The position numbers and the translations under genes are program-made. Positions 1 through 36,308 of a DNA stretch of 36,308 nucleotides are shown piece after piece. Each line of letters begins with the position of its first letter. The first letter of the stretch is position 1. Under the pieces are notes generated by a model. That model ran no database searches. It was not told the origin of the DNA and saw nothing but the letters and a program-made list of their open reading frames with translations. The stretch is taken from contig JAQBOS010000323.1 in NCBI GenBank assembly GCA_028287925.1, positions 1 through 36,308 on the forward strand, given 5' to 3'. The stretch comes from Mucilaginibacter sp. (GTDB lineage Bacteria > Bacteroidota > Bacteroidia > Sphingobacteriales > Sphingobacteriaceae).

Positions 1-174
1 CATAATGGGCAAGCTTGTAATGCAGGTAATTACAGTTAAAAGGATATACAGCTTTCCGCGACCGTTTGATGGGCTGATCTTCCCATCGCGCAGTAAAGCA
101 TAAAGGGCTGAAAAAATTGCAAGGATGCTTATAGCAGTGTGAATAATTCCAAGGATTGATAAGTGATTCGGCAT
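1..174 (-). CDS. Partial hypothetical integral membrane protein (N-terminal 58 residues)
   Basis: An open frame reads off the left edge of the window on the minus strand, starting at an ATG at 174. It is too short to appear in the ORF track. The translation starts MPNHLSILGIIHTAISILAI and shows two hydrophobic stretches (about residues 4-25 and 46-58) around a short polar loop with a Lys-Ile-Ser-Pro segment, so it is probably a multi-pass inner-membrane protein. I do not recognise the family. A plausible Bacteroidota promoter (TTG, 20 bp, TATATTTA) lies just upstream. The C-terminal part is outside the window. Confidence 0.6.
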   Translation of the reverse strand, partial: MPNHLSILGIIHTAISILAIFSALYALLRDGKISPSNGRGKLYILLTVITCITSLPIM

Positions 175-204
175 GGTCTTATAGTTTAAGCGTTTAAGGG
201 TGCT

Positions 205-235
205 TAAATATAAGTAAATTAGCACGTTATAGCAA
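205..235 (-). promoter_or_regulatory. Possible Bacteroidota-type promoter for the left-edge gene
   Basis: Read on the minus strand, TTG is followed by exactly 20 bp and then TATATTTA. This fits the Bacteroidota consensus TTTG-N19-21-TAnnTTTG except for the last base of the -7 box. It lies about 31 bp upstream of the ATG at 174. This is a pattern match only. Confidence 0.4.
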
Positions 236-238
236 GCG

Positions 239-1099
239 TCACGGCTTAAAAGTAAATTTCAATACATTTCCCGCACCAATCTTGTCACCTTCGTTTGAGA
301 TATAAAGATTATTCTGGTTATCAAATGCTATCCCTTCGGGCTGACCAAATTTGCCCGGATTTAACGGATATACTTCTTTAACATTCCAGTTTGCATCGGC
401 AATTACCAATACTTTATTTACAGACGACAGGATGTACCATTCATTAGTCTTTGGGTTTTTACTAAGCCCGGACGGATGGAAATTCATTTTCTTTACCCCG
501 GCAAGCTTACTGATCCTGCCGACATCAATGGTATGTTGCCCGGCATTTTTTAATGAGCCGTCCGCTGAAAGCTTAAGCGTAAACACAGTGCTTGTTTTAC
601 TGGTTTTTTCAATACTGCAATGTTTGCACAGCACATAAACTGACTGATTGCTGTCATAAGCATACATTCCTTCATACTCACCTTTTGGTAACAGGTTATC
701 CCATTGCTTTACATTGGTAGCCCCAGCTTTTTTCAGATCCAATGGGAAGGTAAACAACACGCCATCGCTGCGGAGCATTATAGCCTGGTTGTTAATAATC
801 GCTACATCTTCATAATCGCCCCCCTTGCCAAACTTTATTTGTTTTACATTCATGCTGCCGGGTTTAAAATAAAAAAGCTCGCCTTCTTCATCCTGCTCCG
901 CAAACATCATATCAGGGTTGCCTTTGTTAAATGCAATGCCTGATATTTCATGCAAAGCTTCCGGCATGTTATATTTTATCGGGTTATTCAAATCATACCC
1001 TTTAGGGCTGCGACTTTTTTGCTGACCTGTGCATTTAATACAGAGCAGGCAGATAACTATTATAAAACAAAGAAATATTGGCTTTGGAAGGTGTTTCAT
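239..1099 (-). CDS. SdiA-regulated-like beta-propeller lipoprotein
   Basis: This 286-aa protein starts with a lipoprotein-type signal: basic MKHLPKP, a hydrophobic core, then LLCIKC with the lipobox Cys at about residue 23. The mature part has the repeats typical of SdiA-regulated/phytase-like propellers: HEISGIAFN, EDVAIINNQ, YEGMYAYD, FHPSGLS and GQPEGIAFD. These are metal- or ligand-lining strand motifs in that family (Pfam SdiA-regulated). The substrate is unknown; related propellers include phytases and esterases, but none can be assigned here. It is probably anchored in the outer membrane facing the periplasm or surface. It is transcribed alone: a hairpin terminator separates it from the upstream Hint-domain gene, and 64 bp separate it from the next gene. 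Confidence 0.75.
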   Translation of the reverse strand: MKHLPKPIFLCFIIVICLLCIKCTGQQKSRSPKGYDLNNPIKYNMPEALHEISGIAFNKGNPDMMFAEQDEEGELFYFKPGSMNVKQIKFGKGGDYEDVAIINNQAIMLRSDGVLFTFPLDLKKAGATNVKQWDNLLPKGEYEGMYAYDSNQSVYVLCKHCSIEKTSKTSTVFTLKLSADGSLKNAGQHTIDVGRISKLAGVKKMNFHPSGLSKNPKTNEWYILSSVNKVLVIADANWNVKEVYPLNPGKFGQPEGIAFDNQNNLYISNEGDKIGAGNVLKFTFKP

Positions 1100-1152
1100 A
1101 TCAGATAAAATAGTTTGAATTTATATATACCTCATAAGTTGCAAATTTGTTT

Positions 1153-1194
1153 AAATAGAAAAGGCCCTTTGATAAAAGAGCCTTTTCTATTTTA
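1153..1194. terminator. Hairpin terminator, 16-bp stem
   Basis: AAATAGAAAAGGCCCT pairs with AGAGCCTTTTCTATTT (15 of 16 positions) around an 8-nt loop, with A and T tracts on either side. It lies downstream of the Hint-domain gene and upstream of the lipoprotein gene, both on the minus strand, so it should end the Hint-domain transcript. Confidence 0.7.
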
Positions 1195-1199
1195 TATAA

Positions 1200-1285
1200 C
1201 TCTGTGATCTTTGCGGCTTCTCCGTTACCTCTGTGGTGAATTTTTAACACAGTGATCACTAAGAGATTCGCAAAGTGACACGGAG
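1200..1285. repeat. CACAGAG-type palindromic intergenic repeat
   Basis: CTCTGTGATCTTTGCG at the left pairs imperfectly with CGCAAAGTGACACGGAG at the right. An inner pair (CCTCTGTGGTGA / AACACAGTGATCAC) nests inside it. The wording CTCTGTGATCTTTGCGG...CCTCTGTGGTGAA matches a dispersed, non-coding palindromic repeat I know from many bacterial intergenic regions. It lies between the terminator and the 3' end of the Hint-domain gene. Copy number cannot be judged from this window. Confidence 0.65.
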
Positions 1286-1297
1286 CATTAATGAATT

Positions 1298-2302
1298 TTA
1301 CTTCTGCATCACCATAACACCATTTAGTACTAAAGTACTGCCACCATCGGCTTCAATATTATAAACATTTTGCACACCGCCAGCATGTTCTGTTTTTATC
1401 AAAACAGTATAGGTTTCATATTTGCCTTTTTTATCATCAAGGCATAAAACCTGCTGACCAATGGCTATTTCGCCAATTTTAAAGCTGCCCTGTTTGGTTA
1501 ACATGGGGTGATTGGGCGTAGCTTTAAGCACTTTGGTGTTCAGGTTGATATTTAAGCCCTGTTCCGTGTTTCTCTCTTTTGCTGATACCAAAACCAGTTC
1601 GGTAATGGCATAGTTTTTAGCCGCATGCACGGTAAGCTCTTTTACTTTTATTACAGATGATCTATTAGTTACAGGGTCAACAGTAATTACCTCATCGCCG
1701 CTTTTTACATCTTTTATTAGTTTTTTAGCGCCATTGCTCATGGTAACCTCTTCATCACCAGGGAAGCAGATATCATTACCATAGGTTGCGGCTTCCTCTT
1801 TCATGTCTTTACCATTATTCAGCACTTTGTATTGCTGAAAGCTCATTTCTTTGGATAATACATAGGATAATTTCAGGATGAAGTTTTTCTCGACTTTGTT
1901 AATGTCATCAATGTCCTGGAAGTATTTGGCCCATACTTTTGCATCGGCGGTAAAGTCGGGTACCAGGGCCTGGTATTTTTTCCCTGTTTCGCTGGTATAA
2001 AATACCATCAGGCCAATTTCCTGCATGCCTTCTTTGGCAACCAGCTTATAAAGGTCAACCCGTTTTTTAAGACCATCGCCGCCGGTAATAAAATAGGGTT
2101 TACGGCTTTCATAACGGTCAAGCACATAAGCATTGTCGAACTTTACATAGGTGTCTTTATCCAGGTCGGCAATGGTATAGGTTAGGGCTTTGTTGTATTC
2201 ATCCAATGTAAGCGGGCGCGGGTTAACAACTGCCTGCTGGGCATTGGTTGATAAGGTGATTATAAACAGAGAAAGTGTTAAAATTAGGTTACGCATATTC
2301 AA
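1298..2302 (-). CDS. Secreted protein with C-terminal Hint (Hedgehog/intein) domain
   Basis: This 334-aa protein has an N-terminal signal peptide (MNMRNLILTLSLFIITLSTNAQQ). Residues about 25-175 form an unrecognised alpha/beta domain. From residue 179 a Hint fold begins: CFPGDEEVTMSNGAKKLIKD is the intein/Hedgehog block A with the nucleophilic Cys179, followed by SGDEVITVDP. TPNHP at about 262-266 is the block B-type His motif. VYNIEADGGSTLVLNGVMV is the terminal strand pair. The last residues (VMVMQK) lack the usual C-terminal His-Asn, so splicing is not expected. N-terminal cleavage at Cys179, Hedgehog-style, remains possible. An ATG two codons downstream is an alternative start. The role is unknown; Hint domains often process secreted toxins or surface proteins. 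Confidence 0.75.
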   Translation of the reverse strand: MNMRNLILTLSLFIITLSTNAQQAVVNPRPLTLDEYNKALTYTIADLDKDTYVKFDNAYVLDRYESRKPYFITGGDGLKKRVDLYKLVAKEGMQEIGLMVFYTSETGKKYQALVPDFTADAKVWAKYFQDIDDINKVEKNFILKLSYVLSKEMSFQQYKVLNNGKDMKEEAATYGNDICFPGDEEVTMSNGAKKLIKDVKSGDEVITVDPVTNRSSVIKVKELTVHAAKNYAITELVLVSAKERNTEQGLNINLNTKVLKATPNHPMLTKQGSFKIGEIAIGQQVLCLDDKKGKYETYTVLIKTEHAGGVQNVYNIEADGGSTLVLNGVMVMQK

Positions 2303-2323
2303 TAGCTATTATTGTTTCATTAA

Positions 2324-2431
2324 GCACAGGCCTTCGACCTGTGCTGACGGATTTCGCCCTTTCAGGGCTTAAATATAATGCTCTCAAGCCCTGAAAGGGC
2401 GGCACAAATTAGCGCAGGTCGAAGGCCTGCG
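2324..2431. repeat. Long compound palindrome between genes
   Basis: The left arm GCACAGGCCTTCGACCTGTGC...CGCCCTTTCAGGGCTT is mirrored by AAGCCCTGAAAGGGCG...GCGCAGGTCGAAGGCCTGCG. The whole is an imperfect palindrome of about 108 bp with two smaller palindromes inside each arm. It fills most of the 140-bp spacer between the aminotransferase and Hint genes (both minus strand). It resembles REP/BIME-like or MITE-like non-coding repeats and may also act as a terminator for the aminotransferase operon. Confidence 0.75.
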
Positions 2432-2442
2432 AATAAATGTTA

Positions 2443-3615
2443 TTATGATAATTGTTTAAACGCCTCGGCAAATGCTTCCATTTCGTCCATGCGGCCAATA
2501 CTTACACGGCACCAGTCGGTACCATTCATTTTCCAGTTACGTACACCAACACCGCGTTTCATCATTTCGCCAACAAATTTTTGACCATCCATTTTTAGCG
2601 GGAACATTACAAAGTTTGCTGATGACGGAATGTAGTCGTATCCCTCTTTCTTTAAGGTAGCATAAAGGAAATCTCTTGAGGCAAGTGTCTTTGCCAATGC
2701 GTCCTTTAAAAAGTCAGTTTCCTGGTAGGCCGCAATGGCAGCTGCCACAGTAGCTGAAGAAAGATTGGCATCTGCGTTTGTATAAAGAGATAACGCACTG
2801 ATTGTTTCAGGCTGTGCTACAATATACCCGCAGCGCAGCCCGGCAAAACCATATAATTTAGAAAAAGTGCGGGATACTATTATGTTTTGCCCGGCCTTTA
2901 CATTAGCCATAAGCGTTGTAGATTTTGGATCGGGTAAATAATCTATATAAGCTTCATCAACAAATACCATGGTTTTTTTTGACACCCGCTCACAAAACGC
3001 CTTTAGCTTATCAGTATCCACTACGGTAGCGGTGGGGTTATTGGGGTTGCAAATGTATATGATGCCGGTGTTGTCGTCAATCTTTGCTTCTATGGCATCC
3101 AGGTCAAGCTTGTAATCTTTTGTTAATGGCACCTTAACCCATTTACCCCCGCTGCGTTCTGCATGCGATGGAAGATCATCATAAGAGGTTTCGCCGGTAA
3201 TTACGGTTTTTCCGCCTTTACAATAGTGCAGGGCGGCAGCCTCTAAAAGGGCGGATGAGCCTGCGCTTAGCATAACATTATTTTGCTGGATTCCCTCATA
3301 GGCAGCAATTTTTGAACTCAATTGTCTGATCTGTGGAAAAATGTATTGGTAGCTCAAATCCAGGGAATCGATTATTGCCTTTTTAGCAGCCGCTGATGGC
3401 CCGAATGGATTTTCATTGAAGAATAAACGGGCTTTCAATACTGGCGCTGCATTCGCCATTATTTCCTGCTCGGCTTCGAAATTGGTGATCAGCCTGGTTT
3501 TATTAGCAACCGGCATTGCTGCCAGTTTATTTATTGTACCCGATGCTAAGGCCAGTCCTCCGGCCATTAAAGCGCTGGATTTGATCCAGTTTCTGCGGTT
3601 AATTGTGTTTGCCAT
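2443..3615 (-). CDS. Tat-exported PLP aminotransferase (histidinol-phosphate aminotransferase-like)
   Basis: This 390-aa protein is a class I/II fold-type I aminotransferase of the HisC-like branch. Visible motifs are NENPFGPS (about 68-75), NPNNPT (190-195), DEAYIDY (220-226) and SRTFSKLYGFAGLRCGY, with Lys253 as the expected Schiff-base lysine. Unlike ordinary HisC it starts with a twin-arginine-like leader (NRRNWIKSS) and a hydrophobic Ala/Gly/Leu stretch, so it is probably exported already folded with PLP. It lies 32 bp downstream of a Tat-exported flavin amine oxidase, apparently in one operon, so both may act on amino acids or amines in the periplasm. A true histidine-biosynthesis role is unlikely because of the leader and because no his genes are nearby. 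The substrate is unknown. Confidence 0.85.
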   Translation of the reverse strand: MANTINRRNWIKSSALMAGGLALASGTINKLAAMPVANKTRLITNFEAEQEIMANAAPVLKARLFFNENPFGPSAAAKKAIIDSLDLSYQYIFPQIRQLSSKIAAYEGIQQNNVMLSAGSSALLEAAALHYCKGGKTVITGETSYDDLPSHAERSGGKWVKVPLTKDYKLDLDAIEAKIDDNTGIIYICNPNNPTATVVDTDKLKAFCERVSKKTMVFVDEAYIDYLPDPKSTTLMANVKAGQNIIVSRTFSKLYGFAGLRCGYIVAQPETISALSLYTNADANLSSATVAAAIAAYQETDFLKDALAKTLASRDFLYATLKKEGYDYIPSSANFVMFPLKMDGQKFVGEMMKRGVGVRNWKMNGTDWCRVSIGRMDEMEAFAEAFKQLS

Positions 3616-3647
3616 GGTGGTTTTAATTTTATGAGTAATAAGTCAGT

Positions 3648-5240
3648 TTATCCTTTAGCTGTTTCTGCAGGGTATTTTACCCTTTGCTCCGTTATGCGCC
3701 CGTGCACTGCCGTAACCACGCTCCGTGCCGATTCAAATGCTCCGGCCATCCAGGCATTTAAATAAGTTAAATGCTCACCTGCAAAATATACCTGTTTATC
3801 GGGCTTTAATAATACCGGGTATTGGGTTTTGCGGGTTTCATTGCTGTAAACCGCCCACCCGCCTAAATTGTATTTAGTTTTGTGCCAGCTAACTGAAAAT
3901 GAGCTTTCAAACTCAGTATCATATTGCGGATGGATCAATCGCCCTTTTTGCAAGGCAAGCTTTTCGCGATCGGCATAACTTAGCTCACCGGTCCGCTGGG
4001 CCTTTTCGTTAAAATTATAATAACCCAATAAAATGCCTTTTTTACCAAGGTAATCATATGATGGGTAAAAGACCTGCGTCAGATCATTATTGGTATGGGT
4101 AATGCCGCCATAAATATGCTCGTCCTCTTCCCAAAAACGCCTTTTAAACTGCAGGCCGATCTTTCCGGTTTGGATATAGCTGATATAGTCAATCGCACGA
4201 CTAACATCGCCCGAAAAATTGTTGCTAATGTTGCTTAATACGGGTAAAGGTATGGTGCAAATGCAGATATCACCCTGCAATACGTGCTCGCCCTGCGCAT
4301 CTTTATAGGTTACTTTTACCCCATTATCAATATTGGTAATGTTTGTTACCTCGGCGCCTAGCTTTAAATTGGGCTCAACTTTCTTTTGCAATGCTTTTGC
4401 TATCTGGTCCATACCGCCAATGGCCTGGAACATGGTCATCTGTAGTTCGTAGGTGTATTCAGCCACATTATAAAAATCAGGGTCCATTAACCCGGACTGG
4501 ATCATCTCCGCCAGCTTGTGCGGATCTGCGATTTTACCAGGCTTGTCGCCGGCTCCCGGATTTTCAATATAGCCGCGGCGGGCAGATGCTTTGTATAGCT
4601 TATCAGGGTCAAGGCCGCCTTCGGCCATCAGGTATTCAATAACTTTTTCTGAATCTTCTTTGGTAAGGCCGGTATCTAAAGTACCATGATCAATGCTTTT
4701 TGCAAGCAGCTCGGTCATATACCCGCGGATATCATTATGCACCTCGCGAACTTTTATTTTTTTGTTGGATAGCGGGCCCTTGCCTTCGGCAAAGTAATAG
4801 GAGCCTTCGTTAACGTTATTGTAAACTTGCAGCGGGATGCCCAGTTCTTTGCAGTAGTGCAGGGTAAGCTCGTGGTTGTGGGGGATGCGTGACGGGCCTG
4901 CGTTAAAATACTGACCCTCGTCAAAACGGGCGGTTATGGTGGGTTTGTCGGTTTCGGTGTTGGTGCTGCCGTTCCTTATGCTCCAACATCGGCCGCCTGT
5001 GCGCTGGCGGGCTTCTAAAATAGTACAGCTGTATCCTAATTTATTAAGCTCATAAGCGCATGTCATCCCGGCAAGGCCGCCGCCTAAAATAATGATCTTT
5101 TTTCCGTTTCCGCTGCCTTGCAAATCAAAAGCATGAGCTGGCGCGGGGCGCAGCATTCCTAAAGCCAGCATAGCAGGATAAGCGCCTCCGGCAAGCATGG
5201 CCCCTTTGCTTAAAAAATTTCTCCTGGTTATTGTTTCCAA
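3648..5240 (-). CDS. Tat-exported flavin monoamine/L-amino-acid oxidase
   Basis: This 530-aa protein starts with a textbook twin-arginine signal (TRRNFLSKG, then a hydrophobic run ending APAHA). The FAD-binding Rossmann motif follows (IIILGGGLAGMTCAYELNKL, glycines at about 53-58), then EARQRTGGRC, the amine-oxidase family signature. Near the C-terminus, YFAGEHLTYLNAWMAGAFES is the second FAD-contacting motif. The length and order fit the flavin amine oxidase family, which oxidatively deaminates amines or L-amino acids with release of peroxide and ammonia. It is the first gene of a two-gene operon with the exported aminotransferase. The exact substrate cannot be read from the sequence. The 261-bp AT-rich upstream spacer is shared with the divergent M61 peptidase gene; I found no convincing promoter in it. 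Confidence 0.88.
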   Translation of the reverse strand: METITRRNFLSKGAMLAGGAYPAMLALGMLRPAPAHAFDLQGSGNGKKIIILGGGLAGMTCAYELNKLGYSCTILEARQRTGGRCWSIRNGSTNTETDKPTITARFDEGQYFNAGPSRIPHNHELTLHYCKELGIPLQVYNNVNEGSYYFAEGKGPLSNKKIKVREVHNDIRGYMTELLAKSIDHGTLDTGLTKEDSEKVIEYLMAEGGLDPDKLYKASARRGYIENPGAGDKPGKIADPHKLAEMIQSGLMDPDFYNVAEYTYELQMTMFQAIGGMDQIAKALQKKVEPNLKLGAEVTNITNIDNGVKVTYKDAQGEHVLQGDICICTIPLPVLSNISNNFSGDVSRAIDYISYIQTGKIGLQFKRRFWEEDEHIYGGITHTNNDLTQVFYPSYDYLGKKGILLGYYNFNEKAQRTGELSYADREKLALQKGRLIHPQYDTEFESSFSVSWHKTKYNLGGWAVYSNETRKTQYPVLLKPDKQVYFAGEHLTYLNAWMAGAFESARSVVTAVHGRITEQRVKYPAETAKG

Positions 5241-5501
5241 TGTTAAACAGTGATAGTATCGATTGTTATTGTAGCCTTAAATTTATGTTATTTTTAACAG
5301 AAACCCAATTTTGTTGATAAAATATTGTCGAAAGAAATTATTCGTTGCCCTTTTTTAAAATATTTTAAATGTATGGGGTAATTTTTAGTAATAGTGGGAT
5401 AGAATTTAGTAGGTATTGTCACGTCCTGTTTTGTAATTTTATCAATACTTAAAATCTTCATTATTAATTCAACCTTTATATTCGTTTAAATCCTCACACA
5501 A

Positions 5502-7337
5502 ATGATAAACTTTTACTCCCTTATGGTCAGGCAAAAGGCTCTAACCTGCTTTTTGGCTATTTTACTAAACTTGACATTCAGTTGGTCTGCATCTGCGCAG
5601 CAAAAATGGCATTACAGCTTATCTGTTGATCCCTCAAAAAAAATCGCACACATAAGTTTGGAACTAACCGGCAAGCTACCTGATACCCTTGCTTTTAAAA
5701 TGCCAACCTGGACAACCGGCTACTACCAGTTTATGAACTTTGCCAAAAGCCTTTCGGCTTTTAGCGCGACTGACGAGAGCGGCAAAGCCATCGACTTTAA
5801 ACATACAGACCAGAATACCTGGAAAGTTGGTACGCCGCATAATAAAGTAGTAAAGCTTACCTATGATATTGAAGCTATCCGCAATTTTGTTGGCGGCAAT
5901 TATTTGGATACGGCTCACGCTTATTTTTCTCCGGCGGGACTATTTATGTATGCTGATAAAAATATTTTGCAGCCTGTAACAGTTACCATAAATCAATATC
6001 CCGGATGGACACGCATAGCTACGGGGATGGATATTGTTGAGAAAGATTCTATCACTTTCCAGGCACCTGATTTCGACGTGCTTTACGACAGCCCGATACT
6101 AATGGGTAAGCTGGAAAAATTACCCGGCTTTAAAGTAAATGGTATTCAGCACGATTTTATCGGCTATAAAATGGGCATTGCTGATAAGCAGGGGTTTATG
6201 GACGATATGAAAAAGATTGTTGAGAATGGCTCGGCTATCATCGGCGAGATTCCCTATAAACATTATACATTTTTGGGCGTAGGCCCCGGTGGTGGCGGTA
6301 TTGAGCATTTAAACTCGGCATCGGTTGCGTTTACGGGAAAAGGCTTAAACACACAAGCCGGAAAAATGAGGTTATATAGCTTTTTGGCGCACGAATATTT
6401 CCATACTTATAATGTAAAACGCATCCGCCCGATTGAGCTTGGTCCGTTTGATTATGAAAAAGGGAACAAAACTGAAATGCTTTGGGTATCGGAAGGGTTT
6501 ACCGTATATTATGAGTACGTGATAATCCGCAGGGCAGGGCTTACTAATGCGCAGGAAATGATAGATCAGTTACGCGGCAACCTGCTGAACTATGAAAAGA
6601 AACCGGGTCATCTCTTCCAATCAGCTACACAGGCTAGTACCGAAACATGGAATGACGGACCCAATGGCAGGGTAGCTGACGAATTTAACAAAACCATATC
6701 CTATTATGATAAAGGGCCGGTACTGGGGTTGATGCTCGACCTTAAAATAAGGCACGAAACGCAAAACCATAAAAGTCTTGATGATGTAATGCGTACGCTC
6801 TACTACACCTACTTTAAAAAGCTGAAACGTGGCTTTACGCCGCAGGAGTTCAGAAAGGTATGCGAGGATGCTGCTGGTGTTCCATTAACGGAGTTATTTG
6901 AATATGCATCAACCGTCAAAGAAGTTAATTATCATCCATATTTTGCGTACGCAGGTTTGGATATTGATGATGCCTGGAAAAAACAGCCTGGCGCATGGGC
7001 AGGCATTACTGCTGAAGGGCCAAAAGAATCCCCGGATTCCTTATTTGTAAGCGCTGTTACCTATAAATCGCCTGCCTGGGAAAGCGGCGTAAGGATTAAA
7101 AATAAAATTGTGAGTGTTGATGGCCAACCTATAACATTGGCTTTATTGCAGGCAATAGCTACCGATAAAAAGGACGGTGATGTTATTGAAATGGAGATAA
7201 TTAAAAATGGTAAGGCAGAAAAAGTAAAGATAACCCTGGGCACCCAAATCTCGCGCAGCTTTGAAATTAAACCTGTAGCAAATCCTGATGCTTTACAGGC
7301 AGCTATTTACAAAAGTATTTTTGAAGGAGGGCATTAA
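5502..7337 (+). CDS. M61 family peptidase (glycyl aminopeptidase-like) with PDZ domain
   Basis: This 611-aa exported metallopeptidase has a signal peptide ending in SWSASAQQ. An N-terminal beta domain of the M61 family spans about residues 35-205. The catalytic centre has the zinc motif HEYFH (297-301, in FLAHEYFHTYNVKRIRP) and the third ligand Glu331 in LWVSEGFTVYYEY. A C-terminal PDZ-like domain (about 500-580, with SPAWESGVRIKNKIVSVDG) probably binds peptide C-termini. Length and domain order are normal for the family. A Met eight codons downstream (MVRQKALTCF) is an alternative start giving a tighter signal peptide. It is monocistronic: divergent from the amine oxidase and followed by a strong terminator. 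Its likely role is periplasmic peptide trimming. Confidence 0.9.
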   Translation: MINFYSLMVRQKALTCFLAILLNLTFSWSASAQQKWHYSLSVDPSKKIAHISLELTGKLPDTLAFKMPTWTTGYYQFMNFAKSLSAFSATDESGKAIDFKHTDQNTWKVGTPHNKVVKLTYDIEAIRNFVGGNYLDTAHAYFSPAGLFMYADKNILQPVTVTINQYPGWTRIATGMDIVEKDSITFQAPDFDVLYDSPILMGKLEKLPGFKVNGIQHDFIGYKMGIADKQGFMDDMKKIVENGSAIIGEIPYKHYTFLGVGPGGGGIEHLNSASVAFTGKGLNTQAGKMRLYSFLAHEYFHTYNVKRIRPIELGPFDYEKGNKTEMLWVSEGFTVYYEYVIIRRAGLTNAQEMIDQLRGNLLNYEKKPGHLFQSATQASTETWNDGPNGRVADEFNKTISYYDKGPVLGLMLDLKIRHETQNHKSLDDVMRTLYYTYFKKLKRGFTPQEFRKVCEDAAGVPLTELFEYASTVKEVNYHPYFAYAGLDIDDAWKKQPGAWAGITAEGPKESPDSLFVSAVTYKSPAWESGVRIKNKIVSVDGQPITLALLQAIATDKKDGDVIEMEIIKNGKAEKVKITLGTQISRSFEIKPVANPDALQAAIYKSIFEGGH

Positions 7338-7358
7338 GTCATAAGCATTGTTTATTAC

Positions 7359-7394
7359 AAACGGCCGGCCTGTAATTTACGGGCCGGCCGTTTT
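7359..7394 (+). terminator. Strong intrinsic terminator after M61 peptidase
   Basis: AAACGGCCGGCCTGTAA pairs with TTACGGGCCGGCCGTTT. The stem is about 16-17 bp with one G-U wobble and a very short loop, and it ends in TTTT. It starts 21 bp after the peptidase stop codon. Confidence 0.9.
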
Positions 7395-7564
7395 GGTATA
7401 ATCTATTGTCATTTCATGATAATTATCGTGTAATGATGATATAGAGTTAATTTTAACTCTCGATTATTTGATTAATGTATTGATATTCAATTATTTAAAT
7501 AATTGATAGCATTATTGATCTCTTCAATCGTCATTATAATTAAACACATTTAAATTATCTAACG

Positions 7565-7681
7565 ATGGAAAACTTAATTTACATTTTTACCAGGACGATA
7601 TTAATTGCATGCATATTGATTATTGGCTACCTGATTGCCATTCCCGAAAAGGAAACCACTGATAGATGGGATATTTGGTAG
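7565..7681 (+). CDS. Candidate 38-aa single-pass membrane protein
   Basis: A short ORF, absent from the ORF track, starts at an ATG in the otherwise gene-free spacer between the M61 terminator and the kinase-like outer-membrane protein. It encodes a hydrophobic segment (about residues 9-25) and a charged tail ending DRWDIW. It ends at TAG 7681. The composition fits a small membrane protein, but no family is recognised and there is no Shine-Dalgarno sequence (common in this phylum). It could be chance coding in AT-rich DNA. Confidence 0.4.
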   Translation: MENLIYIFTRTILIACILIIGYLIAIPEKETTDRWDIW

Positions 7682-7794
7682 CAGAATCACCTTATTGTTA
7701 TTATATTTTAATTATTCTGTTAAACAAATCGCTGTTTTTGCTTATTTTGTTATCAATTACAAATTAATCAGAATATTGACCTTACAGATACCCT

Positions 7795-10392
7795 ATGTCA
7801 CTATCTTTTAATACGCCAGGCAAGCCCCTAACAATTTTGAAATATTTATTCATTATTACTGTTGGCTTTATTAGTTCGAAAGGATTCTCCCAGGTAAAAA
7901 CTGATAGCATAAATGTAGCGCTTGAACCTGAGTATGATAAAGTGACCGGTGCACATCGTTTTCTTTTAGGAGAAAATTACAGGAAGCTATGGTCTACAAA
8001 AGTTACACTGAAAGTATTTCACCTGTCAAAGGAAAAAGGCGGTTTAAAGATCTTACAGCCCGGTGGCGGCATGCAAACCAAATCGCTCAGGCTGCAGGAC
8101 TCAAGCGGGCAGGAGTGGGTATTGCGCACCATACAAAAGTACCCTGAAAAGGTATTACCAAAGGACCTGCGACAAACTATAGCTAAAGATATTGTACAGG
8201 ACCAGATCTCCGCAGAGCATCCTTTTGCAGCATTAACCGTTCCTCCTTTGGCGCAGGCGCTGGGTATTCCGCATGCGCATCCACAAGTAGTTTATGTTCC
8301 GGACGACCCTGAATTGGGTAAATATCGTAAAGACTATGCCAACCAGGTTTTTTTATTTGAGGAAAGAGAACCGTTAAACGTTGAGAAAACAGATAATGTA
8401 GGTAAGGTACAAGGCAAGCTGCAGGCAGATAATGATAACCGGGTTGACCAGAAACTTGTTTTAAGAGCACGTTTGCTTGACTTTTTGCTTGGAGACTGGG
8501 ATCGGCATGAAGATCAATGGCGTTTTGAGCGGGTAAAAGACAGTACAGGGATCTTTTATGAGCCAGTACCCCGTGACAGGGACCAGGTTTATAATAATGC
8601 ATACGGTGCTTTGCCCTGGCTAGCCTCAAGGCACCTGTTTATGGCCAAGTTTCAAAGTTATGGCGATCATATCCGCTCAATTAACCGCTGGAATTTGAAT
8701 GGTCGTAATTTTGACCGTTATTTTTTGAATGAGTTGAATGAGCAGGACTGGGAAACCCAGATCGCTTATGTGCAAAGCAAACTTACCGATCAGGTAATAA
8801 CAGATGCGGTAAAACAAATGCCGGCAAATATCTACAAGCTGAGCGGAGCAGAAATTACGGGCAAGCTTATAGCCCGCAGAAATATACTGAAACAACAGGC
8901 TTTAAAATACTACCACTTTCTTTCGGCAACTGTAGAGATTCCCACATCAGAAAGCAGGGAGCATTTTGATATTACTAACCAATCCGACGGTAAAGTAGCC
9001 GTAATCATAAGCAACCTTAAAAAGAGTGGAAAGCTTGAACGGACTACTTATCAGCGCATATTTGATCCTGCGGTTACCAATGAAATAAGGCTTTACGGTA
9101 TTGATGGTAAAGATGTTTTTGCCGTACACGGTAATGAGCATTCGCCAATAACAATAAGAATGGTAGGCGGTAAGGGTGAGGATACCTTTTTAATAGATAG
9201 TAATATAACCGGAAAGGGAAACAGGTATGTTTATGATCGTTCAGACAAAAAGAACAACCTGCCTAAAAGCTCACAAGCCCACTTGCGTGTCTCAACAGAT
9301 ACCGGGGTTAACAACTACCATGCATTGGGTTATAAGTATAATTTTCTTCAGCCACTAATATTAGGTAGTTATAACAGTGATTATGGCTTACAGCTGATGA
9401 CTGACTTTATTTATCAAAAACAGGGTTTCAGGAAAGACCCTTATGCTTTCAGACAAAGTTTGGTGGTTAATTACGGATTTGGGGCAAACTCCTTATTGTT
9501 AGACTATACCGGCGAATTTAAGCAGGCTATAGGAAAGAGCGATCTTTGGGTTAATATATTATCAAAGGGACCAAACTATCAAAGCTACTTTTTTGGCCTC
9601 GGTAACGAAACACAGTATGTAAACAAAGGGGAGAAGGAAAGAAAATATTACCGTAACGTTTATAATTTTCTAAATGCTGATGTAAGAATAAAACACACCT
9701 ACGGCAGTTGGACAGCAAGCGGAGGTGTTATAGCGCAATATTATAATGGCGATGAAGACAGTAATCATAACCGGTTTTTAAATGATTATGATGCGTTGCA
9801 TCCCGATCAAAAAGTATTTACCACGCAAGCCAATGCGGGGCTTATTGCAGGCCTTGTTCTGGATACTCGCGACAAGGGTATAATACCACATAATGGCATG
9901 TTGTGGAATACAACCATAACGGGCTTAAAGGGACTGAACTCCGATTCGCACAGCTATGGCCAGGTAACAACTGATTTTAGCTTTTTTATAAACCCGGATA
10001 AGGACTCAATATTTGTTATTGGCAACCGGATTGGCGGGGGTACAACCATAGGGAATGCTTCTTATTACCAGCAATTGCAGCTTGGGGGCATTCAAAATTT
10101 AAGAGGATTCTACAGCGGCAGGTTTACAGGCAAAACTATGGCTTATGACAACCTCACCTTACGCCTTAAATTATTTGATTACGCCTCCTACATATTGCCC
10201 GGGGCATTCGGTATAGTAGGCTTTAATGATATCGGCAGGGTTTGGATCCCCGGCGAATCATCAAACCAGTGGCATGATGGTTACGGCGGCGGGTTTTACC
10301 TCATCCCGGCACAATTGATACTTGTACAGGCTGTTGTAGGTTTTTCAAAGGATGGAGCTTACCCGTATATTTCGGCAGGGTTCAGATTTTAA
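7795..10392 (+). CDS. Outer-membrane protein: atypical kinase-like N-domain plus Omp85/BamA-like barrel
   Basis: This 865-aa protein has a signal peptide (ends GFSQ, about residue 33). Residues about 85-300 resemble the atypical kinase fold of the HipA/Fam20/CotH type. SLRLQDSSGQEWVLRTIQKY suggests the ATP-site strands with a Lys. LLDFLLGDWDRHEDQWRF (228-244) resembles a catalytic loop of the DRHxxN kind. YEPVPRDRDQVY (255-266) could be the metal-binding Asp segment. Residues about 425-470 (IRLYGIDGKDVFAV, GGKGEDTFLID) look like an RTX-like or parallel-beta segment. Residues about 500-865 are rich in alternating beta strands and end in SAGFRF, a typical terminal barrel strand, with LGGIQNLRGFYSGRF matching the Omp85 lid-loop region. 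The barrel call is firm; the kinase-like call is my inference and no activity is implied. It is monocistronic. Confidence 0.75.
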   Translation: MSLSFNTPGKPLTILKYLFIITVGFISSKGFSQVKTDSINVALEPEYDKVTGAHRFLLGENYRKLWSTKVTLKVFHLSKEKGGLKILQPGGGMQTKSLRLQDSSGQEWVLRTIQKYPEKVLPKDLRQTIAKDIVQDQISAEHPFAALTVPPLAQALGIPHAHPQVVYVPDDPELGKYRKDYANQVFLFEEREPLNVEKTDNVGKVQGKLQADNDNRVDQKLVLRARLLDFLLGDWDRHEDQWRFERVKDSTGIFYEPVPRDRDQVYNNAYGALPWLASRHLFMAKFQSYGDHIRSINRWNLNGRNFDRYFLNELNEQDWETQIAYVQSKLTDQVITDAVKQMPANIYKLSGAEITGKLIARRNILKQQALKYYHFLSATVEIPTSESREHFDITNQSDGKVAVIISNLKKSGKLERTTYQRIFDPAVTNEIRLYGIDGKDVFAVHGNEHSPITIRMVGGKGEDTFLIDSNITGKGNRYVYDRSDKKNNLPKSSQAHLRVSTDTGVNNYHALGYKYNFLQPLILGSYNSDYGLQLMTDFIYQKQGFRKDPYAFRQSLVVNYGFGANSLLLDYTGEFKQAIGKSDLWVNILSKGPNYQSYFFGLGNETQYVNKGEKERKYYRNVYNFLNADVRIKHTYGSWTASGGVIAQYYNGDEDSNHNRFLNDYDALHPDQKVFTTQANAGLIAGLVLDTRDKGIIPHNGMLWNTTITGLKGLNSDSHSYGQVTTDFSFFINPDKDSIFVIGNRIGGGTTIGNASYYQQLQLGGIQNLRGFYSGRFTGKTMAYDNLTLRLKLFDYASYILPGAFGIVGFNDIGRVWIPGESSNQWHDGYGGGFYLIPAQLILVQAVVGFSKDGAYPYISAGFRF

Positions 10393-10393
10393 A

Positions 10394-10516
10394 TGAATGT
10401 GCGGATGTGCAGATATGCAAATGTGCGGATGAGGAAAATGATGTGCCGCTCATGAAAATAAATATGCGGATTTAATTTTTTTCATCCGCACATCCGCACA
10501 TTCAAAATCCGCACAT
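10394..10516. repeat. ATGTGCGGATG repeat with 17-bp perfect inverted arms
   Basis: TGAATGTGCGGATGTGC (10394-10410) is the perfect reverse complement of GCACATCCGCACATTCA (10488-10504). Extra degenerate copies of the TGTGCGGAT word lie between and after the arms. The element fills the 129-bp spacer between two convergent genes and could serve as a bidirectional terminator. Confidence 0.8.
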
Positions 10517-10521
10517 CAATT

Positions 10522-12903
10522 TTAATTCTCTACCACAGCTGTATTCAATTGCTTATAAAATTCATCGTAATTAAATACCTTTTCAAAAGGTTCATTTTGG
10601 TTATGCAATATGCCAACCCTCAATGCCTTTAATCCGGATACTCCCTGCAGGTCTTCTACTTCAAATTCTTCAATTTTAGGGGCCAGGATGCCATGATCCT
10701 GTAATAGGTTTATATATTTAATATAGTCCTGTTCTTCTTCAAATTTTGAAAAAATGATGGTTATTTTGTTCTGCTGGGTAATGCGTTCTTTGGTGCCTTT
10801 TATGTATGCTTTGTCAATCCGCTTTTTAATAACTTCGTACCTGATATTATAAGCGCCATCAATGTCAAAATGCTTTTCATCCATCCGGAAACGGATAGAT
10901 ATAGGCGCACTGAATATTAATATCAATGAAGTAACATTTAGCGGATAAGGCAAGATCTTTTTAAGATGGTATTGCTCAATCTGCATCTCGCACAACACCA
11001 GCAGCTGCCAGAAACGTAAATGTTCAAGATGGGCCAGGTCAAATGTTTTATTGGGGGCTATAGAGGCGCCGGCATATAAATTGTGTTCAACGCCATCGGT
11101 TTTAAATCTTTCAAAATAATGCGGAAAATATGCCTGGGCATCTGTTTGCCTGTTATCAAGTATGCTAATCAGCTTTTCGTTTATTAAAGTTAAAGTAATT
11201 TCATACTTGCGCCTGTTAACGTAAAAGTCACCGGTTATTTTATCTGTATTTCTAAAGTATTCTCTAACCAGCTTTGAAATTTCCTTGCTGAATTTCTTAT
11301 TTTCCCTTAATAATGGATGAATGTTTACCTCCAGGTAACTTTGAATGTGTTGCTCGGTATCGGCCTTTACCCCGGTAACCAGGTCATCAATAAAATTTTT
11401 AAGGTCAAACAGTTCCTGTTCAGCGCTAACAATATCATTTGATTGCTGCATTTGCTCAAGCAACAAAATAAGTTTTTCCAGTTGATAACTTAAATCATTA
11501 GTAACGCTTAAATTCCTGGTAATTGATGAGTCTTTTATATCAATTTGTCCGTATAAAGGATAAACGTCATGAAAAACTATTTCTTTGGGCGTATAACTTT
11601 TACCGGCATTTTTACTTTGAATATGTTTTAAGGCCTCTTCCCTGAATTTCCAGTTTACGCTGGGATGTAATTTGGTGTAGTTTTTTTGTATTACCGCCTG
11701 GATCTGGTTTTGCAGATCGGTTACCTTACGGTAAATGGTATCTACTATAAACGGCATTACAATTTCCAGCTTTTTAGCATTAACGCTATTGAGGTCACGT
11801 GTTCTTTTTGAAACCAGCTCTAAAATACCAAGTAACATCCCGTTCTTAACAACCGGGGCTAAAATGAAGCTGCGAATATCCTGGGCTGCGAAATGTTGCG
11901 ATAGCTTGCTATCCGGATTTTGTGCAACAAACTCAGGCAGGTCTGTAATGGCTATTGGATTGTGATCCTTAACCAGGCTTTGATAGGAGTCGGCTCTAAG
12001 CATTTTCTGACAATCGCCATCGGCCTTTCCGGCCAGCATATAACTTTTAACCTTTTGCCCCGAAGTGGTAGAGAATTTGTCGCTTTCCTTGTCAAAAGAA
12101 GTAAAGCCAATATGAAGGTCGGGGATCTTAAATATCGATCTGAATATTGTTTCGAGGCTTTCCTCCAGTTCAGATGATTCCACATCGCCCAATAAATTGC
12201 CTTTTAAACTCGAAACTGCGTTTTCAACTGTTGCATCAAACAGGGTCATTATGCCAAAGCCTTTCAGGATCCAACTGTTTGGCGGGAATTTTTCTTTCCA
12301 CAGCGCCAGGTCATCATAATTATCCATTAAAAGGTCGATGTCCTCTTTGTTCAGCATTTTTGATTTTTCGGTAGGTATTATCTCCAAAAAATCGGCATTA
12401 TATAAAATGCGGTAATGTTTAGTAATGCCATCAGCTGTAGGGATATCGTAAAAAAGCGGCTTGCCAAAATCTAAACGTGTTCCATAAAACTGGTTGAGTA
12501 TTATACAACAGCTCATTATATAAAACTGGTGCTCATCAAAATCGCGGATATTAAAATCAAAATCCTTGCCGGCGGCTTTTAAGATCTCCTTAAACCTGTC
12601 GGTATAATTAAACGTTAGGCCCAAATAGGGGATGCTCACTGCTTTTATTTCATTTTTAGAGAGTATTGCAGGAAACAGGCCCTCCAGCAAATGAGAAATT
12701 ATGATTTCATTATTTGCAATCTGGTCAATGCTTTCTATCCCTTCCCTTAATTCGGGAAAAGGCTGTATTTCTTTTAATAATAATTTAGCTTTTTTTGCAT
12801 CAATGCCCGTTCCGTTTGCTGTAGCTTCTTCCAGACCCTCGATTATTTTGTGAAAGGAAAGCTTAATTTGAAATGGATTATCTGAAAATTGCGGAAATAA
12901 CAT
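10522..12903 (-). CDS. Large GAF-domain protein of unknown function
   Basis: This 793-aa protein has no signal peptide or membrane segment, so it is probably cytoplasmic. Residues about 240-393 look like a GAF sensory domain: an amphipathic helix (ELEESLETIFRSIF), strands LHIGFTSFD and SYMLAG, PIAITDLPEF, then SFILAPVVKNGMLLGILELVSKR and a closing helix. The 240 residues before and 400 after match nothing I recognise. The C-terminal half is mixed alpha/beta and lysine-rich, with no histidine kinase, GGDEF or phosphatase motifs. It is transcribed away from the PAP2 gene's promoter side with a 143-bp spacer, so operon membership is unclear. A ligand-sensing scaffold is possible but unproven. 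Confidence 0.75.
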   Translation of the reverse strand: MLFPQFSDNPFQIKLSFHKIIEGLEEATANGTGIDAKKAKLLLKEIQPFPELREGIESIDQIANNEIIISHLLEGLFPAILSKNEIKAVSIPYLGLTFNYTDRFKEILKAAGKDFDFNIRDFDEHQFYIMSCCIILNQFYGTRLDFGKPLFYDIPTADGITKHYRILYNADFLEIIPTEKSKMLNKEDIDLLMDNYDDLALWKEKFPPNSWILKGFGIMTLFDATVENAVSSLKGNLLGDVESSELEESLETIFRSIFKIPDLHIGFTSFDKESDKFSTTSGQKVKSYMLAGKADGDCQKMLRADSYQSLVKDHNPIAITDLPEFVAQNPDSKLSQHFAAQDIRSFILAPVVKNGMLLGILELVSKRTRDLNSVNAKKLEIVMPFIVDTIYRKVTDLQNQIQAVIQKNYTKLHPSVNWKFREEALKHIQSKNAGKSYTPKEIVFHDVYPLYGQIDIKDSSITRNLSVTNDLSYQLEKLILLLEQMQQSNDIVSAEQELFDLKNFIDDLVTGVKADTEQHIQSYLEVNIHPLLRENKKFSKEISKLVREYFRNTDKITGDFYVNRRKYEITLTLINEKLISILDNRQTDAQAYFPHYFERFKTDGVEHNLYAGASIAPNKTFDLAHLEHLRFWQLLVLCEMQIEQYHLKKILPYPLNVTSLILIFSAPISIRFRMDEKHFDIDGAYNIRYEVIKKRIDKAYIKGTKERITQQNKITIIFSKFEEEQDYIKYINLLQDHGILAPKIEEFEVEDLQGVSGLKALRVGILHNQNEPFEKVFNYDEFYKQLNTAVVEN

Positions 12904-13046
12904 AGTTTGATAATATTTATCATTGCGAATTTACCAAAAAAATGACTATTAAGTAATTACGGAAAAATTGATTACATGCAGATGAACCCATTATTGCACT
13001 AAACCAACTTTGGTTTTATTTTAACTTAATATTCAGCGCTTTAGTT

Positions 13047-13658
13047 TTACTTTTTTATAAAAACGAGTGATGCGGCAGACCCAACACCCAGTAATGCGCC
13101 GGCAGTTACATCTGTTGGGTAATGAACCCCAAGATACATTCTGGAGTAACTAACCGTGCCCGCCCATAAAAACGCCGGTGCAATTATATACCATTTGGGG
13201 TATGCAATTGATAAGGCGGTTGCCGTTGCAATGGTTGAAGCTGCGTGCCCGGATGGAAACGAAGTGCTGCCGGCCCGGTAAACAGGAACAATATTTATAT
13301 TCTGAATAAAAGGCCTGCGGCGTTTAACAAAATGCTTAATAAGCGCCATCATTCCGTACGAAACTGCCGTGCTGCTGGCCACATATAATGAATTTTGACG
13401 CAAAGCCTCATTATGCCCTATAATACCACCAACAAGCATAGCTGCCGGCACCCCGATATCGCCATAACGGTAAGTGTTTGACATAAAGAGCATAAATTCT
13501 GTTTTTTCAGGTGTGCGGGTATTTTGAATATCAATCATTACCCGGTCATCAAATTGTTGAATGGGTGATTGCGCTAAGGCTTTGTTTAAACAAATAAAAG
13601 ATATTAGCAGTTGTATGAATATTGTCAGTGTAAAATTTTTATTAAAAAATATGGACAT
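13047..13658 (-). CDS. Exported PAP2-superfamily phosphatase
   Basis: This 203-aa protein has a signal peptide (ends ALAQS, about residue 31). It carries the three PAP2/acid phosphatase signatures: KHFVKRRRP (108-116), SFPSGHAAS (133-141, with the catalytic His of PSGH) and SRMYLGVHYPTDV (172-184, with the nucleophilic His). Hydrophobic stretches around residues 70-80, 140-170 and 185-200 suggest membrane association. The family dephosphorylates lipid phosphates such as phosphatidate or undecaprenyl pyrophosphate; which one cannot be decided here. It is divergent from the HD-PycTM/ppk1 pair with a 122-bp spacer. Confidence 0.88.
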   Translation of the reverse strand: MSIFFNKNFTLTIFIQLLISFICLNKALAQSPIQQFDDRVMIDIQNTRTPEKTEFMLFMSNTYRYGDIGVPAAMLVGGIIGHNEALRQNSLYVASSTAVSYGMMALIKHFVKRRRPFIQNINIVPVYRAGSTSFPSGHAASTIATATALSIAYPKWYIIAPAFLWAGTVSYSRMYLGVHYPTDVTAGALLGVGSAASLVFIKK

Positions 13659-13780
13659 GTAACGGGGTAGTTAGAATGTTTTGCAGATTGATTGTTTATT
13701 TTTACAGTTATTAAGCAAGTTACCACTATTTAAATCAACCACAAATAAAAGCTAATTTGCCTTTCAAAATATCCGGCATT

Positions 13781-15094
13781 ATGAATTATCAGCAACTACT
13801 TGAACAGGCACAGGATTATGTGCTAACCTATTATAAAGATCATGACACCTCGAGCCTTATTTACCATAACCTGGATCACACTAAAGACGTTGTAGCGGCC
13901 GGCATCAAAATAGCCAATCATTATCAGCTAAGCGACGATGATTTTTTTATTGTTTTGGCCGCAGTTTGGTTTCATGACCTGGGGTATATGGTTGATATTG
14001 CCACTCATGAAGAAAAAGGCGCTGAAATAGCCGCCAAATTTTTGGAGGAACATCACGTTAATAAAAAACATATCGACCTGGTTGTAAATTGTATAATGGC
14101 TACCAGGATGCCGCAGGCACCTAAAACATTACTCGAAGAGATTGTTTGCGATGCGGACCTGTTTCATTTGGGCACCGATGATTTTAAAGAGAAGGACAAA
14201 CTTTTATTAAAAGAAATTAACCTGATGCACCATACCGATCTGAATAAACAGCAGTGGCGGGAAAAAACTATCAAATTTTTAGAGAGCCACAGTTACCATA
14301 CCGATTATTGTAAAGTGTTACTTAATGATACAAAGGAGAAAAACCTGGAAGAATTAAAAAAGAAGTGGGAGAAGGAAGAGAAGGAGCAGCAAAAAGAGGA
14401 AGAAAAGAAACGGGAAAAAGAAGAAAAGAAATTACATAAGCAGGAAACGAAGATTGACGCAACCATTATTGAAGATCATGAACATGCTGCCGAAGTAACT
14501 GAAGAGAAGTTTGAAGGCAAAAAGAAGAAAGACAAGGATAAAGATGAAAGGCCTGAAAAGGGAATTGAAACCATGTTCAGGATCAGTTCAAGCAATCACC
14601 AGCGTTTAAGCGATATGGCTGATAAAAAGGCTCATATTATGATAACCGTCAACTCTATTATTTTATCGGCAATTATCAGTTTGGTGCTGCGCCGTTTAAA
14701 TGAGTATGGCTATTTGATAATTCCATCGTTTATTTTACTTACGGTGAGCCTTTTAGCTATGACTTTTTCAATACTGTCAACCCGCCCATCAATACCAAAT
14801 GGTGTTTTTACAAAGGCAGACCTTGAGGAGAAAAAAGTTAACCTGCTGTTTTTTGGTAATTTTTATAAAATGAAGCTGGAAGATTTTAACCATGGGATGC
14901 AAATGATGATGGAGGACAAGGATTTTTTATACGGCAGCCTAATAAAAGACTTGTACGCACAAGGCGTGGTTTTGGGTCGTAAATATCATTTGCTTCGGAT
15001 AGCTTATAATATTTTCATGTTTGGCCTTATTGTAGCCGTTGTTGCATTTATTATTGCATCGGCATTTTTTAGTTATAGCCCTGTTGTTAAATAA
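13781..15094 (+). CDS. HD-domain phosphohydrolase fused to Pycsar-effector-type membrane domain (PycTM/DUF5706)
   Basis: I start this at the ATG 13781 (437 aa); the track start at 13757 is a TTG. Residues about 5-180 are an HD domain: IYHNLDHTKDVV (His29, His33), WFHDLGY (His65-Asp66), His76 and CDADLF (Asp124 region) give a plausible metal site. A highly charged coiled coil follows (about 185-260). From about 262 to the end is a PycTM-like domain: ADKKAHIMITVNSIILS, two central membrane segments, NLLFFGNFYKM, DLYAQGVVLGRKYHLLR and a last membrane segment (about 410-430). PycTM domains are membrane-perturbing effectors of cyclic-pyrimidine (Pycsar) defence, but no cyclase is nearby. The stop codon overlaps the ppk1 start (TAATG), so translation is probably coupled. 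Confidence 0.88.
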   Translation: MNYQQLLEQAQDYVLTYYKDHDTSSLIYHNLDHTKDVVAAGIKIANHYQLSDDDFFIVLAAVWFHDLGYMVDIATHEEKGAEIAAKFLEEHHVNKKHIDLVVNCIMATRMPQAPKTLLEEIVCDADLFHLGTDDFKEKDKLLLKEINLMHHTDLNKQQWREKTIKFLESHSYHTDYCKVLLNDTKEKNLEELKKKWEKEEKEQQKEEEKKREKEEKKLHKQETKIDATIIEDHEHAAEVTEEKFEGKKKKDKDKDERPEKGIETMFRISSSNHQRLSDMADKKAHIMITVNSIILSAIISLVLRRLNEYGYLIIPSFILLTVSLLAMTFSILSTRPSIPNGVFTKADLEEKKVNLLFFGNFYKMKLEDFNHGMQMMMEDKDFLYGSLIKDLYAQGVVLGRKYHLLRIAYNIFMFGLIVAVVAFIIASAFFSYSPVVK

Positions 15095-17136
15095 TGGAAC
15101 AATACCGTTTTTTCAACCGTGATTTAAGCTGGCTCTCTTTTAATGGACGTGTAATGGAGGAGGCTGCTAATGATAAAGTTCCGCTTTTGGAGCGGATAAA
15201 GTTCCTCAGTATTTTTTCGTCAAACCTGGATGAATTTTACCGGGTACGGATGCCTGTATTACGGGCATTACAAAAGATAGGTGAAAAGGATAATAACAAT
15301 ATAAGCGTTGAGGAACAAAAAGGGATTTTAAAACAGGCGCTGGATCTGATAAATACCCAGCAACAACGATTTGGCGCCATATTAAAAGATCAGCTGATAC
15401 CGCGGCTAAAGAGCTGCAATGTTCGCCTGTTGTATAATGATGCCTTTCCGGATGCGGTAAAAAAGGTGACCACCGAGTACTTTTTATCGGAAGTACTGGC
15501 TTTTTTACAGCCTGTAGCTTTAGATAACGGGAATAAGTTTTTCCCTGAGAATAACAAGCTGTATTTTGTTGTTAATTTGGAAGAAGCCGCTGGAGCCGAA
15601 AAGTTAATTATGCTTAATATCCCATCCGATGAGCTTCCCCGCTTTTTTACTGTAAAAGCTGACGAGGAGACTTATATTGCCTTTTTAGATGATATAATAA
15701 GAAATAACCTGGATAAGGTATTTAAGGATGCCAGGATAAAGGGATGCTATAGCATTAAGGTAACGCGCGACGCTGAGCTTGACCTGCAGGATGAATATCC
15801 TGGAGACCTTTCGGACGAGATTGAGAAACAATTGAAGAAAAGGGATCAGGGCCTTGCAACCCGCTTTTTACATCAGTCGGGGATTCCGTTGCGTACCATG
15901 CAGCTGATAACCGCACAGCTTGACCTGCAAAACGCCAGTGCAACCGAAGGGGGCGTTTATCATAACCTTAGGGATTTCTTCTCGCTGCCTTTAAAATCGC
16001 CGGGAACTTCCTACGAAGATTGGCCTGCTGTAAATCCTGTCGGGTTAGATGAAGCTGTTTCTGTATCATCAATTATTGCAGATAAGGACATGATCATTCA
16101 TACGCCATATCAAAGCTATCATTCAGTATTAAGATTTTTTAATGAAGCTGCTATTAATCCTGATGTTGAGGAGATCTGTATTTCACTTTACCGGGTTGCC
16201 AGTAATTCGCGTATTGTTAATGCGTTGATAAGCGCTGCTAAAAACGGTAAAAGCGTGCAGGTAATGGTTGAGTTAAAGGCCCGGTTTGATGAAGCCAATA
16301 ACCTGAAGTGGGCCAAAAAGATGAAGGACGCCGGTGTTAAAATTATATACAGCGTAACGGCCCTTAAAGTACACGCAAAAATAGCTATAGTAAAAACACG
16401 AAAAGACGGTCGGATAGTTTACTCAGGTTTGCTGGCTACAGGAAATTTTAACGAAACTACGGCTAAGTTTTATACCGATCATATCCTTTTTACTTCAAAT
16501 CCTGACCTGTTACGTGAGATGGAACTGGTGTTTTTGTTTTTGAGCAAACGGGAAAAGCCATCGCCTGATAATCAAATTGATTTTAAACATTTACTGGTTG
16601 CCCGGTTTAACTTGCAAAGTAAATTTATTGAATTGATTGACCGGGAAATTGTCTTTGCCAAAGCGGGAAAGCCTGCAGCCATCACCATAAAAATGAATAA
16701 CCTGGAAGAACGGGTGCTGATCAATAAACTATACGAAGCATCACAGGCCGGGGTGAAAATTGAAATGATAGTGCGAAGCATTTGTTGCCTGATACCGGGT
16801 ATTGCGGGGATGAGTGAGAATATTACCATAAGGCGGATTGTTGACCGCTACCTTGAACATGGCCGGGTTTTTATTTTTAATAATGATGGGAACAAAGAAG
16901 TGTTTTTAGGTTCGGCCGATTGGATGAACAGGAACATCTACCACCGGATTGAAGTTTGTTTCCCTGTGTATGATGAGGCTGTGAAAAACGAGATCATTCA
17001 GATTGTTGCCCTGCAATTGAAGGATAATATACAAGCTGTATCGCTTAATGATGCGCTTGAAAATGTTCCGGTGCCTAAAGGTGAACCGGTTATACAGGCG
17101 CAAAGGGAAATCTACAGGTTGTTATCGGGCGTGTAA
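15094..17136 (+). CDS. ppk1: Polyphosphate kinase 1
   Basis: This 680-aa protein has the normal PPK1 length. It starts with the family's N-domain signature (FNRDLSWLSFNGRVMEEA) and continues with SNLDEFYRVRMP. The catalytic region has ALKVHAKIAIV with His427, the expected phospho-accepting histidine, then YSGLLATGNFNETTAKFYTDH. RYLEHGRVFIF has the second conserved histidine (His589). The enzyme reversibly makes polyphosphate from ATP. Its start codon shares one base with the stop of the HD-PycTM gene, so the two are cotranscribed and probably translationally coupled. A perfect 21-bp inverted repeat follows the stop and could end transcription. Confidence 0.97.
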   Translation: MEQYRFFNRDLSWLSFNGRVMEEAANDKVPLLERIKFLSIFSSNLDEFYRVRMPVLRALQKIGEKDNNNISVEEQKGILKQALDLINTQQQRFGAILKDQLIPRLKSCNVRLLYNDAFPDAVKKVTTEYFLSEVLAFLQPVALDNGNKFFPENNKLYFVVNLEEAAGAEKLIMLNIPSDELPRFFTVKADEETYIAFLDDIIRNNLDKVFKDARIKGCYSIKVTRDAELDLQDEYPGDLSDEIEKQLKKRDQGLATRFLHQSGIPLRTMQLITAQLDLQNASATEGGVYHNLRDFFSLPLKSPGTSYEDWPAVNPVGLDEAVSVSSIIADKDMIIHTPYQSYHSVLRFFNEAAINPDVEEICISLYRVASNSRIVNALISAAKNGKSVQVMVELKARFDEANNLKWAKKMKDAGVKIIYSVTALKVHAKIAIVKTRKDGRIVYSGLLATGNFNETTAKFYTDHILFTSNPDLLREMELVFLFLSKREKPSPDNQIDFKHLLVARFNLQSKFIELIDREIVFAKAGKPAAITIKMNNLEERVLINKLYEASQAGVKIEMIVRSICCLIPGIAGMSENITIRRIVDRYLEHGRVFIFNNDGNKEVFLGSADWMNRNIYHRIEVCFPVYDEAVKNEIIQIVALQLKDNIQAVSLNDALENVPVPKGEPVIQAQREIYRLLSGV

Positions 17137-17151
17137 ATACATTATATTATC

Positions 17152-17211
17152 GTAGGGGCGTATCGCATACGCCCTATTCGCGTGCACAGAGCGTATGCGA
17201 TACGCCCCTAC
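17152..17211. repeat. GGGGCGTATCGCATACGCCC element, perfect 21-bp inverted repeat
   Basis: GTAGGGGCGTATCGCATACGC and its exact reverse complement flank an 18-nt centre. The wording is that of a dispersed intergenic palindrome I know from several bacterial phyla. It lies between the convergent ppk1 and kinase genes and leaves few other bases there, so it may act as a terminator for both. Confidence 0.85.
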
Positions 17212-17239
17212 ACAATTGGGGTTATGGTATAGTTCAAAA

Positions 17240-18625
17240 TCAAATCGCCACCGTTTGCCCTGCAGAATAGTATTTCAATTGGATGATATCATTGGGGATT
17301 GGCCGTGTATTCCATGCCTTATGAATAGTTAATGCTGCACCAACAGCCGATGCCTGGGCCATTGAGGCGGCAAATACTTCCATCCCTTTAAATTCGGTGG
17401 CAAGCAGGTGCATAAATACGCTGTTTTTGCTGAACCCACCATCAACAAAGATCCTTTTTACAAGAGTGCCTTTAAGGATTAGTTGTGTTGATGCAACCTG
17501 CAGGTTTATCAGGTCGAGCATGAGCTGGTGATAGGCTTCGGTATCATTTTTAAACCCGCTAAGCTCCCTTGTGCCAAATACAGATTCCTTTTTGAAGTCA
17601 TCCTCATAAAAAACCTGGGAATGATTTTTTTTAAGCTTTTTGACGACTTCAGGATTGTAAGCGATGTTCCGGTATTTAATAATATCTATATTAAAGTGTG
17701 CAGCAATCCGTTTTACCTGCTGTTCATACTCATTGCCCGAGAACAACCTGGACGCTTTTACCGGCTGGCCCTTGTATTGTAAAAAGCTTAAGCAATCGTT
17801 TTTAAGCTCCTGAACGGTTAAAGTTTGTTGATTAAAGGGATTCAGGCTGATACACCAGGTGCCTGTTGATATTAATATAAAAGGCTCATGAAAGTTTACC
17901 AGGTAGGGAATAAGTGCCGCTGAGCTATCATGCAACCCGGCGCCTACTTTATAATTGGTCCCGGGAAATAGCGGGGCCGAGATCTTATTAGCCGGTACAA
18001 TAGGAGGCAGTTTCAAAGCCACTCCCTCATGCTGGATCCATTCATGATACCTGTTTTTTTCAAAATCCCACATGGCGGTATGGCAGCCAATGCTGGTAAG
18101 ATCGGAATAATGATTCCCGGTTAGCAAAAAGCTAAGGTATTGCGGCAAGTGCAGGGCGTATTTTACCTGGTTAAATACTTCGGGTTTTTCTTTCCTTAAC
18201 CTGTATAATTGCAACCCCGAATTAAGGCTGCCCAAAACCGGTGATGCTGTTTGGATGCTGAACGCTTCCTCGCCGCCATATTCCGCATAAAATTTCCGGC
18301 TTAATTCTTCGGGGTAGGGTTTAAGGTAATTGTACAACGGGGCAACGGGTTTGCCATCTTCTCCCACATAAACAAAGCTTGCCCCGTATGATGAAAAGTT
18401 TACTGCTTTTATATTAAACTCCTTAAGCCTGAAAACCTCGCTTAACGAATCAAAAACAGATAACCGCAGGCTTTCCAGGTTTTCGCAGGGGAAGCCGTCC
18501 TCATCAACCGTTTCAATAAAACGTGCCGATTTCTCATACACTATCTGGTAATTTTCATCAAATAAAAATAGCTTTTTGTTGGTTTTGCCAACATCAAATA
18601 CAATTATTACCGGTTTGGGGCTCAT
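17240..18625 (-). CDS. FGGY-family carbohydrate kinase, probably L-rhamnulose kinase
   Basis: This 461-aa protein shows the FGGY/actin-fold phosphate motifs: VIIVFDVGKTNKKLFLFD at the N-terminus, a central SSAALIPYL/ILISTGTWCIS segment (PHOSPHATE-2-like), and RIFVDGGFSKNSVFMHLLA followed by MAQASAVGAAL (ADENOSINE region) near the C-terminus. The length is typical. It lies 13 bp downstream of a RhaI-type sugar isomerase on the same strand, which points to L-rhamnulose as the substrate. Pentulose or fuculose kinase activity cannot be excluded. The aldolase or dehydrogenase of a complete rhamnose pathway is not in this window. Confidence 0.85.
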   Translation of the reverse strand: MSPKPVIIVFDVGKTNKKLFLFDENYQIVYEKSARFIETVDEDGFPCENLESLRLSVFDSLSEVFRLKEFNIKAVNFSSYGASFVYVGEDGKPVAPLYNYLKPYPEELSRKFYAEYGGEEAFSIQTASPVLGSLNSGLQLYRLRKEKPEVFNQVKYALHLPQYLSFLLTGNHYSDLTSIGCHTAMWDFEKNRYHEWIQHEGVALKLPPIVPANKISAPLFPGTNYKVGAGLHDSSAALIPYLVNFHEPFILISTGTWCISLNPFNQQTLTVQELKNDCLSFLQYKGQPVKASRLFSGNEYEQQVKRIAAHFNIDIIKYRNIAYNPEVVKKLKKNHSQVFYEDDFKKESVFGTRELSGFKNDTEAYHQLMLDLINLQVASTQLILKGTLVKRIFVDGGFSKNSVFMHLLATEFKGMEVFAASMAQASAVGAALTIHKAWNTRPIPNDIIQLKYYSAGQTVAI

Positions 18626-18638
18626 ATATAAATATTAG

Positions 18639-19913
18639 CTACAACCCGGTAGCAACAGTTTTTGATCCGCGCTCTTTTATTAAGTTATCTCTCACCTGCA
18701 GCTTCCGGTAAGTGCTTACCGGGTTTAATGCACCACCCGACAACAGACTTGCTTCCGCTACCAGTGATCGTACATCCGTACGGTAGGCCTGCTGCAGGAT
18801 GTCCTGGGCAAGGGTTACATCATTATTTTGCTGAGCTGCTGTTAACGCGGCCTTATCAACAATTAAAGCCTGGGCATAAGCAATTTTTATAGCCTGTACC
18901 GATTGTAAAAGATCTTCGATCGGGTCTTTTACATTATGCGAGGCATCTATCATCCAGCCAATGTCAGTGGCATGTGTCATACCCCGGGCATCCATTCCTT
19001 CAACCAGCTCATTAAATATCAGGAATAGCTGGTACGGGTTTATGCTGCCTACAGTAAGGTCATCATCGCCGTATTTTGAATCGTTAAAATGAAACCCTGC
19101 CAGCTTGCCTTCCATCAGCAATAAAGAAACTATCTGCTCAATATTGGTATTTGGCAAATGGTGACCGAGATCAACCAAAGTAGCTGCTTTTTTGCCCAGC
19201 TTATTTGCCAGTAAAAGTGATTGCCCCCAATCGCCAATGGTTGTTGAGTAAAAATTTGGCTCAAAGGGTTTGTACTCAATCCATACTTTCCAGTCATCGG
19301 GCAAAGCGCTGTATATCTCCTGTAAGCTCTCCAATGTGTTTTGAAATGCCTTCCGGAAATTTAATTGCCCCGGAAAGTTTGATCCGTCAGACAACCAAAC
19401 AGACAATGCTTTAGAATTAAGCTGAACGCCATATTTAATTACCTCTATATTATGCTCAACCGCTTGCTTTCGAACCTCTTTATCTACATGATGTAGCGAG
19501 CCGTATTTATAGCTGTATTTTTGATCTGCCTGGTCCTGGAATGTGTTTGAGTTTACAGCATCAAAGTGCAGGCCCCGTTGAGCTGCCAACGCTTTTATCG
19601 CCGTTGCATTTCCGGGGATATCCCAGGGGATGTGCAGTGAAATTGAATTGCTTGATTTATTAAGCGCATTGATAACACCTACATCCTCAATCTTTTCTTC
19701 AAGACTTCTCGGCTCGCCGCCGCCCGAAAATCTTCCGAAGCGGGTGCCTCCGGTTCCCAGTGCCCAGCTTGGAATGGCTATATTAAATGCCTGCAGCTTA
19801 GCCATAACATCATTAAGCTTTGGGATGTCAGCGCTTGCAAATTCAAGCTTACGCTTGTGATCAGCCAGCTCATTATGGTTTAATTCATCAATTTTATACT
19901 GATCAATATTCAT
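18639..19913 (-). CDS. rhaI: L-rhamnose isomerase (RhaI/Pseudomonas-type sugar isomerase)
   Basis: This 424-aa protein has the length and layout of the RhaI-type TIM-barrel sugar isomerases, not the E. coli RhaA type. Metal- and substrate-binding segments are visible: WIEYKPFEPNFYSTTIGDWG (Glu ligand), LVDLGHHLPNTNIEQ (Asp/His), FHFNDSKYGDDDLTVGSINP (His/Asp) and THATDIGWMIDASHNVKDP. These enzymes interconvert L-rhamnose and L-rhamnulose but are often promiscuous on other aldoses. It is the first gene of an operon with the FGGY kinase. I found no clear promoter in the upstream region. Confidence 0.87.
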   Translation of the reverse strand: MNIDQYKIDELNHNELADHKRKLEFASADIPKLNDVMAKLQAFNIAIPSWALGTGGTRFGRFSGGGEPRSLEEKIEDVGVINALNKSSNSISLHIPWDIPGNATAIKALAAQRGLHFDAVNSNTFQDQADQKYSYKYGSLHHVDKEVRKQAVEHNIEVIKYGVQLNSKALSVWLSDGSNFPGQLNFRKAFQNTLESLQEIYSALPDDWKVWIEYKPFEPNFYSTTIGDWGQSLLLANKLGKKAATLVDLGHHLPNTNIEQIVSLLLMEGKLAGFHFNDSKYGDDDLTVGSINPYQLFLIFNELVEGMDARGMTHATDIGWMIDASHNVKDPIEDLLQSVQAIKIAYAQALIVDKAALTAAQQNNDVTLAQDILQQAYRTDVRSLVAEASLLSGGALNPVSTYRKLQVRDNLIKERGSKTVATGL

Positions 19914-20368
19914 GGTAAAAGATTTACAGGTTTATAAAATTATTCGCTAAAGGCTGGCAGTATACAGGTATTAAATGTATAATTAACAGTCGCTTTTGGA
20001 AACGTCTAATATAGTAGTTGTAAAGGCATGTTTACCAAATTTTTTAAAACTCCTTTTAAAGCACCGTTTAGCGGTAGCGAAACATGTAGTACCCAAAGTC
20101 CTGCAAATATTTCCTAAAACACTCCCGGATTAAAACACTTGTTAAACGGGGAAGTTATTTGGGGACTTTTAGCCATTATAACGGGTAAAATTCACCATAA
20201 ATTTACTCACAAGCCACGATGTTAAATTAATAAGAACGATAATTCGAGTTTCAATTGCCTGGCAATCATTTACAAAGACGAAAGTGTTTATTGCTTTTAA
20301 ACGCTTCTGATTAATATTAACGAAAGTTTTGGTGTAATATATTACTCATATAAACTTATTATAATATT
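19914..20368. other. Gene-free AT-rich spacer (455 bp)
   Basis: This region lies between the divergent rhaI gene and two small membrane ORFs. I see no convincing ORF, repeat or RNA gene in it. It must hold the rhaI operon promoter, but no TTTG/TAnnTTTG pair with good spacing stood out on either strand. Confidence 0.5.
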
Positions 20369-20500
20369 ATGATACAATTAATGTGGTATGATTTTAGTGT
20401 ATTATTGTTCATCCCAACCTTTCTTCTTGTTTTTGCTCTAACAATTATTTTAATTGTAAAAGCACTTGAGTGTGAGGCTTTATGGGAGATTATTTTTTGA
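20369..20500 (+). CDS. Candidate 43-aa single-pass membrane protein
   Basis: An ORF below the track's size limit starts at ATG 20369 and ends TGA 20500. The translation (MIQLMWYDFSVLLFIPTFLL...) is a polar start, one long hydrophobic segment (about residues 9-31) and a short acidic tail. No family is recognised. A second small membrane ORF starts 10 bp downstream on the same strand, which supports a small two-gene unit. Confidence 0.45.
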   Translation: MIQLMWYDFSVLLFIPTFLLVFALTIILIVKALECEALWEIIF

Positions 20501-20510
20501 TAAATTACTT

Positions 20511-20681
20511 ATGAGTGCTAGATTTAGATTTCTTTATTTGCTTATTGGCTTTGTTGGATTAGGGTTGCTTGGCTACCTTGCATTTGATACTTATCCATAT
20601 ATTAATTTTGGCCATGTGTTGTTAATCACAACCGGGGATATGGTGTTTTTTTTCCTTGCTTATAAAACGTACCCGGCATAA
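20511..20681 (+). CDS. Candidate 56-aa two-pass membrane protein
   Basis: I use ATG 20511; the track start at 20466 is a TTG that would overlap the preceding small ORF. The 56-aa product has a basic start (MSARFRF), two hydrophobic segments (about 8-23 and 34-50) joined by a short polar loop with FDTYPYINF, and ends YKTYPA. The positive-inside pattern suggests a real membrane protein. The family is unknown. A GC-containing hairpin follows within about 25 bp. Confidence 0.55.
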   Translation: MSARFRFLYLLIGFVGLGLLGYLAFDTYPYINFGHVLLITTGDMVFFFLAYKTYPA

Positions 20682-20704
20682 AAGTCCCCAATCTATGGTA
20701 ATTC

Positions 20705-20729
20705 TTTCCCTTGCAATCTGCAGGGGAAA
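20705..20729 (+). terminator. Possible terminator hairpin after small membrane ORFs
   Basis: TTTCCCTTGCA pairs with TGCAGGGGAAA (11 bp with one G-U wobble) around a 3-nt loop. There is no clear T tract after it, so efficiency is uncertain. Confidence 0.4.
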
Positions 20730-20898
20730 ATAATAGCAGGTAATGTTTATCAACAGCTCCGTTGATTTAATACATTTATCTTAAGTGATAGTATTCCTTT
20801 GCAATTTCCGTTCAAAATTGCTCACCCCATCAGATTTTAGAGGCTTAAAACCGAATTATTGTTAATTTTAACAAAATTTAACATTTATCCCTCACTTT

Positions 20899-20933
20899 TT
20901 TGTGGCAAAAATTTGATCATCTGTTTAAGTTTG
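20899..20933 (+). promoter_or_regulatory. Likely promoter of the Bat operon
   Basis: A perfect Bacteroidota -7 box TAAGTTTG (20926-20933) lies 25 bp before the moxR ATG. A T-run ending in TTTG at 20899-20902 would be the -33 element with a 23-bp gap, slightly longer than the usual 19-21. Confidence 0.5.
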
Positions 20934-20958
20934 CCTACCAAAAAATAATAATCATTTA

Positions 20959-22014
20959 ATGGAAGAAATAAATAGTAATACCGGGCATCTTTCGTCTGAT
21001 GCCGTGGCTGGTACTTCATCGTATTCAACAGATATAAGGGCGCTGAACGAAATGATCCAGAAGGAGAGCGCTTTTATTGATCTCCTGAAAATGGAGATGG
21101 ATAAAGTTATTGTCGGTCAAAAATATATGGTCGACCGCTTACTGATAGGTTTATTGGCTGATGGCCATATCCTGTTGGAAGGTGTGCCGGGATTAGCCAA
21201 AACATTGGCGATCAATACACTGTCAAAAGCTATCCAGGCTGATTTTAGCCGCATCCAGTTTACGCCGGATCTGCTGCCTGCCGATTTACTGGGCACAATG
21301 ATCTACAATCAGAAAAAAGAGGAGTTTATTGTGCGTAAAGGTCCATTGTTCTCCAACTTTATTTTGGCCGATGAGATAAACCGCGCCCCCGCGAAAGTGC
21401 AGAGCGCTTTGCTCGAAGCCATGCAGGAAAGGCAGGTTACCATTGGCGATACTACATTCCCGCTGCCAACTCCATTTTTGGTGCTGGCTACCCAAAACCC
21501 GATTGAGCAGGAAGGAACATATCCATTACCCGAAGCGCAGGTTGACCGTTTTATGTTGAAGGTTGTAATTGGCTATCCTAATAAAGAGGATGAGAAAAGA
21601 ATTGTACGCGCCAATATTGCACCACAAGGAATGCTAAAACCAAACCCGATCATCCGCCCGGACGATATTATCCGTGCGCGCAAGGTGGTAAGAGAGGTTT
21701 ATATGGATGAGAAGATAGAGCAATACATTATTGATATTGTTTTCGCAACCCGTTATCCTGATCAGTATAAATTAAGCAACTATAAAAACCTGATCAGTTT
21801 TGGTGCATCGCCAAGGGCAAGCATTAACCTGGCGCTGGCCTCAAAGGCTTATGCATTTATAAAACGTAGAGGGTATGTTATTCCTGAGGATGTAAGGGCA
21901 ATTTGCCATGATGTTTTAAGGCACAGGATCGGGTTGAGCTATGAAGCCGAAGCCGAGAACATGACCTCGGAAGATATTATTACCGGGATTTTGAATGCGG
22001 TAGAAGTGCCGTAA
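20959..22014 (+). CDS. moxR: MoxR-family AAA+ ATPase (Bat operon)
   Basis: This 351-aa AAA+ protein has Walker A GVPGLAKT (75-82), Walker B ILADEI (135-140) followed by NRAPAKVQSALLEAMQE, and sensor-1 LATQNPIEQEGTYPLPEAQVDRF, all diagnostic for MoxR. MoxR ATPases act as chaperones for von Willebrand-A proteins; here it is first in a line of DUF58 and Bat genes and should act with BatA and BatB. A promoter with a perfect -7 box lies upstream. A 159-bp spacer with an inverted repeat separates it from the DUF58 gene. Confidence 0.95.
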   Translation: MEEINSNTGHLSSDAVAGTSSYSTDIRALNEMIQKESAFIDLLKMEMDKVIVGQKYMVDRLLIGLLADGHILLEGVPGLAKTLAINTLSKAIQADFSRIQFTPDLLPADLLGTMIYNQKKEEFIVRKGPLFSNFILADEINRAPAKVQSALLEAMQERQVTIGDTTFPLPTPFLVLATQNPIEQEGTYPLPEAQVDRFMLKVVIGYPNKEDEKRIVRANIAPQGMLKPNPIIRPDDIIRARKVVREVYMDEKIEQYIIDIVFATRYPDQYKLSNYKNLISFGASPRASINLALASKAYAFIKRRGYVIPEDVRAICHDVLRHRIGLSYEAEAENMTSEDIITGILNAVEVP

Positions 22015-22025
22015 GGGGAAAGAAG

Positions 22026-22163
22026 AGAATCAGGAGTCAAGAAGTCAAGAGACAAGATTTAAAATAATAAGGAGAAGCATCAGGAACCGGAAGTTAAGAA
22101 ATCAAAGTAAAAGTCGTAGCAATGCTGCTGTCTTGTCTTGATTCTTGACTTCTTGATTCTTGC
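22026..22163. repeat. TCAAGAAGTCAAGA-type purine-rich inverted repeat inside the Bat operon
   Basis: AGAATCAGGAGTCAAGAAGTCAAGAGACAAG at the left pairs imperfectly with CTTGTCTTGATTCTTGACTTCTTGATTCTTG at the right. The centre contains further degenerate copies (GTTAAGAAATCAAAG). The element fills the moxR-DUF58 spacer and would form a long hairpin in the operon mRNA. Confidence 0.75.
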
Positions 22164-22173
22164 ATCTGAAATT

Positions 22174-23055
22174 ATGGCTAGGGACACTAAAGAACTGCTT
22201 AAAAAAGTAAGAAAGATAGAGATAAAAACCCGTGGGCTGAGCAATCACCTGTTTTCGGGCGAATATCACTCTGCCTTTAAGGGGCGGGGTATGGCCTTTA
22301 GCGAGGTGCGCGAGTACCAGATCGGTGATGAGATCCGTACGATCGACTGGAACGTTACGGCCCGCTTTAATCATCCTTATGTTAAGGTGTTTGATGAGGA
22401 ACGGGAGCTTACAGTAATGCTGCTGATGGACGTAAGCGGATCTGAAAACTTTGGCACGCTTTCACAACAAAAGCAGGATCTGGCTACAGAATTGTGTGCG
22501 GTGCTTGCTTTTTCAGCAATTCAGAATAACGACAAGGTAGGGGTGATATTTTTTAGCGATAAGATTGAGAAGTTTATCCCGCCAAAAAAAGGCAGGAGTC
22601 ATATTTTAATGATCATAAGGGAACTGATTGATTTTACACCCGAGAATAAAGGAACCAACGTTGCAGAAGCTTTAAAGTATTTCACCAGTGTTATTAAAAA
22701 GAAGTGCACGGCGTTCATCATGTCCGACTTTATGAGCCCCACCTTTGAGAACGAGCTTAAAATTGCCAATAAAAAGCACGATATAATTGCACTAAGGTTA
22801 TATGATAAACACGAAGAAGAATTTCCTGATCTTGGACTGATCCCTGTAAAGGATGAAGAAACCGGGCAAATTAGTTGGGTAAATACGGGTGATCCTAAAG
22901 TGCGCATCGCTTTTAAAGCAGATGCTTTACGGAGAAATGGCGCTTTAAAAGATGTGTTTAGCCGCTGTGGTGTTGATGCGACTGATATTGGTACTCATGA
23001 ATCGTACGTTAAGCCTTTAATGACATTGTTTAAAAAACGGGGGAAGAAAAGGTAA
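22174..23055 (+). CDS. DUF58 domain protein (Bat operon)
   Basis: I start at ATG 22174 (MARDTKELL, 293 aa); the TTG start of the track lies inside the upstream repeat. The protein has the DUF58 signature FSEVREYQIGDEIRTIDWNVTAR (about 48-70) followed by a von Willebrand-A-like part with LLMDVSGSENFG (DxSxS metal site) and CTAFIMSDFMSP. DUF58 proteins almost always follow MoxR ATPases and are thought to be their partners. There is no signal peptide. Its stop overlaps the next start (TAATG), so the two are tightly coupled. Confidence 0.92.
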   Translation: MARDTKELLKKVRKIEIKTRGLSNHLFSGEYHSAFKGRGMAFSEVREYQIGDEIRTIDWNVTARFNHPYVKVFDEERELTVMLLMDVSGSENFGTLSQQKQDLATELCAVLAFSAIQNNDKVGVIFFSDKIEKFIPPKKGRSHILMIIRELIDFTPENKGTNVAEALKYFTSVIKKKCTAFIMSDFMSPTFENELKIANKKHDIIALRLYDKHEEEFPDLGLIPVKDEETGQISWVNTGDPKVRIAFKADALRRNGALKDVFSRCGVDATDIGTHESYVKPLMTLFKKRGKKR

Positions 23056-24029
23056 TGATGAATAAATGTTGTTATAATTTCTTGATTTTAATATTGCTTT
23101 CAACTTGTTTTGCTTCAAATGTAAATGCACAAACTATAGTTGTTGAGGCAAAGCTCGATCAGCAAACTATCCGCATCGGCGACCAAACCAAGCTGCGTTT
23201 AATTGTTCATCAACCCCTGAAAGAAAAAGTAAACCTCCCTAAGCTGGCTGATACGTTAACCGGCAAAGTACAGATAGTAAGCAGCAGGCTGGATACCGTT
23301 ATTGACCAAAATGCCCATAACCAGGCAACAATAACCCAAAGCTATACCATTACTTCGTTTGACCAGGGCACCTACACAATCCCGTCGTATTCAATTGGCT
23401 CTGCTGCAGGTGTTTTAAAAACCAATGAACTAACGCTGATGGTGCAAACCGTACAGGTTGATACTACGAAAGCTATTTATGATATTAAACAACCGCTTGC
23501 AGTATCCTATACATTTTGGGATTGGCTGAAAGATCACCGGATCTGGGTTGCACTTGGTTTAGCCGTTATTATTGCAATTATAGGGGTAATATGGTATTTG
23601 AGAAAGCGACCAAAAACTGTAACGATAATAAAAGAGGTTAAACCTGATGTGCCGGCGCACATAATTGCCCTGGGTAAACTGCAGCAACTGCGCGACAAAA
23701 AGCTATATCAGCAGGATGCTGTTAAACAATATCATAGCGAACTGAGCGACATCATCCGCGAATACCTTGAAAAGCGATATGTGGTAAAAACTCAGGAAAA
23801 AACCACAGATGAAATTTTTGCAGCCTTAAAATACATGGATATTGCTAATGAGTACCGGGTTAAGCTAAGCCAGGTTTTGATACTGGCCGATTTGGTAAAG
23901 TTTGCAAAAGAGAAACCGTTGCCTGTTGATAATGAGTTGAGCATGGAAAATGCCCTGGGTTTTGTATTAAAAACACAACAGGCAGCAGAATTACCAACAA
24001 ATACAGAGGGAGGAAGTGAACGTGTTTAA
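23055..24029 (+). CDS. BatD/DUF4381-like single-pass membrane protein (Bat operon)
   Basis: This 324-aa protein has a signal peptide (ends SNVNAQT). A periplasmic beta domain follows (about 28-145, with IRIGDQTKLRLIVHQPL and YTITSFDQGTYTIPSY), then a transmembrane helix (about 163-182, WVALGLAVIIAIIGVIWYL) followed by basic RKRPK. A cytoplasmic helical domain completes it, with QLRDKKLYQQDAVKQYHSELSDIIREYLEKRY. This is the layout of the extra membrane gene often found between DUF58 and batA in Bacteroidota. Start and stop overlap both neighbours. Confidence 0.8.
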   Translation: MMNKCCYNFLILILLSTCFASNVNAQTIVVEAKLDQQTIRIGDQTKLRLIVHQPLKEKVNLPKLADTLTGKVQIVSSRLDTVIDQNAHNQATITQSYTITSFDQGTYTIPSYSIGSAAGVLKTNELTLMVQTVQVDTTKAIYDIKQPLAVSYTFWDWLKDHRIWVALGLAVIIAIIGVIWYLRKRPKTVTIIKEVKPDVPAHIIALGKLQQLRDKKLYQQDAVKQYHSELSDIIREYLEKRYVVKTQEKTTDEIFAALKYMDIANEYRVKLSQVLILADLVKFAKEKPLPVDNELSMENALGFVLKTQQAAELPTNTEGGSERV

Positions 24030-25020
24030 AGGAATTGAATTTGCGCATCCGGGGTTTTTCTGGCTGTTTATTCTTATCCCGGCAGTAATTGGATGGTATA
24101 TTTGGCGCGAGCGGAAGCTTTATGGCTATTTAAGTGTATCGGCAATTAAGGGGTTTTCTATCCCGTCAAAAAGTATCATTCCAAAACTGCGCCATTTGGG
24201 GATTGCTTTGAGGGTTTTGGCTTTAGCTGCAATGATCATAGCGTTGGCCAGGCCGCAATCATCCCTAAGCTGGCAAAACAGCACCACTGAAGGTATTGAT
24301 ATAATGATAGCTTCGGATATTTCAGGCAGTATGCTCGCCGAAGACTTTCAACCAAACCGCATGGAGGCCGGGAAGAATATTGCCATAGATTTTATAAAGA
24401 ACCGCCCTAATGACCGGATTGGTTTGGTGATATTTAGTGGTGAGAGTTTTACACAATGCCCGTTAACCATTGATCATGATGTACTGATAAATCTTTTTAA
24501 GGATATAAAGAACGGGATGATTGATGATGGCACAGCCATAGGAATGGGCCTTGCCACGGCCGTTAACCGGCTTAAGGAAAGTGAAGCAAAAAGTAAGGTT
24601 ATTATTTTGCTGACAGATGGATCAAATAATGCCGGATCAATACCGCCGGTAACCGCAGCCGAAATTGCCAAACAGTTTAATGTAAGGGTTTACACTGTGG
24701 GCCTGGGTACAAAGGGCTTTGCGCCATACCCGGTTCAAACACCAATGGGGATACAGTATCAGCGCATCCCGGTGGATGTTGATGAAGGTACGCTCTCGAA
24801 AATTGCCACCATTACAGGTGGTAAATATTTCAGGGCCTATAATAACGAAACGCTAAGAGGCATTTATGAGCAGATAGATCAACTGGAGAAAGCTAAAATT
24901 GATGTTACCCAGTATCATAAAAAAACAGAGCTGTTTTTGCCGCTTGCACTGATAGTTTTGTTGCTTTTATTGCTGGAGTTTGGTTTAAAGAATACGGTAT
25001 TTAAGGGGGCTATAACTTAA
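24022..25020 (+). CDS. batA: BatA, von Willebrand-A membrane protein
   Basis: I prefer the GTG at 24022 over the GTG at 24016. It gives MFKGIEFAHPGFFWLF, the usual BatA N-terminus, and places GGAGG about 8 nt upstream, one of the few clear ribosome binding sites here. The 332-aa protein has two N-terminal membrane segments, a periplasm- or cytoplasm-facing VWA domain with the metal site DISGSM (DxSxS) and LLTDGSNNAG, and a C-terminal membrane helix (LFLPLALIVLLLLLLEF). It overlaps the preceding gene by 8 nt. BatA and BatB are predicted to form a complex with TPR proteins and MoxR at the inner membrane. Confidence 0.92.
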   Translation: MFKGIEFAHPGFFWLFILIPAVIGWYIWRERKLYGYLSVSAIKGFSIPSKSIIPKLRHLGIALRVLALAAMIIALARPQSSLSWQNSTTEGIDIMIASDISGSMLAEDFQPNRMEAGKNIAIDFIKNRPNDRIGLVIFSGESFTQCPLTIDHDVLINLFKDIKNGMIDDGTAIGMGLATAVNRLKESEAKSKVIILLTDGSNNAGSIPPVTAAEIAKQFNVRVYTVGLGTKGFAPYPVQTPMGIQYQRIPVDVDEGTLSKIATITGGKYFRAYNNETLRGIYEQIDQLEKAKIDVTQYHKKTELFLPLALIVLLLLLLEFGLKNTVFKGAIT

Positions 25021-25023
25021 AGT

Positions 25024-26064
25024 ATGTTACGTTTTGCACATATAGATTTTTTATGGGGATTGTTATTGATCCCGGTTTTTATCCTGCTTTTTATTGTGGT
25101 AAGCAGGTGGAAAAGTAAGGCTGTAAAATCATTGGGCGACAGGAGTGTGGTAAATCTCATGATCCCTGATGTGTCATTTTCAAGGCCGTGGCTAAAGTTT
25201 ATTTTGTTTACCGTTGCGTTTGCTTTTTTGCTGATAGGCGCGGCCGATCCGCAGATAGGCTCAAAGATGGAAGAAGAAAAACGTAAAGGGGCCGATTTGA
25301 TGATCTTGCTTGATGTATCAAACAGTATGCTCTCGCAGGATCTGGTGCCTAACCGCCTTGAAAATGCCAAGCGGGCCATAGCCCAGCTTATTGATAACCT
25401 GCATACCGACCGTATTGGTATAATTGTGTTTGCAGGCGAGGCTTATGTACAGCTGCCAATGACTACTGATTACTCGGCAGCCAAATTGTTTTTAAATACC
25501 ATAAATACCAATATGGTACCTACGCAGGGTACGGCTATTGGTTCGGCCATTGACCTTGGAATGAAGTCTTTCGATTTTAAAGACGGAACAGGCAAGGCCA
25601 TGATAATTATTACCGATGGCGAAAACCATGAAGATGACGCTGTTGCTGCTGCAAAAAATGCTACTGATAAGGATGTTACCGTGCACGTTATTGGCGTAGG
25701 CTCACCTGAAGGTGCCCCAATCCCTATTTACCAGGGTAACAAACAAATAGGCTTCCATTTGGATAGTGCCGGTAAAACCGTTGTAAGCAAACTGAACGAG
25801 ACTATGGGTAAAGAAATTGCTGCGGCAGGTAACGGGGCTTACGTAAGGGCAACAAATGCTAACAGCGGCTTGGGAATAGTGATGGATCAGATTGAAAAGA
25901 TCCAGCGGAAAACTATTGACAGCAAGAATTTCAAGGATTTTGAAGACAGGTTCCAGTTTTTTATCGGGCTTGCATTTTTATTATTACTGATCGAGTTCTT
26001 TATCTCTAATAGAAAAAGCCAGCGGCTGAGTAATTTGAAATTATTTGAAGTAAAAAAATCATGA
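25024..26064 (+). CDS. batB: BatB, von Willebrand-A membrane protein
   Basis: This 346-aa paralogue of BatA has the same plan. It has N-terminal membrane helices (FLWGLLLIPVFILLFIVV and FILFTVAFAFLLIGAAD), a VWA domain with LLDVSNSMLSQDLVPNRL (DxSxS metal site), GTAIGSAIDLGM and IIITDGENHEDDA, and a C-terminal membrane helix (FFIGLAFLLLLIEFFI). It starts 3 bp after batA and its stop overlaps batC (ATGA), so the three are surely cotranscribed. Confidence 0.93.
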   Translation: MLRFAHIDFLWGLLLIPVFILLFIVVSRWKSKAVKSLGDRSVVNLMIPDVSFSRPWLKFILFTVAFAFLLIGAADPQIGSKMEEEKRKGADLMILLDVSNSMLSQDLVPNRLENAKRAIAQLIDNLHTDRIGIIVFAGEAYVQLPMTTDYSAAKLFLNTINTNMVPTQGTAIGSAIDLGMKSFDFKDGTGKAMIIITDGENHEDDAVAAAKNATDKDVTVHVIGVGSPEGAPIPIYQGNKQIGFHLDSAGKTVVSKLNETMGKEIAAAGNGAYVRATNANSGLGIVMDQIEKIQRKTIDSKNFKDFEDRFQFFIGLAFLLLLIEFFISNRKSQRLSNLKLFEVKKS

Positions 26065-26837
26065 AGCAGCTAATTATCATCCTATTATTTTTACTGCAGG
26101 GTTCGTGGCTTTTTGCGCAGCAGGAGAAAAGCCTGGTACATAAGGGTAATGAGCTTTATCAGCAAAAAAAGTATACAGAAGCTGAAGCTAATTATCGCAA
26201 ATCAGTGGAGAAGAATAAGAACGTGGAAGGTGATTTTAACCTCGGCGATGCACTTTTTAAACAAAAAAAGTTTACCGAAGCAGGCGAACAGTTTAACCAG
26301 CTTGCCGGGGCATCATCAAACAAAAACATTGCTGCCAAGGCTTATCATAATTTAGGCAATTCACTGCTGGAAAATAAAAAGCTGGAAGAAAGCATTGATG
26401 CGTATAAAAAATCATTGATCAATAACCCTAAAGACGATGAAACCCGTTATAACCTTGCCTATGCACAGGAAAAATTGAAAGAACAGCAGAAAAAGGATAA
26501 GGATAATAAGAAGAACGACAAGAACAAGGATAAAAAAAATCAGAACAAAGACGATAAGAATAAGGATAACAAGGATCAAAATAAAAAAGATCAGGACAAA
26601 AAAGACCAGGATAAGAAGGATCAGGATAAAAAGGATCAGGATAAAAAGGATCAGGACAAAAAGGATCAGGACAAAAAAGATCAGAAAGATGGCCAGCAGC
26701 CTCAACCCAACAAATTATCAAAAGAAGATGCCGAACGGATGCTTGACGCGCTCAATAACGATGAAAAGCAAACTCAGGAAAAACTGAAAAATAAAAAATT
26801 AAAAGGTGTGAAAATGCACATTGAAAAGGATTGGTAG
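26061..26837 (+). CDS. batC: BatC, TPR protein with lysine/aspartate-rich repeat tail
   Basis: This 258-aa protein has a signal peptide (ends SWLFAQQ). TPR motifs follow (about 27-140: HKGNELYQQKKYTEAEANYRKS, DALFKQKKFTEAGEQFNQL, AYHNLGNSLLENKKLEESI). Then comes an extremely charged segment (about 140-212) built from KDQDK pentapeptides. The end (LSKEDAERMLDALNNDEKQTQEKL) is the conserved BatC C-terminus that often precedes a membrane-interacting motif in this family. The repeats are encoded by a 15-bp tandem array. It overlaps batB by 4 nt. Confidence 0.9.
   Translation: MKQLIIILLFLLQGSWLFAQQEKSLVHKGNELYQQKKYTEAEANYRKSVEKNKNVEGDFNLGDALFKQKKFTEAGEQFNQLAGASSNKNIAAKAYHNLGNSLLENKKLEESIDAYKKSLINNPKDDETRYNLAYAQEKLKEQQKKDKDNKKNDKNKDKKNQNKDDKNKDNKDQNKKDQDKKDQDKKDQDKKDQDKKDQDKKDQDKKDQKDGQQPQPNKLSKEDAERMLDALNNDEKQTQEKLKNKKLKGVKMHIEKDW
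26583..26687 (+). repeat. 15-bp in-frame tandem repeat in batC
   Basis: Seven consecutive copies (the last interrupted) of AAAAAGGATCAGGAT-like units encode (KKDQD)n. The copies differ mainly at third positions (A/G and T/C). The array keeps the frame, so copy changes would lengthen or shorten the charged linker without breaking the protein. Confidence 0.85.
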
Positions 26838-26840
26838 GGG

Positions 26841-26880
26841 GGAAGTCCGAAAGTCGGAAAAGTCCGGAAGTCCGAAAGAA
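26841..26880. repeat. AAGTCCGAAAGTCCG degenerate direct repeat
   Basis: Four tandem imperfect copies of GAAAGTCCGAA/GGAAAAGTCCGG lie in the batC-batD spacer, directly after the batC stop. The element has the same degenerate, purine-rich style as the other short intergenic repeats in this window. Confidence 0.65.
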
Positions 26881-26916
26881 AAATTAACATTACAACCTTT
26901 CAACAGGTTAATAACA

Positions 26917-28731
26917 ATGAAAATAAAGTACTACATATTAACCTTATTGCTATTCTGGGGGGGCATACTTAAGGCTCAGGATGTAAAATTTACTTCAGTA
27001 GTAAGTAAAACTACCGTGGGAACAGGTGAGAAGTTCCAGGTTGATTTTACAGTGAACGGGAACAGCAGTGATTTTAATCCGCCGGGGTTTAGCAGTTTCC
27101 AGGTATTTTCAGGGCCCAATGTATCAACAAGTATGGAATCTATTAACGGCGTTACCGCCGTTAGCAATTCTTACAGCTATATTTTAATGGCGGCTAAGCA
27201 AGGTGACTTTACTATTGGGCCGGCTACTATAATAGTAAACGGAAAGAAGTTAAGCACTAATGCAATAAGGATGAAGGTGGTTAAAGGGCAGCCGGTTCAG
27301 CAGAACAGCGGCCAGGGAAACGGTGCAGATAACGGCATAATTGAAGGTAATACTGCCGACCTGGCAAAATCCTTGTTTATAAAAGCGGTTGTTGATAAGG
27401 CCAACGTTTACCTGGGTGAGCAGCTAACGGTAAGCTTCAGGATCTATACCAGGGTAGGGATCGAGGATAGCCGACTTGATAAAGTGCCCGACCTGACCGG
27501 TTTTTTTAACCAGGACATTAAAAGCCCGCAACAGCAACAACAAGTGCAATGGCGTGTTGAAACTTATAAAGGCTTAAAGTATAATACTGCCGATCTGAAA
27601 CAAACTATACTATTCCCCGAACATGCGGGTGATCTTACCATTGAACCTATGGAAATGACATTGCTGGTACGACAGCCCGTCCAGTCGAGGGATGTTATGG
27701 ATCAGTTTTTTGGCGGCTCATTTAAAGAGGTTAAATATAAAGTCAAAAGCGCTCCGGTAGTGATTCATGCAAAGCCGCTACCTGAAACGGGAAAGCCGGA
27801 TGGCTTTGCCGGTGCTGTTGGCACATTTAATATTGAAGCATCGGTTGATAAAACAGAGCTTAAAGCAAACGAGGCTTTGAATTATAGAGTTAAAGTTACC
27901 GGGGCAGGCAATATTAAGCTGCTGAAAACGGTGAATACCAGCTTCCCTGCTGACTTTGAAAAATACGACCCTAAGATTAGTGACACCGTAACAGAACGCG
28001 CAAGCGGAGTATCTGGCAGCAGGATCTACACCTACCTGCTGATCCCAAGGCATCAGGGAGATTTTACGATTGACCCGATCAGGTTCTCTTATTTTAACCC
28101 GGCAACGGGCAGGTATGTAACCTTAACTTCCAAATCATTTAAAATTAAGGTGAACAAGGGGGTGGCTGAAAGCAATGTAACCGCTTTAGCCGGAGCCGAC
28201 AAACAGGATATTAAAACACTGGGTAAGGATATCAGGTATATTAAAACAAGCGATACCACTTTAAACAAGCCGGGGGACGGTTTTTTTGGATCGGCAGGGT
28301 ATTATTTACTATTGGTAATCGGCCCGGTTTTATGTATAGGCGCCTATAACTACCGCAACCGGATGCTAAAGCTTAACAGCGATATTGTATTGGTGAAAAA
28401 TAAAAGGGCGCGTAAGCTTGCAGCTAAGCACATGGCGAATGCACAAAAGCAACTGCAGGCAAATAATACGGCAGCATTTTATGAAGATGTGTTTAAAGGC
28501 ATGTATGGATACCTAAGCGATAAGCTTAATATTCCTTATGCTAATTTAGACAGGGAAACCATAGCATCATCATTAAAGGCAAAAGCACTGAATGAACAAC
28601 TGGTTAACAGGGTGTTGGAAACACTGGATCTGTGTGAGATGGCGCGTTACGCACCGGTAACCCACATCTCTAAACAGGAAGTATTTGAAAAGGCTAAGGG
28701 CATTATAAGCGATATTGAAAATGAGATTTAG
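26917..28731 (+). CDS. batD: BatD, oxygen-tolerance membrane protein
   Basis: I start at ATG 26917 (MKIKYYILTLLLFWGG, 604 aa); the TTG start of the track reads through the repeat and gives no signal peptide. The protein has a signal peptide (ends LKAQD). Tandem beta domains of the BatD type follow (SKTTVGTGEKFQVDFTVNG, DKANVYLGEQLTVSFRIYT, DKTELKANEALNYRVKVTG), then one membrane helix (about 490-508, YYLLLVIGPVLCIGAYNY). The cytoplasmic tail is helical (RKLAAKHMANAQKQLQ). It matches the batD family in length and gene order. Confidence 0.9.
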   Translation: MKIKYYILTLLLFWGGILKAQDVKFTSVVSKTTVGTGEKFQVDFTVNGNSSDFNPPGFSSFQVFSGPNVSTSMESINGVTAVSNSYSYILMAAKQGDFTIGPATIIVNGKKLSTNAIRMKVVKGQPVQQNSGQGNGADNGIIEGNTADLAKSLFIKAVVDKANVYLGEQLTVSFRIYTRVGIEDSRLDKVPDLTGFFNQDIKSPQQQQQVQWRVETYKGLKYNTADLKQTILFPEHAGDLTIEPMEMTLLVRQPVQSRDVMDQFFGGSFKEVKYKVKSAPVVIHAKPLPETGKPDGFAGAVGTFNIEASVDKTELKANEALNYRVKVTGAGNIKLLKTVNTSFPADFEKYDPKISDTVTERASGVSGSRIYTYLLIPRHQGDFTIDPIRFSYFNPATGRYVTLTSKSFKIKVNKGVAESNVTALAGADKQDIKTLGKDIRYIKTSDTTLNKPGDGFFGSAGYYLLLVIGPVLCIGAYNYRNRMLKLNSDIVLVKNKRARKLAAKHMANAQKQLQANNTAAFYEDVFKGMYGYLSDKLNIPYANLDRETIASSLKAKALNEQLVNRVLETLDLCEMARYAPVTHISKQEVFEKAKGIISDIENEI

Positions 28732-28732
28732 C

Positions 28733-29494
28733 ATGTTAAAAAAGGCATTACATATTTTTATAGCATTTGTTATTCCCTCAATATGCTTTGGGGACGATAA
28801 TGTGCAGGCGCTTTTTGCAAGCGGCAATGCCAGCTATAATAAAGGGCAGTATAAAGAAGCGCTTACTGCTTATCAGAAGGTTTTTGATTCGGGCTATGAA
28901 TCAGCAGCCTTGTATTTTAACATGGGGAACGCCAGCTATAAAACAGATGATCTGCCTTCGGCCTTGCTGTATTATGGTAAAGCACACAAGCTTTCGCCGG
29001 GTGATGAGGATATTAACTTTAACATCCGCTTTGTAAATCAAAAGACTACTGATAAAATAGATGAGGCTCCTGAATTTTTCGTTGCCAAATGGTGGAGGGG
29101 TTTTATTTTAGCCTTATCTGCAAATGTTTTAGGCTGGCTTAGCGTTTTGTTGGTCTTACTGGCATCGGGGATTTTAATCCTTTACTTTTTTACAGGTTCT
29201 GTTGCCATAAAAAAGACCTCTTTCTACGGCGCAGTTATTTTATTTGTGCTGGGCGCGTTTACTGTTTTTACTGCCTGGATGCAGGTAAACTACTTTAACG
29301 GGCATAAGGAAGCAATAATTTTCAGCCCGTCAGTTACGGTTAAAAGCGGGCCTGTGGAAAAGGCCGGAGCTTTATTTGTGATTCATGACGGCACAAAAGT
29401 GAATGTTTTGGATGATAGTAACGGCTGGTTAAAGATAAAACTTGCCAATGGGAGTGAGGGCTGGATAAAGGCCGGGGATGCGAAGGAAATATAG
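28733..29494 (+). CDS. batE: BatE, TPR and SH3-like membrane protein
   Basis: I choose ATG 28733 (MLKKALHIF..., 253 aa), one base after the batD stop; an ATG at 28721 is also possible. The protein has a signal peptide (ends SICFGDD). TPR motifs follow (ALFASGNASYNKGQYKEALTAYQ, ALYFNMGNASYKTDDLPSALLYYGKA), then two membrane helices (FILALSANVLGWLSVLLVLLA and FYGAVILFVLGAFTVFTAW). The C-terminal SH3-like domain has VTVKSGPVEKAGALFVIHDGTKVNVL and GWLKIKLANGSEGWI. It is the last gene of the Bat operon, followed by a repeat and a bidirectional terminator. Confidence 0.92.
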   Translation: MLKKALHIFIAFVIPSICFGDDNVQALFASGNASYNKGQYKEALTAYQKVFDSGYESAALYFNMGNASYKTDDLPSALLYYGKAHKLSPGDEDINFNIRFVNQKTTDKIDEAPEFFVAKWWRGFILALSANVLGWLSVLLVLLASGILILYFFTGSVAIKKTSFYGAVILFVLGAFTVFTAWMQVNYFNGHKEAIIFSPSVTVKSGPVEKAGALFVIHDGTKVNVLDDSNGWLKIKLANGSEGWIKAGDAKEI

Positions 29495-29499
29495 CTTTA

Positions 29500-29540
29500 A
29501 AGATTCAAGAAATTAGAGTCAGGAATCAAGATAAAAAAAT
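29500..29540. repeat. AATCAAGA-type purine-rich repeat, copy A
   Basis: AGATTCAAGAAATTAGAGTCAGGAATCAAGATAAAAAAA follows the batE stop. Its last 24 bases are nearly identical to a stretch near position 36092, after the SDR gene, and the wording matches the moxR-DUF58 repeat. Confidence 0.7.
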
Positions 29541-29585
29541 AATCTACTCCGCCCGTTCAGATATTGGCCATAAAAACCGACAAAC

Positions 29586-29618
29586 AAAAAAACCTTAGCT
29601 AAAAGTTAAGGGTTTTTT
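29586..29618. terminator. Bidirectional terminator between convergent batE and DyP genes
   Basis: AAAAAAACCTTA pairs with TAAGGGTTTTTT around a short loop. The A and T tracts at both ends let it work for the plus-strand Bat operon and the minus-strand DyP operon. Confidence 0.8.
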
Positions 29619-29639
29619 GATACAGAATGCTTAAATGCA

Positions 29640-31175
29640 TTAAGGAACTGGCGTTAAAGTACCGGCTGCAATAGCTTTTAAAGCAGTTATACTTGGTATA
29701 AACACGTACAGGCTGCCATCGGTACGGATAAAACGTGTCATATTAGGCACGTCTACTTTCTCGCCTGTTTCTGTTATGTATTCCAGGTACTTGTGCATCG
29801 GGTCGCCATCCTGGGCATGATTGCCAAAAAGCGGATCAATACCGCTCCGGTTATTGGTAGCATCTGGGAAACGGAACTTGCCTTTTGAGATCCAGTTTTT
29901 CATTATAAACTGAAACTGGTTAAACAAATGGCAGCCTATGAATAAGCCTATTAATCCCCTTTGGATCCCTTCCGGCTCGCCCTCTATGTATTTAGGCCCA
30001 TACGGCGATGCCCGGCGCATTACCCTGTTTATGCCGGCATAGTTTACATTCCCGGTTACATTATAATCATCACGGGGGTTGGCCCTGCGGATGTGTGCCG
30101 CATAAGGGCACACCTGGCCAAGGGTATCGTTAGGCTTTGGCCCTTTTTGGTGGGTGGTATGGGTGATGTAATTAAAGTTGGTGTAATCAAATCCCTTAAG
30201 ACTGTCAACAGGTCCTGTTGGTGATACTACCAGCGGAGTACCATCAGCCCATCGCCCGCACATTTTAGCAGCAACCAGGTCAGGATCTTTAGCCTGGCCT
30301 ATAAAGCTTTTAAAAGCTTTTACATCCTGGTATAAAAACCTGAATGCTGCAAAGCTGCCGTTATACAACAACTTGTGCGCGCTATAGGGGCTTTGCGGAT
30401 TATAGGCAAAATGGTACGATGGCACTACGGGCCGGTCATCGGCAGAAAGCCGTCCGTCCCTCATGTTTAGTAATTTATTGTTCCATGGAACATCGCCAAC
30501 CCGGGGCTGCGACAAACTGTCTTTATAATCAAAGTGAATATAATCTATCTTGTCTCCTTCATCAATAGGGTCAGAATCTTTAACGAAAGCCGGCACTAAC
30601 GCTGGTTTGCCGTTAATAACAGGGATCATTTCCATCAATTTATTATAATAAACTTCGCGGTCATTTTCTACCTGGGTAAAAAGCGTTACCTGCAGGTGCA
30701 GATCATTGCCGTTTGGATCGGGTGGCTTGGGTAACAGCCAGTCGTTTTTACCCCTCGTCCACCATTTAGCGGGCGCGCTATCATCTGTGTCGCCAATATC
30801 AACGCAGTTATTGCTATCTGTAGCACCTTTCTTAAATACACTAAATAACTCACGGCTGTTATCGGCAACTGTTTTGCAATTAGCAGCGCCTATCATTTGC
30901 ACAAGCCCGGCATACGTAAAACCAATATTAAGGCAATAAGGCGGCTTATAACCGGGTTTCCATGGCTTGGCAGTGGTAACATTAAGCAGGGCATTGCTCC
31001 CGGGCGCCAAGTTTTTGCAGAACAACTGTGCACCTGCCACATCCTGAATGTTCAGAACAATATATTTGATATGATTAAAGTTGTAACCCCTCAATAACAG
31101 GCCCTGGATATCATCCAGCGTAGGGTTTGGCAAAACTACAGGTTCTTCTGCTTCGGTTTGATCTGTTTTTTTCAT
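29640..31175 (-). CDS. DyP-type heme peroxidase
   Basis: This 511-aa protein has no signal peptide. It starts with the two-domain ferredoxin-like layout of DyP enzymes (LDDIQGLLLRGYNFNHIKYIVLNIQD; LNIGFTYAGLVQMIG). The family motifs are IHFDYKDSLSQPRV, which aligns with the HFGFRDGISQP-type GxxDG region and keeps the Asp but replaces both Gly, and QVCPYAAHIRRANPRDD, the segment that usually carries the proximal heme His and a conserved Arg. LIGLFIGCHLFNQFQFIMKNW is the typical C-terminal helix. It should use peroxide to oxidise an unknown substrate. It follows a small unrecognised gene by 6 bp in the same operon. Confidence 0.88.
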   Translation of the reverse strand: MKKTDQTEAEEPVVLPNPTLDDIQGLLLRGYNFNHIKYIVLNIQDVAGAQLFCKNLAPGSNALLNVTTAKPWKPGYKPPYCLNIGFTYAGLVQMIGAANCKTVADNSRELFSVFKKGATDSNNCVDIGDTDDSAPAKWWTRGKNDWLLPKPPDPNGNDLHLQVTLFTQVENDREVYYNKLMEMIPVINGKPALVPAFVKDSDPIDEGDKIDYIHFDYKDSLSQPRVGDVPWNNKLLNMRDGRLSADDRPVVPSYHFAYNPQSPYSAHKLLYNGSFAAFRFLYQDVKAFKSFIGQAKDPDLVAAKMCGRWADGTPLVVSPTGPVDSLKGFDYTNFNYITHTTHQKGPKPNDTLGQVCPYAAHIRRANPRDDYNVTGNVNYAGINRVMRRASPYGPKYIEGEPEGIQRGLIGLFIGCHLFNQFQFIMKNWISKGKFRFPDATNNRSGIDPLFGNHAQDGDPMHKYLEYITETGEKVDVPNMTRFIRTDGSLYVFIPSITALKAIAAGTLTPVP

Positions 31176-31181
31176 AATAAA

Positions 31182-31883
31182 TTAGCTGCAATCCGGTTTG
31201 CTTGATGGTGGGTATTCAACATCGATTTCAGGCGGGAAAGGCCATAATTCAACCCCGGGTACACCGTTCACTGAATAATTGGTCAGGATATTGCTTACAC
31301 TCAGGCCCGGGAAGGTAGCGCCAAACAGCGGGTTTGTAAGTTTAGCCAGTGGAGTATACGCCTTGCCGGCAGCAGTAGGATCGGCAAAGTTATAATTCAT
31401 TAATAAGCAATTAAAAGCATCGGGGTTTGATTTTACCCCCAGGTGGCCCTTAATAAAATTTGCAGAATTAGGTCCATTGGCATCTATCCCGGGAATGTTG
31501 CTCTCGTCCATCACACTAACAATAAGATTAAGGCCGTCTTCAATAGCTTTCTGCTGTACAAAAGAGCCAATGTAATCGGTAAATTCTCCATCGTAAATAG
31601 CTTGCACTACTAACAGGTCCTTATCGGGCATAGCCTGAAACGTTGTAACAGGAAGCTTTGACTTAGAGCCGCCCTCAACAGCATAAAACATAAAAAAATG
31701 GACCCCCGTTTGAGCACGCATATCCGGACCTGCATCATTGGCAGCTGTTTTAACAGCATGATGAAGTAAGTGAGCGCCTTCAAGCGCTTGTTTGAACTTC
31801 TTTTTTTTAATAGGTAAAAACAGGAACAGCATGTGCTGCTGGTCAGGGGTGCCCACATAAGTGATGGCATTTAGATTCGACAT
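31182..31883 (-). CDS. Unrecognised DyP-linked protein, possibly a dimeric alpha/beta-barrel protein
   Basis: This 233-aa protein has no signal peptide and no membrane segment. I do not recognise a named family. Residues about 70-125 (GVHFFMFYAVEGG, LLVVQAIYDGEFTDYIGSFVQQKA, LNLIVSVM) look like the strand-helix pattern of ferredoxin-like/dimeric alpha-beta barrels, which is also the fold of DyP half-domains. The C-terminal third is Pro/Gly/Asn-rich and lacks clear motifs. It is the first gene of a two-gene operon with the DyP peroxidase, 6 bp apart, so a partner, substrate carrier or encapsulated cargo role is possible but unproven. Confidence 0.7.
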   Translation of the reverse strand: MSNLNAITYVGTPDQQHMLFLFLPIKKKKFKQALEGAHLLHHAVKTAANDAGPDMRAQTGVHFFMFYAVEGGSKSKLPVTTFQAMPDKDLLVVQAIYDGEFTDYIGSFVQQKAIEDGLNLIVSVMDESNIPGIDANGPNSANFIKGHLGVKSNPDAFNCLLMNYNFADPTAAGKAYTPLAKLTNPLFGATFPGLSVSNILTNYSVNGVPGVELWPFPPEIDVEYPPSSKPDCS

Positions 31884-32369
31884 TGTGTGATAGGATTAAG
31901 TTTACCTACTCTATTCAGGCTTTTCGGTATGCGCCTTTTTTATAAACTACGATTATAATGCAATACCCGTATGTAAATACAAGGTTCTGCAACTTATTAA
32001 CGGCTTGTTATTGCTTTTACTGTTAACGGCTGTTATTGATTTATTAGATGGATAAAGTGTTTAAGTTTTCTCAAATGTAGTTTATAGCTGCCATATTAAC
32101 AATAGCGCTAAAAATTAAATAAGATCTGATTTTCGCTCCAAAAAACTGCCCGTTCAAGTGTCTGCATTTGAATGTAAAACAATTTAATCGCGGACACCTG
32201 AATGGGCGGCAGACTTTAACAAGTTTCCTTTGGGCATTACGAATATGGCGGGCGGATCTTACACGGGGCGCTTATGCTGAAGCAATAAGAAATTAAGGCG
32301 TAATATTTAGTAATACACCCTCATTATAATTTACCTTTATCTCCTCAATTCAACGTAAACACCAATATA
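31884..32369. other. Gene-free divergent spacer (486 bp) with one palindrome
   Basis: This region separates the DyP operon from the 108-aa orphan gene. Apart from the imperfect palindrome at 32146-32212 I see no ORF, RNA gene or clear promoter box, although both flanking units must start here. Confidence 0.5.
32146..32212. repeat. Imperfect palindrome CTGCCCGTTCAAGTGTCTGC / GCGGACACCTGAATGGGCGGCAG
   Basis: The two arms of about 22 bp pair with a few mismatches and a 2-nt bulge around a centre of about 22 nt. It could be a dispersed palindromic repeat or a regulatory hairpin for one of the divergent genes. Confidence 0.6.
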
Positions 32370-32696
32370 ATGGACGAGCTAAACTTTATCAATAATTCAA
32401 ACGATGCAAACAATTCACAGATCGTAATTTTTCAGCAAAATGTATCTGATACAGATGAGCTTGAAGCCCCTGTAAGCCTGCACCTGGTATCAGTAAAAAC
32501 AGGATCAAGTGCCAGCGTACCGGTTGCCGCTGCCGGTAAATTTCATGTGGCAATTATTACCCCGGAAATAACCGTTGTTGACGGGATTATGAGAATAGAG
32601 GAAATTTCAACCCCTGCTGTTTTAATGAAAGCCGGCCAGACTGCTTCTATTAGCGGGGACAGTGATTCAGGATATGAGATAAGTGTGGAAGGGTAG
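32370..32696 (+). CDS. Unrecognised 108-aa beta-rich protein
   Basis: This small acidic protein starts MDELNFINNSNDANNSQIVI with no signal peptide. The rest alternates hydrophobic strands and Gly/Ser turns (PVSLHLVSVKTGSSASVPV, KFHVAIITPEITVVDG, AVLMKAGQTASISGD, YEISVEG), suggesting a small beta-sandwich or barrel. The start NNSNDANNSxIVIFQ recalls small secreted or cytosolic proteins of unknown function, but I cannot name a family. Codon use looks like that of neighbouring genes. It stands alone, with repeats on both sides. It is probably a real gene because the strand pattern is regular over its full length. Confidence 0.65.
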   Translation: MDELNFINNSNDANNSQIVIFQQNVSDTDELEAPVSLHLVSVKTGSSASVPVAAAGKFHVAIITPEITVVDGIMRIEEISTPAVLMKAGQTASISGDSDSGYEISVEG

Positions 32697-32734
32697 GGAA
32701 GTCTTTTGCCAGGGGTAGTCAATAATTACCACCT

Positions 32735-32847
32735 TGTCATTGCGAGGAACGAAGCAATCGCATGCTTTACAGAGCAAACAGAATGGTGTAGAACTTGCAC
32801 TGACGGTTGTGCACGGCGTGCGGTTGCCACGCTGCGCCGCAATGACA
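32735..32847. repeat. GTCATTGCGAGGAACGAAGCAATC-type palindromic element
   Basis: TGTCATTGCGAGGAACGAAGCAATCGC at the left and GCGCCGCAATGACA at the right form inverted ends of an element of about 113 bp. The wording is that of a well-known dispersed non-coding repeat in several bacterial phyla. It lies between the orphan gene and tetR. Confidence 0.8.
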
Positions 32848-32923
32848 TGTTTTTAATTATTGCTCCGATCATCTAGAATAAGCTAACCTTTTGTAATCAA
32901 AGCGTAAACTAAACAAATACCTG

Positions 32924-32955
32924 TTTGATAAATAAGACCAATCGGTTTATATTTG
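32924..32955 (+). promoter_or_regulatory. Consensus promoter of tetR
   Basis: TTTG (32924-32927), exactly 20 bp, then TATATTTG (32948-32955) is a perfect match to the Bacteroidota promoter. The tetR ATG lies only 8 bp after the -7 box, so the mRNA should be leaderless or nearly so. Confidence 0.75.
32932..32951. promoter_or_regulatory. Putative TetR operator O1 (imperfect)
   Basis: ATAAGACCAATCGGTTTATA matches the perfect palindrome in front of the MFS gene at 15 of 20 positions. It sits between and over the -33 and -7 boxes of the tetR promoter, as expected for autorepression. Confidence 0.65.
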
Positions 32956-32963
32956 TGCTCATA

Positions 32964-33551
32964 ATGACAAAGGCAGAAAGAACACGGCAGTTTATTATTG
33001 AAAAGGCAGCACCTATTTTTAACCGGAAAGGGATTGCCGGTACTTCGATGAGCGACATTATGGAAGCTACCAAGCTGGCTAAGGGCGGCCTGTATGGCAA
33101 CTTTGAAAGCAAGGAGGAGATCTGCCTGGAAGCATTTAAATATTTGACTGATTCACTTTCTGCCGAGATCAATAAAAGCATTAGTGGTAAGGCTACTGCA
33201 AAGGAGAAACTTTTTGGCCTGCTTGATTTTTATAATGGTAACCTATTAAAAAACAATCATGGTGGATGTCCCATATTAAATTTTGGTACAGAAGCCGATG
33301 ATACCAATCCACTTATCAAACAAAAAGTAGAGGAAGTAATAAACAGGTTTAAAACCAGGATTTCGAATATTATTAAACAGGGACAGGAGAGCAAAGAGTT
33401 TAACCAAACTATAGACGCGGAAACATTTGCTATAAAAATGTTTACCATGATTGAGGGCGCCATCCTGGTGAGTAAGGTGCAAAATAATGGCACACACATG
33501 CATATAGTGGTTGACATGCTAAAGGCCGACATCGAACAATTTGTCAAATAA
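32964..33551 (+). CDS. TetR/AcrR-family transcriptional repressor
   Basis: I start at ATG 32964 (MTKAERTRQFIIEKAAPIFN, 195 aa); the TTG of the track lies upstream of the promoter -7 box. Residues 8-55 are the TetR DNA-binding domain with GIAGTSMSDIMEATKLAKGGLYGNFESKEEI. The C-terminal ligand-binding part is helical and shows CPILNFGTEADDTNPLIKQKVEEV, typical of TetR_C subfamilies. It is followed by a DHA2 transporter in the same direction, with matching operators in front of both genes, so it probably represses itself and the pump until a toxic ligand binds. Confidence 0.92.
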   Translation: MTKAERTRQFIIEKAAPIFNRKGIAGTSMSDIMEATKLAKGGLYGNFESKEEICLEAFKYLTDSLSAEINKSISGKATAKEKLFGLLDFYNGNLLKNNHGGCPILNFGTEADDTNPLIKQKVEEVINRFKTRISNIIKQGQESKEFNQTIDAETFAIKMFTMIEGAILVSKVQNNGTHMHIVVDMLKADIEQFVK

Positions 33552-33562
33552 TTTTTTTTGAT

Positions 33563-33590
33563 ATTTAAAAGACCGATCGGTCTTTTAAAT
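33563..33590. promoter_or_regulatory. Putative TetR operator O2: perfect 28-bp palindrome
   Basis: ATTTAAAAGACCGA is followed directly by its exact reverse complement TCGGTCTTTTAAAT. The GACCGATCGGTC core is a typical TetR-family operator. It lies in the 63-bp tetR-MFS spacer, 24 bp before the MFS start. Confidence 0.85.
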
Positions 33591-33614
33591 GAATGAGAAT
33601 AAAAAGAACAAAAA

Positions 33615-35165
33615 ATGAATAATTTAAAACGAAATCTGCTAATCATCACTGTTCTGCTTGCCGCGGTGATGGAGCTGATAGATACAACTATAGTAAATGT
33701 AGCCCTGTCGCACATGAGCGGTAACCTGGGGGCAACACTGGAGGATACCACCTGGGTAATTACAGCTTATGCCATAGCAAACGTTATTATTATCCCCTTA
33801 ACCAGCTTTTTAACCATTAAGCTTGGGCGAAGGAATTATTATATAGGCTCTATTATTTTATTTGTTGTCTGTTCGTTTATGTGCGGGAGTGCAACTAATA
33901 TTTGGACACTGGTATTTTTCCGGTTTTTGCAGGGGCTTGGCGGAGGTGCGCTACTCTCTGTATCACAGGCTGTTATTTTTGAGTTGTTCCCTAAAGAAAA
34001 ACAAGGTGTTGCCAGTGCGATATTTGGCGTTGGCGTATTTATCGGCCCCACAATTGGTCCCACAATGGGTGGCATTATTACAGAAAATTATTCATGGCCG
34101 CTGATATTTTACATTAACATCCCGATAGGGATATTAGCTGCAACCTCCTGCTATTTTTTGCTCACGGAACCTACCATAAAATCAAAAATACAAAGGGTAG
34201 ACTGGACAGGTATCGTCCTGCTGGCTATTGGTATAGGATCATTACAAACCGTATTGGAGAGAGGGCAAACGGAAGACTGGTTTGCCACAGGTTATATCCT
34301 GTTTCTTACCGTTACCGCAGTAATAACATTAACAGCGTTTATTATATGGGAACTGCATGTAGAGCACCCAGTGGTAAACTTGCGGGTATTTAAAAGCAAA
34401 ACCTTAACTATAGCGGCTATACTAACCTTTATTACCGGGATAGGCATGTTTACTTCTATCTTCCTTACACCGGTAATTGCGCAGCGTTTGCTTGGCTTTA
34501 CACCTACACAAACCGGTTTGCTGCTCTTGCCCGGGGCGATAATAGCCATACTAGGATTAATGGTTTCGGGTAAGCTTTTACAGGCAGGATTGTCGCCATT
34601 AGTAATTATTACGGCAGGTTTCTTTTGCTTTATATATTTCAACTGGAACATGTCGGGCATGAGCCTTGATACTTCGGCATATACCATCACCATAAACCTA
34701 ATTTTCCGGGCATTGGGGATGGCGTTTTTAACGGTGCCTTTAACTATGCTGGCCATATCATCATTGGCCCCAAAGGATATTCCGCAGGGGGCGTCGTTAA
34801 ATAACATGATGCGGCAGTTAGGCGGGGCGTTCGGAATTTCGGCTATAAACACTTATTCAGCCCGCAGGATAGCGTCGCACCGTACAGCCCTGCTTGCCAA
34901 TATTACAACCACAAATCCCCAGGCTGTTGAGCGGCTTAATTCATATACCGCATATTTTCAGCACAAAGGGATCGGCCTGGCAGATGCAAAGCTGAAAGGA
35001 ATGCAGGTGATAGACCTTGCAGTTGTAAAACAATCAACCTTATTAAGTTACGTAGATTCCTACTATTTGATAGGGCTATTATTTGCTATTGCCCTGCCTT
35101 TACTGCTGTTTGTGGTTAAAGCGCCAAAGAGTACAGCGCCTAAAATGATATTGACGGATCATTGA
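33615..35165 (+). CDS. DHA2-family (EmrB/QacA) multidrug MFS transporter
   Basis: This 516-aa protein has about 14 hydrophobic segments. The first helix has the DHA2 start MELIDTTIVNVALSHM. TTWVITAYAIANVIIIPLTSFLTIKLGRR carries the motif-A-like loop. GVGVFIGPTIGPTMGGIITE is the antiporter motif C, and NIPIGILA follows. The family exports drugs or other toxic compounds in exchange for protons. It has its own operator palindrome upstream and is controlled by the adjacent TetR regulator. No membrane-fusion (EmrA/HlyD) or TolC partner is next to it. Confidence 0.93.
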   Translation: MNNLKRNLLIITVLLAAVMELIDTTIVNVALSHMSGNLGATLEDTTWVITAYAIANVIIIPLTSFLTIKLGRRNYYIGSIILFVVCSFMCGSATNIWTLVFFRFLQGLGGGALLSVSQAVIFELFPKEKQGVASAIFGVGVFIGPTIGPTMGGIITENYSWPLIFYINIPIGILAATSCYFLLTEPTIKSKIQRVDWTGIVLLAIGIGSLQTVLERGQTEDWFATGYILFLTVTAVITLTAFIIWELHVEHPVVNLRVFKSKTLTIAAILTFITGIGMFTSIFLTPVIAQRLLGFTPTQTGLLLLPGAIIAILGLMVSGKLLQAGLSPLVIITAGFFCFIYFNWNMSGMSLDTSAYTITINLIFRALGMAFLTVPLTMLAISSLAPKDIPQGASLNNMMRQLGGAFGISAINTYSARRIASHRTALLANITTTNPQAVERLNSYTAYFQHKGIGLADAKLKGMQVIDLAVVKQSTLLSYVDSYYLIGLLFAIALPLLLFVVKAPKSTAPKMILTDH

Positions 35166-35177
35166 AGGTTGGGGTAG

Positions 35178-35276
35178 TAATTAGAGGTTAGAGACCAGAG
35201 ATTAGTTGGGGAGAAGTGATTAGAGATTAGAGGTTAGTTGGCGGCAGTGATCAGAAGCTGGAGATTAGAGATTAGG
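35178..35276. repeat. GATTAGAGATTAGAGGTTAG degenerate direct repeat
   Basis: About nine imperfect copies of a GATTAGAG/GGTTAGAG word fill the spacer between the MFS and SDR genes. It is purine-rich and has no obvious pairing arm on the other side. Confidence 0.75.
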
Positions 35277-35327
35277 TAGAAAACAAAGAGTTAAGAAACA
35301 ACAATAGAACAATCAAACAATTAAACA

Positions 35328-36074
35328 ATGAATATTACAGGAAAAACAGTACTAATAACCGGTGGCGGTTCAGGTATAGGCTTTGAAATAGCCAAAAAAT
35401 TAAGCGATAAAAGTAATAAGGTAATTATTACAGGCAGAAGCGAAGAACGTTTGCAAAAGGCGGCAGCGCAGCTAAACAATGTTAGCTATATCCCAACGGA
35501 TGTGAACAGCGAAAGTGATGTTGATACGGTGGTTGAACGTATAAACAATGAATTTGGCGGCCTTGATATCCTTATTAACAATGCAGCCCAGGCTTACTAT
35601 CATCGTCTGGGTATTGATGGCAATACTTATTCAAAGGCCGCTGATGAGATCCAAACTAATTACCTATCAATAATAAGACTTACAGAGAAGTTACTGCCGC
35701 TGTTGCGGGTTTCAAAAGAAGCTGCAATAGTAAATGTAAGCTCAATAGTGGCATTTGTACCAGGTATAAACCTGGCTACTTATGCAGCAAGTAAGGCCGC
35801 CCTGCATTCGTACACAAGGGCACTAAGGTATGCCCTAGCCCTAAATACCGGCATTAAAGTATTTGAGTTGATGCCGCCATTGGTAAATACAGAATTCTCC
35901 AGTGAGATAGGTGGCGAAAATGGCATCCCGCCGGAGGTAGTTGCCGAGGGACTAATTGACGGTTTTGAAAAAGACGAATATGAATTACATATCGGCAATA
36001 CTGCTGATCTGTACAAATTATACCTTTCATCGCCCGAAGAAGCTTTAAAAACTTTGAACCAGGGAAGAGAATAA
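35328..36074 (+). CDS. Short-chain dehydrogenase/reductase (DltE-like SDR)
   Basis: This 248-aa classical SDR has the NAD(P)-binding TGGGSGIG (about 11-18), DVNSESDVD after the third strand, the NNAAQAYY segment (NNAG-type), catalytic Ser in VNVSSIVAF and the YAASK active site (Tyr/Lys). ELMPPLVNTEFSSEIGG follows the usual PG motif position. The sequence resembles the DltE-like branch of Bacteroidota SDRs. Its substrate is unknown. It lies 162 bp after the MFS gene, separated by a repeat, so cotranscription with the TetR-MFS unit is possible but unproven. Confidence 0.92.
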   Translation: MNITGKTVLITGGGSGIGFEIAKKLSDKSNKVIITGRSEERLQKAAAQLNNVSYIPTDVNSESDVDTVVERINNEFGGLDILINNAAQAYYHRLGIDGNTYSKAADEIQTNYLSIIRLTEKLLPLLRVSKEAAIVNVSSIVAFVPGINLATYAASKAALHSYTRALRYALALNTGIKVFELMPPLVNTEFSSEIGGENGIPPEVVAEGLIDGFEKDEYELHIGNTADLYKLYLSSPEEALKTLNQGRE

Positions 36075-36075
36075 T

Positions 36076-36119
36076 ATAGAATCAGGAATTAAGAGCCAGG
36101 AATCAAGATAAAAAAAAGA
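36076..36119. repeat. AATCAAGA-type purine-rich repeat, copy B
   Basis: ATAGAATCAGGAATTAAGAGCCAGGAATCAAGATAAAAAAAAG follows the SDR stop. GAGCCAGGAATCAAGATAAAAAAA matches copy A after batE except for one base. Confidence 0.7.
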
Positions 36120-36135
36120 TAAATTCCCTTTAATA

Positions 36136-36200
36136 AGCTAAAAGGCGAGAGATAAAAGACGAAGTATATTTTTTCGTTAAAACCTTTCGCCTTTTAGCTT
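36136..36200. repeat. AAGCTAAAAGGCGA inverted repeat, possible terminator
   Basis: AAGCTAAAAGGCGA (36136-36149) and TCGCCTTTTAGCTT (36187-36200) are perfect 14-bp arms around a 37-nt centre with further partial pairing. T-rich DNA follows. It could end the SDR transcript. Confidence 0.65.
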
Positions 36201-36236
36201 TTACCTTTCACCTTTTTACTTATTTTTAGCGCCTGA

Positions 36237-36308
36237 ATGGAAGCTAAAAATAATAAGAAAACCATCTGGGCATGGTGCATGTTCGATTGGGCCAATCAAT
36301 CATACAAT
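36237..36308 (+). CDS. Partial UMF1-type MFS transporter (N-terminal 24 residues)
   Basis: An ATG at 36237 opens a frame running off the right edge. The translation, MEAKNNKKTIWAWCMFDWAN then QSYN, has the W-x-x-FDWANxxY start that is characteristic of the UMF1/Atg22-like MFS permeases. It is too short to appear in the ORF track. The rest lies outside the window. Confidence 0.8.
   Translation, partial: MEAKNNKKTIWAWCMFDWANQSYN

Follow-up and report, generated by a model that had tools for sequence, protein, structure and literature searches.

A kinase-like domain fused to an Omp85-type barrel in Bacteroidota, a probable extracytoplasmic phosphotransferase of the outer membrane

The Mucilaginibacter open reading frame at 7795-10392 (+ strand) of the window, which is the whole stretch of 36,308 nucleotides that was analysed, encodes an 865 amino acid protein in which an export signal, a kinase fold with a conserved and jointly lost active site, and an Omp85 barrel were established computationally. 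The protein is probably an extracytoplasmic phosphotransferase of the kinase-like (PKL) type, which its 16-strand Omp85 barrel anchors in the outer membrane, facing the periplasm.

Little is known about extracytoplasmic phosphorylation in Gram-negative bacteria, the periplasm being regarded as free of ATP. A kinase-like family which occurs in over a third of the sampled Bacteroidota, is anchored in the outer membrane and is often fused to a phosphatase makes the question testable. It would give the Omp85 superfamily a new N-terminal domain, it would be the first functional link for the adjoining chromosomal PycTM/HD genes, and it may represent an overlooked on/off switching of molecules in the cell envelope.

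Structure of the exported kinase-like domain

All motifs quoted in an earlier sequence-only reading of this DNA were present in the reading frame: the signal peptide, IQK115Y, GDWD236RHEDQWRF, PRD261RD263QVY (about 25 residues downstream of the former), GGKGEDTF (458-465) and the C-terminal SAGFRF. The Q33 following the signal peptide fits the Bacteroidetes Q-rule for type I signal peptidase (PMC10653852). In the Pfam and NCBIfam searches with the 865 amino acid protein nothing was recognised except the C-terminal Omp85 region. The protein was divided as follows.

7795..7890, + strand: signal peptide, residues 1-32, then Q33 (sequence; helix 13-26 in the model)
7894..8928, + strand: kinase-like (PKL) domain, residues 34-378, of no Pfam or NCBIfam family (AlphaFold2, Foldseek)
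8929..9294, + strand: all-beta module, residues 379-500, with GxxGxD turns at 435-440 and 458-463 (strands in the model)
9343..10389, + strand: Omp85-type 16-strand beta-barrel, residues 517-865 (PF01103, 42.3 bits, cut-off 24)

Residues 34-500 were modelled by AlphaFold2 with 64 relatives and gave a two-lobed kinase-like fold (pLDDT 93.4, pTM 0.93), so the kinase-like fold that had been proposed from the letters, with structure prediction as its test, was confidently predicted. When the model was compared with the PDB by Foldseek, all 11 matches at E<=0.001 were kinases, headed by the Helicobacter pylori CtkA (3akl, 2.2e-6), then Rio2 (8.2e-6), PI4KIIalpha (2.9e-5) and the HipA-type 7vkb, while the TM-scores against the solved kinases were modest (TMt up to 0.54). 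The profile-profile scores obtained with hhalign, which do not depend on the model, were 47.7 for CotH and 34.0 for HipA; 14 unrelated neighbour families used as controls did not exceed 20.7, nor did reversed or shuffled profiles exceed 19.5. The catalytic loop and the DxD segment were in register, and in the CotH alignment GDWDRHEDQW...VPRDRDQVY was placed on GNWD...IPyDyDntFG.

The sequence search of the solved structures gave nothing significant with either the single protein or the profile, and the CtkA catalytic loop appeared only at E 0.47. Over the kinase-like domain none of the 64 members matched any Pfam model above cut-off; the CotH model PF08757 gave one weak match (one of 64 members at E 0.022, the window copy not at all), and no Pfam match to the HipA model PF07804 was obtained. 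The domain combines the features by which the PKL superfamily is recognised, namely a two-lobed fold together with conservation of the catalytic Asp, the metal ligand and the residues that anchor the nucleotide, and within the superfamily it is closest to the branch of CotH and HipA/CtkA/PI4K-II.

The nearest relative is M. phenanthrenivorans, at 84% over the kinase-like domain. The genome from which the window comes holds a second copy of the kinase-like gene (G000:C116:14-805), 67-70% identical and cut by the contig end.

Conservation of the active site

Two samples were used. The first consisted of 64 aligned relatives from unselected genomes, picked so as to take in divergent copies. The extended set (n=157) contains 80 named loci that were located by motif pattern and is thus enriched for intact copies; its stand-alone rows include a few fragments. 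The first sample is the fairer one, despite this preference for divergent copies. The sites considered were the following.

8062..8070, + strand: glycine-rich turn G90-G92 between beta1 and beta2 (70-89% conserved; strands 85-90 and 97-101)
8125..8139, + strand: R111 of beta3 and K115, candidate phosphate-anchoring residues (R111 in 147/157, K115 in 151/157)
8200..8202, + strand: acidic D136 of alpha-C (92% in the first sample; helix 129-140)
8359..8361, + strand: hinge glutamate E189 in LFEERE (98%)
8494..8520, + strand: catalytic loop D234-W-D-R-H-x-x-Q-W242 (conservation; aligned with CotH GNWD and the HipA loops)
8569..8592, + strand: metal-site segment P259-R-D261-R-D263-Q-V-Y266 (conservation; aligned with CotH IPyDyDntFG)

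In the first sample W242 and G271 were conserved in 100% of the relatives, R237 in 97%, K115 in 94%, Q241 in 92%, D236 and D261 in 89% each, D263 in 86% and H238 in 81%, so the quoted motifs characterise the family as a whole and are not accidental. The lysine of IQKY had been assigned to a strand pair; K115 is indeed conserved, but in the model it lies just past beta3 (107-112). It is R111 that lies within beta3, where kinases classically have their ATP-anchoring lysine; R111 is conserved in 87% of the first sample. Degenerate copies lose R111 more often than K115, and R111 tracks the loss of the motifs better.

DRH was found in 52 of the 64 relatives, and all these 52 also had the DxD (D261xD263); among the 12 copies without DRH, 9 lacked the DxD as well (Fisher 8e-9, relatedness ignored). 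Free variation of the DRH and DRD residues, which the sequence-only reading had named as evidence against itself, was therefore not observed: the residues are near-invariant and are jointly lost in a few clades. In the extended set, the active site was intact in every one of the 78 phosphoesterase-fused copies; kinase+barrel copies were intact in 51 of 62 cases, and stand-alone rows in 15 of 17. The degenerate copies have kept W242, G271 and R361 and have lost the glycine turn, R111, D136 and the DxD to varying degrees; in the degenerate clade D136 is replaced by A, E or K.

Since DRH is lost in about one fifth of the first sample (12/64), some members of the family function without catalysis of the usual kind. 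The term "degenerate pseudokinase", which had been offered for the window protein, suits a minority of its relatives and not the window copy. More generally, the domain might be a non-catalytic binding module, a pseudokinase, which would detect a nucleotide or a phosphorylated ligand and would gate or recruit clients to an Omp85 insertase or translocase. Copies that persist with intact structural residues after the loss of active-site residues (11/62 kinase+barrel, 2/17 stand-alone) would suit such a role, as would the usual function of Omp85 barrels in inserting or exporting proteins and the expected lack of periplasmic ATP. We regard this reading as doubtful, since most copies, including every phosphoesterase-fused one, keep the full active-site set, the losses are joint, as when selection for catalysis is lifted in particular clades, and in the stand-alone forms there is no barrel that could be gated.

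One degenerate clade (L047, L057, L058, L063) has GDGDR... and, instead of DRD, RHY, and has its own conserved neighbours, an HD-domain and a radical-SAM-like gene. In another genome three kinase-like genes, apparently for lipoproteins, stand in tandem (L042, 5129-10148); one of them has SRR for DRH and keeps the DxD.

With R111 for the usual lysine and Q241 for the usual asparagine, the chemistry on ATP may differ from that of most kinases. Proteins with a kinase fold can catalyse transfers other than phosphotransfer, and these two unusual residues would also suit a kinase-fold enzyme of another type, such as a SelO-like AMPylase or a different non-kinase transferase, or an enzyme that runs the reaction in reverse. 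However, no specific resemblance to SelO or Fic was found and the best relatives (CotH, CtkA, Rio2, PI4K-II) are kinases, which makes this alternative quite improbable in comparison with a phosphotransferase.

The beta module and the Omp85 barrel

In the two GxxGxD turns of the beta module D440 is 98% and D463 73% conserved. The RTX-like GGKGEDTF segment had suggested calcium dependence. This suggestion did not hold up: no Pfam match to the RTX (hemolysin calcium-binding) family was found at E<=1, there are just two single GxxGxD turns, and the segment is missing in some stand-alone members, the 423 amino acid stand-alone relatives lacking the whole module. The calcium reading of the turns is therefore weak.

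The Omp85-type barrel claimed for the C-terminus was confirmed by the PF01103 match, the number of strands, the fold matches and the L6 motif:

10102..10110, + strand: R770-G-F772, the Omp85 L6 motif, in the strand 11-12 loop 754-780 (G771 invariant)

In the full-length model (pLDDT 87.9, pTM 0.81) the barrel strands number 16 and are placed between residues 517 and 863. Foldseek matched the model with the BamA and Sam50 barrels, with E values down to 5e-10 and a TMt of at most 0.68. The long loop carries L-R-G-F, and its G764 and G765 are at least 90% conserved. No POTRA domain was matched in the window protein; in the model that place is occupied by the kinase-like fold, a large compact unit ahead of the barrel.

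We infer that the domain is periplasmic rather than surface-exposed. Omp85-patatin fusions export their passenger (PMC4104836), and by analogy the barrel could carry the N-terminal domain to the cell surface, in the manner of the type Vd protein PlpD, to act outside the cell. This is decidedly unlikely here, since the window protein, unlike PlpD, has no POTRA domain, its kinase-like domain folds as a compact unit before the barrel, and the stand-alone relatives are lipoproteins or N-terminally anchored, which suits the periplasm.

Distribution and architectures of the family

The domain was found in 114 of the 297 sampled Bacteroidota genomes, in three architectures: kinase+barrel, as in the window; metallophosphoesterase (PF00149)+kinase+barrel; and stand-alone proteins, which are lipoproteins with a lipobox, N-terminally membrane-anchored or plain secreted. 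The last two architectures, and the gene linkage described below, go beyond what the sequence-only reading had noticed. PF00149 is absent from the window copy and present in relatives such as L036. About 13 architecture changes were counted on a quick tree with several weak forks. The window clade nests among phosphoesterase-bearing sequences, so that the phosphoesterase domain was probably lost in the window lineage. Both barrel forms adjoin in some Mucilaginibacter and Chitinophagaceae relatives (L077, L078, L090, L092).

In Pontibacter ramchanderi (L087, 7917-10496) a kinase ORF (420 amino acids) and a barrel ORF (435 amino acids) are separated by about 15 bases, which may reflect a frameshift, a sequencing error or a true split. 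At three loci (L066, 4017-5798; L067, 4811-6889; L068, 4805-6940) the Omp85 proteins retain no more than traces of the kinase or beta module and may be intermediates of domain loss. Plasmid-borne spread was considered and set aside, the plasmid tblastn having given only 5 Bacteroidota records.

Gene neighbourhood

Between the M61 peptidase gene and the kinase-like gene (7338-7794), a terminator-like element, a GC-rich inverted repeat with a T run behind it, lies just past the former. In the 458 bases upstream of the kinase-like gene no TAnnTTTG Bacteroidetes promoter was found. The gene seems to be transcribed alone. A PADLOC scan matched the kinase-like protein to no defence family, so the protein does not itself count among the known ones of defence. 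Two genes further downstream were of interest.

13757..15094, + strand: PycTM-domain protein of the HD-PycTM family (PF18967, 1.1e-32)
15094..17136, + strand: polyphosphate kinase PPK1 (four PP_kinase domains)

These two genes share one base, which suggests co-translation; between them and the kinase-like gene lie GAF and PAP2 genes in convergent orientation. No HD domain was seen at E<=1 in the PycTM protein of the window; one was found in the related PycTM protein of L072. The kinase-like and PycTM genes occurred together in 94 genomes, the kinase-like gene only in 17, PycTM only in 4 and neither in 182, i.e. 94 of 98 genomes with PycTM also had the kinase-like gene (Fisher 7e-54, relatedness ignored). 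Both were on the same contig in 83 genomes, and 71 of these 83 pairs were at most 6 kb apart. Their orientation and order vary between genomes, the gene orders being rearranged, which argues for selection and against frozen synteny.

PycC-like class III cyclases were present at 29 of 140 loci, 24 of which also had HD/PycTM; PycTM and the PycC-like cyclase at these 24 loci form a chromosomal Pycsar-like module. PPK1 lay no farther than 20 kb from the kinase-like gene in at least 24 of the 56 genomes having both among the matches listed, and PPK1 is found in 273 of 297 genomes overall. An SdiA-regulated-type lipoprotein, PAP2 and SixA also recur near the kinase-like gene.

Proposed mechanism

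In the model that we favour, the kinase-like domain takes the place of the POTRA domains on the barrel and would transfer phosphate to an envelope molecule. D236 would serve as the catalytic base; metal would be bound by Q241 with D261 and D263, and phosphate would be anchored by R111 and K115 together with D136. For an Omp85 client as the substrate, which the sequence-only reading had suggested, the analysis gave evidence in neither direction. The D228Q variant of the Bacillus subtilis CotH is catalytically inactive (PMC7821199), and D236 may be the equivalent of D228. In the longer relatives the fused calcineurin-like phosphoesterase could remove phosphate from the same pool, giving an on/off pair. 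The barrel would mainly be an anchor, because the members without barrel are lipoproteins or membrane-anchored.

Regulation may come through the neighbour genes: the linkage to PycTM/HD, the PycC-like cyclase and PPK1/SixA suggests that the enzyme probably responds to signals of phosphate or cyclic nucleotides. Conceivable donors are scarce ATP, polyphosphate or another phosphoanhydride, polyphosphate being a candidate because of the linkage to PPK1. PPK1 makes polyphosphate in the cytoplasm, and it is present in most of the genomes anyway, so the polyphosphate-donor idea stays speculative. The more elaborate proposal of an outer-membrane kinase-phosphatase switch, run by the Pycsar-like cyclase/PycTM module with a non-ATP donor, plausibly PPK1-linked polyphosphate, is rather improbable as a whole. 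In the open-access literature that was searched, no report linking the kinase-like family to polyphosphate was found.

Comparison with known systems

Heinz and Lithgow (2014) described an Omp85 "Metallo" subfamily with an N-terminal PF00149, called metalloprotease (PMC4104836); the main text of that paper makes no use of the word kinase, and Pfam names PF00149 calcineurin-like phosphoesterase. This architecture matches our longer relatives, the window copy being without PF00149. Omp85-phosphoesterase fusions have thus been known since 2014, while within the same literature scope neither a report of a kinase-Omp85 fusion nor a published recognition of the kinase-like region was found. The Riemerella metallophosphoesterase, described in the papers on it as a T9SS effector, was taken as a different protein.

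HipA/CtkA/HipT (PF07804) provide the best structural matches (3akl, 7vkb) and have the D-x-H catalytic loop in common with the family, but they are cytoplasmic toxin-antitoxin kinases with HipB partners and their profile score was weaker. In the present data no HipB-like gene came to notice. PI4K type II and Rio2 match in fold only; they are not extracytoplasmic themselves, and no sequence relationship was detected. The barrel shares its 16 strands and the L6 RGF motif with BamA, TamA and PlpD, but in the window protein it is preceded by the kinase-like domain and not by POTRA. CotH (PF08757), which comprises spore-coat or secreted atypical kinases distantly related to Fam20C, has the kinase-like fold in common, and its pattern GxWD...NN / IPyDyDntFG is in register with GDWDRHxDQW / IPRDRDQAF of the present family, which differs from it by having DRH for D-x-Y, by the Omp85 fusion and by the phosphoesterase of its relatives.

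Follow-up and report, generated by a model that had tools for sequence, protein, structure and literature searches.

In the window (the whole stretch of DNA analysed here, 36,308 nucleotides, which is an entire contig of a Mucilaginibacter-like genome from a soil-type member of the Bacteroidota), a class V DyP-type peroxidase gene is preceded by a small gene whose product, judged from its sequence, belongs to an unnamed DyP-associated family found alongside class V DyPs across the bacteria. This partner is the real finding; a change in the distal motif of the peroxidase is minor. Computation demonstrates linkage to DyP, shared inheritance, remote homology to a wider family and natural fusions, and the two window proteins are probably a dedicated partner subunit and a class V DyP that work as one enzyme. 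The original prediction had proposed a pairing of the two proteins, perhaps as a heteromeric or substrate-channelling peroxidase, with a diverged DyP half-domain as a variant of that idea, and had stressed the altered motif; the pairing is strongly supported, the half-domain variant lacks support from sequence, and the emphasis on the motif is misplaced.

The two-gene locus and its peroxidase

The two genes (ORFs of 511 and 233 aa) lie on the same strand with a spacing of 6 bp in the ORF list, and the original prediction was right about their coordinates and gap. The locus contains:

31182..31883, minus strand: partner gene (233 aa), first of the two-gene unit, with the DyP gene always next downstream
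29640..31175, minus strand: gene for a class V (D-type) DyP-type peroxidase (511 aa)
29589..29618, no strand assigned: A/T-flanked hairpin between convergent genes, a possible bidirectional terminator (z -1.6, weak)

The partner and DyP genes form a two-gene unit, since on one side they are bounded by a convergent neighbour ending at 29494 and on the other by a small divergent gene that begins at 32370. No shared promoter was identifiable for the pair, the promoter scan of the locus being no better than shuffles. By eye, no signal peptide is apparent at either N-terminus (MKKTDQTEAEEPVV... and MSNLNAITYVGTP...), in agreement with the absence claimed earlier. Nearby, a Bat-type (VWA/TPR) cluster (25024-29494) includes a gene (26061-26837, plus strand) for a TPR protein whose long tail is made of DKKDQ repeats.

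The product of 29640-31175 (minus strand) is a divergent member of the class V (D-type) DyPs. It is of full two-domain length, with two ferredoxin-like domains in one chain, and is closest to D-type/class V structures. Searched alone against Pfam it gave no match, and in the NCBIfam search it matched TIGR01413 under the curated cut-off (E=2e-13); the class V DyPs in the PDB were found at E=6e-22 with the single sequence and at E=4e-82 with the family profile, and Foldseek matched its fold to 7anv (E=4e-28). With the class V structures (PDB 7anv, 8re2/8re3 DrDyP, 2d3q and 4w7j AauDyP) the window DyP shares the fold, the Asp/Arg/His set and the two-domain length, but it differs from them in sequence (~20-24% identity), in having DxxDS rather than GxxDG, in its partner gene and in lacking a signal peptide. 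The residues expected to matter for catalysis are:

30504..30536, minus strand: distal motif HFDYKDSLSQP (residues 214-224, from the alignment), with catalytic Asp219, the first Gly replaced by Asp and the second by Ser
30093..30095, minus strand: predicted proximal heme ligand His361 (CPYAAHIRRANPRDD), invariant in alignment A3
30012..30017, minus strand: predicted distal Arg pair Arg387/Arg388 (RRASPYGP), invariant in A3

The distal Asp219 and Arg387/388 and the proximal His361 are thus all kept, and invariant in A3, and with these residues the window DyP would be a normal H2O2-driven heme enzyme.

The motif does read as first noticed, with the Asp kept and both Gly lost, and the strict GxxDG signature, which is usual and not strictly required, is absent from the window DyP (DYKDS). 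In the alignment, nearly all partner-paired relatives have GxxDS, and DxxDS occurs only in the window and in its very close relatives L008 (Mucilaginibacter sp. OK098, with a pair near-identical to that of the window) and L009. The canonical GxxDG is found in the Acidobacteriaceae relative L033, and Ser at the fifth motif position recurs in the unrelated class V DyPs L093 and L102. Variants at both Gly have been published. According to the accessible text of PMC8230527, Dictyostelium DyPA, which is cytosolic, as the window DyP is predicted to be, and likewise has Asp at the first Gly (DFIDG), is an active peroxidase in which this Asp strengthens the dimer interface; it differs in being a subfamily B/class P homodimer that keeps the second Gly, and that text mentions no partner. 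DrDyP has Met190 at the fifth position, and a Met-to-Gly change left its low activity unaltered (PMC10820274). In AauDyP a Leu at this position blocks the heme channel (PMC4357238), and so the Ser of the window DyP may narrow the channel. The altered motif alone is therefore unremarkable, a minor lineage variant with published precedents, and the stress first laid on it was misplaced, given that Asp, Arg and His are kept. A loss of activity through the motif change was rejected on the conservation of the catalytic residues and the published variants at both Gly.

Linkage of the partner family to DyP genes

Among 84,980 species genomes scanned, close homologues of the partner gene lie directly before a DyP gene at 29 of 29 loci (at one of these, L036, the DyP is broken into fragments), and nowhere among them is the small gene unlinked to DyP. 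All seven genomes of the genus that carry the small gene have a window-type DyP directly downstream of it. The hosts are Mucilaginibacter, Pedobacter, Flavobacterium, an Acidobacteriaceae MAG and an Eremiobacterota MAG, and the distribution is patchy, with two further genomes among ~395 Bacteroidota sampled; no homologue of the close family was found on plasmids or phages. Partner and DyP distances are correlated (r=0.83, with 0 of 2000 permutations as high), and the two trees broadly agree, sharing 14 of 25 splits.

The surroundings of the pair vary. At several Mucilaginibacter loci (L012, L014-L017, L020, L026 and L030, some of them partial) the pair sits within a longer operon encoding a CHU_C/cadherin-like T9SS surface protein, PorP/SprF, the partner, DyP, a ferritin-like protein (PF12902, ~700 aa), an MNIO (PF05114) and a DUF2063 protein, which resembles a RiPP-type cluster for oxidative modification with the DyP pair inside it. 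The MNIO/ferritin-like operon was considered as a part of the system and set aside as not general, since neither the surroundings of the window pair nor Flavobacterium have it. Elsewhere in the window's own genome (L077, G000:C199, 4625-10299), genes for ferritin-like, Cys-rich (197 aa), MNIO, DUF2063-like and tyrosinase-like proteins form a cluster reminiscent of a RiPP-type modification locus. In Flavobacterium (L018-L035), about ten loci have a papain-like C1 peptidase with a likely signal peptide directly 5' of the pair.

Other DyP types in the genus occur without the close partner, and through them the wider partner family came to light. The other class V DyPs are 28-32% identical and have an upstream gene of their own with the signature IHFARW...LLFFSNFDGSWxxYLxDF...AYPxLTVxxI. 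When the close partner family was aligned by hhalign with 20 proteins whose genes precede other DyP genes, the match had a probability of 96% (E 4e-9, 131 columns; 96.6% in a repeat run) and still reached 93% without two bridging sequences, as against at most 1.4% for 60 column shuffles and 0.1% for the reversed alignment. Conversely, when the window's own genome is searched with a profile of the distant family that has no window-family member inside, the window gene is selected (E=4.3e-4); in 100 genomes all matches of the profile adjoin a DyP gene, bar a single gene truncated at the end of a contig. Starting from DyP alone, a partner lies directly upstream in 39 of 49 class V-like loci, part of which were also used for building the partner profile, with some having two in tandem; the ten without a partner appear to be mostly other DyP sub-groups. 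With the 29 of 29 linkage and the natural fusions described below, this linkage of the distant family in both directions strongly supports the pairing first suggested.

The wider family spans Bacteroidota, Acidobacteriota, Cyanobacteria, Proteobacteria, Actinobacteria and Deinococcota, of which plasmid records contribute the Cyanobacteria, Alpha- and Gammaproteobacteria, Actinobacteria and Deinococcus; the Betaproteobacterial locus L105 has no recognisable partner. Two partner-family genes in tandem precede DyPs of 510-550 aa in L109-L114 and L098, and at other loci there are two-domain partner forms whose domains are separated by a hydrophobic stretch that presumably spans the membrane. The window partner lies directly upstream of a class V DyP and shows profile similarity to this family over the whole domain, including its His/Asp/Tyr/Phe set. 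A partner subunit for DyP is not mentioned in the accessible parts of the family review PMC8197335 or of the other open-access papers searched; the Leptospirillum och operon (PMC9080137) looked relevant and proved unrelated.

In Proteobacteria, Actinobacteria and Deinococcus (L102, L104, L106, L107, L125, L126, L130 and L131), the pairs are often beside a catalase-family gene and sometimes beside a patatin/thioesterase gene. From the catalase-family, P450, patatin and acyl-CoA neighbours that the pairs have in other phyla, the substrates may be oxidised lipid-like molecules.

Residues and predicted fold of the partner

Three features of the partner protein recur in the discussion that follows:

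31515..31841, minus strand: predicted ferredoxin-like core, residues 15-123, beta-alpha-beta-beta-alpha (AlphaFold2, Foldseek, alignment)
31407..31409, minus strand: Cys159, conserved in >90% of the close family (alignment)
31188..31190, minus strand: C-terminal Cys232, conserved in >90% of the close family (alignment)

Within the core, His62, Asp98, Tyr104 and Phe108 are invariant, and the distant family (A4) conserves this His/Asp/Tyr/Phe set as well. Both cysteines are missing from the L033 partner; being conserved together and lost together, in a single loss event, they are compatible with a disulfide or a paired function.

Searches of the partner protein against Pfam, NCBIfam, PHROGs, PADLOC and PDB sequences gave nothing meaningful, and one member of the family has a weak Pfam ABM match. 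The AlphaFold2 model built from 29 sequences is of moderate quality (mean pLDDT 76), with a confident core and a weak C-terminal third. With this model, Foldseek found dimeric alpha+beta barrels of the ABM/Dabb type (best E ~3e-3, probability 0.9-1.0, TM ~0.5-0.6 by target length), including SnoaB, methylmuconolactone isomerase and a hydroxynitrile lyase. Both the modelled core and these matches lend support to the ferredoxin-like region that had been suspected in the 233-aa protein. The predicted ferredoxin-like core would be the feature held in common with ABM/Dabb-type barrels (IsdG-, HemQ- and Cld-like; PMC4835899), from which the partner differs in having no significant sequence similarity, a longer C-terminal region and two conserved cysteines.

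DyP domains belong to the same broad alpha+beta-barrel superfamily as IsdG, HemQ and Cld (PMC4835899), and the predicted fold of the partner is thus not unrelated to that of DyP. Such a shared ferredoxin-like class might suggest that the partner is a duplicated and diverged DyP half-domain, as had been proposed. We regard this as highly improbable, because the partner has no profile similarity to either DyP domain (hhalign probability 0.2-0.4%), no DyP is among its top 50 fold matches and the window DyP already has both domains.

The fold matches also bear on a second reading, in which the partner would itself catalyse a step of the DyP pathway, ahead of or following that of DyP, as a separate enzyme such as a cofactor-free oxygenase or isomerase of the ABM type. 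The nearest folds and the weak ABM match agree with it, and the conserved His and Asp could be catalytic. However, genes of one pathway rarely keep the first and adjacent position so uniformly over six phyla, and in 100 genomes the family occurs only beside DyP. The natural fusions are neutral here, being compatible with a subunit and with a separate enzyme alike, and overall we consider a separate enzyme quite unlikely.

Natural fusions and the proposed enzyme

Fusions occur in two Rhizobiaceae, with the partner N-terminal to DyP. A 974-aa protein of Rhizobium sophoriradicis has the partner at 301-464 and DyP at 476-971, and a 1423-aa protein of Pararhizobium qamdonense combines a P450, two partner-type domains and DyP. 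These fusions are the strongest hint of a physical partnership, and as the partner accompanies DyP in at least six phyla and is sometimes fused to it, the pair probably works as one enzyme.

It could also be argued that the partner is required solely for assembling the holo-DyP, as a chaperone or heme-loading maturation factor, and stands outside the working enzyme. Its gene is always first and translated just ahead of DyP, its fold class includes the heme-handling IsdG and HemQ (PMC4835899), and its His62 is invariant. On the other hand, covalent fusions retain the partner in the final enzyme, and a structural subunit agrees better both with these and with the two-domain forms that contain a hydrophobic stretch; moreover, some class V DyPs, such as AauDyP, are active from E. 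coli without a partner (PMC4357238). A pure maturation role thus seems unlikely.

The order of genes in D. radiodurans is of particular relevance: a partner gene (243 aa; product WP_051618841), a gap of 1 bp, a DyP gene (457 aa, motif GYKDM) and then a catalase-family gene. From the match of motif and organism with PMC10820274, this DyP appears to be the published DrDyP, which was crystallised and studied alone and is inactive at physiological pH. Its heme is low-spin and it is inactive at pH 7.5, and the authors speculate that interacting proteins might govern its activity (PMC10820274). DrDyP resembles the window DyP in being of class V, in the replacement of the second motif Gly and in its apparent upstream partner-family gene; it differs in that the residue there is Met190, that restoring the Gly made no difference and that it was studied as a lone protein (PMC10820274).

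On balance, we think it fairly probable that the window encodes a cytosolic class V DyP-type heme peroxidase with a dedicated single-domain ferredoxin-like partner subunit. Since the fusions bring both domains into one chain, partner and DyP would bind each other to give a heteromeric enzyme, in which the DyP half would perform an H2O2-driven oxidation. The partner might perhaps dock near the heme-access side as a subunit that presents substrate and controls access or activity, and in its membrane-anchored two-domain forms it may also tether the enzyme. In the motif, the Ser in fifth place, with the Asp in first place in the window lineage, may tune the distal loop and heme channel, and activity would not be abolished. 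Counting against a need for the partner, no partner can be recognised for about one fifth of the sampled class V-like DyPs, and fungal DyPs of class V are known to function by themselves; the chemistry as such thus does not require the partner. A more general proposal, that bacterial class V DyPs are generally two-component enzymes in which a ferredoxin-like subunit switches the heme active or feeds it substrate, is offered only tentatively, as possible rather than probable.

For several bacterial class V DyPs, the protein was purified by itself and assessed with dye assays. If class V DyPs normally act with a partner subunit, such earlier measurements of the lone enzymes are incomplete. A two-component enzyme, if true, would explain the inactivity of lone DrDyP at physiological pH and, as DrDyP has a solved structure and a low-spin heme, the partner idea is directly testable there through one neighbouring gene.
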